Assembly (NCBI GenBank): GCA_016735295.1
Contig: JAERRU010000018.1
Span: 83,774 to 130,464 of the forward strand
DNA length: 46,691 nucleotides
Source of the DNA: SAR324 cluster bacterium
Lineage (GTDB): Bacteria; SAR324; XYD2-FULL-50-16; JAERRU01
Reading direction: 5' to 3'
The notes below the pieces were generated by a model. It saw only the letters and a program-made list of their open reading frames with translations. It was not told the origin of the DNA and did not search any database. Position numbers and translations under genes: made by a program. Positions 1-46,691 of the stretch are shown one piece after another (the stretch's first letter is position 1; each line of letters opens with the position of its first letter).

Positions 1-440
1 TGCTATCAAAGAGTTTAGAAACTCTAGCTGTTAGGCTTGATCGGCAGTGCGATAGTAGTTTAGAGATTGCTAATAGACTAGAAAAGAATAATCAAGTTAA
101 AATGGTTAAATACCCTTTTTTAAATTCGCACCCACAATACCAAGTAGCCCGCAAGCAAATGAAAAAAGGAGGGAATTTAGTCACCTGTGAATTAATAGGA
201 GGAATAAAAAGGGCTATTGCCTTTGTTGATAGTTTGAAAATGGTTACTATCACCGCAAATCTAGGTGATTCTAAGACCTTAATTACTCACCCTTTTTTAA
301 CTACACATGCTAAATTGCTCCCAGCAGAAAGGGCTAGAGTGAATATTACCGATGAGCTGCTGCGTTTATCTATCGGGCTTGAAGATGTTGACGATATTTG
401 GCAAGATATAAATCAAGCTATTGAAAGCACTAGAGTTTAG
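1..440 (+). CDS. metZ: O-succinylhomoserine sulfhydrylase-like PLP enzyme, 3' part
   Basis: This is the C-terminal part of a Cys/Met-metabolism PLP enzyme; the gene starts upstream of the window. The reading frame is open from base 3, well before the first ATG at 102, and the upstream residues (LETLAVRLDRQC, then SLEIANRL) match the family, so the ATG is internal. Family-typical stretches are VKYPFLNSHPQYQVA, the ITANLGDSKTLITHP segment and the final LLRLSIGLEDVDDI. In the family this C-terminal domain closes over the PLP site; the catalytic Lys lies upstream and is not visible. The presumed role is homocysteine synthesis from O-succinylhomoserine and sulfide. MetZ, MetB and MetC share this fold; the ITANLGD signature favours MetZ, but substrate choice is not proven. 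Confidence 0.85.
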   Translation, partial: LSKSLETLAVRLDRQCDSSLEIANRLEKNNQVKMVKYPFLNSHPQYQVARKQMKKGGNLVTCELIGGIKRAIAFVDSLKMVTITANLGDSKTLITHPFLTTHAKLLPAERARVNITDELLRLSIGLEDVDDIWQDINQAIESTRV

Positions 441-497
441 TTAAAAACTATTAGCTGATTTAGGCAAAAACAGCGTGATTAGTGAGAGCAATAAACT

Positions 498-1601
498 ATG
501 AATTGTTACCTTGAGGCAGTAAAAGATGAAAATGATAAACTGGTGTGGCATAATGAATTAGGAGAATATTTACAAAAATGCTTATTTGAAATTAAGCCAA
601 AACTAACTTTTAGTTTTCTTAATTTTGGAGGAGCGATAACTGAACTTAGTTTTTTACATCCTAAAACTAACCAAAAACTTGATATTATTTTAGGTTATCA
701 TAACTACCGAGATTATTTTAATAATAACTGCTATTTTGGTGCTTTGATTGGCCGTTTTGCTAATCGAATTGCTAATAGCTGTTTTAATTTTCAAGGTAAA
801 TCGGTTAAATTAACCGCTAATTCGGGGGCTCACCACATCCATGGTGGTTCTCATGGGTTATCTTTTTCATTTTGGAATATCGAAATTATAAAAAGCTCGT
901 CCACAGATTTTATTGCTGAATTAACCTATCAAGATAAACAAAAGCCAAATAGTTATTTGGGCGATGTTGATTTTACGGTGAGATATCACCTCTTGTGCCA
1001 TCTTGATGATGATAAATATCAATTAAAGGTAAGTTTTAATGCTCTTCCACATCAACCTGGGATATTAAATTTAACGCTTCATCCTTATTTTAACTTGGCT
1101 GGGCATGACAGAAAAACTTTGGATAATCATAGTTTCCAAATATTTGGTGACAAAATCGCTGAAAATAATCAAGCTCATTTGCCCACAGGAAAAACTATTG
1201 ATGTAACAGGCACTAGCATGGATTTAAGGCAAGCTAAGACATACAAACATATTAAAGATAATAAGCAAGGTTTAGTTGATGAGTTAGATGGATTTGATTT
1301 TCATTATTTTATCGGTGAAGCTAGAATTAATAAAAAAATGGCGGTAGTAGAAGAATCATCGGTAGGGCTAAAAATGGAAATTTCTAGCACCTTACCAGGC
1401 ATTCAGTTTTATAATGCCTTAAATTTAGATGTAGCTAACGGTAAAAATAATACTCACTACTCTCCTAGGAAGAGTTTTTGCCTGGAGCCTCAATTTGCTC
1501 CAGCGAGTATTTTTAAAAATGGCATTGATTATCCTTCTATAGTCTTTTCTCGTGATAAGCCATATAATCACACCATAACTTATGATTTTAGTTTTACTTA
1601 A
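498..1601 (+). CDS. galM: Aldose 1-epimerase (mutarotase)
   Basis: This is a 367-residue galactose-mutarotase-like protein that interconverts alpha and beta anomers of aldoses in the cytoplasm. Recognisable family segments are GRFANRIANSCF, the HHIHGG sugar-binding histidine motif, LHPYFNLAGH (second conserved His), ELDGFDFHYF, and FCLEPQFAP, which carries the conserved catalytic Glu. The N-terminus has about 25 extra residues compared with many family members. It lies 57 bp after metZ and 25 bp before pheA on the same strand and may be cotranscribed, but it has no pathway link to either. Sugar specificity cannot be read from the sequence. Confidence 0.88.
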   Translation: MNCYLEAVKDENDKLVWHNELGEYLQKCLFEIKPKLTFSFLNFGGAITELSFLHPKTNQKLDIILGYHNYRDYFNNNCYFGALIGRFANRIANSCFNFQGKSVKLTANSGAHHIHGGSHGLSFSFWNIEIIKSSSTDFIAELTYQDKQKPNSYLGDVDFTVRYHLLCHLDDDKYQLKVSFNALPHQPGILNLTLHPYFNLAGHDRKTLDNHSFQIFGDKIAENNQAHLPTGKTIDVTGTSMDLRQAKTYKHIKDNKQGLVDELDGFDFHYFIGEARINKKMAVVEESSVGLKMEISSTLPGIQFYNALNLDVANGKNNTHYSPRKSFCLEPQFAPASIFKNGIDYPSIVFSRDKPYNHTITYDFSFT

Positions 1602-1626
1602 CTTTAGCCCATAAACATAAAAAAAT

Positions 1627-2541
1627 TTGATAAACAAAGACCTTCCTCAAAAAAAAGTATATTGCCTTGGCCCTAACGGAACTTTTAGTGCTATGGCTGC
1701 GAAAAGATTTATTGGCAATCAATCTATCAAAATATCGCCTGTTAGGGTGATTAACGAGGTTTTTCAAAATATAATTGAAGATGATAATTCTTTTGGGATA
1801 CTACCCATCGAAAATACTATTGCAGGGGTAGTAGGCGTGCATCAAGATTTATTAGTTGAATATTGCAAAAAAAATGATGTGGTAATAGTAGCTGATATTT
1901 ATTGTGATATCAGATTTGGGCTAATTGCCAATAACCCCGATTTATCAAAAATCAACCTGTTTTACGCCCATCCCCACGCTATTGATCAGTGTCAACGCTT
2001 TAAAATAAAGCATATGCCCACTGCCCAAGCTCACTTTGTGAGCAGTACTACCGCGGCTAGCCAAATATTCACCCAGAACCAGGCTAAAGATAAAAATATC
2101 GCGGCAATTATTCCTTTATCCCATATTTCCCATAACGACCAAATTAAAAAATTTTATGTGACCACCAATTACCCACAAGGGATTCAAGATTCGAATGTTA
2201 ATATAACTAGATTTTTTGTAATTAAAAAAAAGGTTAACCCTACTATCAATTTTGATTTTTCATTTCAAAAAGCGTCTATATTTATAGAATCCTTAAAAGA
2301 TGAGCCATCTTTACTGCACCGCATTTTGACTCCTTTTACTAGTTTAAAGATTAATTTATCTTTCCTTCATTCTCGTTCAAGTTTAGATAATCCTTGGACT
2401 TACAACTTTTTTTTAGATTTTTACAATAATCCTAATCACGCGCAAGATACTGAGTTAATGTTAAATACTTTAGCTAGATTTGATGCTATTAAGGTTTTAG
2501 TATTAGGAAGTTATGATAATTTAATTAACCATGAAAGATAA
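1627..2541 (+). CDS. pheA: Prephenate dehydratase with ACT domain
   Basis: This enzyme converts prephenate to phenylpyruvate in phenylalanine synthesis. The 304-residue protein is the monofunctional form, without chorismate mutase. Catalytic-domain signs are VYCLGPNGTFSAMAA near the N-terminus, GILPIENTIAGVVG (the PIEN motif) and NITRFFVI (the TRF motif). The last 85 or so residues look like an ACT domain (PSLLHRILTPF), where phenylalanine normally binds, but the usual ESRP motif is replaced by HSRSS, so feedback control may be altered. The start is TTG at 1627; no ATG precedes the conserved GPNGTFS motif, so TTG is the best choice. Its end overlaps the start of rnc by 11 bp, suggesting translational coupling. 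Confidence 0.9.
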   Translation: MINKDLPQKKVYCLGPNGTFSAMAAKRFIGNQSIKISPVRVINEVFQNIIEDDNSFGILPIENTIAGVVGVHQDLLVEYCKKNDVVIVADIYCDIRFGLIANNPDLSKINLFYAHPHAIDQCQRFKIKHMPTAQAHFVSSTTAASQIFTQNQAKDKNIAAIIPLSHISHNDQIKKFYVTTNYPQGIQDSNVNITRFFVIKKKVNPTINFDFSFQKASIFIESLKDEPSLLHRILTPFTSLKINLSFLHSRSSLDNPWTYNFFLDFYNNPNHAQDTELMLNTLARFDAIKVLVLGSYDNLINHER

Positions 2542-3277
2542 TAATATATATCAAGATCTACAAAAAAAAATAGGCTATAGCTTTACCAATAAGCAGCTTT
2601 TAAAACAGGCTTTAACTCACGCTTCGGTAAATGCAACAAAAGAAGATAATGAAAAAACTAATGACGATAACTATGAAAAGCTAGAATTACTAGGCGACGC
2701 AGTGTTGCAACTGGTAGTAACCAAATTGTTGGTAGAAAGATATCCCCAGCAAACAGAAGGGATGCTATCTAAAATTAGATCTATGATTGTTTGTAAAAAA
2801 AATCTCCATCAAAGTGCTCTCAAATTAAATTTACAAAATCTAGTAGAGTTAGGCTCAAGCATGGATAGCCAAAGAGAAAATCTTCCTCCTAAAATACTCA
2901 GTGATTTAGTAGAATCTTTGATTGGTGCCATCTATTTAGATAATAAAGATACTACTAAGTCTTTGCTATCAATAAAAAAATTTATTGACCTCTTTATGTG
3001 GCAATCAATAGATAATCTTAAAGATCAATTTAGTGCTAAAGCATTGCTCAATGAAACATTACATAAAATTAATCGACAAGCTAATTACTCATCTAAAAAG
3101 GTGATCGGTGCTGATAATAGCGAGCTATTTCAAGTGGAACTTTTAGTATCAGGTCAAAAAATATCTTTTGCTCACGCCAAATCAAAAAAAGAAGCTGAAG
3201 AATTAGCCGCGGCGTCAGCTCTTGCCAAGTTAGAAAAGGATTTACTGGATAAACCAACTAAACCATCTGCAAGCTAA
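2531..3277 (+). CDS. rnc: Ribonuclease III
   Basis: This is a double-stranded-RNA endonuclease for rRNA processing and mRNA turnover. The N-terminal RNase III domain carries the signature YEKLELLGDAV, giving E49, E52 and D56, and the second acidic pair D125 and E128 in LSDLVESLIGA; these match the metal-binding residues of the E. coli enzyme. The C-terminal part (about residues 165-235) is a dsRNA-binding domain with the typical final helix (KSKKEAEELAAASAL). The length of 248 is slightly longer than usual because of a small insertion before the signature (KEDNEKTNDDN). It overlaps pheA by 11 bp and lies 8 bp before nadE. In many bacteria rnc is followed by era; here era is about 22 kb away on the other strand. 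Confidence 0.96.
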   Translation: MKDNNIYQDLQKKIGYSFTNKQLLKQALTHASVNATKEDNEKTNDDNYEKLELLGDAVLQLVVTKLLVERYPQQTEGMLSKIRSMIVCKKNLHQSALKLNLQNLVELGSSMDSQRENLPPKILSDLVESLIGAIYLDNKDTTKSLLSIKKFIDLFMWQSIDNLKDQFSAKALLNETLHKINRQANYSSKKVIGADNSELFQVELLVSGQKISFAHAKSKKEAEELAAASALAKLEKDLLDKPTKPSAS

Positions 3278-3285
3278 ATTAGATT

Positions 3286-5235
3286 ATGGGATCAATCAAA
3301 GAATATGGTTTTTTAAGAGTTGCCGCCATTTCACCCTATTTAGAAGTGGCTGATGTTGAGTATAATACAAATTCCATTAAAAAACTGTTACTTAAAGTTG
3401 ATAAGCTAAATGTTAATTTAGCTGTTTTTCCTGAATTAAGTTTGAGTGCTTATAGCTGTGGTGACATGTTTTATCAAGCCAGTTTGCTTAATCAGGTTTT
3501 GGACAAGCTAATTGAGCTTAAACATTTTTCTAAAAATATTAATAGTGCCTTTATCGTGGGGTTACCACTTATCCATAAATCAAGGTTATTTAATACTGCT
3601 GCTTTGATTTCTCAAGGAAAGATAGTGGGAATAGTGGCTAAATCTTATATTGATAATAATCAAGAATATTATGAAAAACGCTGGTTTACTGCTGGGGATA
3701 ATTTATCAGATGAAATAACTATTGACGGAGAAAAAATTCCTTTAGGGAGTGACCTTATCTTTCGTGCGGTAAATTATCACAATTTTATGCTCGGTATTGA
3801 GATTTGTTATGATTTATGGGTCCCAATTGCTCCTAGTTCAAAAATGTGCTTAGCGGGTGCCCTTTTAATCGCCAATCCATCAGCTAGTAGCTCAATGCTT
3901 GGCAAGTTAAGCTACCGAAAAAAATTAATTACCGCACAATCTGGTAGCTGCGTGGCAGGATATATTTATGCTGGAGCGGCGGCTTCTGAATCAACCAGTG
4001 ATATGGTTTTTGACCCGCACCTGCTTATTAGCGAATATGGCAAAGTATTAGCCGAAGATAGACAGATGAGTGACGAAACTAAAATGATATATAGTGATAT
4101 GGATTTATCAAAATTAGTTCATCAAAGGTTAAGGACTACTGCTTGGCATGGCTCAGCGACTATTAATAAATACCGATTTATTGATTTTCAAACTAGTGAT
4201 AATTTCGCGCCTGAGAAAGATTTATGCTACCGCTTAATTAATGAAAATCCCTTTATTCCCCATAAAAAAACTAAAGAACACGCTGTTTGTAAAAGGATTA
4301 TTGATATCACTGCACAAGGATTAAAAAAAAGAATCGCCTATAGTAAAGTTAAATCCTTAGTCATCGGGATATCAGGAGGGTTAGACTCCACCTTAGCTTT
4401 GCTAATTGCTAAAGAATCTTTAAAATCATATAATCTCGGTGCAATCACTCTGCTACCAGTAACTATGCCTGGCCCAGGCACCAGCCAGTTAACCGCGAAA
4501 AATGCTGCTAAATTGTGCCAATTGCTAGACCTGCCGGTAACTAATATACCCATAGATAAAGCAGTAACAGAACATTTGAAAAGCTTGTCGTGGAATAAAA
4601 AAGGAATCCCCTTTGAAAATGCCCAAGCTAGAGAAAGAATGCAAATTCTGATGGACCTAGCTAACATGAAAAATGGACTGGTGATCGGCACTGGCGACTT
4701 ATCTGAGGCAGTATTAGGCTGGAGCACTTATGGAGGAGACCAGATATCTATGTATCATCTTTTAGGAGGGATTCCCAAAACTCTGGTAAAAAGCATAATC
4801 GCATATATCTCTCAGTCTAGTAATAACAAGGCGTTAAGCGATGTTTTACTATCAATACTAAACACCCCCATATCCCCCGAATTGGTGGCTAGTAAAAATT
4901 CTGCTATCCCCACTCAAAAAACTGAACAAATTTTAGGCCCTTATCAATTACATGATTTTTTCTTATTTCACATGCTAAATCATGGATTTTCCCCTCGTAA
5001 AATTTTCTATCTTGCGAATTTAGTATCAGAAATACCTCCTGCGAAAATACTACGCACAATGAAGATATTTTATGAAAGATTTTTTAAAAATCAATTTAAA
5101 CGCTCCAGCATGCCAGATTCTCCTAAAGTAGGCACTATTGCAATTTCTCCACGAGGAGATTTAAGAATGCCTAGCGATATTAGCTCCAAATTATGGCAAA
5201 ACGAGATAACGCTTTTATTAAAGCAAAATTTATAA
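3286..5235 (+). CDS. nadE: Glutamine-dependent NAD+ synthetase
   Basis: This enzyme makes NAD+ from deamido-NAD+, ATP and glutamine. It has two domains. An N-terminal nitrilase-type glutaminase carries the catalytic triad E50 (VFPELSL), K119 (VAKSYI) and C174 (IEICYDLW). The C-terminal synthetase has the PP-loop SGGLDST at residues 363-369 and the downstream GTGDLSEAVLGWSTYGGD segment. At 649 residues it matches the long NadE form that uses glutamine directly. All catalytic residues are present. It follows rnc by 8 bp and ends 6 bp inside the convergent mmsA. Confidence 0.95.
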   Translation: MGSIKEYGFLRVAAISPYLEVADVEYNTNSIKKLLLKVDKLNVNLAVFPELSLSAYSCGDMFYQASLLNQVLDKLIELKHFSKNINSAFIVGLPLIHKSRLFNTAALISQGKIVGIVAKSYIDNNQEYYEKRWFTAGDNLSDEITIDGEKIPLGSDLIFRAVNYHNFMLGIEICYDLWVPIAPSSKMCLAGALLIANPSASSSMLGKLSYRKKLITAQSGSCVAGYIYAGAAASESTSDMVFDPHLLISEYGKVLAEDRQMSDETKMIYSDMDLSKLVHQRLRTTAWHGSATINKYRFIDFQTSDNFAPEKDLCYRLINENPFIPHKKTKEHAVCKRIIDITAQGLKKRIAYSKVKSLVIGISGGLDSTLALLIAKESLKSYNLGAITLLPVTMPGPGTSQLTAKNAAKLCQLLDLPVTNIPIDKAVTEHLKSLSWNKKGIPFENAQARERMQILMDLANMKNGLVIGTGDLSEAVLGWSTYGGDQISMYHLLGGIPKTLVKSIIAYISQSSNNKALSDVLLSILNTPISPELVASKNSAIPTQKTEQILGPYQLHDFFLFHMLNHGFSPRKIFYLANLVSEIPPAKILRTMKIFYERFFKNQFKRSSMPDSPKVGTIAISPRGDLRMPSDISSKLWQNEITLLLKQNL

Positions 5236-6753
5236 ATCAGTAGTTTTTTGAAAACTAAATTGAACTCCCTTCGTGCCTTTTGTTGACCACCGGCTAGTAA
5301 CCGTTTTTAGCCTAGTATAAAAATTCACTCCCTCCATTCCATAAATAGAATGTGATCCAAAAATTGATCTCTTCCATCCCCCAAAACTGTGAAAGGATAC
5401 CGGCACTGGGATAGGCACATTAATTCCTACCATTCCTATTTGAATTTGAGTGGCAAAATCTCTCGCAAAACCACCATCTCTAGTGAAAATTGCTACCCCA
5501 TTTCCATATTCATGATCATTAATAAGTTTTATAGCCTCTTGGTAACTATCTACCCTTACCACACAAAGCACTGGGCCAAAAATCTCTTGTTGATAAATTT
5601 GCATATCAACACTTACCTGGTCAAACAAACAGCCTCCTATAAAATACCCTCCTTCATAGCCAGCTACTTTTAACGAACGGCCATCAACAACAAGCTTTGC
5701 TTTATCATCTACCCCTGATTGTATTAATTTATTAATTCTCTCAAAACTAGCTTTATCTATCACCGGACCCATATCAATTTTAGATTGATTATAAGCCCCA
5801 ACTTTAATATTTTTTATTTTGGGAACCAGCCTTTTCACTATCTCATCACCGCTATCACGGCCCACCGCGACCACCACAGAAATAGCCATGCACCTCTCTC
5901 CTGCTGAGCCATAGCCCGCTCCAATTAAAGCGTCAGCCGCTTTATCAAAATCAGCGTCAGGCATTACTACTAGGTGGTTTTTAGCTCCACACAAAGCTTG
6001 CGCCCTTTTGTTGTGCGCCGTTGCCGTTTTATATATATATTCTCCTACTTTAGTCGAGCCCACAAAACTAATCGCTTCTATATCAGGATGTCGTAAAATG
6101 GCGTCAACCGTTTCTTTATCTCCGATTAGCACGTTAAATACCCCATCAGGTAACCCTGCTTGTTTTAATTTCTCTGCTTGGTATATAGCTGCCGAAGGGG
6201 TTTTTTCTGAAGGCTTTAGGATAAAACTATTTCCACTTACAATCGATATCGGATACATCCACATAGGCACCATCGCCGGAAAATTAAATGGGGTAATCCC
6301 CGCACAAACGCCTAGCGGTTGCCTAAGATTATAAACATCAACTCCATTGGCTACATTATGTGAATAATCTGATTTTAAATGTGTAGTAATTCCACAGCAA
6401 AACTCTAACACCTCAAGCCCTCTAGCAATAGATCCGTGAGCATCTTCTAAAGTTTTGCCATGCTCTTCAGAAACTATCTTAGCAAAAGTATCTAAGTCAT
6501 CTTCTAATAGCCTTAAATAGCGAAAAAATATTTTTGCCCTTTTAGTAATTGGCACTGCTGACCAACTCACAAAAGCCTCCTTAGCTACCGCTACTGCTTT
6601 ATCCACATCAACACTATTAGCCACATAAGCTTTTCTGATAACTTGGCCAAGTGCTGGATTATATATTTGCACCTCTCTTTTTAAGCTAGTGCTTCTAACT
6701 AAAGAGCCTTTAATAAAATTCTTTACTTCTGTATTATTAATTATTTCATTCAT
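5230..6753 (-). CDS. mmsA: Methylmalonate-semialdehyde dehydrogenase (CoA-acylating)
   Basis: This aldehyde dehydrogenase oxidises methylmalonate or malonate semialdehyde to propionyl- or acetyl-CoA in valine and beta-alanine breakdown. The 507-residue protein carries the ALDH landmarks ITPFNFPAMVPMW, FVGSTKVGEYIY and SAGERCMAISV, with the catalytic C288. The position usually holding the general-base Glu in hydrolytic ALDHs reads GAKNH (N259), as expected for the CoA-dependent MmsA subfamily. ATG at 6753 is the first start before conserved sequence. A microsatellite of AAACT units begins 23 bp upstream of the start codon and could affect the promoter. The gene stands alone and converges on nadE with a 6-bp overlap. 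Confidence 0.92.
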   Translation of the reverse strand: MNEIINNTEVKNFIKGSLVRSTSLKREVQIYNPALGQVIRKAYVANSVDVDKAVAVAKEAFVSWSAVPITKRAKIFFRYLRLLEDDLDTFAKIVSEEHGKTLEDAHGSIARGLEVLEFCCGITTHLKSDYSHNVANGVDVYNLRQPLGVCAGITPFNFPAMVPMWMYPISIVSGNSFILKPSEKTPSAAIYQAEKLKQAGLPDGVFNVLIGDKETVDAILRHPDIEAISFVGSTKVGEYIYKTATAHNKRAQALCGAKNHLVVMPDADFDKAADALIGAGYGSAGERCMAISVVVAVGRDSGDEIVKRLVPKIKNIKVGAYNQSKIDMGPVIDKASFERINKLIQSGVDDKAKLVVDGRSLKVAGYEGGYFIGGCLFDQVSVDMQIYQQEIFGPVLCVVRVDSYQEAIKLINDHEYGNGVAIFTRDGGFARDFATQIQIGMVGINVPIPVPVSFHSFGGWKRSIFGSHSIYGMEGVNFYTRLKTVTSRWSTKGTKGVQFSFQKTTDL

Positions 6754-7077
6754 AATCTAAATATTCTTAATAAATTAACTAAACTAAACTAAACTAAACT
6801 AAACTAAACTAAACTAAACTAAATTTAAATATATTGAGTAAGTATTACAAGGCTTTTTGCACTTTGGCTAGGCTAATATCTAAAATATTATCCACCCAAA
6901 AATATTGCTTTGCACTCTAGCGAAAATATAATTTTTATGCAATATAAGTAGATTATATTAAATTCAACTTTTTTTTGAGTTTAATTAAGATTTATAATGG
7001 TAATTTAAGTATCTCATTTTAAATAGGACAAAATTAGCTCTTATATTTTTACATAATTAATTTTTTAAATTTTTGAT
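6754..7077. other. Intergenic region between divergent mmsA and the Gfo/Idh/MocA gene
   Basis: This 324-bp divergent spacer must hold the promoters of both genes. Its main feature is the AAACT microsatellite at 6777-6823. The rest is very AT-rich, with a TATAAT-like box at 6993-6998 (plus strand) that lacks a well-spaced -35 partner. No RNA gene was recognised. Confidence 0.6.
6777..6823. repeat. Pentanucleotide microsatellite (AAACT)n upstream of mmsA
   Basis: There are eight perfect AAACT units at 6781-6820, flanked by AACT before and AAA after, giving 47 bp of uninterrupted repeat. It lies 23 bp upstream of the mmsA start codon, within the likely promoter or leader. Such tracts change length by slipped-strand mispairing; each unit would shift promoter spacing by 5 bp. 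Whether this locus actually varies cannot be seen here. Confidence 0.95.
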
Positions 7078-8100
7078 ATGATTAATCTCGCCTTGATCGG
7101 TTATGGAAATTGGGGTCCAAAATTATTTCGTAATTTCATCACAAACGCCAAATTCAAATTAATTGCTCTAGCAGAAAAAGATCTAGCTAAACAAAAAGAA
7201 GTTAAAAAGCTTTATCCCGATGTGAAGATCTATGATGATGGAATTGATGTGATAGTTAATCCCTCAATAGACGCGGTGGTTATAGCTTGTCCGGTGAAAT
7301 TTCATTATAGCTTAGCAAAAAAGGCTTTGCTTGAAGGTAAGCACGTTTTGGTAGAAAAACCTATGTGCGAAAATCAATCTCAGGCAAAAGAGTTAATCGA
7401 ATTAGCTAATCAAAAAAATTTAACTTTGATGGTAGATCATACACTCTTATTTACCGGCGCGGTTAAAAAGATTAAACAACTTTGCCACGAAAAACAGCTA
7501 GGCGATATATCTTATTTTGACGCCACTAGAGTTAATCTAGGCATGTTTCAACCAGACGTTAGTGTGCTTTGGGATTTAGGGCCGCACGATTTGGCGGTTA
7601 TGGATTATATTTTTGATGAAGAACCTTCTCATATAGAAGCTAGCGGGTTTTGCCACGTCAATCGCCAGTTAAATGATATGGCATTTATTACTTTATATTT
7701 TCCATCTAAAAAGATTGCCCATTTTAAATTTAGTTGGATGTCTCCCGTGATGATTAGACAAACCATTATCGGCGGATCAAAAAAAATGCTAGTCTGGAAT
7801 GATCTTAACCCTGATCAAAAATTGAAGATTTATGATACAAAAATAATTATAAATCCCAAAGATAATAAAGATAATAAAGATAAAATTATCATGCCCCGCT
7901 ACAGCACAGGAGACGTTTTATCTCCTAAAATTGATCTAGAAGGAGCGTTGGTAGGAGTAACTCATCATTTTGCCGATGTTATTATGGGTAGAGAAAAATC
8001 ATTAATGGACGGCGTCAAAGGTTTAAGAATTTTGAAAATTCTGGAAATTGCCGAACAAAAAATAAATAATAATTTGAAAAATACTACTCCATTTTACTAA
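7078..8100 (+). CDS. Gfo/Idh/MocA family NAD(P)-dependent oxidoreductase
   Basis: This is a 340-residue dehydrogenase of the glucose-fructose oxidoreductase / inositol dehydrogenase family. The Rossmann nucleotide-binding motif is at the N-terminus (LIGYGNWG, Gly 8, 10 and 13), and the conserved EKP motif is at 93-95 (HVLVEKPMCENQ), with the usual substrate-binding alpha/beta domain after it (DHTLLFTGAVKKI, then WDLGPHDLAVMDYI). Related WlbA/WbpB-type enzymes oxidise UDP-N-acetylglucosaminuronate at C3. The neighbouring convergent DegT aminotransferase fits that kind of two-step amino-sugar pathway, but this is inference from context. The gene overlaps the aminotransferase by 4 bp at the 3' ends. 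Confidence 0.85.
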   Translation: MINLALIGYGNWGPKLFRNFITNAKFKLIALAEKDLAKQKEVKKLYPDVKIYDDGIDVIVNPSIDAVVIACPVKFHYSLAKKALLEGKHVLVEKPMCENQSQAKELIELANQKNLTLMVDHTLLFTGAVKKIKQLCHEKQLGDISYFDATRVNLGMFQPDVSVLWDLGPHDLAVMDYIFDEEPSHIEASGFCHVNRQLNDMAFITLYFPSKKIAHFKFSWMSPVMIRQTIIGGSKKMLVWNDLNPDQKLKIYDTKIIINPKDNKDNKDKIIMPRYSTGDVLSPKIDLEGALVGVTHHFADVIMGREKSLMDGVKGLRILKILEIAEQKINNNLKNTTPFY

Positions 8101-9197
8101 TTATTTTTGAAAAATCCCTTTATAGAATCTGTGATATGATAAATTTGCTCATCTGTCATACCAGGGAAAATAGGTAAAGAAATACATCTTTTACTCAATT
8201 CACTAGCCACAGGAAAATTTTTCATATTCAAATGCTTAAAGCACGGTTGAGCATGCAAAGATGTTGGATAATGAAGCCCAGTAGCGATGTTCTTGCTCAT
8301 CAAATATTTCCTAAGCTCATCTCTTCGCTCAAATTGGATGACAAAAAGATTATAAACGTGATCTGAGCCCACCTTTTTAGGTAGTTTAATAGGTGAATTT
8401 GCTAATTCTTGATAATATTTAGTGGCAATATCTCTTCTCATAGCATTCCATTTATCCAAATATTTGAGCTTATGACCCAAAATCAAACCATGAATCCCTT
8501 CCATTCGGTAATTATAACCGACCACAGAATGTAAATATCGCTCTTTTTCACCATGATTGCGTAGTGATTTCACCTCTTGTGCAAAATCATAATCATCCGT
8601 CACCACCATGCCCCCCTCGCCAGCAGTTCCTAAGTTCTTAGTCGGGTAAAAACTAAAACACCCCGCTTTACTTAATGAACCAGACATTTTTCCATTATAA
8701 TATGCTCCATGGGACTGGGCGGCGTCTTCAATAACCACTAAATTATGCTTTTCAGCAAATTCTTGCACTCTTTGCATATCGGCTGGTTGACCATAAAGAT
8801 GAACCGGAATTATCGCTTTTACCTTATCATCAAGTCTTTTTTCTGCATCTATTAAATCTATATTATAGCTATCAGCATCAACATCACAAAAAATTGGGCT
8901 AGCCCCAACATAGCAAGGAGCCCAAGCTGTTGCTATAAATGTGTAATCTGGTATCAACACCTTATCCTTTTCTCCTATTTTAGCCGCTAAAAGAGCTAAA
9001 TGGAGTGCCGAAGTGCCTGAATTAACCCCAATCGCATATTTAACCCCTATATATTTAGCAAATTCCTCTTCGAAAGCCTGAACTGTTTCTCCTAAACAAA
9101 AAGATGACTTTTCAAAAAAATCTGGTAACTCTTTTAATACATCATCTTTAATTGCCTGCCACTGCCAAGCTATGTTTGCGTAAGGAACTGTAATCAT
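8097..9197 (-). CDS. DegT/DnrJ/EryC1 family PLP aminotransferase (nucleotide-sugar type)
   Basis: This is a 366-residue PLP-dependent sugar aminotransferase. Typical segments are FEEEFAKYIGVKYAIGVNSG, the substrate and PLP contacts EDAAQSHGA (D158) and the PLP-binding Lys in FSFYPTKNLG (K187), followed by GEGGMVVTDD. The family transfers an amino group from glutamate to a keto-sugar nucleotide for LPS, capsule or glycan sugars. The convergent Gfo/Idh/MocA dehydrogenase next door could supply a 3-keto sugar, which would make this a WbpE-like step, but the exact sugar is unknown. The start at 9197 is the first in-frame ATG before the family's N-terminal VPYANIAWQW segment. Confidence 0.88.
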   Translation of the reverse strand: MITVPYANIAWQWQAIKDDVLKELPDFFEKSSFCLGETVQAFEEEFAKYIGVKYAIGVNSGTSALHLALLAAKIGEKDKVLIPDYTFIATAWAPCYVGASPIFCDVDADSYNIDLIDAEKRLDDKVKAIIPVHLYGQPADMQRVQEFAEKHNLVVIEDAAQSHGAYYNGKMSGSLSKAGCFSFYPTKNLGTAGEGGMVVTDDYDFAQEVKSLRNHGEKERYLHSVVGYNYRMEGIHGLILGHKLKYLDKWNAMRRDIATKYYQELANSPIKLPKKVGSDHVYNLFVIQFERRDELRKYLMSKNIATGLHYPTSLHAQPCFKHLNMKNFPVASELSKRCISLPIFPGMTDEQIYHITDSIKGFFKNN

Positions 9198-9333
9198 TAT
9201 GTAATATTAAAACTGAAAATTGAAAAATAAGATATAGCCCACTCATAGCCTGATAAAGCCGATGAAAGCTAGAATACATATATAAAAAAATATATAATAA
9301 AGTAGGCTTTGGTATCTGATAATTGATGAAGGA

Positions 9334-9735
9334 CTAATCCTTGCCCTCTTTCACTGCGTTCACATTCCAACTAGGTATCTCAATTACTATATCTTTACTG
9401 CCATCACCAACACAACAACATGCCATTCTTGATTCAAGCTTAATGCCTCTCGCTTTATCTATGCAATCTTGTTCAATATCAGAAAGCTCATTTGTGCTCT
9501 CATCTCCCTCTTTTACATATATATGACAAGTAGAACATGCCTGCACCCCACCACATGCGTGATCTATAATTTCTTCATCATGAGCACCTATCACATCTAA
9601 AACCGATCCAGGTAACCCATGTTTACCATAAGGGATGTCATTTGGATCAACTATATATTCCTTATTTAAAGCAGGAATTATGATTTTATACTTTTGCTTT
9701 GGCTTTGGCTCAGCAGCTACTCTACATTTCTTCAT
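9334..9735 (-). CDS. [2Fe-2S] ferredoxin, adrenodoxin/Isc type
   Basis: This small electron carrier of 133 residues has a vertebrate/ISC-type [2Fe-2S] site. Cluster ligands are C61, C67 and C70 (ACGGVQACSTCHIYV) and C106 in RMACCCV; this C-x5-C-x2-C spacing is that of adrenodoxin-type ferredoxins, which serve iron-sulfur cluster assembly and some hydroxylases. Two extra Cys follow C106. The first 14 residues (KKCRVAAEPKPKQK) are an additional basic tail. No isc genes are adjacent; it lies 55 bp downstream of lptE on the same strand. Assignment to iron-sulfur assembly (fdx) is likely but not certain. Confidence 0.88.
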   Translation of the reverse strand: MKKCRVAAEPKPKQKYKIIIPALNKEYIVDPNDIPYGKHGLPGSVLDVIGAHDEEIIDHACGGVQACSTCHIYVKEGDESTNELSDIEQDCIDKARGIKLESRMACCCVGDGSKDIVIEIPSWNVNAVKEGKD

Positions 9736-9790
9736 AAATTATCTCATTATCAAAAATTATTTATATTTAAAATAAATTCCCCCACTCACC

Positions 9791-10354
9791 TCAAAATTGG
9801 TCGGTTAACCTGTTGAATATCTTAAGAGCTAACTGCTTAGCCACCTTTTGATGACCATTATCAATTTCTATTTTATCAGAATTACTATACAAACTGTTAT
9901 AACTATACTTAGCACTCATTACAAACCTATCTCTATATCTAGATCCTATCCGTTGATCAGTTACTGTTAAGATCTCTTTAATATAGAAATTCTTTTTATA
10001 ATAATCAAATTCAACACTACTCATCTCTGTACTTACACTATTTGTCGCTGAAATCAAGTAAAAAGATAATTTTAAATCGGCAATATAGTCAGCTGAAGCT
10101 AGCAGGTTTTTCTCTGATAGCATTATTTTTAGCTCTCTTTCTACTGCTAATTCAAGGGAAGTGCGATATATTGGCTTAGCCGGATTAGCGATAAATATAC
10201 TACGCGCTTGGTTGGGCAAGCGAATGTCGTCACCTCCTCTAATCAACTGAAAGCCACAACCACCAATAGTAATTATTATTCCTGAAAATATTATCACCAT
10301 CACCCCGGCTTTAACTAACCATCTTGAAGTAAATTTAGAAAATACTTCCACCAT
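9791..10354 (-). CDS. lptE: LPS-assembly lipoprotein LptE-like
   Basis: This 187-residue lipoprotein probably plugs the LptD barrel and helps insert LPS into the outer membrane. A hydrophobic signal segment (residues 15-32) ends in a lipobox with Cys33, followed by GFQL, as in LptE proteins (GCGFQLRG is usual). After it come the SIFIANP and LELAVERELKIML segments and a region fitting the LptE fold. The similarity is weak beyond the N-terminus, as is normal for this family. It is usually found near leuS and holA, but here it lies upstream of the ferredoxin gene and diverges from lysS. waaA and the GT9 array elsewhere in the window support an LPS-making cell. Confidence 0.72.
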   Translation of the reverse strand: MVEVFSKFTSRWLVKAGVMVIIFSGIIITIGGCGFQLIRGGDDIRLPNQARSIFIANPAKPIYRTSLELAVERELKIMLSEKNLLASADYIADLKLSFYLISATNSVSTEMSSVEFDYYKKNFYIKEILTVTDQRIGSRYRDRFVMSAKYSYNSLYSNSDKIEIDNGHQKVAKQLALKIFNRLTDQF

Positions 10355-10479
10355 ATTTTAAAATTATGCTAATATCATCAGAGTATTTTAATATTACTTA
10401 AAACCATAATAATAAATATATACTCTACATACTTCTTTTATTGTAGCATAAATTAACTTTTTTTTAAAAACTTTACGAA

Positions 10480-12054
10480 ATGAAACAAGATTTCTGGCCA
10501 GTAACTCAAGCTAATAATATCCTCAAGCGTTTAGCCAAAAACCAAGATACTATTATTTTAGAAACTGGCTACGGCCCTTCAGGTCTGCCCCATATTGGAA
10601 CTTTTGCCGAAGTAGCTAGATCAAATTTTGTGATGATGGCTCTTAAAGAACTGGCCCCTGAATTAAAATTAGAACTAATTGCCTTTTCTGATGATCGAGA
10701 CGGTCTTAGAAAAATCCCTCCTACCATTCCCAATCCTGATATTCTTAAAAATCATTTGGGCAAACCATTATCAAAAATTCCCGATCCCTTTCAAAAATAC
10801 TCCTCCTTCGCCGATTATATGAATAACCAGTTGTGCGAATTTTTAGATTCCTTTAATTTTACCTATACCTACGTTTCCGCTACCAAATTCTATGAATCAG
10901 GCCGCATGGATGAAGTATTGCTTAAAATTACCGATAATTACCAAGAAATAAAAGACCTCTTCATCAAAACCATTCATCAAGATAAAAGAGAAAATTGGTC
11001 CCCTTTTCTGCCAATTTGTCAAAAATGTGGCCGTTTATACACCACCAGAGTTACCCAAGTTGATGCTAAACTATATCAATTAGAATATTCATGCGATCAA
11101 GGAAATTCAGATCAATCCCCTGCCTGCCAGCATAAAGGTAAAATGGAAATTAATGGGGCTAATATAAAATTAGGCTGGAAGGTAGATTGGGCAGCCAGGT
11201 GGTACACCCTTAACGTTGATTATGAAATGCATGGCGAAGATTTGATTGAATCAGCTAGGATTAGTCAAAAAATTTGCCGCATACTAGGTAAACCAGCCCC
11301 GCTTACTTATAAATATGAATTATTTCTTGATGAAAATGGTCAAAAAATTTCTAAAACTAAAGGCAATGGAGTCACTATTGAAGAATGGATTAATTATTCT
11401 CCCTTTAATGGATTGCTTCATTTTATACTTGCCAACCCAGCTAAACCTAAAAAAATGGGGCTTGATATTATTCCCCGATTAGTTGATGAATATTTATCTG
11501 CCGAAAATAAAGCCTCTACTTTAGATCTATACCACCCTTTATGGTATATTAAAGGATTCAACAACTACGACGCTAGCAAGGTTAAACAGTATCCATCATA
11601 TCAATTGTTGGCTAATATAGCGGAAAGTTTAGGGGAGCATGATGTGCAATTATTACTTGATTATAGCCAGAAATATCAACCTGAAATTACTATTGATGAA
11701 GATTTTATCAATTTTTGCCAGAAAGTTAGCCAATTTGTGCGTCACACCTCTCATAAAAATAAAAAAGATATCTCCATTAACCAAGACCCAGCACTACTTG
11801 ATAACTTGAAAAAATGGCAATCTTACCTGCAAAGCTTAGCGTCAAACAGCGTGAATCCTGAAAATGCCCAAAAACAACTGTTTTCTTTGGCTAAAGAAAA
11901 TAATTTACCCATGAAAATTTGGTTTAAATTTCTTTATAATGTCTATCTCAATAAAGATGCTGGCCCTAAATTAGGTCAATATTTTGCTATTTTAGGTAAA
12001 AATAAATCATTAGAATTAACCGATATAGCTATTAAAAAAGCGACTATCCATTAG
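10480..12054 (+). CDS. lysS: Lysyl-tRNA synthetase, class I
   Basis: This enzyme charges tRNA-Lys. The 524-residue protein is the class I type, found in archaea, alphaproteobacteria and a few other bacteria, not the common class II LysRS. Class I signatures are present: GLPHIGT (the HIGH motif, residues 35-41) and KISKTKGNG (the KMSKS motif, from residue 289). A Cys set in the insertion (C180, C183, C205, C216) looks like a zinc site. The C-terminal helical part is typical of the family. It is preceded by a 125-bp AT-rich spacer shared with the divergent lptE and followed 9 bp later by a lipoprotein gene, so the two may be cotranscribed. Confidence 0.95.
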   Translation: MKQDFWPVTQANNILKRLAKNQDTIILETGYGPSGLPHIGTFAEVARSNFVMMALKELAPELKLELIAFSDDRDGLRKIPPTIPNPDILKNHLGKPLSKIPDPFQKYSSFADYMNNQLCEFLDSFNFTYTYVSATKFYESGRMDEVLLKITDNYQEIKDLFIKTIHQDKRENWSPFLPICQKCGRLYTTRVTQVDAKLYQLEYSCDQGNSDQSPACQHKGKMEINGANIKLGWKVDWAARWYTLNVDYEMHGEDLIESARISQKICRILGKPAPLTYKYELFLDENGQKISKTKGNGVTIEEWINYSPFNGLLHFILANPAKPKKMGLDIIPRLVDEYLSAENKASTLDLYHPLWYIKGFNNYDASKVKQYPSYQLLANIAESLGEHDVQLLLDYSQKYQPEITIDEDFINFCQKVSQFVRHTSHKNKKDISINQDPALLDNLKKWQSYLQSLASNSVNPENAQKQLFSLAKENNLPMKIWFKFLYNVYLNKDAGPKLGQYFAILGKNKSLELTDIAIKKATIH

Positions 12055-12063
12055 TATTTAAAA

Positions 12064-12966
12064 ATGTATAAAATATATATATCTTTCCTCGCTTTATGTG
12101 TTTCACTAATCATTAGTAGTTGCACCGAGAAACCTGAGCCTTTTGATATTTCCCAAATACCACAATCATCTGAAATAGTAGAAGAACTGAAAATTACTGC
12201 CTATCCCGGTAAATTTACCCTTCGGCAATGGGATATGATAAATCAATCTCTGCCCATATTAGCTTATAGCATCAATGATTTAGCGAGAGAATTACCCAAC
12301 TCCCCTTTACAAAAAAGACTGCTCCTGACAAGTAACATTAAAATATTAAAATTACACATCTCTCAATTACAACAAAAAGAGACCTACCTACCTTCATTTT
12401 TATCAGATAACATTAACTTAGATTATTTACTAAATAAACCCATCTATTCATCTCACGAGCATAATATTGATATCTACCTAAATCTTTCCGCTAATCATAA
12501 ATTAAGAGCTAGTTTGATTACCCAATTATCTGATTATTTAACTGAAAATCCCGATCAATTAGAAAGTAATTACTCCCTAAATAACCTCCTTTATCTGAAA
12601 TCTTCAGTCTTTCCTGATTTTATTGATGCTTTAGCAATAAAACCTAATTCAAAAATAATTAATAGCGGGCCTCTCAGTATCTCTATGAGAAGCACTGTTA
12701 GTGGATCTATGATTGATATTTTTTTATTGATTAATAATATTTCTGAAAGTAATTTTTTTGCTGATTTAGACCATCCCATGGTAACCAGCAAAACCAGCCA
12801 ATCCCAAACAACGAGCCAAAATAAAGGAACACAATTAATTAAAATTCCTGCAAAAAATTTGCAGGTGCTTCATTATAAATTTGAATTAGCTCAAGCTTCT
12901 TATTCAAATATACTTAATTTTTCCTTTACCTTAAATGGTAAAGTCTATCTTTTAAAGATAAAATAA
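12064..12966 (+). CDS. Putative lipoprotein of unknown function
   Basis: I do not recognise this family. The 300-residue protein begins with a short signal peptide and a lipobox ending at Cys20 (LIISSC), followed by acidic and polar residues, which suggests a lipid-anchored periplasmic protein. There are no repeats or catalytic motifs. The middle is rich in Leu, Asn and Ser and looks alpha/beta mixed; around residues 240-257 there is a Ser/Thr/Gln-rich linker (SKTSQSQTTSQ) before a beta-like C-terminal segment. It lies 9 bp after lysS and converges on the gene ending at 13039. Near its 3' end, bases 12847-12865 form a perfect 8-bp-arm palindrome (CCTGCAAA-AAA-TTTGCAGG) inside the coding sequence. 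Confidence 0.7.
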   Translation: MYKIYISFLALCVSLIISSCTEKPEPFDISQIPQSSEIVEELKITAYPGKFTLRQWDMINQSLPILAYSINDLARELPNSPLQKRLLLTSNIKILKLHISQLQQKETYLPSFLSDNINLDYLLNKPIYSSHEHNIDIYLNLSANHKLRASLITQLSDYLTENPDQLESNYSLNNLLYLKSSVFPDFIDALAIKPNSKIINSGPLSISMRSTVSGSMIDIFLLINNISESNFFADLDHPMVTSKTSQSQTTSQNKGTQLIKIPAKNLQVLHYKFELAQASYSNILNFSFTLNGKVYLLKIK

Positions 12967-12996
12967 TCACCAAAATTGACCAGCTTTATAAGCTTT

Positions 12997-13030
12997 AGTA
13001 GTAGTGGTAGTGGTAGTGGTAGTAATAATA
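12997..13030. repeat. Short GTAGTG-type microsatellite between convergent genes
   Basis: Three perfect GTAGTG units (13001-13018) are embedded in GTA/ATA triplets. They lie between the stop of the lipoprotein gene (12966) and the stop of the convergent gene (13039). A related AGTAGTAATATT stretch continues into the last codons of the convergent gene, which ends in Tyr-Tyr-Tyr, so repeat slippage could alter that protein's tail. Confidence 0.8.
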
Positions 13031-13038
13031 TTACCCTT

Positions 13039-13554
13039 TTAGTAGTAATATTGTAAATTAAGTAAATTATATCGTTTTTTAGATTCTTCACTATCAGGCC
13101 TCTTCATAGCCAATATTTTACTTGCAGACTTTTCTTTGATGAATTCATCTATATTAATTCGAGATAAACTATTTGTCTTATTTCTTTGACCTTCAATTAG
13201 CTCGCCATAAAAGAGCCCATCTTTTTTCTCTTCTTTTAACTCACCAAATCTAGACGGAGCAGAAACTGTTTTTTGAGATATCTGGTAAGCTCCCACCCCA
13301 AGACCTATCATGCAGCCAATGCCAAAACCCATTAACATGTCGTCTCTCAGATTTTTATTTTCTAATGGATCTGTTAACCACACGGCAGCACCAATTGCCG
13401 CTCCGATCACCCCACCAGACGCTGTGTAAATAGTTATTCGACGAAAAATAGGTTCTCCAGAATTTTGTGCTTCTACCTTAGTTGCCCCACTAGTGTATAG
13501 CCCCAATAATAGCAATATAACAATTATAACTTTCATACTTATTTCAATTTTCAC
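13039..13554 (-). CDS. Small exported or membrane protein with glycine-zipper segments, unknown function
   Basis: I do not recognise this family. The 171-residue protein starts with a hydrophobic signal-like segment (about residues 8-26, then KVEAQ). Two glycine-rich hydrophobic stretches follow at about 46-61 (GGVIGAAIGAAVWL) and 74-90 (MGFGIGCMIGLGVGAY), which look like a glycine-zipper hairpin in a membrane. The C-terminal half is charged and ends in three Tyr. An internal Met at position 7 is an alternative start that would give a cleaner signal peptide. It is the last gene of the minus-strand run waaA, CHAT-like gene, this gene; the gap to the upstream gene is 71 bp, so cotranscription is possible. 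Confidence 0.65.
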   Translation of the reverse strand: MKIEISMKVIIVILLLLGLYTSGATKVEAQNSGEPIFRRITIYTASGGVIGAAIGAAVWLTDPLENKNLRDDMLMGFGIGCMIGLGVGAYQISQKTVSAPSRFGELKEEKKDGLFYGELIEGQRNKTNSLSRINIDEFIKEKSASKILAMKRPDSEESKKRYNLLNLQYYY

Positions 13555-13625
13555 TTAAAGATCGCTCTACAAAATATAAAATCTATCAAAAAATCTGCAA
13601 TATCTATGCAAATTAAAAAACCAGA

Positions 13626-16600
13626 CTATGACAGGTATAGCAAACTAGGGTTTTTTGATATCGCATAATATTCAGTGTTTTGTGCTGTATTGCCTACCTT
13701 AAAATATATCATCGCCACCTTATCTGACCAAAATTTTATCTTAGTCAAATCATAATCTTTTTTAGCTCTCTTAAGTAGTAAAAAAGCGTATTTCAAAGCA
13801 CTAGCCTTATCTTCAGCTTTTAATTTTAGATAAAATAATTTATGACAAGCTTTATCCATCGTTTTATTATCTTGCGTGAATGTGGCAATCTTCAATATAT
13901 TCTGCCAACCATGGATGAGATAATTTTCTTTATCAGAATCATAAGCTAATTTTAAAAATCGCCAAGTAACCATTAATTCTAATTTACTGCGAATATAGGC
14001 AGGGAAAATATTAAATCGCTCAAATGCCTTGAAAATATCTATTTCAGCAGATTCTTCCAATGAATACCACAAATCCAATAAAGCCAAATCTCGCTTTCTA
14101 AACGGATCATGGCTAATTAAATCATGCTCATATTTAAAATCTTTCGCAAACTCATCAAAAAGTTGCCTATCATTATTGGTCGATAAAGATTTTAATATAG
14201 ATATATTAACGTCAAAATAACAAAATCCAAACAAAGTCTTAGATGTTTGCACCGCCTCTTTAGCTAGACTTAAAAAAATTCTATTATCACTTTTTTGATA
14301 AGATAATCCCGCCAAATAAGCTGTTGCTAATGAATAGGGCGCCCATTGCTCAAAATGCGAAAATTTATCTATCGCTAGTTTAGTAATCTTAATCGCTAAA
14401 TTATGAGGTATCCAACCTAGGCTAGTCTCAAAAAAAACTCGCCAACTACGATCAGAAAATTCAGGCATGGCTGCCGCCTCTAAATGATCAAACCAATTCA
14501 TTATATTCATCCCTAAAATCAATAAATATTCACTAGTAAAATCATTACATTTGATTAATTTCTCTTGCACCATCAATAAAACATTGATTGCACTTTGATA
14601 ATCACCTTTAAATGCCAAAGTTTGTGAGAAATTATTGGACATCAAAAATATCTGCTTTGCAGTTAATTTTTTATCCAAATTAAATCCATCTAGCATGATG
14701 ATTAACTTTTTAGCCGATTTCAATAATTGGTCATCTTTAATGAAATTATAACTAACAAATAAATGTTGATACGCAGGATTTAGATGACACTCCTTTTTAT
14801 CAAAACTAATAAAAACCAAATCTAATTTGATTAATTTCGCTAAATTAATCGCGTAAGCAGAATTTGCATCAAATAAACTCAATAAAAATTCCTTAGGTAA
14901 AGGTATTTTAAATAGATAGAGTGTCACTAAAAATTGAAATTCTTCGCTCGATAAAATTTCCCTAATTTGATATAGTAAATAATTATAAAAATCATCTCTC
15001 CCTAAAGATAATAATTTCTTAAAATTATCTTTATCTAATTCACAAAATATTCCCTGCCAAAGTGGATTTCCTGAAAATGGACTCCTGGAAGATGACAAGT
15101 TAGCCCAATCATAATTATCATCATCAGTAATCGAAAAATTTCTAAATACCTCACTAGGAGAAAGTTTTTTAGTTAAATCAAATTTAGTAGGTTTCTCCTG
15201 TGATCTTAAATAACGAAGGTTAACCATTACCAGCCCTTGATATGGCTTTTTTTTAAACCACCTATTAAAAGATTCTTTGCTACAGATGTTAGGCGGCACT
15301 ATCATTAAATTTTGTTCGCTTTGGGCTAAATTGCTATCGGTTAATAAAAAATGACGCCACATATCATCTAAAAAATCTATTTCTTGCGTGCTATTAGCCA
15401 TTTTTTCTAGACTGTCTAACCCGATAAAATCAACCCCGTTGGCTATTTCGCTTAATCCTATGGTGTTTTCTGTTGGTAAATTAACCAACCAGGCATATAA
15501 ATCATCTTCTAAAATATGAAATTCATTGGTCGCTAAAGTAAGTGGGCGATTTTTATTATCATTAAAATGCTCGCTTATCTGGTGCACAAATGAGCTTTCA
15601 TTAAATTTATAGCGCACAAACTGCTCCTTTTTAAATAGATTGCCCCTTAAGCTAATCAATTTAGCAGTATTAGTGGTAATGATTTTTACGTTAAATGAGG
15701 ATTCTATATTTTTTATAAAATATAATTTGATGTATGGAGTCATCAAAGCTAGGTGATAGCGATCAGATAATCTGGCCAAAGCTTTAAGATGAGCTCTTGC
15801 TAATTTTGAACTTGCCGTTAAATTATTGAGAAATAATTCTAAATATTCACCTAAAATATCCTCATCTAACAAACCTTCAATGGATATAGCAAACTCTAAA
15901 CCCGTATTGGCTAACCAATTAGTGATTTCAGGCAAAGGGGCGTTAGTTTGCCAATCCCAAAATCTAAATATCACCCCTTTTAAGCCTTTAAGACTGGCAT
16001 TTTTTAAAATATTACTCAGTGCATAAAAAGAGATATTTTCTTGCTCGTTGGTCTCTTCATTATAGGCAATCACGCCTTTAGCATCAAAATATGCGGAAAT
16101 AATTATTATGCTAGGAACATCGGTTTTTAAAATATCCATTATTTTTCGACTCAACCAACCCATATTCACCACTTTAAGTTGACGATTACGGTTATTAGCC
16201 AAATATAAAGGATTGATACAAACCTTGTCCTTAGGAAAAAATTTAACTTTGTTGCCTTGCCCCGCTATCTTAGAGGAAAAAGAGCAATTGAATTGATAAA
16301 TAAGCAGTCTATCAAGGATTTGTTGTTCGCTGGCGTAACTTTGCACTATCTTAGGCTGATAGGCTCTTAAAATAGGGATATAATTGATGCAGAAATCTTG
16401 CCCATCGTGGAGCATTTCCCAGTGATGATGACAGGTTTTTTTTTCGTATATATAAAAAAGGTTATAGTCATACAAAGAATCCACCAGTTCTTTAGGAACA
16501 ATCGCTTTATAAAGTTGCTGCCCATAATCACGAAGCACTGCTAGCGTATTTTTTTTATTAGACTCACTGAGTTTACTAAAAAAGCAATTGTCTTGCTGTA

Positions 16601-16736
16601 TTTCACCAATCAGCCGGTGGCAATCTTCAGTTAAGCTAGCCGAAATGTCGCAAAATTCACGAGTAATCCCATCGCTGCTATAATGCAAAAAGCTTCCTTC
16701 TTTTTCAATTAACAGCTTATGATTAGATATGCTCAT
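13626..16736 (-). CDS. Large CHAT-like / STAND-like / TPR-like protein with degenerate active site
   Basis: This 1036-residue cytosolic-looking protein has no signal peptide. Residues 60-325 resemble a CHAT (caspase-like) domain: CHHHWEMLHDGQDF (101-115) matches the PWELLHD motif, then come a following Ile-x-x-Leu-Arg, a strand at VPSIIIISAYFDAKG (207-221) where the catalytic His-Gly would be, and AISIEGLLDEDILGEYLELF (283-302), matching the C-terminal part of the domain. The His is replaced by Ala/Tyr and the usual SACE Cys strand reads VIFRFWDW, so protease activity is unlikely. The middle resembles the sensor and winged-helix part of STAND ATPases, but I see no P-loop. The last 350 residues are helical and TPR-like. 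Its ATG overlaps the waaA stop by 4 bp (ATGA), implying translational coupling. Function is unknown. Confidence 0.6.
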   Translation of the reverse strand: MSISNHKLLIEKEGSFLHYSSDGITREFCDISASLTEDCHRLIGEIQQDNCFFSKLSESNKKNTLAVLRDYGQQLYKAIVPKELVDSLYDYNLFYIYEKKTCHHHWEMLHDGQDFCINYIPILRAYQPKIVQSYASEQQILDRLLIYQFNCSFSSKIAGQGNKVKFFPKDKVCINPLYLANNRNRQLKVVNMGWLSRKIMDILKTDVPSIIIISAYFDAKGVIAYNEETNEQENISFYALSNILKNASLKGLKGVIFRFWDWQTNAPLPEITNWLANTGLEFAISIEGLLDEDILGEYLELFLNNLTASSKLARAHLKALARLSDRYHLALMTPYIKLYFIKNIESSFNVKIITTNTAKLISLRGNLFKKEQFVRYKFNESSFVHQISEHFNDNKNRPLTLATNEFHILEDDLYAWLVNLPTENTIGLSEIANGVDFIGLDSLEKMANSTQEIDFLDDMWRHFLLTDSNLAQSEQNLMIVPPNICSKESFNRWFKKKPYQGLVMVNLRYLRSQEKPTKFDLTKKLSPSEVFRNFSITDDDNYDWANLSSSRSPFSGNPLWQGIFCELDKDNFKKLLSLGRDDFYNYLLYQIREILSSEEFQFLVTLYLFKIPLPKEFLLSLFDANSAYAINLAKLIKLDLVFISFDKKECHLNPAYQHLFVSYNFIKDDQLLKSAKKLIIMLDGFNLDKKLTAKQIFLMSNNFSQTLAFKGDYQSAINVLLMVQEKLIKCNDFTSEYLLILGMNIMNWFDHLEAAAMPEFSDRSWRVFFETSLGWIPHNLAIKITKLAIDKFSHFEQWAPYSLATAYLAGLSYQKSDNRIFLSLAKEAVQTSKTLFGFCYFDVNISILKSLSTNNDRQLFDEFAKDFKYEHDLISHDPFRKRDLALLDLWYSLEESAEIDIFKAFERFNIFPAYIRSKLELMVTWRFLKLAYDSDKENYLIHGWQNILKIATFTQDNKTMDKACHKLFYLKLKAEDKASALKYAFLLLKRAKKDYDLTKIKFWSDKVAMIYFKVGNTAQNTEYYAISKNPSLLYLS

Positions 16737-18052
16737 AATATTTGTTTTATGATCGATGAAACCACTAAATTTAAACTACCAGCGTTTTTACGCATTTCTT
16801 GATAACCCCTTAAAGCCACTTTATCGGCTTGGGCAGGGCTAAAGTAAGCTTTTTTTAAAAACTCAACTAATGCATCTGGCGTTTGCACCACCTTGATTCC
16901 TTCAACCTTTACTAGCATATCTTTTTCCGTCTCAAAATTAGCGACATTGGGGCCTATTGCGGTATATTTTTTAGCCGCTATTGGCTCTAAAAAATTTTGT
17001 CCTCCTCTAGAGCAGATAGTACCACCCACAAACACACAATTTGCCAGCTGATACCATTTTTTTAAAGTACCCATTTTATTTAAAAAAAGCAAATTGTTAG
17101 GATAGACGTAGCTAAGTGAGCCAATCTTGGTGGGGGGTAAATTTTTATTTTTATCGGCTAAAGATGCTAAAAATTCATCTAACTTCGTAATATGACGAGG
17201 AATTATCACCAAAAATGATTTATCAGCCACTTTCCTAAAAGAATGCCAAGCTTGTAATACAAAATCAAGCTCTGATGGTTGTAATGATCCTACGACAACC
17301 AAAAAATCTTTTTCCCCTAAAGGTTTATTAAATGCTAATTGATATTCTTCAGCAAGCTCATCATCTCGCCAAGGAGTATTTAGCTCTATTTTAAAACTAT
17401 TCAGGTGCACTAAAGATTTTTTAGCTATTCCCAATTTACCAAGTCTGGCTATGCTGGCATTAGAAGCAGAGTAAAATTTATTAATTTTTGTTAAAGAATG
17501 GCCTAATAGGCTGGGTAATAATCGGTAAAGCCTAAAGCTATTAAGGCTTAATCTGGCATTAACTGCAAAAATCGGTATGTGCTTATTTCCCATATGCAAT
17601 AGAAAATTTGGCCAATAATCGCTTTCTAAAATGATGAGCGCTTTTATATTTAATTTAGAAAAAGTGTGCTTAATAAAAAAACTAAAATCAAATGGCATCA
17701 CGGCCACTAAGCTTTTATTAAATTTGCTTTGCCTATTTTTTAAAAATTCGTAACCAGATTTTGTATTAACCAAAAAAATTATTCTAAGTTGTTTCTCCGT
17801 AGCATAATAAAGATCGGCAAACTTAATGGCCAGCATAGCCTCACCAAAGCTGGCACTATGAATAATGATTACTGGTTGATGGTGATTGTGCGGGGAATTT
17901 AGCGTGATAGGTGAATATTTCCAATAGATAAACTTTCTAGCTAGCAACCAACGAAAATCTGCCCGGGAAATGCCAGCTATTAATAATAAAGGAGTTAGCA
18001 AGATTAAGATTATAATATAAATCAAATCTAAAATAACAGCTCTAGCAGACAT
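16733..18052 (-). CDS. waaA: 3-deoxy-D-manno-octulosonic acid (Kdo) transferase
   Basis: This GT30 enzyme adds Kdo from CMP-Kdo to lipid A precursor at the inner membrane. The 439-residue protein has an N-terminal membrane anchor (about residues 8-27), the catalytic base Glu in HSASFGEAML (E71), the conserved LESDYWPNFL (usually ELWPN), and the C-terminal CMP-binding segments FVGGTICSRGGQNFLEP and YTAIGPNVANF. All key residues appear present. Whether it adds one or two Kdo units cannot be told. Its stop codon overlaps the start of the CHAT-like gene. The gene diverges from the outer-membrane protein at 18326 across a 273-bp spacer. Confidence 0.92.
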   Translation of the reverse strand: MSARAVILDLIYIIILILLTPLLLIAGISRADFRWLLARKFIYWKYSPITLNSPHNHHQPVIIIHSASFGEAMLAIKFADLYYATEKQLRIIFLVNTKSGYEFLKNRQSKFNKSLVAVMPFDFSFFIKHTFSKLNIKALIILESDYWPNFLLHMGNKHIPIFAVNARLSLNSFRLYRLLPSLLGHSLTKINKFYSASNASIARLGKLGIAKKSLVHLNSFKIELNTPWRDDELAEEYQLAFNKPLGEKDFLVVVGSLQPSELDFVLQAWHSFRKVADKSFLVIIPRHITKLDEFLASLADKNKNLPPTKIGSLSYVYPNNLLFLNKMGTLKKWYQLANCVFVGGTICSRGGQNFLEPIAAKKYTAIGPNVANFETEKDMLVKVEGIKVVQTPDALVEFLKKAYFSPAQADKVALRGYQEMRKNAGSLNLVVSSIIKQIL

Positions 18053-18150
18053 ATTTTAATTTAATTTATTAATCGGTTATTATTTAATCTATTATTAATC
18101 AAGGCTAAAAATATTATTAATCTTAAAGATATGCTGAAAATAGGGCAAAT

Positions 18151-18179
18151 TTGACAAATTTTTGATAAAATTATAAAAT
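18151..18179 (+). promoter_or_regulatory. Sigma-70-like promoter for the outer-membrane protein gene
   Basis: TTGACA at 18151-18156 and TAAAAT at 18174-18179 are separated by 17 bp. This is a consensus -35 with a good -10, about 145 bp upstream of the ATG at 18326. The divergent waaA promoter must lie in the same spacer. Confidence 0.5.
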
Positions 18180-18325
18180 AATTGGTTTATAATAAAATAC
18201 TATAACACAATCCAATTATTTAGTTTTGAAGTATCAGGCTATTTACCCATACCTTAAAATCAAGTTATTTGTAATATCTCAAAATTTTGCTAACTATATA
18301 AAACCGCTTTTACAAGTAAGATATA

Positions 18326-19459
18326 ATGTATAAATTATTGATATTACCTTTATTACTTTTTTTATTAATTATTGCACAGGTAGGATCAAGCCAAGGCTTT
18401 CATCAATCAGGTCGCTCATTTAGAGGATTGGCAATGGGCAATACTGGCATTTCATCAGCCCATGATAATGACGCCATTTTTTATAATCCAGCCACTTTAC
18501 CTAACTTACAAAGAAATTTTATAGATTTTTTGTCTGTTCAAGTTAGTGCCTCACAATCAATTGATAAACTTTTTGATTTAATCAGCGGTTTGCAATTAGA
18601 CTTAGGTGAAGAAGATGAAAGACTTCTCAATGCGGAAGCTACTAGCGGCCTATTAGGTGTTTTAGCGATGATCAACTTTAATTATCAATCAATAGATAGA
18701 GGTTTTAATGTATCCGCTATTTTGGCTTACGATCTAGATCATATATATCAAATAGATACCAACGCTCAACAAGGAATAGCTGGTGTTTTTAGTACTAGAT
18801 TTGATCAAATAACTGAAGTGGCTATGAGCTTTCCTTTTGGTTTAGGCAGATTTGTGCTAGCTGGGGGGGCTAAACGCATAGTTAGAAAGCAAGGTAATTA
18901 TAATTATTCTTTGGCTGAATCTAAAGCGGGCAAAAAACCACCATCTATTGGCGATTTTAGTGTGGAGGAAAGCTTTGCTGGGGATTTAGGATTTTTATAT
19001 CGTCAACCAGGTAATTTACGTTTTAGAATGGGCATGTCAGTGCTTAATGTTGGTGGATTAAAATTCAAAAATGACCCATCTTATGATTGGCCGCAAGAAG
19101 TTAATTTTGGAATGTCTATTGGCCCTACCTTGGGTCGTTGGAGATCTATTATTGCTTTTGATTACCGAGATATCCTTAGAAAAGGAGGTCAATATTACCC
19201 TGGTCAAGAAAATACATCATCTGTAGAGCGAACTCATGCTGGTATTGAACTAGGTTATTTTGTGGAAAATAAAACTTTTGCTCTATTAAATTTGAGAGCG
19301 GGGCTTAATCAAGGATTACCTACTTATGGTGTGGAAATGAATTTTTTATTTGGACGAACTTTAGTTTTAGGCTACACACATCACGCCGAATATATTGGTT
19401 TTTCTGGCTCTAAAATTGCAGTACCATCTAACACCGTTTACGTATCTTTTGGCCACTAA
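18326..19459 (+). CDS. Outer-membrane beta-barrel protein (PorV / UPF0164-like)
   Basis: This 377-residue exported protein has a signal peptide (about 1-24, strongly hydrophobic) and many amphipathic strands. The segment RGLAMGNTGISSAHDNDAIF followed by YNPATLPNL is the family hallmark of FadL/PorV/UPF0164-type barrels. The C-terminus ends in alternating strands (TVYVSFGH), as in outer-membrane barrels, but without the usual terminal Phe. Function in the family ranges from hydrophobic-compound transport to secretion accessory roles; nothing here decides between them. It is monocistronic or read together with the downstream fliM; a promoter for fliM lies right after it. Confidence 0.75.
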   Translation: MYKLLILPLLLFLLIIAQVGSSQGFHQSGRSFRGLAMGNTGISSAHDNDAIFYNPATLPNLQRNFIDFLSVQVSASQSIDKLFDLISGLQLDLGEEDERLLNAEATSGLLGVLAMINFNYQSIDRGFNVSAILAYDLDHIYQIDTNAQQGIAGVFSTRFDQITEVAMSFPFGLGRFVLAGGAKRIVRKQGNYNYSLAESKAGKKPPSIGDFSVEESFAGDLGFLYRQPGNLRFRMGMSVLNVGGLKFKNDPSYDWPQEVNFGMSIGPTLGRWRSIIAFDYRDILRKGGQYYPGQENTSSVERTHAGIELGYFVENKTFALLNLRAGLNQGLPTYGVEMNFLFGRTLVLGYTHHAEYIGFSGSKIAVPSNTVYVSFGH

Positions 19460-19491
19460 ATAAATCTTCTTTGGAATGATTTTTATTTTAG

Positions 19492-19520
19492 TTGTATTTT
19501 TATGTAATTTAGGTTATAAT
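19492..19520 (+). promoter_or_regulatory. Sigma-70-like promoter upstream of fliM
   Basis: TTGTAT at 19492-19497 and a perfect TATAAT at 19515-19520 are separated by 17 bp. This is 170 bp upstream of the fliM ATG, so the leader would be long (about 165 nt). It suggests ordinary housekeeping transcription; I see no sigma-28 or sigma-54 flagellar promoter. Confidence 0.6.
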
Positions 19521-19536
19521 ATACTCGCATTATGAT

Positions 19537-19565
19537 TGTGCCATTAACTTAATGGTTATAGCACA
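19537..19565 (+). promoter_or_regulatory. Hairpin or operator-like palindrome in the fliM leader
   Basis: CCATTA and TAATGG face each other across a 3-base loop at 19541-19555, enclosed by TGTG and CACA at the ends with a 6-base bulge. It sits just after the predicted transcription start of fliM, so it could be an operator or a leader hairpin. The role is inferred. Confidence 0.35.
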
Positions 19566-19690
19566 TTATTTTTGTATAGTGTTTGTATATGATACTTTAG
19601 ATTTCACTATTTAGATGATTATTTTAATTTTTACTGTTTTGTTATTTTGATCTAAAAAATAATCAGTATTAACTAGTATTTTATTTATTT

Positions 19691-20695
19691 ATGCAGCCAG
19701 GACTTAGTTTATCACAAAATGAAATTGATTCTTTATTTAAGGGAGTAATCAATCCTGAGAGTAGCGATCAATTCCAGTCTAATATAGAAGAGAATGATTT
19801 TATTAGCTATGATTTAGCTAATTTTGATCGTATCATTCGTGGTCGTATGCCTACTTTAGACATAATCCATGATAGATTTGTGAGGATGTTTCGTTTGTCA
19901 CTATCTTCTATTTTAAGAAAGGTAACTGATATTAGCATTAGAACCACTGAATTAATGAAATTTGGTGAGTTTATGAATACGGTGCCTTTTCCGTCATCGT
20001 TAAATTTATTTCGCATAAATCCTTTGCGTGGTAATGCTATTTTAGTTATGGAAACTAGGTTAATATTTAGTTTAATAGATATTTTATTTGGGGGTACAGG
20101 AGAACTTGAGGTGCAAGGGCAAGGGCGAGATTTTACGCCAATTGAGCAAAAAATTATTAAACGTTTAGTGATTAGTGCTTTACTTGATTTACAAAATGCT
20201 TGGCGGCCTGTGTTTCCTGTTCAAATCACCTTTTCTCGATCTGAAATAAATCCGCAATTTGCCGCGGTAGTGCCTCAAAGTGATAATGTGTTTGTGGTTA
20301 CTTTTGATCTTGAAATTGGCAAAGCACCTATGTCTATGATACTTTGTTTACCTTTTGGTATGCTTGAGCCAATTAGGGCACAGATGCAAGCTGGGTTTCA
20401 AAGTGATACCAGTGAAATGGATTCTATCACCTTAAGAAGGCTTCGTAATTCTTTGGAGAGCTCGGCTGTAGATTTAAAGGTTCAATTAGGTAAAACTGAA
20501 ATTAGTGTTAAAGAATTTAGTGAGCTAAAAGTAGGTGATGTGTTGATGCTTAATCAAAATACTGATGAGCTTTTACCTATTATAGTAGAGGGAATAACCA
20601 AATTTCGTGGTCAATTGGGCGCCTATCACGGGAAACAATCGATTAAGATTAATGAATTTATTTATAGTCCACCTTATTTTGAGGAATTTACTTAA
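19691..20695 (+). CDS. fliM: Flagellar motor switch protein FliM
   Basis: This C-ring protein links CheY signals to the flagellar rotor. The 334-residue protein carries the N-terminal CheY-binding peptide LSQNEIDSLF (residues 6-15), the FliM middle domain (IIRGRMPTLDIIHDRF onward, with the LFGGTGE motif) and the C-terminal SpoA/FliN-like domain (residues 255-325, KVQLGKTEISVKEF then LKVGDVLML). Length and order match the family. No other flagellar or chemotaxis gene lies nearby, which is unusual, since fliM normally sits with fliL, fliN or other C-ring genes. Confidence 0.95.
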   Translation: MQPGLSLSQNEIDSLFKGVINPESSDQFQSNIEENDFISYDLANFDRIIRGRMPTLDIIHDRFVRMFRLSLSSILRKVTDISIRTTELMKFGEFMNTVPFPSSLNLFRINPLRGNAILVMETRLIFSLIDILFGGTGELEVQGQGRDFTPIEQKIIKRLVISALLDLQNAWRPVFPVQITFSRSEINPQFAAVVPQSDNVFVVTFDLEIGKAPMSMILCLPFGMLEPIRAQMQAGFQSDTSEMDSITLRRLRNSLESSAVDLKVQLGKTEISVKEFSELKVGDVLMLNQNTDELLPIIVEGITKFRGQLGAYHGKQSIKINEFIYSPPYFEEFT

Positions 20696-20730
20696 CACAA
20701 ATTAATTTACTTTATAATATAAATATATCT

Positions 20731-21426
20731 ATGATATTTTTAAAAACTGATCTTCTAATTAAAATTACGCTAGTATTAATAGCAACCACTGTGATAACAT
20801 CTTGTAAAAGCAATATTAACAGCACTGAAGATGAAGACGCTATAGACTCATTTACGGGCACTTTTGCTAAATTGGCTAAAAATGGCGATAGATTAGAAAA
20901 TCAAGATGGCTCTTATTCAGCCACTGGAAATGAGGATGACGGAACTAGGTGGAGCTGTATAGAAATACTTGACTCTAATAAAAATACTTGGGAAGTAAAA
21001 ACTAATTCTATTACTGCCGATGCGTTAGGTGCTAGAAATAAAGATCTTAAATATATATGGTATAATAGTGCTGCTACTGTGCCAGGAACCACTCAAAATA
21101 CTGATTGTCAATATGGTAATGTTTGTGATATTCAAAAATATGCCAACTATCTAAATGCGAATAGTCTTTGTGGTATCACTAACTGGAGAGTGCCGACGGC
21201 TAAAGAATTAGAATCGCTGGTAACGCCACATCATTCTCCAAGCATTGATCGTACTTACTTTCCTCATACCTTCAACGGGGCCTATTGGAGCATTGATACC
21301 TCAACTAAAGATGGTAATAAAGCGGTGGCGGTGCTGTTTTCCCAAAATGGGCGTCTGGGTGTTAACAGTAAAACAGGTGCTAGCCATGCCCTAAGACTTG
21401 TGGGTCAAAAATCATCTGAAAATTAA
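20731..21426 (+). CDS. DUF1566 (Lcl C-terminal-like) lipoprotein
   Basis: This 231-residue lipoprotein has a signal peptide and a lipobox ending at Cys25 (VITSC). After a polar linker, residues 60-225 match the DUF1566 / Lcl C-terminal domain: GTRWSCIEI, NTWEVKT, YANYLNANSLCGITNWRVP with TAKELESLV, and the end motif of the form NGRLGV with SHALRLV. Four Cys in the domain (after the lipid Cys) may form disulfides, as is common for this family. The domain occurs in exported proteins of many Gram-negative bacteria, often with adhesive or unknown roles. It lies 35 bp downstream of fliM but has no known functional link to motility. Confidence 0.75.
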   Translation: MIFLKTDLLIKITLVLIATTVITSCKSNINSTEDEDAIDSFTGTFAKLAKNGDRLENQDGSYSATGNEDDGTRWSCIEILDSNKNTWEVKTNSITADALGARNKDLKYIWYNSAATVPGTTQNTDCQYGNVCDIQKYANYLNANSLCGITNWRVPTAKELESLVTPHHSPSIDRTYFPHTFNGAYWSIDTSTKDGNKAVAVLFSQNGRLGVNSKTGASHALRLVGQKSSEN

Positions 21427-21427
21427 G

Positions 21428-21546
21428 ATTAATATAAGAAACAAATTTACTGCTAGCGAAATTAATTTAGTTTGAGCGTCAATTATTTTAGTCACTCATT
21501 ATTACTAATCAAATTATTATTGGTAAGTATTGATAATCGCTAGTTC
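21428..21546. repeat. Structured intergenic repeat, copy 1
   Basis: This is the first of two near-identical direct repeats. Inside it, CTAGCGA (21453-21459) is complementary to TCGCTAG (21537-21543). Enclosed are TGAGCG/CACTCA (21473-21478 with 21493-21498, one mismatch or wobble) and TTACTAAT/ATTGGTAA (21502-21509 with 21519-21526, one wobble). The layout would fold as a three-way junction. It lies between the stop of the DUF1566 gene and the stop of convergent tatB. Confidence 0.85.
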
Positions 21547-21554
21547 CGGTAAAA

Positions 21555-21676
21555 ATTAATATAGGAAATAAATTTACTGCTAGCGAAATTAATTTAGTTT
21601 GAGCGTCAATTATTTTAGTCGCTCATTATTACTAATCAAATTATTATTATTGGTAAGTATTAATAATCGCTAGTTC
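21555..21676. repeat. Structured intergenic repeat, copy 2
   Basis: This is the second copy, 127 bp downstream of the first; it differs by four substitutions and one extra ATT triplet. The same pairings are kept: CTAGCGA (21580-21586) with TCGCTAG (21667-21673), and a perfect TGAGCG/CGCTCA (21600-21605 with 21620-21625). No other copy was noticed in the window. It could be a duplicated small RNA, a processing or terminator element for the convergent genes, or a mobile intergenic repeat. Confidence 0.85.
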
Positions 21677-21726
21677 TCTTCTTTACAAATTACTTTCCCT
21701 TGATAGACTTGCTATTTATCACTTTT

Positions 21727-22212
21727 TTAGGGTTGTTTATCTTTGGTAAGGTAACTTTTTTTACTAGCTTTGGCCGACTTGTTAATTACTTTGGGTTTGG
21801 ATTTGGCTTTAACTTTACCAGTCGTTGCTTGGCGAGGTGCAGTTTTAGAGGTAACCTTTTTAGAAGATGGGCTATAATTATTTTTGCGTTTGGCTATTTT
21901 GGCTATGCCGCTTGCGTCAGCATCTATCATATCAGCCGCTTTATTTAGTATTTGAGGTAAATCCCTAGAACCAAGCGAGCTACTTACTTTTTTTTCTAAA
22001 TCAGTCTTTAAAGACTGCAAGGCCTTTAATTCTTTTCCTCCAATTTTTTCTATGTCTTCCTTAACATTATAGCGTAAATCATTAACAAATCTTTTAGATT
22101 GCACTAATAATTTAGCAATAGTGCGAGCCACCTCAGGCATTTTGGTTGGTCCATAAAAGAATATCATTAGTAATCCTATAACCAACAATTCGCTAAGGCC
22201 TATCCCAAACAT
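21727..22212 (-). CDS. tatB: Twin-arginine translocase subunit TatB
   Basis: This Tat-pathway component recognises twin-arginine signal peptides together with TatC. The 161-residue protein has the N-terminal membrane helix (residues 3-20), the Gly-Pro hinge (FYGPTKMPEVAR, G21-P22) and an amphipathic helix, followed by a long charged tail. The tail from about residue 107 is Lys/Ser-rich (SKKVTSKTAPRQ onward), as in many TatB proteins. Length and the acidic residue early in the helix (GLSELLVIG) favour TatB over TatA. tatC is not in the window. It follows the TlpA-like gene by 18 bp on the same strand, probably as an operon. Confidence 0.88.
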   Translation of the reverse strand: MFGIGLSELLVIGLLMIFFYGPTKMPEVARTIAKLLVQSKRFVNDLRYNVKEDIEKIGGKELKALQSLKTDLEKKVSSSLGSRDLPQILNKAADMIDADASGIAKIAKRKNNYSPSSKKVTSKTAPRQATTGKVKAKSKPKVINKSAKASKKSYLTKDKQP

Positions 22213-22230
22213 TATATTTTAATTATTATG

Positions 22231-22857
22231 CTAAATTTTTGATGTGGCTAACTTAGTTAGGGCAGATTTAATATGCTCATCATCCCAATTTATAATACCA
22301 AACAAAGCTGCCACAAAATTTCCGCTGGCATCTATTAAATAGGTTTGAGGCAAGCCATAAATCCCCTCGTTAGCTGGTACTGTTTTTAAAAAAGATTCTG
22401 ATGCCAGCTCAACATCAGACCAAAACTCAAGTGCGTATGGATAATCAGTTAAAAAATCTTGTTGATTAGATATCTGATCTCCATAATTTATCATTAACAC
22501 CTTAATTTTATCTTTGGCTAAATTAATTGATAAACTATCTAGTTGGGGCATCTCTTCTAAGCAGGGCGGGCAGCCTATCTGCCATAAATTGATAAGGAGC
22601 AAATTATAATCACCCATTAGCATTGCTAAATTTTTATTATTCCCCTTTACATCCATAAAAGATAAATTGGGAAGTTTAATTTTAGTGGGATAAATATAAA
22701 ACCCTTTATCAACCAAAACATCTAACGCTTGTTTGGTGGTTTTTATCTCGCTAGGCAATATATTATCTCCTTTTTGCCACATAAACCACAGCACTACCAA
22801 AGACCCTAACAAAACCAATCCTGCCACTAGATATGATTTTATTTTAAACAATTTCAT
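22231..22857 (-). CDS. Membrane-anchored TlpA/ResA-like thioredoxin
   Basis: This 208-residue thiol-disulfide oxidoreductase is anchored by an N-terminal helix (about residues 9-26), with the thioredoxin domain in the periplasm. The active site is IGCPPCLEEMP (C96, C99), and the cis-proline loop is GLPQTYLIDASG (P170). The CPPC motif and the acidic residues after it resemble TlpA/CcmG-type proteins that reduce periplasmic disulfides, often for cytochrome maturation. It is upstream of tatB and divergent from dsbB, which makes a compact redox block; no cytochrome-assembly gene is present to specify the substrate. Confidence 0.87.
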   Translation of the reverse strand: MKLFKIKSYLVAGLVLLGSLVVLWFMWQKGDNILPSEIKTTKQALDVLVDKGFYIYPTKIKLPNLSFMDVKGNNKNLAMLMGDYNLLLINLWQIGCPPCLEEMPQLDSLSINLAKDKIKVLMINYGDQISNQQDFLTDYPYALEFWSDVELASESFLKTVPANEGIYGLPQTYLIDASGNFVAALFGIINWDDEHIKSALTKLATSKI

Positions 22858-23017
22858 ATAATTTTAGTAATAATTTAGATTAAAACTTTAAAATATCCTA
22901 CATTTTCATTTAGTTACCCGGCTGCTCTTGCCCAATCACCGCCTAGCCTGATAATATTAGCATAGATTGATTTAAAAACACACCAACACCTCATTTATTT
23001 TACATATAATTAATTTT

Positions 23018-23034
23018 TTTGCTATAATAGCAAA
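23018..23034. promoter_or_regulatory. Palindrome overlapping the dsbB -10 box
   Basis: TTTGCTA and TAGCAAA form a perfect 7-bp-arm inverted repeat around a TAA centre. It covers the TATAAT at 23023-23028, which pairs with TTTACA at 22999-23004 (18-bp spacing) as a sigma-70-like promoter for dsbB. A dimeric repressor binding here would block the promoter; this is inference. Confidence 0.45.
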
Positions 23035-23080
23035 CTAATCAATTAAATTATAATTAACCTTTAGACTATTAAAACTAAAA

Positions 23081-23530
23081 ATGATATCCCACATCTTTAG
23101 CAAAAGGATATTATTATTCTTAATCTTAATATTAAGTTTATCTGCTACTTTAGGTAGCTTGTATTTTAGTGAAATCAGATATTTCATTCCTTGCAAGCTG
23201 TGTTGGTATCAAAGAATAGCTATGTATCCAATCGTTATAATTAGTCTGATGGGCGTGCTTTTCAGAAAACACCCCAGAGAAGCCGCCATTTCTTTGTTAC
23301 CTTTAGCGGTGATTGGAATTGCTATTTCTTCTTTTCATGTAATTTTACAATATAATTTATTTAACATAGATCCATCTTCTTGTGGCGATAGCTTGTGCGT
23401 GATAAATTATGTAAATTATTTAGGCTTTATCACCATTCCTATAATGTCTTGGTCAGTGTTTTTTCTAATAATCATTTTATCTTTATCCGCTGTAATAAAG
23501 AATAGAAAAGTTAGATTTAGTCCCAATTAA
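23081..23530 (+). CDS. dsbB: Disulfide bond formation protein, DsbB/BdbC type
   Basis: This inner-membrane protein reoxidises a periplasmic thiol oxidase and passes electrons to quinone. The 149-residue protein has four transmembrane helices. The first Cys pair, C38-x-x-C41, sits in IPCKLCWYQRIAMYP, and the second pair, C101 and C106 (SSCGDSLC), is in the periplasmic loop. The short loop and the LCWYQR motif resemble the BdbC branch more than E. coli DsbB. No dsbA is in the window. It diverges from the TlpA-like gene and is followed 20 bp later by a VanY-like peptidase gene. Confidence 0.88.
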   Translation: MISHIFSKRILLFLILILSLSATLGSLYFSEIRYFIPCKLCWYQRIAMYPIVIISLMGVLFRKHPREAAISLLPLAVIGIAISSFHVILQYNLFNIDPSSCGDSLCVINYVNYLGFITIPIMSWSVFFLIIILSLSAVIKNRKVRFSPN

Positions 23531-23549
23531 TCTCATATTTGATAAAATT

Positions 23550-24191
23550 TTGACTTGTGAGTTTGATTTAGACTTTCTAATGGGAGGCACCACCAGAGAA
23601 ATGCATTGTAAAGTTCCTTTATTATATGAAGCAGGAGAAGCTTTTCTTAAAATGCAAATGGCCGCTAAAAAAGATGGTGTATGTTTAAAGATAATTTCTG
23701 GTCATCGAGATTTTAATCACCAAAACAAATTATGGGCTGCAAAATATAAAAAATTTGTTGCTCCAAAATTAAACGATCTTATTGAAAATATACTCCAATA
23801 TACAGCCCTACCAGGCACTTCAAGGCACCACTGGGGCACAGAGATTGATTTAGTAGATGGTGATTTAAATTTAGATGATCCTTTACTAACTAAAAATTAT
23901 ATAAATGGAGGTCCATTTTACCAAATGTATGATTGGCTTTTGGATAGAGCTGAACAATTTAATTTTTATATGACTTACCCCGACGATAAAAAAAGAACTG
24001 GTTTTATGTTTGAGCCGTGGCATTTTAGTTATCAACCTTTATCAAAAAAATGCCTTGATTGTTTTTTATCGCAAAACTGGGTAGACTGCCTAGATGTTAA
24101 AAAAATAGCTGGCGAAAAACTTTTAACTGCCGCCTATTTAAAAAAATACCAATGTGATTATTTATTAGGTATTAATTTGAAATTGCTTTAA
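23550..24191 (+). CDS. D-alanyl-D-alanine carboxypeptidase-like protein, M15B (VanY) family
   Basis: This is a zinc peptidase of the VanY family, which trims the terminal D-Ala of peptidoglycan stems. The motifs are complete: ISGHRDFNHQNKLW, the zinc motif PGTSRHHWGTEIDL (H93, D100), and EPWHF (E155, H158). The given start is TTG at 23550; ATG at 23580 (residue 11) is an alternative. Neither start gives a signal peptide, so export is unclear, which is odd for a peptidoglycan enzyme of this type. It follows dsbB by 20 bp, probably cotranscribed. Confidence 0.85.
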   Translation: MTCEFDLDFLMGGTTREMHCKVPLLYEAGEAFLKMQMAAKKDGVCLKIISGHRDFNHQNKLWAAKYKKFVAPKLNDLIENILQYTALPGTSRHHWGTEIDLVDGDLNLDDPLLTKNYINGGPFYQMYDWLLDRAEQFNFYMTYPDDKKRTGFMFEPWHFSYQPLSKKCLDCFLSQNWVDCLDVKKIAGEKLLTAAYLKKYQCDYLLGINLKLL

Positions 24192-24219
24192 CTTTTTAAA
24201 ATATGTTTGCACAAAAATT

Positions 24220-25380
24220 ATGAAAAACTTAATTAATAATAAAAAAAATCAACAAAACAGCGCACCTAAACGGGGTAAACTCACTGAAAAGCAACCTTAT
24301 CCTAGTGTTACTCGACGAAGATCCCTGGCCAACTTTAATAGAACTCAAAAAAGTAGTTGGTTCAAATTAAGTCATCCCATTTTATGGATAGTAATCGCCT
24401 TTTCAGTTATTTTAGCTGGAATTGCTATCTATTACTTCTTACGCCCGACTTATGTTAATGTTACTTCCATTCCTTCTTCAACAAATTCTTCTTTGGTAAA
24501 ACCTGATAATTCTGCTTCATTTAATACAGAATCAGAAGGCCTTGTTTTATCTCCTGAAGAGCGGCTAATCCTTGATGCTGATAAAGCAGATAATGAACCA
24601 CCAGCTGATGATCAGGTAAAAACTGAGATTAAGGCTAATAAAAAAAGTTCGCTACACATTCCTACCGATATAAAAGAATATAGCCTAACTGATCTTAAAG
24701 ATTTAGCTAGCGTGACTACTAAGGTTAATTGGTTTAAGGTGCTTAAGATGATCAAACAACATAGCGGTTATTTGATATATGATAAAGACCAGAGCAAATG
24801 GATTGTGGCTACTGATCAAGCTGGATTGGATAAAATTTTATCCATCATTAAATCTACGTCTATTGTAAATGGTTATTTTTTAGTATTTGGTGATTATAAA
24901 AATAGTGATATTTTTAGAGTCAAACAAATAATTAACCGTATATCGTCACAAGGTTACTCCGCTCATTATAGCAAAAAAGGTAGGCATAATTTACAAATTA
25001 TGGTAGGTCATTTTCCAAGTACTAAACTAGCTTGGCAGGCGGGAGAAAAGATTTATCAATTTTTTAAAAATGCTAATATATTTTCTGCCAACTTTTATGT
25101 AAAAAAGACTATCCTCAACCAAAATCGACTAGAAGAGTATAAAGATATTTTTGTGATTGATTTTAAATCTTTCGATTCTTTAGAACTGGCCTATGGTTTT
25201 TATTATGACCTTACGCAATCTTTCGATGAAGTGGTTTATCTTACTAAGTCGGCTGGGGTATATGATATTAACATTGGTTTTTTCAAATCCAAAAATCAAG
25301 TAGATAACATTTTGCAAGCTAGAGGAGTAAGCATTCCCCCCGCTTCAGCTATGTTAGTGGATCGTATGTTATTTAAATAA
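24220..25380 (+). CDS. Bitopic membrane protein with SPOR-like repeats, function unknown
   Basis: This 386-residue protein has a basic cytoplasmic N-terminus (Lys/Arg-rich, residues 1-50), one transmembrane helix (about 53-72), a Ser/Pro/acidic linker, and periplasmic repeats. Residues 215-290 (GYFLVFGDYKN, then RHNLQIMVGHFPS) and 300-375 (IFVIDFKSFDS, then VYDINIGFFKSKNQV) have the alternating pattern of SPOR domains, which bind glycan strands lacking stem peptides at division sites. The similarity is by pattern only. The layout (short cytoplasmic tail, one helix, linker, SPOR) is that of FtsN/DedD-like division proteins. It follows the VanY-like gene by 28 bp and may share its operon. Confidence 0.6.
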   Translation: MKNLINNKKNQQNSAPKRGKLTEKQPYPSVTRRRSLANFNRTQKSSWFKLSHPILWIVIAFSVILAGIAIYYFLRPTYVNVTSIPSSTNSSLVKPDNSASFNTESEGLVLSPEERLILDADKADNEPPADDQVKTEIKANKKSSLHIPTDIKEYSLTDLKDLASVTTKVNWFKVLKMIKQHSGYLIYDKDQSKWIVATDQAGLDKILSIIKSTSIVNGYFLVFGDYKNSDIFRVKQIINRISSQGYSAHYSKKGRHNLQIMVGHFPSTKLAWQAGEKIYQFFKNANIFSANFYVKKTILNQNRLEEYKDIFVIDFKSFDSLELAYGFYYDLTQSFDEVVYLTKSAGVYDINIGFFKSKNQVDNILQARGVSIPPASAMLVDRMLFK

Positions 25381-25452
25381 TTTACCTGCTGCTGTGGTCG
25401 TAAATAAATAGATATAGTAGAGTAAGTCGATAGATAGATAAATGAACGTTAG

Positions 25453-26358
25453 TTAGGAGTAACCAAGAAATTTAAGTTTTAATTGGTCTTGATGCCAATT
25501 ATGCAATACCTTTACGCTTAGCTCTAAAAATACTCTTTGACCTAAAAATCCTTCTATTCTTTGCCTAGCGCTGGTGCCTATCTTTTTTATCATACGCCCA
25601 TTTGTACCTACTAGGATTGCTTGGGAATTTTTTTTATCTACATAGAGGTAAGCTGTTATTTTAGTTATTTTAGCAAGTTTTTTATATTCTTGGGTTTGCA
25701 CGGCTATTCTATAGGGTATTTCTTGATAACAAATCTTCATCGCTGCTTCTCTAATAAATTCTGCCACTAAAAACCGTAAATTTCGGTTAGTAAAAGTGCT
25801 TTGATCAAATATAGGAGGTCTGACGGGCAAGATAGATGATATTATTTTTAGTAATTCATCAAAATCATCATCTAGGGTGGCAGAGAGTTTAAGTATTTTA
25901 ATAAAGGTAAGTTTTTCATTTAAATAGGCAATTTTTTTTTCAAGTTTATCATTTTGGCAGCTATCCACCTTATTTAATACCAACAATAAAGGAGTTTTAA
26001 ATGGGGGAAGCCTTTCTAGTAATAAATCTTCTTCTGAAGATTTATCAGGGCTAGATACTAGCACAAACAGGTCAGATTTTTGCAGACTTTTGATGGTTTG
26101 GGCGAGCATAAAATCGGCTAATAAACCTTTTGTGTGGTTATAACCTGGGGTGTCGATAAAGATTATTTGATAATCAGATGTAGTTAAAACTCCGTCAATT
26201 AACTCTCTGGTGGTTTGCTCCCTTTTAGTGATAATCGCTAAATCACTATTAGTTAACCTATTAAATAAAGTTGATTTGCCAGCATTAGTTGCTCCCACTA
26301 AGCTCACAAAACCGGCTTTATATTTATCCTTATTGATATTATTATGGTGATTACTCAT
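25453..26358 (-). CDS. era: GTPase Era
   Basis: This is a ribosome-assembly GTPase that binds the 3' end of 16S rRNA. The 301-residue protein has G1 GATNAGKST (residues 22-30), G3 DTPG (69-72) and G4 NKVD (129-132), followed by the C-terminal KH domain with its GxxG loop (GTNGRMIKKIG) and the adjacent basic helix (SARQRIEGFLGQRVFLEL). All motifs are intact. It stands alone on the minus strand between the SPOR-like gene and terC; in many bacteria it follows rnc, which here is at 2531. Confidence 0.95.
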   Translation of the reverse strand: MSNHHNNINKDKYKAGFVSLVGATNAGKSTLFNRLTNSDLAIITKREQTTRELIDGVLTTSDYQIIFIDTPGYNHTKGLLADFMLAQTIKSLQKSDLFVLVSSPDKSSEEDLLLERLPPFKTPLLLVLNKVDSCQNDKLEKKIAYLNEKLTFIKILKLSATLDDDFDELLKIISSILPVRPPIFDQSTFTNRNLRFLVAEFIREAAMKICYQEIPYRIAVQTQEYKKLAKITKITAYLYVDKKNSQAILVGTNGRMIKKIGTSARQRIEGFLGQRVFLELSVKVLHNWHQDQLKLKFLGYS

Positions 26359-26613
26359 TTACTCAATTATAAAATTATAGATAATTAATTAGCCATTTTA
26401 AGCATATTATAGATTTTAGCGATCATATTTTTTTAATTGATAAGCCTGAGTCAACTCAAATTAAAATGCTTTAGTGAATTGACTTAGCATGTTAATTATG
26501 AAATATATTTAACTAAGTTAACCGCCTACTAAACTAGTAATTATAAAATTATAGCGTAAAAAACTAAAAATTATATCAATATTAATCTGATTTCTTTTTG
26601 ACTTATATTTTAT

Positions 26614-27348
26614 ATGGATTTTTCAGCAGTTTTAGTAGTCGCTAATATAGTATTAATAGAAGCCTTATTATCATTAGATAATGCGGCAGTATTAGCCTTG
26701 CTAGTCGCTAAAGTTGAAGAAAAGGATAGGCGAAAATTAATGACGATTGGTGTTTTTCTCGCTTATTTTTTCCGAGTGTTGGCCTTACTGTTAGCCTTTT
26801 GGTTGATACAATTTTGGCAACTAAAAATGGTAGGGGGCTTATATTTGGTTTATCTGGGGTTAACCCATTTATTTAGCAGCGATAAAAGCAAGGCTGACGA
26901 TAAAAAATCATCTGAAAAAAATTCAAAAGAAAAAAAATCATTCAAATATATCAATATCTTTTGGCGTACAGCCTTATCTATTGGGGTGATAGATTTGATA
27001 TTTTCTATTGATAATGTGTTTGTGGTAGTTTCTTTGAGTGATAATATTTATTTAATCTGGTTTGGTGTGTTCATTTCGATAGTTACTTTAATGATGGTGG
27101 TAGGCGTGACCAGCAAGTTTATCAGCCGTTACCCAGCTTTGCAAACAGCGGTGCTCTATGTGGTTATTTTATTAGGTATTAAATTAATTGTTCATTCACT
27201 TGATTTTTTAATGCCACACTTCTATCAAGAAATTTTAGATAGTGAGGCCGTGCAAATTGCCACATCATTAATTATTTTTGCAGTCTTTGGGTCAACTCTT
27301 GGCATTAGTTATCTAAAAGAAAAATTAAACAATAAAATAAGCAAGTAA
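26614..27348 (+). CDS. TerC family integral membrane protein
   Basis: This 244-residue membrane protein has about seven helices. The TerC hallmarks are two intramembrane Asp-Asn motifs: LLSLDNAAVLALL (D22, N23) and IFSIDNVFVVVSL (D133, N134). A Lys/Ser/Asp-rich cytoplasmic loop (residues 89-112) separates the two halves. Members are implicated in metal efflux, notably manganese, often loading exported metalloenzymes, and in tellurite resistance in some plasmids; the substrate here is unknown. It lies 5 bp upstream of gshB and is likely cotranscribed with it. Confidence 0.85.
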   Translation: MDFSAVLVVANIVLIEALLSLDNAAVLALLVAKVEEKDRRKLMTIGVFLAYFFRVLALLLAFWLIQFWQLKMVGGLYLVYLGLTHLFSSDKSKADDKKSSEKNSKEKKSFKYINIFWRTALSIGVIDLIFSIDNVFVVVSLSDNIYLIWFGVFISIVTLMMVVGVTSKFISRYPALQTAVLYVVILLGIKLIVHSLDFLMPHFYQEILDSEAVQIATSLIIFAVFGSTLGISYLKEKLNNKISK

Positions 27349-27353
27349 TTTTT

Positions 27354-28280
27354 ATGGTTAAGGTATTGTTTGTGATAGATCCTTTAGAGTCTTTAGTATA
27401 CGAGAGAGATACTAGCTACGTATTAGCGTTAGAATCGCAAAAACGGGGCCACATTTCTTATGTGGTTGATATTAATGATATATCTTTGCTAAATGAGAAT
27501 TGCTACGGCTACGTTAGGCAAGTAAAATTTTTAGATGCTAGCCCTTATTTTTCTTATTTGACTAATAAAGAAAATATTAAGCTAGATTCTTTTGATTTGA
27601 TTTTAATGCGTAAAGACCCTCCATTTGATCTTGATTTCTTCTTTGCTACCCAATTTTTATCTTTAGTTAAAAAGGGTAAGGTGATCAACGAACCACACTC
27701 ATTAAGAAATCGGGTAGAAAAGCTATATCCTTTGTTATTTCCTGGTATTTTTCCAGAAAGTTTGATTAGCTCAAACCTAGCTGATTTAACCAGTTTTATG
27801 CATCAGTACGGCAAGGTTATAATCAAGCCGATAAACGATAGAGGTGGCTCAGGAGTTTTGTTGATTAGCCCTAAAGATAATAATTCTCTTTCGGCTTTAG
27901 AAATATTGACTAACCATTTTCAAACTAAAATAATAATCCAAAAATATATCCCAGAGGTTAGGCAAGGGGATTTAAGAGTTTTCACCTTGAATGGAAAATT
28001 TATAGATGCCGTGCAAAGAATTCCTGCCGATAATGAAAATAGAACTAATCTGCACGTTGGAGCCAAGGCCAAGCTAGCTAAATTAACGAGCAAGCAACTT
28101 GATTTAATAAATACTATCTCCTCTCAGCTCAAAAAAGATGGAATATACTTTGCGGGTATTGATGTGATTGGTGATTATATCAATGAGATAAATATAACTA
28201 GTCCCACCGGCATTCAAGCCCTCACAAAAGTGGGAGGTATGGATGTAGCGAGTTTATTTTGGGATAAAATACCTAATTAG
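27354..28280 (+). CDS. gshB: Glutathione synthetase
   Basis: This ATP-grasp enzyme joins gamma-glutamylcysteine and glycine. The 308-residue protein has the family segments FVIDPLESL, LMRKDPPFDLDFF, INEPHSLRNRVEKLYPL, the glycine-rich loop NDRGGSGVLL, YIPEVRQGDLRVF, and the C-terminal metal and ligand site YINEINITSPTGI. All match the E. coli GshB type. gshA is not in the window. It follows terC by 5 bp. The last codons are part of a degenerate 41-bp tandem repeat that continues downstream. The presence of GshB indicates a glutathione-making, probably proteobacterial, cell. Confidence 0.93.
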   Translation: MVKVLFVIDPLESLVYERDTSYVLALESQKRGHISYVVDINDISLLNENCYGYVRQVKFLDASPYFSYLTNKENIKLDSFDLILMRKDPPFDLDFFFATQFLSLVKKGKVINEPHSLRNRVEKLYPLLFPGIFPESLISSNLADLTSFMHQYGKVIIKPINDRGGSGVLLISPKDNNSLSALEILTNHFQTKIIIQKYIPEVRQGDLRVFTLNGKFIDAVQRIPADNENRTNLHVGAKAKLAKLTSKQLDLINTISSQLKKDGIYFAGIDVIGDYINEINITSPTGIQALTKVGGMDVASLFWDKIPN

Positions 28281-28405
28281 CTAGTTTATTTAATTTATTT
28301 GGGAATAAAATATCTATTATCCGATTTATTGAGCTGATATTGAGAAAAAATACTCAATTATCCGGTCTATTTGACTGACATTGCGAGAAAAATGTTTTAA
28401 TTATT
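28261..28405. repeat. Degenerate 41-bp tandem repeats at the gshB 3' end
   Basis: Units begin at 28261, 28301, 28342 and 28383, each with a GGGA/GAGA-AAAATA-type start and, in the middle units, an ATTATCCG core. The first covers the last six codons and stop of gshB, and the last runs into the 3' end of convergent tmk. This looks like an old tandem duplication of the gshB end that has drifted. Confidence 0.65.
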
Positions 28406-29041
28406 CTTTTTTGCCCAAGCGTCTATTATGGCACGGAAGATAGAATCGGTTACTTCTTCTGTTGGTAACCTAGCATCAATTTTTTTGACGCTATTATTAT
28501 TATTTTGAGCATACAAAGTCTCGTATCCCTTAACTACCTTAGTTAAAAAGTCTACTTGTTCATAACAAGGCTTAATGAGCGATTGTTCGCTGTTCCTTTT
28601 CTCAACTCTTGCCAAGGCGTCATCAATAGGCAAATATAGCCAAATAGTTAAATCAGGTGTTTTAATTTGTGTTTTATCTAATAGATCTCGTATCCACTGA
28701 GGATCTCTATTAACTGCGTAACCTTGATATACGAAAGTAGAATCCAAATATCGATCAGAAATCACTATATTACCACCCTTAAGCTTTTTTGATATAATTT
28801 TCATATAATGCTCGTGGCGATCAGCTAATAACAAAAAAACCTCACTCACCACATCTAATTTTTGATTAGGATCGCATAGTATTTCCCTTATCTGGCCTCC
28901 AAATGAGGAGCCTCCAGGCTCTCTAGTAGTTATAATTGAGTGATTGTGTTGTTTTAAAAGGGTAGCTACTCTTTTTACTTGCAAGGTTTTACCTGAACCA
29001 TCTACTCCTTCAATAGCCACAAAAAGTCCTGAATTTTTCAT
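28397..29041 (-). CDS. tmk: Thymidylate kinase
   Basis: This enzyme phosphorylates dTMP to dTDP. The 214-residue protein has the P-loop EGVDGSGKT (residues 11-19), TREPGGSSFGGQIREIL, the DR(Y/H) motif in ISDRYLDSTFVYQG, and the C-terminal helices of the family. The TREPGG and DRY residues for substrate binding are intact. It follows murA by 27 bp on the same strand and probably shares its transcript. holB, often a neighbour of tmk, is about 7 kb away here. Confidence 0.95.
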   Translation of the reverse strand: MKNSGLFVAIEGVDGSGKTLQVKRVATLLKQHNHSIITTREPGGSSFGGQIREILCDPNQKLDVVSEVFLLLADRHEHYMKIISKKLKGGNIVISDRYLDSTFVYQGYAVNRDPQWIRDLLDKTQIKTPDLTIWLYLPIDDALARVEKRNSEQSLIKPCYEQVDFLTKVVKGYETLYAQNNNNSVKKIDARLPTEEVTDSIFRAIIDAWAKKNN

Positions 29042-29068
29042 ATTAATATGCTTATTTTATTAATAATA

Positions 29069-30358
29069 TCAAGCAAAAGAGACCCGTTTTATATCTGCAC
29101 CTAGTAGCCGAAGTTTTTTATCGATATTCTCATATCCGCGATCTATTTGTTCAATATTATAAATTTCACTTTCCCCCTCAGCCACTAATGCAGCAATCAA
29201 TAAAGCCATGCCCGCTCTGATATCAGGGCTGATTATTTTCCCTCCATAAAGCTTAGAAGGGCCAGTCACCAAAGCTCGGTGGGGATCACACAAAATTACC
29301 TCAGCTCCCATCGCGATTATCTTATCCACCCAAAATAAACGACTCTCAAAAAGTTTTTCAAAAATCAACACACTCCCCCGGCACTGAGTAGCCACCGTTA
29401 ACATAATACTAAGCAAATCAGTGGGAAAACCAGGCCAAGGGGCGTCATCTATCTTAGAAATTCTGAGCTTATCATCTCTTTTAACAACTAGCTCTTGCTC
29501 TTTGGGAATAAAAATATCATCGCCAATCTTTTTATAGTATACCCCAAGCTTAGAAAAATAAAGATCGCACAAACCAAGATCACTTAAAGCACCTCCTTTT
29601 ATAGTCACACTGCTCTTAGTTACCGCGGCCATGCCGATTATTGAGCCTATCTCAATATGATCATCACAAATCCTATATTCAACCCCCTTTAAGGAGCTAA
29701 CCCCAGCAATACTTAACCTATTACTAGCAATGCCTCCAATCTTAGCCCCCATCAAATTTAACATATGGCAAAGGCTCTGCACATGAGGCTCACAAGCGGC
29801 ATTATAAATAATAGTATCTCCTTTCGCCATTACCGCCATCATAATAGAATTTTCTGTGGCCATCACGCTAGCTTCATCTAAAAAGACATAATTACCGATT
29901 AGTTTTTTGCATTCTAGATGGTAGTTATTAAACTTCGCTTTAATTGTCACCCCAAATTTTTCCAATGCCAAAAAATGAGTATCTAACCTGCGCCGGCCTA
30001 TATCGTCCCCACCTGGAGTAGTTACCACCGCTTGGCCAAATCTAACCAATAAGGGAGCCAACAACAAAAATGAGGCCCTTACCTTGTGCGATAAATTTTT
30101 ATTGGGAGTAAAAGAATGCAAGCTACTAGCATCTATCCATATGCTATTATCGCTTTCTACAACGCCTCCCTTTGCCCCCAAGCCCATTATGATTTTGCAC
30201 ATAGTTTTAATGTCTCCTATATTAGGGACATTAGTTAGCTTGACTCTTTGTTTACACAACAAACACGCCGATAACAAAGAAAGAGCCTCGTTTTTATTAC
30301 CAGAAGGTACAAATTCACCAGATAGCTCTTTTTGCCCTTTTATTATTAATTTTTCCAT
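29069..30358 (-). CDS. murA: UDP-N-acetylglucosamine 1-carboxyvinyltransferase (MurA) with Asp at the catalytic Cys site
   Basis: This enzyme adds enolpyruvate to UDP-GlcNAc, the first step of peptidoglycan synthesis. The 429-residue protein has the EPSP-synthase-like fold with K22-N23 (SGNKNEAL), PGFPTDLLSIM (the conserved Asp) and PDIRAGMALLIAAL (the conserved Arg). The loop normally reading PGGC-x-IG reads PGGDDIGRRRLDTH, so Asp118 replaces the Cys that fosfomycin alkylates. Asp variants are known to be active and fosfomycin-insensitive in mycobacteria and chlamydiae. The IGRRRLDTH sequence differs from the usual IGARPVDLH, so this is a divergent branch; a different acceptor sugar cannot be ruled out. 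Confidence 0.87.
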   Translation of the reverse strand: MEKLIIKGQKELSGEFVPSGNKNEALSLLSACLLCKQRVKLTNVPNIGDIKTMCKIIMGLGAKGGVVESDNSIWIDASSLHSFTPNKNLSHKVRASFLLLAPLLVRFGQAVVTTPGGDDIGRRRLDTHFLALEKFGVTIKAKFNNYHLECKKLIGNYVFLDEASVMATENSIMMAVMAKGDTIIYNAACEPHVQSLCHMLNLMGAKIGGIASNRLSIAGVSSLKGVEYRICDDHIEIGSIIGMAAVTKSSVTIKGGALSDLGLCDLYFSKLGVYYKKIGDDIFIPKEQELVVKRDDKLRISKIDDAPWPGFPTDLLSIMLTVATQCRGSVLIFEKLFESRLFWVDKIIAMGAEVILCDPHRALVTGPSKLYGGKIISPDIRAGMALLIAALVAEGESEIYNIEQIDRGYENIDKKLRLLGADIKRVSFA

Positions 30359-31081
30359 TATTTACTGCCCCTAACCCTTAAATTATATAAAAGTTAGTAG
30401 GCCATATCGCCACGATTATACTAAATTATAGTGCTATTAAAGTTTTTTAAATTAACCAACTATTAGTATCTTTGCAATCTAAATTTTAGGAAAATTACCT
30501 GCCCTAAAATATATTATCGTTAAATAATATACTTCTTTATAACTTCTATCTAAATAATTTTTAAAAAATTAAATTAACGATTGATAGGTTTCATAATTAC
30601 CGCTTTAAATCTAAAAATTAGCTTTATTGCCCAAGCTTAACAAAAAATGAGGATAAATCCTTTGAGCTTTTGCAAGCAGGGTTAATCAAATTTTTATCTA
30701 ATAATGTCAAAGATAAATGATTACTATAAATCACAAGAACAAGTAGAAATTATATTTAGCCAACTAGTCGCCCAAGATCGTGAATCACTTTATTTATGGG
30801 CGATAGAAGGCTATACTATCAAGTAAATTTCTGAAAAAATGGCTATCCCTAAAGAAACATTGCTTTCTATATTATAGTTTTGTGGCTATTATGTGGTCAT
30901 ATTATACGGTCGCTGACTGATGATTGCTTTGCTTAGTTAATACTCGATTATATGCTATCTTTTGTGTTTTGGTTATGCTATAGCTCAAATATGTTATATT
31001 TCTTGCAGCAAAATTAATTTAGTCGTTTATCATTTTATTCATCGTTTTTAGTATTTAAAGGAAAATTAGGAGGTTTTAGAT
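30359..31081. other. Long intergenic region, 723 bp
   Basis: This AT-rich stretch lies between divergent murA and the Bax-inhibitor-like gene. It holds a short interrupted reading frame (30704-30877) that resembles an HTH protein. No RNA gene was recognised. The bases just before 31082 contain a strong ribosome binding site. The rest shows nothing I can name. Confidence 0.5.
30704..30877 (+). pseudogene. Possible interrupted small HTH protein
   Basis: An ATG at 30704 opens a 40-codon frame ending in TAA at 30824; the same frame continues for 16 more codons to a TAG at 30875. The text across the stop reads like the end of a sigma-4-type HTH (LYLWAIEGYTIK, stop, ISEKMAIPKETLL), and a CAA-to-TAA change would explain the stop. 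It may be a gene remnant or a chance frame; there is no neighbour to support it. Confidence 0.3.
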
Positions 31082-31084
31082 ATG
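31069..31084 (+). promoter_or_regulatory. Strong Shine-Dalgarno site of the BI-1 family gene
   Basis: TAGGAGG (31069-31075) ends 6 bases before the ATG at 31082. It is a near-perfect anti-16S match, while most genes in this window have weak or no visible site, so strong translation of this gene is expected. Confidence 0.7.
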
Positions 31085-31780
31085 TTTAGATTCAACAGAT
31101 TATCTTCATCATCTCGGGCTATCGCTGGTGGAGCTCCAGTTGTGGCTGAAGTGTCTTTATCAGAAAGGCTGGCTTTTATCCGAAAGGTTTATTCTTTATT
31201 AGCATTGAGCTTATTTTTTGGGATAGTAGCGGGCGCTTTCACAATGAATTCACCAGAATTTTTATTGTTTGTAGTTAACAATATGATGATTTTTTTCATC
31301 GCAGAAATTGGTTTTTTAATAGCGGCTAATTTTGTTAAAAAAGAAAGCTCTTTATCATTTATCATGATGAACGCCTTTACTGTGTTGACTGGAATAACCA
31401 CTGCACCCATTGTTTATGTTTATAAAGATGTAGCGTTGCAGGCTGCTTTAACCACGGTAGCTATATTTTTAGGTCTTACCTTTTATACTTTTGTGAGTAA
31501 AAAAGACTTTTCATTTTTAGGTGGAATGTTGACTGTATCTATTATTGCTATGGTAGTTTTAGGGTTGCTTAATGCTTTTTGGTTTCAAAGTGGAATTACT
31601 CAATTATTTCTATCTGGTGTAGGGGTATTGGTATTTAGTGGATTCATTCTTTATGAGACTTCTAATATTATGAGAGTTTATCCTACTAATATGGCGGTGC
31701 AGGCATCTTTGGCACTTTATATTAGTATTTTGAATTTATTTATCAGTTTATTGCAGATATTTGGCGGAGGAAGGCGTTAA
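31082..31780 (+). CDS. Bax inhibitor-1 (YccA/YbhL) family membrane protein
   Basis: This 232-residue protein has seven predicted transmembrane helices and no large soluble domain. Family-like features are the N-terminal SLSERLAFIRKVYSLLALSL, the central helices with NAFTVLTGITTAPIVYVY, and the C-terminal LALYISILNLFISLLQIFGG segment holding the conserved Asn before the short tail. Bacterial members act in membrane protein quality control (YccA with FtsH) or as pH-gated calcium channels (BsYetJ); the role here is unknown. It is preceded by a strong ribosome binding site and stands alone before the HAD gene. Confidence 0.87.
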   Translation: MFRFNRLSSSSRAIAGGAPVVAEVSLSERLAFIRKVYSLLALSLFFGIVAGAFTMNSPEFLLFVVNNMMIFFIAEIGFLIAANFVKKESSLSFIMMNAFTVLTGITTAPIVYVYKDVALQAALTTVAIFLGLTFYTFVSKKDFSFLGGMLTVSIIAMVVLGLLNAFWFQSGITQLFLSGVGVLVFSGFILYETSNIMRVYPTNMAVQASLALYISILNLFISLLQIFGGGRR

Positions 31781-31853
31781 TTATATAGCGATAGAGAATC
31801 AAATAAATAATGGTTTTCACCGATAAATGGTATTTATAATTTGTAATTTATAA

Positions 31854-32663
31854 TTGGGTGTGACTGGCTATAAAGCAATATTTTTTGATCTTGATGGAAC
31901 TATATTAACTCCTGAATTTACGGTACCAAATGAGGTTCTTCCTTGCTTGGAATCACTCAAAGATAAAGGTTTTAGAGTTTCTATTGCTACGGGGCGTAGT
32001 TTTGAAAATGCGGCTCCTTTTTTAGAAGAGTTATCTATAAAGGAGAGTGCGGTTTTTTCTAATGGAGCTATGTTTTATGATAGAGATACTGAGCAATTAA
32101 CGCTAAATGATTTCATTAAAAAGCACGACGTTCAAAATTTATTACCGGTTTTAGCAAAATTAAATATATCATTTAAATTACAAACTTTAGCTGGTCATAT
32201 TTACTGCGACGATCCCGTTAAATGGGGATCTAACAATTTCCCTAATGAGAAATTATTTGATAGTAACGATTCATCCATGGTTGCTGATGTGCTTAAAATA
32301 ATTTTACTCTGCTCCCCTGAAAAGGAGTTAGTTTTAAGAAAATCCTTAACTAGTGAAAATGATTTTTTATTGAAAAATCATATATTTAGAACTGGTTCTC
32401 AGTCTAGCGAAATAGCTCCTATTGAAATCAATAAGAGTATTGCCATTAAAAAGATTTTAAAAAAATGGAATATCTCCCCTCAGCAAACTATCGGGGTTGG
32501 TGACCAACAAAATGATTATGAAATGATTCGTGATATGGGATTTGGTGTTTCAGTAAGCAACGGCTTTGCTGGTAATCATCAAATATCATCTTTGCAGATA
32601 CCCCCACCAGAAAAAGGGGGTATTAAATTTTTGACTGACCATATTTTGAAAAATCTAGTCTAA
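31854..32663 (+). CDS. HAD-superfamily hydrolase, Cof type
   Basis: This 269-residue phosphatase is of the Cof/IIB HAD branch. Motif I is IFFDLDGTIL (D12, D14), motif II is SIATGRSF, and motif III/IV is around the Lys before WNISPQQTIGVGDQQNDYEMI, with the large alpha/beta cap domain between them. Substrates of the family are sugar phosphates, nucleotides or FMN-like molecules; none can be assigned. The start is TTG at 31854; GTG at 31860 is an alternative. A strong hairpin lies inside the last codons (32598-32623). Confidence 0.82.
   Translation: MGVTGYKAIFFDLDGTILTPEFTVPNEVLPCLESLKDKGFRVSIATGRSFENAAPFLEELSIKESAVFSNGAMFYDRDTEQLTLNDFIKKHDVQNLLPVLAKLNISFKLQTLAGHIYCDDPVKWGSNNFPNEKLFDSNDSSMVADVLKIILLCSPEKELVLRKSLTSENDFLLKNHIFRTGSQSSEIAPIEINKSIAIKKILKKWNISPQQTIGVGDQQNDYEMIRDMGFGVSVSNGFAGNHQISSLQIPPPEKGGIKFLTDHILKNLV
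32598..32623 (+). terminator. Terminator-like hairpin inside the HAD 3' end
   Basis: ATACCCCC (32598-32605) and GGGGGTAT (32616-32623) form a perfect 8-bp stem, unusually GC-rich for this genome, followed by TAAATTTTT. It lies about 40 bp before the stop codon, so if it terminates transcription the message would lose its stop; it could serve the convergent FtsK-like gene instead, or be a chance proline-rich coding stretch. Confidence 0.35.
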
Positions 32664-32675
32664 TTGCAAAAAATA

Positions 32676-33470
32676 CTAGCTAGTAGATTCTGGAATATCG
32701 TCTAAAAACTTGTTTAATTCTTCTTTCCCCATGCAGGCTCTATCTTTATGCTCAGACATATCCTTTGGTGAGCTATTATCAGATTGCTCGTAATTAACCA
32801 ATTTAGCCGGCTTAGCCATATATTTATTGCTAAATCGATAGAAAATAATCTTACAAAAATCTATTATCTGATAAGCGAATATCCGCATCAAAGTAAAAAA
32901 AGTAGCTGAAAAATAATATACCTTGGCAAAACTTTCTTTATATAACCTAATAAACATAATCAACCTTATCACCCCAGCTAATAATAACAAAATCGCTATG
33001 GCCTTTATCCACCATATATCACCTACTAACGCCGAAGCACTATAACCTAATCCACCAAAAAACTTTACTAGCAAAATTTTATCGTTATTCAAAATACCAC
33101 CAAGCGCGACTATCGCCCCTATCAAAACTATTCCATAATAAATACTCCGCTTATAAGAACAGCCATCAAACCTGATTGTTAAAATAAATATCGGCACCAA
33201 ATAACTAAAAAAACCCAGCCAGTCATAAAATATACTAATAAACAATGCCCCCGCTATACCAAAAATATACGGGCTCTGGTGAGGCACAGAAAATTGATCA
33301 AAAAAACTTGGGTGATAATAATCATAATTAATCAACATCAAAAATAATAGCATTCCCAGACCTAATCTAACCAACGGGGTGATAGATTTTATATCTTTCA
33401 AAAAATTATCTCTCATCATCAAGAAACTCTTTTTAGGAGGATGGGGATTATCTGATTTAGTAATCATCAA
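32676..33470 (-). CDS. FtsK N-terminal (4TM)-like membrane protein without motor domain
   Basis: This 264-residue membrane protein has four or five helices in the first 180 residues. The pattern resembles the FtsK 4TM domain: a first helix followed by a YDYYHPSFFDQ loop (FtsK: Y-D-x-x-D-P-S), then FGIAGALFISIFYDWLGFFS (FtsK: GxxGAxxAdxLxxxxGxxa), and a later GGLGYSASALVGD loop. In FtsK this domain anchors the DNA pump at the septum. Here the motor is absent: the C-terminal 80 residues are a polar tail ending in an acidic stretch. It may work with a separate motor gene or be unrelated. It lies 65 bp downstream of the ABC exporter on the same strand. Confidence 0.5.
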   Translation of the reverse strand: MMITKSDNPHPPKKSFLMMRDNFLKDIKSITPLVRLGLGMLLFLMLINYDYYHPSFFDQFSVPHQSPYIFGIAGALFISIFYDWLGFFSYLVPIFILTIRFDGCSYKRSIYYGIVLIGAIVALGGILNNDKILLVKFFGGLGYSASALVGDIWWIKAIAILLLLAGVIRLIMFIRLYKESFAKVYYFSATFFTLMRIFAYQIIDFCKIIFYRFSNKYMAKPAKLVNYEQSDNSSPKDMSEHKDRACMGKEELNKFLDDIPESTS

Positions 33471-33535
33471 TTAATATAAATAAATCAAAAATATTTAAAA
33501 AATAATACCCTAAAGCAAAACATATTAGCTCACCT

Positions 33536-35290
33536 CTATTGGGTTACTCTAGCTTCTACTTGCGAAAGATTGAAATAACTTCCTTTTAAATCAATCAACT
33601 CTTGGTGAGTGCCTCTTTCTTTTACCATACCATTATCTAAAACTATAATTTGATCAGCATTTTTAATGGTGCCCAGCCTATGAGCCACTATTATGGCGGT
33701 CTTTTCATTAAAAATCTTTTTTAACGCTTGTTCTATATAATTTTCGGTAATAGAATCTATCGCTGCCGTGGCCTCATCAAAAATAAAAACATCTTTATCT
33801 CTAGCATAAGCTCTAGCTAATCCTAGCATTTGTGATTGCCCCAATGATAAATTTTTACCATTCTCTAACACCCCATGCTCCAGCCCTAATGGCAATTTAT
33901 CAATAAACTTATCAGCTTGCACATAATCAACCGCTCTTTGTATATCACTTAGTTTATCTTTATTATATGAAAGAGCTATATTAAATCTGATGGTTTCATT
34001 AAATAAAAATACATCTTGATTCATAATGCTCAAAAAGCTCAATACCTCCTTTTTACTTAAACTAGATAGCTCTTGGCCATTAAGGATTATCTCTCCTTCA
34101 TAGCCTTGATACTGCTTATCAATTAATTTTAATATACTAGTTTTTCCAGATCCAGTTCGGCCAACAAAAGCTAATTTTTCCTCTCTATTTAGCCTAAAAC
34201 TAACTTCTTTTAATACTAAAGGCTTATCTGGGCCATATCTAAAAGATACATTTCTAAATTCTAAAAAATCAAACCTTTTTAATGTAGCCCCCTTGCTAGC
34301 TTGATCCTTATCTTGTTTTGCCTTAAATAGCTTATCTATGCTGACCATAGAAGTAGTAGCTCTTTGAATGCTAGAAAGCTGTTGCGTTAGCTCTCTGATT
34401 GGTAAAAATATCTTTTGCATCGTCTGGTAAAAGGCAATTAAAGTGCCTATCGTCAAAACTCCCGCCACAATTTGATTAGCTCCCACCCACAAAACTATCG
34501 CCACTGTTATCATACTCACTCCCTCGATAACCGAAAAAAGTAATGATTCATAAAAATTTGCTGCCTTTCGTGGTTGATAGAATTTATCATTTTTCTGGGC
34601 ATAGCTTTTTTCCATGTTAGTGGTTGCATTGAGCAATAAAACTGTTCGCATGCCCTGCAAACATTCATTTAAAAAAGAAATTGATTCCGCCAACGCCGCC
34701 CTAGATCTGCCATAATATGTTTTTAATTGCCTTCTAATCAAATAAGAAACCAAAAATATTACCGGCACTACCAGTGCAAATACCACGCTCAATTTTAAAC
34801 TGATATAAATCAATAATCCACATAACACTACCGCCTTTATCAGTTCTATTATTAAATTCACCACTCCCATAGATAAGCTCTCCCCGATAGCCTCAAAATC
34901 GGTGGTTAATCGGCTCAAGGTTATTCCGTGTGGTGTTTTATCAAAATAAGTGCGGGGCAAATTTACTACATGACCAAATAAATCCCTTCGCATATCCGAT
35001 AAAGCAAACGCTCCTGATTTTTGTAACATATAATAATAAACAGTATCCGCACTATATCCCGCCACGAAAACCACCGCATAAGCCATAATCACCAAATGAA
35101 TTCCTTCAGTCACGCCCTTAGCTATATAATTATCTACTATAATAATAGAAAGAAATGGGGCAATAAAAGCAGCCGCTATCGAAATAGGTACACAAATAAG
35201 AGCTACAATAATGCGCTCTTTATATTTTTTAAAATAACTAAAAAATCTGACTATCCCTTGCTGGCTATTTGAATATAATAAATATTTCAA
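33536..35290 (-). CDS. ABC exporter, fused membrane and ATPase domains (MsbA-like)
   Basis: This 584-residue half-transporter has six transmembrane helices (residues 28-310) and a nucleotide-binding domain. Walker A is GRTGSGKTS (377-385), the signature is LSLGQSQ (a variant of LSGGQ, with Leu for the first Gly), and Walker B is VFIFDEATAAIDS, followed by the H-loop IVAHRLGTI. It would work as a dimer exporting lipids, drugs or peptides. MsbA or multidrug exporters are the closest functional types; the substrate is not determinable. It sits between holB and the FtsK-like gene on the minus strand. Confidence 0.88.
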   Translation of the reverse strand: MKYLLYSNSQQGIVRFFSYFKKYKERIIVALICVPISIAAAFIAPFLSIIIVDNYIAKGVTEGIHLVIMAYAVVFVAGYSADTVYYYMLQKSGAFALSDMRRDLFGHVVNLPRTYFDKTPHGITLSRLTTDFEAIGESLSMGVVNLIIELIKAVVLCGLLIYISLKLSVVFALVVPVIFLVSYLIRRQLKTYYGRSRAALAESISFLNECLQGMRTVLLLNATTNMEKSYAQKNDKFYQPRKAANFYESLLFSVIEGVSMITVAIVLWVGANQIVAGVLTIGTLIAFYQTMQKIFLPIRELTQQLSSIQRATTSMVSIDKLFKAKQDKDQASKGATLKRFDFLEFRNVSFRYGPDKPLVLKEVSFRLNREEKLAFVGRTGSGKTSILKLIDKQYQGYEGEIILNGQELSSLSKKEVLSFLSIMNQDVFLFNETIRFNIALSYNKDKLSDIQRAVDYVQADKFIDKLPLGLEHGVLENGKNLSLGQSQMLGLARAYARDKDVFIFDEATAAIDSITENYIEQALKKIFNEKTAIIVAHRLGTIKNADQIIVLDNGMVKERGTHQELIDLKGSYFNLSQVEARVTQ

Positions 35291-35356
35291 GTTTTTTTAT
35301 TTTAAAATATTAATGAAGTAATACAAATATTAGTAAAATAATTATTTTATCTACTC

Positions 35357-36337
35357 TTAAGATAACTCTTTTAACCTGATAAATGTAGATATAAGACTTA
35401 AATTTTTATTTGCCTGAAAGTGAATCGCTCTTTCACTTTGACGCAACATTAATAAAAGATCGTAAATATTTAAAAAATCGATTTTACACCAAAAAGATTC
35501 CTTAAGTGGTAATAGATAATCTTGATTTATCAAATATCCTTTTTGGGAGTGATTGATAACAATAACATCACGAAACCAACTCATCAATATTTCTATAACT
35601 AATAAAGTTTGATTTTTATTAGCCCAATTAGTAATCGCAAAAAGTACTTTACTAAAATCAGATTTTGGTAAATCAAGTAAAATTTTAATTACCTCATCTC
35701 TTAAAGCACTAAATTCATCCCAATTTTCTATCCAATCTTTTCTTATACCCTGTTTAAAAATAAACTGATATTGATTTATCTGGCTCTGCTCCCAATTAAA
35801 CTTAATTTTCAATATATCAGATATTTGGTGGTCGGTTAAGATAGGAAAATAAATTTTTACCCCTCTTGATAAAAGGGTAGGTAAGAGATTTTTTTGGGTA
35901 CTAATACTAAGTATAATAAAACATCGGTGATGGGCTTCTTCAAAAGTTTTTAAAAATGCATTAGCGGCCTCTAGGCCTAATTTATCAGCATTTTTTATGA
36001 ATACCACTCTTTTGCTACTCAAAGCTGGTGCACTAAGAATTTTATTTTGCAGAGTTTGGATTTGCGATATTTTTATAGTGGCACTAGTTGGCTTGACTAA
36101 TATAAAATCTGGATGTTGACCTCGCTCAAACATAAGGCAAGATTCACACGAGCCACAAGACTCACCCCCTCCGCTATGATTAAAGCAAAAAATACTTTTA
36201 GCAAAACTAAGCGCCATAGTGCTTTTTCCACAACCTCTAGCCCCTATAAATATAAAATTAGATAGGTGATTATTTGTCTTTAAAAAACTCTTTAATATTT
36301 GCTTAAGCCCACTTAAGCCTATAACATCTTTAAACAA
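35357..36337 (-). CDS. holB: DNA polymerase III subunit delta'
   Basis: This is the clamp-loader subunit. The 326-residue protein has an AAA+ core with the P-loop GARGCGKST (residues 32-40), the four-Cys zinc module C51, C61, C64 and C67 (SCGSCESC), AANAFLKTFEEA and the sensor segment LSISTQKNLLPTLLSRG. These match delta' in order and spacing. Many delta' proteins have lost the P-loop; here it is intact. The C-terminal collar domain is less conserved. tmk is not adjacent, unlike in many proteobacteria. Confidence 0.9.
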   Translation of the reverse strand: MFKDVIGLSGLKQILKSFLKTNNHLSNFIFIGARGCGKSTMALSFAKSIFCFNHSGGGESCGSCESCLMFERGQHPDFILVKPTSATIKISQIQTLQNKILSAPALSSKRVVFIKNADKLGLEAANAFLKTFEEAHHRCFIILSISTQKNLLPTLLSRGVKIYFPILTDHQISDILKIKFNWEQSQINQYQFIFKQGIRKDWIENWDEFSALRDEVIKILLDLPKSDFSKVLFAITNWANKNQTLLVIEILMSWFRDVIVINHSQKGYLINQDYLLPLKESFWCKIDFLNIYDLLLMLRQSERAIHFQANKNLSLISTFIRLKELS

Positions 36338-36489
36338 TGTTTTTATTGTTTTTATTATTTTTTATTAAGCGGTAAGTATGATTTATTTTTCTAGTTACCT
36401 TACCCTATTACCAGATAAATAATCTAATATAATCTTACATAATAGTTAATATATTAGCCACCACTAACAAAGTTGTTTTTAAAATATAG

Positions 36490-37158
36490 GTGAAAATGAT
36501 TACTAAAAAATGGCTCCCACTCGATAATTATAATCATACTAAAATAGAAGTTGAATTTTTGATTATACATTATAGCGCTTTATCCGCCAAGGCCACTATC
36601 AAGCTATTTAGTGCTAAGGATGGCAAAGTTTCTGCTCATTTTTTGATTGATGTAGACGGCACTATTTACGAATTGGTTCCATCATTTTCAGGACAAGCTT
36701 GCAAGGCGTGGCATGCAGGGCGTAGCTCTTGGTGCGAAAAGGGGAAAAATTGGACAAATTTTAATGATTTTTCGCTAGGAATAGAATTAGTTAATTATAA
36801 TGGTAATATTTTTGATTATACAAATGAGCAATATAAATCTTTAGCTAGCTTAGTTAATAAATTAAAGATATTATATCCTAAACTTAGCGACCCTGCTAGA
36901 ATTTTAGGCCATGAGCAAATTGCGGGATTTCGTGGAAAGATCGATCCTGGTATAAGATTTTCTTGGACGAAATTTTTTAAGCTCGCTTTTGCTAATAACA
37001 AAAAATATCCCCTCAGAAAAGCCGTGCTTAGCCAAATTTATGATATATTAATTACGAAAAAATCATCGTCTCATAATGATAAACTTAACCAATTAGACGA
37101 ATTTTGGGCGAACATCAATAGTTTTTTGGAGGGAAAAGTCAAAAATACGTCAAATTAA
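36490..37158 (+). CDS. ampD: N-acetylmuramoyl-L-alanine amidase, AmpD type
   Basis: This zinc amidase, type 2, cleaves the muramyl-L-alanine bond of anhydro-muropeptides during cell-wall recycling. The 222-residue protein has IIHYSA with zinc ligand H27, the catalytic Glu in SLGIELVNYN (E99), and GHEQIAGFRGKIDPG with H141, K150 and D152. There is no signal peptide, so the protein is cytosolic, as AmpD is. The extra C-terminal 50 residues are basic and helical. It stands alone, divergent from holB; no beta-lactamase or ampE gene is near. Confidence 0.85.
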   Translation: MKMITKKWLPLDNYNHTKIEVEFLIIHYSALSAKATIKLFSAKDGKVSAHFLIDVDGTIYELVPSFSGQACKAWHAGRSSWCEKGKNWTNFNDFSLGIELVNYNGNIFDYTNEQYKSLASLVNKLKILYPKLSDPARILGHEQIAGFRGKIDPGIRFSWTKFFKLAFANNKKYPLRKAVLSQIYDILITKKSSSHNDKLNQLDEFWANINSFLEGKVKNTSN

Positions 37159-37373
37159 AAAAGTTTAATAAAAATAAAAGATATCCTTGATAGGATTAAT
37201 TTAAAAGGTGATTATAGTTTAATTTTTTCCTTGCCTACTTGATTTTAAATGGCTTTAATGCTAAGGGCTGGAACTGATGAATAGTGATGATAATTTATAA
37301 TTTTGGTCTTTATGCAGCGCCTTCTATAATTATTTATAAAGATTTACAAACTTTTTGGTTATACCTTTAACTT

Positions 37374-39935
37374 ATGTTAACTAAATTAATAATTGGTCAA
37401 GAGTCCAAAACTCTAAGTGAAATGCTAACTAATGTTTTGACTAATCATTACCAAAATGTCGAAATATTTAATGAACCTGAAGTCACTAATTGGATAGAAT
37501 TAATCGCTAGAATAAGGCCTGAGCTAGTGATATACGGCAAGCGGCTAGATCAAACAAGTATTGATTTTAATAAAGATCAAATTGGTTATGATTTACCTAT
37601 TATCATTTTAATTGAAGATGAGGATGAAGAAGTAAATAGTGAATTTTGGGGAGATCTAAATGTGATCGGGGTGTTGCAAAAGCCTTTTGAGTATCAAGAA
37701 TTAATTGATAATCTCAGCAAAATAGTGCAAGAATCTCCTTTAGAGCTAAGCCAAGAATTACCTCAATTTGAAGCCGTTGATCAAGAATTAATGAGCCTGT
37801 TTGAAGATAAAACCCCCTCATCACCAACTAGCCAAGACCCAATTTTAAAAGAAATAACTGCTACTATCGATCCTGTAGAACAATTAACCAAGCTTGATAT
37901 TAATAATAATAATAATAATAATGTCGATGAATTATCAAGTAGGGAAAATTCACTATCTGAAGAAGAGACCATTGATAGCCCCAGCTCCCCGATTAACTTG
38001 GTGGGCACGCCGGCAAATGAAGTTACTGATGATGGGCAAGAGATAATAGCCGGGGCTTTACCTGATACTTTTCATCCTCAAAGTGAGTCCACTAGTGAGC
38101 ACTCAAAAGATGACGCTTCACTTGATGTGTTTGATAATATCACATCAAACATAAAGCCATCACCAATTGAAGGCGAGACCCTTGATGAGCAGGTGATGGA
38201 TACTAACTTTGATGGCCATTCTTTAGCCCAAAATTTAGGCATTACCACCGACGCTCGTAAAGAGGATAAATATGCTGTAGGAGGTGAGGATAATTCAATA
38301 AAAACTTTTACTAGTGATTCTTTAAAAAATGTGCCCACTACTGACCTAGATAGTGAGCTGGAAGAAATAAAAATCGATTTTGATGATACTGAAACCTCTG
38401 CCCAAGAAGTCGACGAAATTTCTACACAAAAGCAGTTTATCAACTCAGATACTAAAGAAGATATTGCAACACCTAAAAATGATAGCCAGGCAAGTTCATC
38501 TGATGAATCATTGCTTGAAGAAATCAAAGAAAACAGCGCAGAAATAAGCTCTGACTCTAATGAGTTAATGGATATTTTTGATAATGTTCCTATTGATAAT
38601 GATCATCCCAGCGAGTCGAGTGATGATAATCTTTTAGAAACTGAAACATCCCATAATGAATTTGATAATCCCCAGCTTAGCTTATCAGGAATGAATAAAT
38701 TGGGTGAAAATCAATCAACTAATGATAGCGATAATTTTCTCAACGCTTCACGTTTTGAAGCAGAACTAAGCGAATTTCCCTTGGATAATGATAAAACCAA
38801 TTCATTGGAAAATGATTTTTTGCCCCCCACTCCTCCAACTGAATTAATAACAGATAATCCTCAAGGTGAAATAACTAGTTATGAAGATATTGTAAATGAG
38901 AATTTAGCGGAGGCTCAAGATGATGATTTTGATAGTGAGTTAGATAAAGATCAGATAGATTTATTTTTAAATCCAATTGATGATAATGCAAATAATGATA
39001 AAGAGGCTGATGAGCAGAAAATAAATACTAAATTTACCGAGCAAGCTATCTTAGTTAAACAACAGCTTAAAGATACGTTTAAATATGAGGAGATTCCGCT
39101 TAAAGATCCATCGCACGAGGAGGATTTTGGGGCATTTGCTGCGATAGATGATAGCAAGCAAAATCAATTTGATAAATTATCCGCCAACCCGCCGACTAAT
39201 TTTGATGAGATAGGTTTTGATACCAATAATATGGCACTCAATAAAAGTGATTTGCTGGATATAACTAGTGGTAATTTGGACGAAGAACCGGCAGCCGATG
39301 TGGCTGTTGAGATGGATGATGAATTGGTTAACACAGATTTAACCGATAAACCTATTGATGATGTTAATACTGATAATGATTTATCCAGCATAGACCTAGA
39401 CGATAAAATTAATGATGTTAATGCTAACGCTGATTTAGCTAGCATAGACCTAGACGATAAAATTAATGATGTTAATGCTGATACTGATTCAGCTGACATA
39501 GACCTAGACGATAAAATTGCTGATGTTAATGATAACGCTGATTTAGCTAGCATAGACCTAGACGATAAAATTGCTGATGTTAATACTGATAATGATTTAG
39601 CCAGCATAGACCTAGACGATAAAATTAATGATGTTAATGCTGACGCTGATTTAGCCAGCATAGACCTAGACGATAAAATCGCTGACATCAATACTGATAC
39701 TGATTTAGCTAGCACCGACCTAAACAAAGAATCAGAAACCGGCGGGCAAGATAACCCAAAATTGCTGTCTCAATCAGACGTTATGCGAAAAATTAAATCC
39801 ACCATCTCTGAACTTAATATGCCTGAAAGCTCATTTAAAGAAAAAATTAAACTTATCGAAAAGCATCTATCTATCTCTGAAGAACATAATTGCTTAACAA
39901 GAGATATGATAAGAAAACTAACCAACGATACATAA
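37374..39935 (+). CDS. Large acidic protein with pseudo-receiver domain and 18-residue tandem repeats
   Basis: This 853-residue protein has no signal peptide or membrane helix. Residues 3-115 fold like a response-regulator receiver: the first strand is LTKLIIGQE, the phospho-acceptor strand reads PELVIYGKRL with Gly55 where the Asp should be, and the conserved Lys-Pro (K103-P104) is in VLQKPFEY. It therefore should not be phosphorylated normally. Residues 120-650 are Asp/Glu/Ser/Asn-rich and probably disordered, with a run of seven Asn. Residues 654-785 hold seven 18-residue repeats. The last 55 residues (SDVMRKIKSTISEL onward) are a compact helical domain. I do not recognise the family. It is monocistronic. 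Confidence 0.65.
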   Translation: MLTKLIIGQESKTLSEMLTNVLTNHYQNVEIFNEPEVTNWIELIARIRPELVIYGKRLDQTSIDFNKDQIGYDLPIIILIEDEDEEVNSEFWGDLNVIGVLQKPFEYQELIDNLSKIVQESPLELSQELPQFEAVDQELMSLFEDKTPSSPTSQDPILKEITATIDPVEQLTKLDINNNNNNNVDELSSRENSLSEEETIDSPSSPINLVGTPANEVTDDGQEIIAGALPDTFHPQSESTSEHSKDDASLDVFDNITSNIKPSPIEGETLDEQVMDTNFDGHSLAQNLGITTDARKEDKYAVGGEDNSIKTFTSDSLKNVPTTDLDSELEEIKIDFDDTETSAQEVDEISTQKQFINSDTKEDIATPKNDSQASSSDESLLEEIKENSAEISSDSNELMDIFDNVPIDNDHPSESSDDNLLETETSHNEFDNPQLSLSGMNKLGENQSTNDSDNFLNASRFEAELSEFPLDNDKTNSLENDFLPPTPPTELITDNPQGEITSYEDIVNENLAEAQDDDFDSELDKDQIDLFLNPIDDNANNDKEADEQKINTKFTEQAILVKQQLKDTFKYEEIPLKDPSHEEDFGAFAAIDDSKQNQFDKLSANPPTNFDEIGFDTNNMALNKSDLLDITSGNLDEEPAADVAVEMDDELVNTDLTDKPIDDVNTDNDLSSIDLDDKINDVNANADLASIDLDDKINDVNADTDSADIDLDDKIADVNDNADLASIDLDDKIADVNTDNDLASIDLDDKINDVNADADLASIDLDDKIADINTDTDLASTDLNKESETGGQDNPKLLSQSDVMRKIKSTISELNMPESSFKEKIKLIEKHLSISEEHNCLTRDMIRKLTNDT
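37902..37922 (+). repeat. AAT trinucleotide repeat coding for poly-Asn
   Basis: Seven AAT codons in a row lie inside the acidic protein gene, encoding seven Asn. Slippage would change length in steps of one residue and keep the frame. Confidence 0.9.
39333..39725 (+). repeat. 54-bp coding tandem repeats in the acidic protein gene
   Basis: Units of 54 bp (18 codons) of the form SIDLDDKINDVNADADLA run from 39387 to 39710 as six close copies, preceded by one diverged copy (39333-39386) and followed by a partial one. Variation is concentrated at the N/A before DVN and at the AxAD positions; the codons for IDLDDKI are nearly identical, which indicates recent expansion. The reverse strand is also open here, but only as a shadow of the repeat. 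Confidence 0.95.
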
Positions 39936-40152
39936 CTACCGCTCCTTTTTTTTATAAAATAAATTTTAAAATATTTATTTTTGTATCTTTGTCTTAATTT
40001 CTTGCTATTAAAAATTATTCCCCTCCCCCCGATAGGAAAGTTACTTTGATTAGCAAAATATTATACCTTATGCTAGTTTGATATGTTTTATTAAAAGTTC
40101 ACATTATAAGAATGTTATTTAACTAAATTAGAGTTGGGATTATCTTTTTAAA

Positions 40153-40758
40153 ATGAAAAAAATTAAAGATCATCTATTCTGGAAAGCTAAGCACGCTGGA
40201 TTTAAGGCTAGATCCATCTATAAATTGATAGAAATTGATGAAAAACATAGATTGATTAAAAAAGATCAAAAAATAATTGAACTAGGTGCTCATCCAGGTA
40301 GTTGGACGAAACTTATAACAGAAAAAATTGGCTCTGGCGGTGCTTTATACTCGTTCGATCTATCTCCTTTAGAAATGAATTTACCCCCCCAGGCTACCTA
40401 TTATCAAGAAGATATATATAATTTTGATTTTGGCTCTCTGATAATTGAAAATGGTAGATTCGATTTATTACTAAGCGATTTAGCCCCTAAAACTACTGGC
40501 ATAAAATGGGTTGACCAAGAAGCATCTTATAATTTAACCTATAAAGCTGCCTTGCTCGCTCAAAAAACCTTGAAAAATAATGCTAGTGCTCTAATTAAAA
40601 CTTTTCAAGGGCCTAGAACTAATGAGATAGTCGATTTTTTGAAAATTTGCTTCAAAAAAGTAATCATCATCAAACCAATTAGCTCGCGTAAAGAAAGTTT
40701 CGAAATGTTTTTGTTGGCCTTAACCCTTAATAGTAAAAAAATTAATTTAACCGAATAA
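40153..40758 (+). CDS. rlmE: 23S rRNA 2'-O-methyltransferase RlmE/FtsJ-like
   Basis: This enzyme methylates the ribose of a 23S rRNA uridine in the A loop, using SAM. The 201-residue protein has FKARSIYKLIEID (catalytic K24), the SAM-binding motif ELGAHPGSWTKL (usually GAAPGGW), D109 in LLSDLAPKTTG, K149 in LIKTFQG, and E184 in SSRKESFEMFLLA. The K-D-K-E tetrad is complete. The His and Ser in the SAM loop are unusual. It starts 30 bp upstream of hslV on the same strand and may be cotranscribed with it. Confidence 0.9.
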   Translation: MKKIKDHLFWKAKHAGFKARSIYKLIEIDEKHRLIKKDQKIIELGAHPGSWTKLITEKIGSGGALYSFDLSPLEMNLPPQATYYQEDIYNFDFGSLIIENGRFDLLLSDLAPKTTGIKWVDQEASYNLTYKAALLAQKTLKNNASALIKTFQGPRTNEIVDFLKICFKKVIIIKPISSRKESFEMFLLALTLNSKKINLTE

Positions 40759-40788
40759 CCATTTACTTAAATCAAATATAAATAGATC

Positions 40789-41328
40789 ATGAATCAATCT
40801 TTTCACGCCACCACCATATTAGCTGTAAGACGTAAAAATAATGTAGTTATGGTTGGAGATGGGCAGGTCTCTTTAGGCAATACTGTAATGAAACAAAATG
40901 CCGTTAAAATTAGACGTGCCTATAATAATCAAGTGTTAGTTGGCTTCGCTGGCTCCACTGCTGACGCCTTTTATCTGTTTGAAAAATTTGAAACTAAATT
41001 AGAAGAATTTGCCGGAAATCTATCAAAAGCCTCTGTCGAGCTGGCTAAAGAGTGGCGAACTAATAAAATATTTCGTCATTTAGAAGCCATGCTGTTAACC
41101 GCCAATAAAGATAATTCTTATATTTTATCGGGCAGAGGAGATGTGATTGAACCAGAAGATAAAATAATGGCCATTGGCTCTGGTGGCCAATTTGCCCTAT
41201 CTGCGGCTAAAGCTTTGATTGATAAAACCGATCTTAGTGCTAAAGAAATAGCCATTCATGCAATGAAAATTGCCTCTGAAATATGTGTTTTTACTAACTC
41301 ACACTTCACTATTGAAGAAATCAACTAA
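40789..41328 (+). CDS. hslV: ATP-dependent protease proteolytic subunit HslV
   Basis: This is the peptidase ring of the HslUV (ClpQY) protease. The 179-residue protein reads [10 protein letters not shown] at the start, so after removal of a 7-residue propeptide the catalytic N-terminal Thr is T8. It also contains [22 protein letters not shown] and the typical [14 protein letters not shown] end. Propeptides longer than one Met occur in some alphaproteobacterial and Gram-positive HslV. The unfoldase hslU, normally next to it, is absent; argH follows 35 bp downstream. Its partner must lie elsewhere in the genome, if present. Confidence 0.93.
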
Positions 41329-41363
41329 CCTAATTTCATCAATTAAACCTATTATTTAAATAC

Positions 41364-42866
41364 ATGGCAAAGCAAGATAATGAGAAAAATAATGACCTCC
41401 CTTTTTGGTTAAAGCAATCCACCAACGAGGCGTTTAATTTAAATTTAGCCTTTACTACCGGCCGAGACGTTAAAGATATTCCTATGGCGGATAGTGAATT
41501 ATTTTATGCTGATATTTATACCAATTTAGCCCACGCTCAGATGTTATTTGCTCAAAAAATTATCACCAAAGATGAGCATAACGACCTGAAAGTAGGCTTA
41601 ATTGAATCGCGCAAAGCGTTTGCTGCTGGAACTTTTAAACTTAATCCAAAATTAGAAGATGTTCATATGAATATTGAACAACGGCTAACCAAAGATTTAA
41701 AAATTAAAGCAGCAGAAAAATTACATACCGCGCGCAGTCGTAATGACCAAGTAGCCACTGATATGAAGATTTATCTAAGGCAAAGGCTAACCGACGTTAC
41801 CCAATCTTCAATTAACTTAACTAGCTTAATGATAAAGCTAGCCGATAGAGAAAAAGATGTGATTATGCCCGGATTCACCCACTATCAACCGGCTATGTAT
41901 ACTAGTTTTGGGCATTTGGTTGGTGCTTGGATTGAAGTTGAGCTAAGAAATATCACACGCATGATTAATAGTTTGCACCTATTTAACCAATGCCCGCTTG
42001 GTGCTGGGGCTGGATATGGCACTTCTTGGCCCATTGATCCTGATTTAACTGCGAAATTATTAGGCTTCACCAGTTCTGCCAACAACACGCTTGATGCGGT
42101 TAGTTCTCGCGGTGAAATGGAGGCCCAATTTTCTTTTGACTTGGCGATAGCTAGCAGCCATTGGAGCAGAATTGCTCAAGATTTAATTTTATATTCTCAT
42201 CCTTATTTCTCATTAATCAATGTTAGCAGTGAGTATGTCACTGGCTCATCTATCATGCCCCAAAAGATTAATCTTGATTTTGCCGAAATTATAAGAGCAA
42301 AAACTGCCCTTAGTCATGGTAATTTACAAAGTATTTTATCTATCATCAAGGGATTACCTAGCGGATATAATAGAGATTTACAACAGACTAAATATATCAT
42401 CCTTGATCTTTTCAGGGAGCTTAATGATATCCCGATTATTTTAAAAAATGTGTTGGCTGATCTTAGCGTTAATCGAGAAAATTGTTTAGCCAGATGCAAG
42501 GATAGTGGCATGGCAGCGATTGAGGTTACTAATTTTTTATCATATAAATATAATTTAGGTTTCAGAAAATCTTACCTAATTGTTAGTCAAGCAATTGCTT
42601 TAAATTCTGATCACTCTTTAAATCTTAAATCATTAAGGCAAATTTTAAAAAAACAAGATTTACCCATATCTATTAGTGATAGCGAATGGGAAAAAGCTAT
42701 TGACCCTAAAGAAAGTTTATCTCGGCAAAAAACTCTTGGCTCGCCCAATCCTAAAATGTTAAAACTTGCTCTTGAAAATAGCAATACTAAGCTTGACCAT
42801 CTATCAAAAAAACTTTTTTCATTTAAAGAGAACTATCAAAGTAATTTAGCTAATTTACTAAAATAA
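41364..42866 (+). CDS. argH: Argininosuccinate lyase
   Basis: This enzyme splits argininosuccinate into arginine and fumarate, the last step of arginine synthesis. The 500-residue protein belongs to the fumarase/aspartase superfamily: KLHTARSRNDQVATD, MPGFTHYQPAMYTSFGH (with the catalytic His), and the signature loop GSSIMPQKINLDFAEI, where the usual KKNPD reads KINLD. It is about 40 residues longer than typical ArgH proteins, with a C-terminal extension. The catalytic Ser of the SS pair is kept. No other arg gene is near; it sits between hslV and the GT9 array. Confidence 0.9.
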   Translation: MAKQDNEKNNDLPFWLKQSTNEAFNLNLAFTTGRDVKDIPMADSELFYADIYTNLAHAQMLFAQKIITKDEHNDLKVGLIESRKAFAAGTFKLNPKLEDVHMNIEQRLTKDLKIKAAEKLHTARSRNDQVATDMKIYLRQRLTDVTQSSINLTSLMIKLADREKDVIMPGFTHYQPAMYTSFGHLVGAWIEVELRNITRMINSLHLFNQCPLGAGAGYGTSWPIDPDLTAKLLGFTSSANNTLDAVSSRGEMEAQFSFDLAIASSHWSRIAQDLILYSHPYFSLINVSSEYVTGSSIMPQKINLDFAEIIRAKTALSHGNLQSILSIIKGLPSGYNRDLQQTKYIILDLFRELNDIPIILKNVLADLSVNRENCLARCKDSGMAAIEVTNFLSYKYNLGFRKSYLIVSQAIALNSDHSLNLKSLRQILKKQDLPISISDSEWEKAIDPKESLSRQKTLGSPNPKMLKLALENSNTKLDHLSKKLFSFKENYQSNLANLLK

Positions 42867-42887
42867 TTAATTAGTAAATATAAAAAA

Positions 42888-43898
42888 ATGAAGGTTCTTT
42901 TATTGCAAACAAAAAAAATCGGCGATGTGCTGTTAACCACTCCGGCAGTAAGAGCTTTAAAAGATACTCACCCTGATTGGGAGCTTCACTATCTTACTTC
43001 TCCTCCTTGCGATCAAATTTTTCAAAATTCTCCTTATATCAGTAAAGTTTGGCGACTCAGTCTAAAAGCTGGTTTTAAAGAAACCATTCGTATAATTAAA
43101 AATATAAGACGCGAAAAATTTGATATTTTAGTTGACCTTTTGCCTAGACCTCGCACTGCGGTTATTGCCCTTTTTAGTGGTATTCCTAAAAAAATTGGCT
43201 ATAGAGCCCCGCATCTCAGACATCTTGCTTATCACATTAAGTTACCATATCCTAAAAAGACAACCTATTATGCGGCTGTTGTGTTTTCATTATTAGCTCC
43301 ATTAGGGGTTAAAAAGAAAAATTTGGATATAGATTTTCAAGGGCAAAGAGCTCGTGAACCTAGAAAAATTAATGCTAGCCAAGATATAAATATATCTATC
43401 TCAACTGTATCTATGACTAGCAATAAACGCTGGCCTAAGGATAATTTTATAAAACTAATTAATAGCGTCATCAACAAGGTTAACGCTCACATATTTTTGA
43501 TAGGTAGCACGGCAGAAAAAGGCTATGTAGAAAATATTTATAATGATATTGATAATAAAAAATCGGTAAGCGTGCAAACTTTTAATGACTTAACCTCTTT
43601 TTGGAAATTTACTGATACTATTGATTATCATATAGGCAACGATAACGGGCAGAGGCATTTCTTTATCGCTCGAGGCGTGCCTACTTTTGGTATATTCGGG
43701 CCAGCGATCGCTTCAGCTTGGACACCGCCTAATTCTGCTATGCATGTGATTATTGAAAATAAAGTCGCGTGTAAATTCAGCTGTTCTGCTATTTATCCTA
43801 CGTGTAATATTGAGTGTTTAGATATAAAATTGCTTAACGCCACTAACGCCGCATTAGGTGAGATAGCAAAACGCTTTCCTGAGCATATGAAAAAATAA
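42888..43898 (+). CDS. Glycosyltransferase family 9 (heptosyltransferase-like), paralogue 1
   Basis: This 336-residue GT-B enzyme resembles LPS heptosyltransferases. The N-terminal domain starts LLQTKKIGDVLLTTPAVRAL, the signature that binds the acceptor and donor in WaaC/WaaF, and the C-terminal domain has HIFLIGSTAEKGY and YHIGNDNGQRHFFIARGVP with IFGPAIASAWTP, equivalent to the Asp-x-Gly-x-x-His sugar-nucleotide site. It begins 21 bp after argH. It is the first of a tandem array; its middle (residues 100-165) and C-terminal Cys-rich region (KFSCSAIYPTCNIECLD) differ most from its neighbours, and the ends are nearly identical. The exact sugar is unknown. Confidence 0.85.
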   Translation: MKVLLLQTKKIGDVLLTTPAVRALKDTHPDWELHYLTSPPCDQIFQNSPYISKVWRLSLKAGFKETIRIIKNIRREKFDILVDLLPRPRTAVIALFSGIPKKIGYRAPHLRHLAYHIKLPYPKKTTYYAAVVFSLLAPLGVKKKNLDIDFQGQRAREPRKINASQDINISISTVSMTSNKRWPKDNFIKLINSVINKVNAHIFLIGSTAEKGYVENIYNDIDNKKSVSVQTFNDLTSFWKFTDTIDYHIGNDNGQRHFFIARGVPTFGIFGPAIASAWTPPNSAMHVIIENKVACKFSCSAIYPTCNIECLDIKLLNATNAALGEIAKRFPEHMKK

Positions 43899-43900
43899 AA

Positions 43901-44899
43901 ATGAAGGTTCTCTTAATTCAAATAAAAAAAATTGGCGACGTGCTGTTAACCACTCCAGCAGTGAGAGCTTTAAAAAATACTCATCCTGATTGGGAACTTC
44001 ACTATCTTACTTCTCCGCCTTGCGATCAAATTTTTCAAAATTCTTCTCATATAAGCAAAGTTTGGCTGCTCGATAGAAAAGCTGGTGTTAGAGAAACTAT
44101 TCGTATAATTAAAAGCATAAGACGCGAAAAATTTGATATTTTAGTCGACCTTTTGCCTAGAGATCGCACTGCGGTTATTTCACTTCTCAGCGGTATTTCT
44201 AAAAGAATCGGCTTTAACTCACCGTACATCAGGCATATTGCTTATAATATTAAATTACCCGCACCCAAAAAAACCATCTATTTTGCGGATGCCGTGTTTT
44301 CACTATTAGCTCCATTAGGGGTTAAAAGAAAAAACTTGGATATGGATTTTCAAGGGCAAAAATCCCGTAAACCTAGAAAAATAAGTGCTAGTAAAGATAT
44401 AAATATATCTGTATCAACTGTATCTATGGTTAGCAATAAGCGTTGGCCTAAAGACGATTTTATAAAACTAATTAATAGCGTCATCAATAGAGTTAACGCT
44501 CGTATATTTTTGATAGGTAGCACGGCAGAAAAAGGCTATGTAGAAAATATTTATAATGATATTGATAATAAAAAATCGGTAAGCGTGCAAATTTTTAATG
44601 ACTTAACTTCTTTTTGGAAATTTACTGATACTATTGATTATCATATAGGCAACGATAACGGGCAGAGGCATTTCTTTATCGCTCGAGGCGTGCCTACTTT
44701 TGGTGTTTTTAGTAGAGAAATCGCCTCGGCTTGGACACCGCCTAATTCTGATATGCATGCAACTATTGAAAATAAAGTCGAGTGTAAATCAAACAGCCTT
44801 GACGTTTATCTTAAGTGTTTAGATATAAAATGGCTTGACGCCACTAACGCCGCATTAGGTGAGATGGCAAAACGCTTTCCTAAGCACATGAAAAAATAG
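43901..44899 (+). CDS. Glycosyltransferase family 9 (heptosyltransferase-like), paralogue 2
   Basis: This is the second copy in the array, 332 residues, starting 2 bp after the stop of the first. It shares the KKIGDVLLTTPAVRAL start and the GNDNGQRHFFIARGVP loop with its neighbours. Distinctive parts are VFSREIASAWTP in place of the IFGPAIAS version, so the Gly-Pro after the ARGVPTFG strand is lost, and a shortened C-terminus (CKSNSLDVYLKCLD). The Gly-Pro change could affect the donor site. No ribosome binding site fits in the 2-bp gap, so translation likely depends on reinitiation from copy 1. Confidence 0.83.
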   Translation: MKVLLIQIKKIGDVLLTTPAVRALKNTHPDWELHYLTSPPCDQIFQNSSHISKVWLLDRKAGVRETIRIIKSIRREKFDILVDLLPRDRTAVISLLSGISKRIGFNSPYIRHIAYNIKLPAPKKTIYFADAVFSLLAPLGVKRKNLDMDFQGQKSRKPRKISASKDINISVSTVSMVSNKRWPKDDFIKLINSVINRVNARIFLIGSTAEKGYVENIYNDIDNKKSVSVQIFNDLTSFWKFTDTIDYHIGNDNGQRHFFIARGVPTFGVFSREIASAWTPPNSDMHATIENKVECKSNSLDVYLKCLDIKWLDATNAALGEMAKRFPKHMKK

Positions 44900-44901
44900 A
44901 A

Positions 44902-45909
44902 ATGAAGGTTCTTTTACTGATCACAAAAAAAATTGGCGATGTGCTGCTAACCACTCCGGCAGTGAGAGCCTTAAAAAATACTCATCCTGATTGGGAACTT
45001 CACTATCTTACTTCTCCGCCTTGCGATCAAATTTTTCAAAATTCTTCTCATATAAGCAAAGTTTGGCAACTCAGTAGAAAAGCTGGTCTTAGAGAAACTA
45101 TTCGTATAATCAAAGATATAAGACGCGAAAAATTTGATGTTTTAATTGGCCTTTTACCTAGAGATCGCGCTGCGGTTATTTCACTTTTTAGCGGCATCCC
45201 TAAAAGAATCAGCTACAAAACTAACCACCCCAGACACCTTGCTTTTAATATTAAAATACCCCTACCCGAAAACGACACCTATTATGCCTCTAATGAATTT
45301 GCATTATTAGCTCCATTAGGTGTTAAAGGAGGTAGTCTAGATGCAGACTTTCAAGGCCAAAGAGCCCGTGAACCTAAAAAAATAAGTGCTAGTAAAAATA
45401 TAAATATATCTGTATCAACTGTATCTGGGGATGCTAATAAACGCTGGCCTAAAGACAATTTCATCAACCTAATTAACCGCATTCTCGATAAAGTTAACGC
45501 TCGTATATTTTTAATAGGTAGTACGGCAGAAAAGGATTATATAGAAAATATTTATAATGCCATTAATAATGAAAAATTGGTAAGCGTGAAAACTTTTAAT
45601 GACTTAACCTCTTTTTGGAAATTTACTGATACTATTGATTATCATATAGGCAATGATAACGGGCAAAGACATTTCTTTATCACTCGGGGGGTACCCACTT
45701 TTGGTATTTTCGGGCCAGCAATCGCATCAGCTTGGACACCGCCTAATTCTGATATACATGCAACTATTGAAAATAAAATTTCGTATAAATTCAGCCGTTC
45801 TCCTATTTTCCATGGCTATATTGATTGTCTAGGCATCAAATGGCTTGACGCCACTAACGCCGCCTTACGCGAAATAGCAAAATTTTTCCCTGAACACATA
45901 AAAAAATAA
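44902..45909 (+). CDS. Glycosyltransferase family 9 (heptosyltransferase-like), paralogue 3
   Basis: This is the third copy, 335 residues, 2 bp after copy 2. It has the same domain order, with LITKKIGDVLLTTPAVRAL and GNDNGQRHFFITRGVP. Its variable middle (KRISYKTNHPRHLAFNIKIP, then ENDTYYASNEFALLAP, then GGSLDADFQ) is shared with copy 4 and not with copies 1 and 2, so copies 3 and 4 form a pair. Its conserved ends match all four. The C-terminal variable piece (SRSPIFHGYIDCLGIK) is unique to it among the complete copies. Confidence 0.83.
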   Translation: MKVLLLITKKIGDVLLTTPAVRALKNTHPDWELHYLTSPPCDQIFQNSSHISKVWQLSRKAGLRETIRIIKDIRREKFDVLIGLLPRDRAAVISLFSGIPKRISYKTNHPRHLAFNIKIPLPENDTYYASNEFALLAPLGVKGGSLDADFQGQRAREPKKISASKNINISVSTVSGDANKRWPKDNFINLINRILDKVNARIFLIGSTAEKDYIENIYNAINNEKLVSVKTFNDLTSFWKFTDTIDYHIGNDNGQRHFFITRGVPTFGIFGPAIASAWTPPNSDIHATIENKISYKFSRSPIFHGYIDCLGIKWLDATNAALREIAKFFPEHIKK

Positions 45910-45911
45910 AA

Positions 45912-46691
45912 ATGAAGGTTCTTTTACTGATCACAAAAAAAATTGGCGATGTGCTTCTAACCACTCCGGCAGTGAGAGCCTTAAAAAATACTCACCCTGA
46001 TTGGGAACTTCACTATCTCACTTCTCCTCCTTGCCATCATATTTTTCAAAATTCTCCTCATCTCAGCAAAGTTTGGAAACTCAGTAGAAAAGCTGGTCTT
46101 AGAGAAACTATTCGTATAATCAAAGATATAAGACGCGAAAAATTTGATGCTTTAGTTGACCTTTTACCTAGAGATCGCACTGCGGTTATTTCACTTTTTA
46201 GCGGCATTCCTAAAAGAATCAGCTATAAAACTGACCACCCCAGGCACCTTGCTTTTAATATTAAAATACCACGACCCCAAGAAGAAGATACCTATTATGC
46301 ATCTAATGAGTTTGCATTATTAGCTCCATTAGGTGTTAAAGGTGGTAGCCTAGATGCAGACTTTCAAGGCCAAAGAGCCCGTAAACCTAGAAAAATCGGC
46401 GCTAGTCAAGATTTAAATATCTCTATCTCAACTGTATCTGATGATACTAATAAGCGCTGGCCTAAAGAGAATTTCATCAACCTAATTAATAGAGTCCTCA
46501 ATAAAGTTAACGCTCGTATATTTTTGATAGGTAGTACGGCAGAAAAGGGCTATGTAGAAAATATTTATAATGCCATTGATAATAAAAAATCGGTAAGCGT
46601 ACAAACTTTTAGTGACTTAATCTCTTTTTGGAAATTTACTGATACTATTGATTATCATATAGGCAACGATAATGGGCAAAGGCATTTCTTT
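45912..46691 (+). CDS. Glycosyltransferase family 9 (heptosyltransferase-like), paralogue 4, cut by window end
   Basis: This is the fourth copy, starting 2 bp after the third stop. The frame is open for 260 codons to the window edge and ends in the GNDNGQRHFF motif. It has the same N-terminus (LITKKIGDVLLTTPAVRAL); its centre (ISYKTDHPRHLAFNIKIP, PQEEDTYYASNEF) is closest to copy 3. One substitution in the otherwise constant acceptor-side segment is CHHIF instead of CDQIF. The C-terminal variable region is beyond the window, and further copies may follow. Confidence 0.83.
   Translation, partial: MKVLLLITKKIGDVLLTTPAVRALKNTHPDWELHYLTSPPCHHIFQNSPHLSKVWKLSRKAGLRETIRIIKDIRREKFDALVDLLPRDRTAVISLFSGIPKRISYKTDHPRHLAFNIKIPRPQEEDTYYASNEFALLAPLGVKGGSLDADFQGQRARKPRKIGASQDLNISISTVSDDTNKRWPKENFINLINRVLNKVNARIFLIGSTAEKGYVENIYNAIDNKKSVSVQTFSDLISFWKFTDTIDYHIGNDNGQRHFF

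Follow-up and report, generated by a model that had tools for sequence, protein, structure and literature searches.

The locus and its gene

The window is a 46,691-nucleotide stretch of DNA lying within one contig (C5) of a SAR324 cluster bacterium, whose genome (G000) amounts to 1.52 Mb and is about 90% complete. The gene studied here occupies 13626..16736 on the minus strand. Its ORF is complete and runs through 1036 codons without a stop, and full-length orthologues of its product, a pseudo-CHAT/pseudo-STAND/TPR protein of 1036 aa, were found. Immediately upstream on the same strand lies waaA, the Kdo transferase gene (16733..18052, minus strand; PF04413, E 7.5e-33). The start of the pseudo-CHAT gene lies inside the waaA stop, the letters common to both being ATGA (TTATGAGC). 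The ORF, the 4-bp overlap with this LPS gene and every sequence string quoted by a first-pass annotation of this DNA were recovered. Just downstream, 13039-13554 on the minus strand encodes a 171-aa glycine-zipper-like protein; genome G008 encodes a relative (L026:1514-1984; 33%, E 2e-15) on the opposite strand, about 6 kb away from its orthologue of the pseudo-CHAT gene.

Pfam, NCBIfam and PADLOC gave no match for the protein, so annotation from the single sequence would leave it as a hypothetical protein. Hydropathy indicated no transmembrane segment. We modelled the protein with AF2 in two parts, residues 1-350 and residues 346-1036.

A single-copy family in two lineages

We refer to the lineage of the window genome as f1, to its sister family in the same order as f2, and to a second and a third family as f4 and f3. 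A tblastn search over relatives returned full-length proteins with about 20-23% identity. In a profile search over 52 genomes of the class, many of them incomplete (a phylum-wide search yielded the same 52), one full-length copy each was found in the window genome, in all ten f2 genomes and in nine of ten f4 genomes. The f4 orthologue of G028 had a lower profile score yet full length (1027 aa), and that of G040 was interrupted by contig ends. The profile search did not find the gene in the f4 genome G032, which is 80% complete. It found no orthologue in the f3 genomes either, where the only strong match was a genuine CHAT/NB-ARC/TPR protein, L077; this absence implies that the gene can be dispensable. 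FliM was present in all 52 genomes, so that a phylogenetic profile with flagella was uninformative.

Several comparisons delimited the family. The N-terminal profiles of f2/f1 and f4 matched over their whole length in hhalign (E 8e-47). When 383 genomes, including some from outside the phylum, were searched with the N-terminal profile, family members scored at least 190 bits, L077 at most 96 and proteins of other phyla at most 72. The best matches outside the family were PF12770 CHAT proteins with HxxGH, and with the Cys where this was checked. The family profile likewise retrieved genuine PF12770 CHAT proteins from its own and other phyla, for example in G027 (E 5e-27) and G347 (E 3.6e-20). 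When the family was compared, profile to profile, with the strongest PF12770 proteins of the phylum (A5), no significant match resulted; that CHAT subfamily is too distantly related, and it is through L077-like proteins and the fold that the family connects to CHAT. A match in a Marinimicrobia contig (31% over 65 aa) lacked family-profile support and was taken as chance.

Two other kinds of CHAT protein were seen in these searches. Nearly every f3 genome has a strong CHAT protein of about 1200 aa (seen at L081-L097, loci mostly of f3; PF12770 E about 1e-75), apparently active and single-copy in most, with the motifs ATHGFF and LSACETG invariant in the aligned copies. In other phyla, L119 and L120 combine an adenylate/guanylate cyclase domain with CHAT, TPRs and a CsgG/LpoB-like domain.

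In the gene tree, the window gene grouped with the f2 genes of its own order, whereas those of f4 made up a separate clade (support 100/99). The tree agrees with the relations of the families and thus fits vertical descent.

A CHAT fold without its catalytic dyad

Residues 1-345 (15702..16736, minus strand) form a CHAT/separase-fold domain in the AF2 model, which for residues 1-350 had a pLDDT of 82.4 and a pTM of 0.85. The top Foldseek matches of this model (E 1.6e-8) were Csx29, SAVED-CHAT, TPR-CHAT, the anti-sigma factor DdvA and separases. With VIA, Csx29 (7y9x) gave Z 18.9 and 3.6 Å over 279 residues, the match spanning residues 4-343; SAVED-CHAT (8tl0) gave Z 17.0, separase (5fc2) Z 16.4 and DdvA, whose fold also resembles the domain, Z 14.6-14.7. 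Residues 4-130 correspond to the first, CHAT1-like half of Csx29 and separase, and residues 135-344 to the catalytic caspase half. These scores place the domain in the caspase-like fold of CHAT and separase. The first-pass annotation had named the absence of a caspase-like fold from residues 60-325 as the refutation of its CHAT reading; with the fold found by AF2, Foldseek and VIA, its own test favours its observation.

The sequence also pointed to CHAT. The conserved CHAT motif WEMLHDG (residues 106-112; 16401..16421, minus strand) reads WELLHDG in relatives, and its E107, D111 and G112 are invariant in the family alignment. The window protein had no match to PF12770 in Pfam and hence is not above the curated cut-off; the best score in the family was 20.3 bits against a cut-off of 24, and one member matched at E 3.4e-4. 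In a PDB sequence search with the family profile, the sole match below E 0.8 was the CHAT protein 8tl0 (E 0.001). We also considered, and rejected, a pseudo-orthocaspase identity: in Pfam, no p20 domain was found in the window protein or among the families shown for orthologues, and the closest sequence kin are CHAT proteins.

We located the catalytic positions by aligning the family with L077, a CHAT protein whose active site is intact (HFTGHG and LNSC). Tyr216 (codon 16089..16091, minus strand) stands at the position of the catalytic His and Trp260 (codon 15957..15959, minus strand) at that of the catalytic Cys, which agrees with the altered catalytic strands noted previously. At the Cys position all 19 relatives have Ser; at the His position 16 have Tyr or Phe, one has Trp and two have His. 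No family member has both catalytic residues, and the protease dyad is, by sequence, dead in the window protein and all 19 relatives. The change of Cys to Ser in 19 of 19 relatives, together with a complete dyad in no member, places the death of the dyad before f2 and f4 split.

A probable vestigial STAND module and a TPR end

Residues ~376-665 (14742..15611, minus strand) probably make up a vestigial STAND module, with an NTPase-like core, a helical part and a winged helix. The f4 orthologues match AAA_16/NB-ARC in Pfam, and the family profile matches AfsR (8k60) over positions 381-974. In Foldseek, the C-terminal part was closest to 6mfv, a STAND ATPase whose sensor is made of TPRs (E 4.4e-7). 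This match and the topology are compatible with an NTPase core that leads into a winged helix and then a repeat sensor, but pLDDT is low in the NTPase part: the model of residues 346-1036 had a mean pLDDT of 66.6, poor in the NTPase-like stretch (25-64) and good in the winged helix and TPRs.

The P-loop site lies at residues 404-411 (15504..15527, minus strand). Alignment without gaps to the nine f4 relatives that carry GxxGxGKT confirmed that the P-loop is missing, as had been proposed. The site reads TNEFHILED in the window protein, and in f1 and f2 it reads, for example, TNEFHILED or GSPVEEY, never GK. The Walker A P-loop of a STAND NTPase is therefore intact in 9 of 9 f4 members and absent from all 11 members of f1 and f2, which suggests that the CHAT and ATP sites died stepwise. 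Since the outgroup L077 has both sites, parsimony implies that loss of the protease preceded that of the ATP site, which occurred in the f1/f2 line.

The protein ends in a TPR superhelix (residues ~668-1028; 13653..14735, minus strand), assigned from the model, profile matches and alignment. The window sequence alone matched no TPR model in Pfam, and 12 of 14 orthologues did; the repeated helix pairs, each of about 34 residues, are seen in the model, and the orthologues give them profile support. The last TPR bears a family motif, LGGLYF..G.Q.KST..Y, which is weakly kept in the window protein. The domain reading of the first-pass annotation, a dead CHAT followed by a STAND module without P-loop and a TPR end, was right.

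Constraint in one pair of orthologues and divergence of the window copy

The closest pair of orthologues, L030 and L032, is the sole fully unsaturated one; most other pairs were saturated at silent sites. In this single measurable pair, dN/dS over the entire gene was about 0.10; taken separately, the dead CHAT part gave 0.10 and the TPR part 0.12, so that the dead CHAT domain appears to be under purifying selection. Identity between the two was lowest in the STAND part (63%, versus 77% in CHAT and 71% in TPR). The degeneration is old and common to two lineages; it is no accident confined to the window genome.

The window protein is the most diverged member of the family (about 21-23% identity). 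Its gene-tree branch is the longest (4.57 versus a median of 0.8), and both the family motif WDW and Ser260 are lost from it. The gene might therefore be a pseudogene in waiting in a reduced genome, left over from a family that other genomes still use. We consider this very unlikely, because the 1036 codons contain no stop and the protein retains its fold, WE.LHDG and the final part of the last TPR. UGP (UTP-glucose-1-phosphate uridylyltransferase) of the same genome, taken as a control, was likewise on a long branch (4.12 versus a median of 0.34), so that fast evolution is not special to the pseudo-CHAT gene, which has persisted in a small genome. The window genome, at 1.5 Mb, is small next to the 2.7-7.8 Mb of its order relatives; its size, the long branches of the two genes tested and the lack of a detectable SelB point to reduction of the genome and rapid evolution.

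Gene order changes around the pseudo-CHAT gene

All ten f2 genomes have the order selB, pseudo-CHAT gene, UGP, usually closely spaced. The gap upstream of the pseudo-CHAT gene ranges from -17 to 246 bp, and in G001 (L037) the gene overlaps the downstream UGP by 4 bp. Most f2 loci are preceded by a gene of ~430 aa, and often also by a nadC-like QRPTase. The ~430-aa protein is conserved upstream of selB in eight f2 genomes (for example, L030:2161-3486), and its L030 copy had no Pfam match at E 0.01. Only in genus g7 is a protein of 757-764 aa encoded between the pseudo-CHAT gene and UGP (L030:9356-11629, L032:11887-14181); the L030 copy of this one had no Pfam match. Around the pseudo-CHAT gene, f2 and f4 had no neighbours in common.

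The overlap with waaA had led the first-pass annotation to suggest a regulator of envelope or LPS synthesis, tied to WaaA by translational coupling, and to propose conservation of the linkage as a check. Besides the overlap itself, a loosely related theme favours the idea, in that the f2 downstream neighbour UGP, with its 4-bp overlap in G001, serves UDP-glucose synthesis. The linkage was not conserved: in each of the ten f2 genomes waaA is single-copy and lies on a different contig, in no f4 genome does it adjoin the gene, and among the genomes examined only the window genome has the two linked. UGP in turn is unlinked to the gene in f4 and in the window genome, where it lies on another contig (C35), and most f3 genomes have WaaA and no pseudo-CHAT protein. 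The proposed tie to envelope synthesis thus found no support in relatives, and we regard it as quite unlikely. Dependence on SelB was rejected as well, because SelB was not found in the window genome and the pseudo-CHAT gene persists there. That the gene outlives its neighbours speaks against a functional tie to WaaA, SelB or UGP.

Defence and regulation of active CHAT proteins

The same annotation offered a former defence gene, repurposed. A defence origin is plausible, given that the protein's closest kin are CHAT proteins with activity, some of which also carry NB-ARC/AAA_16 and TPRs. The architecture is common to STAND immune proteins and the ancestry lies among CHAT-NB-ARC-TPR proteins, so one could also picture an anti-phage protein of the present day whose dead enzyme parts serve as sensor or decoy. 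The data speak against such a present role, which we judge very doubtful. PADLOC had no match for the window protein or for L028; the gene is single-copy, vertically inherited and, in f2, stably placed between SelB and UGP; among the neighbouring genes tested none was a defence gene, and those identified were housekeeping genes. The protein thus matches no known defence model in PADLOC, and it does not combine a defence island with a patchy distribution.

A pseudoprotease might instead regulate a CHAT protease that is active in its own cell, as inactive caspase paralogues do. Each of the ten f2 genomes has 1-4 genuine CHAT proteins that could be such partners. However, no PF12770 match was found in the window genome or in eight of ten f4 genomes, with some doubt as these are drafts, and the other two f4 genomes had one match each below the curated cut-off, that of G028 being the family member itself. 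The protein therefore persists without a recognisable active CHAT protein in the window genome and nearly all f4 genomes, which makes this explanation highly improbable.

An old pseudoenzyme as a proposed scaffold or sensor

Both enzyme centres are dead, yet a single inherited copy has been kept in two lineages; the protein is thus probably a working non-enzymatic scaffold, and its gene probably neither serves defence nor is in decay. We propose, with a probability of roughly 60%, an old, domesticated and vertically inherited pseudoenzyme that acts as a non-catalytic scaffold or sensor. The fold, the loss of both catalytic sites, the single copy, its retention at full length and the constraint are the observed part of this proposal, the binding function and any allosteric coupling the presumed part. 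An ancestral CHAT-STAND-TPR signalling protein would have lost its protease dyad before the two lineages split, and the lineage with the window genome would then also have lost the ATP-binding P-loop, while the shape of the protein was retained. The present protein would work in the cytosol without catalysis. TPRs bind peptides or proteins, and the C-terminal superhelix may bind such a partner. The dead STAND module would be a rigid or hinge-like linker, and the former substrate-binding face of the dead CHAT domain may hold a client protein without cutting it. Behind this proposal stand TPR binding, the roles of dead caspase-like proteins such as SyOC and the core-biology CHAT protein HetF. 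Against it, the modelled NTPase part has low confidence, f3 does without the gene, and the window copy lacks Ser260 and WDW and is the most diverged, and hence could be on its way out.

A more specific view is rather unlikely: the family might be a bacterial pseudocaspase that serves as a core non-immune regulator, with the dead CHAT domain as a substrate trap that binds and shields a client, switched by ATP in f4 and later, in the lineage of the window genome, free of ATP. Under such a trap, the Ser or aromatic residues at the catalytic positions of the dead CHAT domain would have been fixed.

CHAT-STAND-TPR proteins are usually treated as proteolytic immune or cell-death switches. Here, evolution appears to have stripped first the protease and then the ATPase from such a switch and to have kept the body, single-copy, in two lineages. 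Active CHAT relatives, dead CHAT proteins with a P-loop and proteins with both sites dead make up a natural stepwise series for testing the non-catalytic parts. Our literature search found no description of inactive CHAT families.

Comparison with known systems

CHAT proteases with STAND/NB-ARC and TPR (PF12770; for example, L077 in G027, of the same phylum) share with the window protein the domain order CHAT-NTPase-TPR, WELLxDG and the fold. They keep His, Cys and GxxGxGKT, whereas the window protein has none of these. The STAND-TPR regulators AfsR (8k60) and PH0952 (6mfv) resemble it by the profile match and the best C-terminal Foldseek match, respectively; in contrast to them, it has lost the P-loop and bears a dead CHAT effector.

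The best fold match was Csx29, the TPR-CHAT of Craspase (7y9x, 8eex), in which a pseudo-caspase CHAT1 has been described ahead of an active CHAT2 (PMC10028731). Csx29 has its TPR first, is bound to CRISPR and has an active CHAT2, while the window protein is dead in the catalytic half as well; the neighbouring genes that were tested included no CRISPR effector. HetF of Anabaena combines CHAT with a TPR domain and serves a core function outside defence, at the divisome (PMC8406250). It has a transmembrane domain, and no STAND module has been reported in it; the likeness drawn here is one of architecture and role.

In the bacterial pseudo-orthocaspases (YS variants), Tyr-Ser replaces His-Cys within a conserved caspase-like fold (PMC6426788), and knock-out of one of them, SyOC of Synechocystis, gives a stress phenotype (PMC7889975). 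They have p20 instead of CHAT-STAND-TPR and occur mainly in Alphaproteobacteria and Cyanobacteria. Their Tyr-Ser is the same substitution as in most f2 members, and the stepwise series described here parallels them.

Follow-up and report, generated by a model that had tools for sequence, protein, structure and literature searches.

GT9 glycosyltransferases and the systems closest to the locus

The usual acceptor of GT9 glycosyltransferases is the Kdo-type LPS inner core. In the Escherichia coli enzyme WaaC (HepI; PDB entries 2h1h and 6dfe), residues R60, R63, K64, R120, K136 and R189 have been named as acceptor or acceptor-side contacts (PMC9068772, PMC8124905), and for R189 a contact with the phosphate of the acceptor has been reported (PMC9068772). 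One genome may contain several GT9 enzymes. The GT-9 genes of Helicobacter pylori are HP0279, HP1191, HP1284, HP1283 (heptan transferase) and HPG27_1229/1230, and several of the enzymes have been assigned their own heptose step, or heptan, in LPS (PMC6892558); they are not reported as tandem near-identical copies in that study, in which the tandem alleles belong to another locus. TibC, an iron-containing bacterial autotransporter heptosyltransferase of the GT-B type, has a four-cysteine iron site, and each of the four cysteines is needed for oligomer formation and activity (PMC4358343).

The genes described here share the GT-B fold and the GT9 profile of WaaC and WaaF (HepII; 1psw), at about 17% identity, but they form an array of six tandem paralogues. 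Among PDB entries, the top match in both sequence and fold is a GT9 protein of Veillonella parvula (3tov; 19–22% identity), a lone structure with an entry title that gives no function. The nearest homologs are single-copy GT9 genes of other SAR324 genomes (L126–L164, L182 and L183), which align over their full length and have the same C-terminal cysteine motif; unlike the array, each of them is one gene, has other neighbours and keeps P173, R176, G207 and P208. The array is best read as a lineage-specific tandem expansion of this single core GT9 gene of the SAR324 clade.

Structure and extent of the array

The window (the whole stretch of DNA analysed, 46,691 nucleotides) ends with four in-frame GT9 copies arranged head to tail (Table 1), with periods of 1013, 1001 and 1010 bp between open reading frames. 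Every spacer within the array is exactly 2 bp long and reads AA, including those before copies 5 and 6. The original prediction had described the four copies and their 2-bp gaps correctly, and had added that the array might be longer. The end of the window is also the end of its contig (C5, 130,464 bp), and a genome-wide profile search found two more strong PF01075 matches at the very start of another contig, C27. The end of C5 and the start of C27 overlap exactly over 113 bp. Joining the contigs completes copy 4 (1014 bp), and extension past position 46,691 thus gives six intact copies in total, followed by unrelated genes: a hypothetical protein without a Pfam match, then a CheA-like Hpt/HATPase protein. 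The size of the array is given here as a lower bound, at least six copies.

Table 1. Coordinates of the GT9 copies and of other genes in the window (window positions unless a contig is named).
Feature	Position	Strand	Description
Kdo transferase (WaaA)	16733..18052	-	PF04413, 114 bits; inside the same window
hslV-like peptidase gene	40789..41328	+	PF00227; upstream of argH
argH-like lyase	41364..42866	+	PF00206; 21-bp gap, directly upstream of copy 1
GT9 copy 1	42888..43898	+	ORF, 336 aa; PF01075 65.7 bits; four C-terminal Cys
GT9 copy 2	43901..44899	+	ORF, 332 aa; PF01075 52.2 bits; two C-terminal Cys
GT9 copy 3	44902..45909	+	ORF, 335 aa; PF01075 54.2 bits; one C-terminal Cys
GT9 copy 4, first 260 codons	45912..46691	+	reading frame open at window end
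GT9 copy 4, remainder	contig C27:114-347		reached through the exact 113-bp overlap between the two contigs
GT9 copy 5	contig C27:350-1363		ORF on C27
GT9 copy 6	contig C27:1366-2385		ORF on C27

The join itself can be judged from the other contigs of the genome. Exact overlaps of 117 bases occur at seven other pairs of contig ends, a pattern indicative of a graph assembly whose word size was 117. The overlap between C5 and C27 is shorter than this word size, and would therefore have arisen from a dead end (such as a coverage gap) rather than from a repeat branch. Exact identity between different copies extends over 97 bases at most; since the overlap is longer than this and shorter than 117 bases, direct adjacency of the two contigs is the simplest reading.

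The copies are 82–89% identical in DNA and 74–83% in protein (mean amino-acid identity 78%). As originally proposed, the amino-terminal part and the segment around GNDNGQRH are the most conserved, and the centre and the C-terminal tail diverge, the most variable residues of the six-copy alignment being about 100–165 and about 290–310. Lying 2 bp apart and in one direction, the six genes probably form one translationally coupled operon, and the spacing makes it likely that the argH-like gene belongs to the same transcription unit. A promoter scan gave no more sites than were found in shuffled sequences, and a terminator scan gave a result only about one standard deviation above shuffles. RNA structure was sought at the junction of copies 1 and 2, and none was seen.

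Fold and catalytic residues

Seven places in the genome exceed the PF01075 cut-off (22 bits), every copy of the array (45–66 bits) among them. The AlphaFold model of copy 1 (pLDDT 89.7, pTM 0.88) has a predicted GT-B fold like that of WaaC and WaaF, and its best PDB matches are the GT9 protein 3tov, WaaC (2h1h/6dfe), including WaaC bound to an ADP-heptose analogue, and WaaF (1psw). Residues D13, K192, E222, D261 and H266 of WaaC align with D13, K180, E210, D252 and H257 of the array, where the same five amino acids are invariant in all six copies. In WaaC, D13 is the catalytic residue and the other four bind ADP-heptose. The scores for the equivalog models of LPS heptosyltransferases I, II and III (TIGR02193, TIGR02195 and TIGR02201; 56–88 bits) lie below the cut-offs of these models (134.6–185.3 bits).

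A profile search of the host genome found genes for HldD, LpxC and WaaA above their cut-offs, and, below its cut-off, an HldE-like bifunctional protein (PfkB plus cytidylyltransferase); two models detected no GmhA in this 90%-complete genome. The presence of the WaaA gene points to synthesis of a Kdo-type inner core of LPS. With GmhA missing from these results, the genes account for ADP-heptose supply in part, and heptose is a likely donor for the array enzymes.

A lineage-specific expansion

The host genome (1.52 Mb, about 90% complete) has its nearest named homologs in genomes of the SAR324 cluster (Lambdaproteobacteria), and the GC content of the window is 33.6%. The host is a marine SAR324-clade bacterium with a reduced genome (1.5 Mb, ~34% GC), the sole member of its family among the genomes compared. 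Small AT-rich SAR324 genomes (1.5–2.2 Mb, 32–33% GC) have been described from the glass sponge Vazella pourtalesii (PMC7426153); they provide a parallel to the host, not an identification of it.

The original prediction had called for a comparison of copy number between related genomes, and this comparison sets the host apart: at a family-profile threshold of E<=1e-50, there is exactly one match in 47 of the 51 other genomes of the class and none in the remaining 4, against six here. No such array was found in these 51 genomes, and no tandem paralogue array was present in the 130 loci fetched around homologs. The single-copy SAR324 orthologs are about 30–38% identical to the array copies (about 28–37% when counted over the aligned part) and sit in gene neighbourhoods unlike that of the array. 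In the tree, all six copies group in a single clade (support 1.0) on a long stem. The further GT9 gene on contig C4 is only 25% identical, and a search with copy 1 alone across a collection of genome contigs found no close relatives. An origin from a mobile element was considered and dropped, as the only GT9 matches in viral contigs and phage records were remote.

Divergence on the acceptor side and proposed function of the copies

The acceptor loops of the array were assigned by alignment to WaaC. Of the 24 columns in these loops, 17 are variable, versus 53/136 among the remaining N-domain columns (p=0.006); among the 31 catalytic or donor columns, 5 vary. This enrichment at first seemed a strong signal, and was weakened by a control with matched sets of single-copy orthologs: the ratio of acceptor-loop variation is 1.63 in the array and 1.25 on average, up to 1.46, in the orthologs. 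The excess is modest, because the loops of single-copy orthologs also vary more than average, and is in part a general property of the family.

Position 176, which corresponds to R189 of WaaC, is more telling. It is Arg in 45 of the 46 aligned relatives and Lys in the other, and is replaced in the array by M, M, G, D, E and E in copies 1 to 6, respectively. Every copy has also replaced P173 and G207, each present in 46/46 relatives, and P208, present in 45/46. From these four replaced positions, it appears that the ancestor of the array probably altered its substrate contacts and that the copies then diverged there. The ancestral changes at P173, G207 and P208 could also mean that the donor was changed, rather than the acceptors only.

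The most likely explanation, to which we give a probability of about one half, is tandem expansion with acceptor specialisation of each copy. A single core gene of heptosyltransferase fold would have become at least six co-directional genes by lineage-specific tandem expansion; the copies would use one ADP-activated heptose, or similar ones, each at its own acceptor position, and the operon would build an inner core rich in heptose, longer or branched, or else another envelope glycan. The retention of the catalytic residues, together with the variation of the acceptor-loop columns and position 176, counts for this explanation. The variable loops of the orthologs, the absence of GmhA from the search results, the scores below the equivalog cut-offs and the loss of part of the four-cysteine motif in three copies count against it.

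The invariant catalytic residues and the variability of the acceptor loops in orthologs would also fit a dosage effect, in which all copies perform the same reaction and are kept for the extra enzyme, their divergence being drift under relaxed constraint. All six copies are under purifying selection, with dN/dS values of 0.23–0.38 across all pairs; a dS of 0.24–0.56 with such selection on every copy represents a long time for pure redundancy, and a position that is R or K in 46/46 relatives carries four different residues among the copies. Dosage is rather unlikely.

Duplication and possible gene conversion

Protein divergence along the copies is patchy, and this mosaic had been attributed to repeated duplication plus gene conversion. 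Repeated tandem duplication stands; conversion is weakly supported, by short tracts. A PHI-type pairwise-homoplasy test on all informative sites was significant (p=0.001), also without copy 4, which spans the contig join (p=0.001–0.004), and the mosaic was initially taken as gene conversion on this basis. The interpretation was downgraded after tests of third codon positions, tree topology and synonymous divergence. At third positions, the PHI-type test was not consistently significant (p=0.03–0.56), and the unevenness of synonymous divergence along the gene was not significant (p=0.06–0.12). The segment phylogeny suggested in the original prediction gave a divided answer, set beside the PHI and tract signals: all three thirds of the gene were compatible with the tree ((c1,c2),((c3,c4),(c5,c6))) (AU p=0.21, 0.82 and 0.50), but the middle third rejected the best tree of the first third (AU 0.007), and the first third rejected the best tree of the last (AU 0.0005). 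Identical tracts of about 50–97 bp were detected between copies 2 and 3 (pair p=0.0005), 4 and 5 (0.001) and 1 and 2 (0.002), and all three signals would survive correction for 15 pairs; in copy 4, the tract shared with copy 5 falls on the C27 side of the contig join.

Since one tree fits all thirds and synonymous divergence is not significantly uneven, the mosaic mostly reflects constraint at the protein level and the relatedness of sister pairs, perhaps with short conversion tracts between copies. The centre shared by copies 3 and 4 is real, as had been pointed out, and is explained by their being sister copies. The data are best summarised as tandem duplication that left sister pairs next to each other, with the patchy appearance coming mainly from constraint on the protein. 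A contingency array, in which the exchange of segments would make strains or cells differ in their surface glycan, thus seems improbable, given that the PHI, tract and AU rejection signals are set against a single acceptable tree, dS unevenness short of significance and inconsistent third-position signals.

C-terminal cysteines and other alternatives

Near-identical heptosyltransferase-like enzymes that have diverged mainly in their acceptor loops could be imagined as an assembly line for a position-specific heptose oligomer, new to SAR324, with cysteine-intact and cysteine-depleted copies in mixed complexes; this is very doubtful. The cysteines concerned belong to a CxxxC-YPxC-xxxC motif that is conserved in 41–43 of the 46 relatives for the columns counted. 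Copies 1 to 6 have 4, 2, 1, 4, 4 and 2 C-terminal cysteines, and this splits them into two groups: copies 1, 4 and 5 might provide an active or structural core, with copies 2, 3 and 6 as partners in a hetero-oligomer or scaffold, by analogy with the need of TibC for each of its four cysteines (PMC4358343). The cysteine-depleted copies retain all catalytic residues, the metal site in the array is putative and the comparison is loose, given the other domains of TibC, so a division of labour of this kind is highly improbable. TibC ranks only 30th and below among the fold matches to copy 1 and has its own N-terminal β-barrel and β-hairpin thumb, which are absent from the array proteins; in these, the chain opens with the GT-B N lobe, and D13 already lies in the first loop. 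TibC-like protein glycosylation, suggested by the cysteine motif, was dropped for lack of the β-barrel and of an autotransporter, the domain PF03797 not being found in the host genome, which is about 90% complete.

The original prediction had named an assembly artefact as a possible refutation, and copy 4 is indeed split over two contigs by a break inside the array, but several strains or a mis-joined repeat mimicking an array are scarcely credible, given that three copies and most of the fourth lie on one contig, 11–18% apart and with identical AA junctions, that the contig overlap exceeds any identity between copies and falls short of the 117-bp joins, and that estimated contamination is 0.03.

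Significance

The array is real and its size is unusual; an enzyme family already known has expanded locally here, which is no new kind of system and gives no sign of a new mechanism. With an unchanged catalytic core and a diversified acceptor side, the array constitutes a natural experiment in how GT9 specificity changes. A genome of 1.5 Mb keeps at least six copies of a gene that is single in relatives whose genomes are up to five times larger, and this retention suggests that the surface glycan is important to the host lineage.

Heptose supply and other features

HldE-like and HldD genes are present in this SAR324 genome without a match to GmhA (TIGR00441) or SIS_2 (PF13580) in a search of the whole genome; GmhA has been either replaced or missed in the incomplete assembly.

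A perfect AACTA pentanucleotide repeat (9.4 units; 6777-6823), possibly of varying length, separates an aldehyde dehydrogenase gene on the minus strand from a gene for a GFO/IDH/MocA oxidoreductase. The acidic protein listed below has, close to the C terminus, a tandem repeat with a unit of 54 bp (6.8 units; 39354-39722; repeat type SIDLDDKI.DVN). Asparagine runs (NNNNNN) occur in several predicted proteins, including this one and that at L008:2467-3288 (L008, the start of contig C27). The lysyl-tRNA synthetase belongs to class I, the less usual form among bacteria.

Coordinates of additional features
Feature	Location	Remarks
Lysyl-tRNA synthetase	window 10480-12054	class I
FliM	window 19691-20695	
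Acidic protein, 853 aa	window 37374-39935	no Pfam match
CheA-like protein	L008:3324-4964	Hpt + HATPase

FliM and the CheA-like protein suggest that motility and chemotaxis may have been retained in this 1.5-Mb genome, despite genome reduction.
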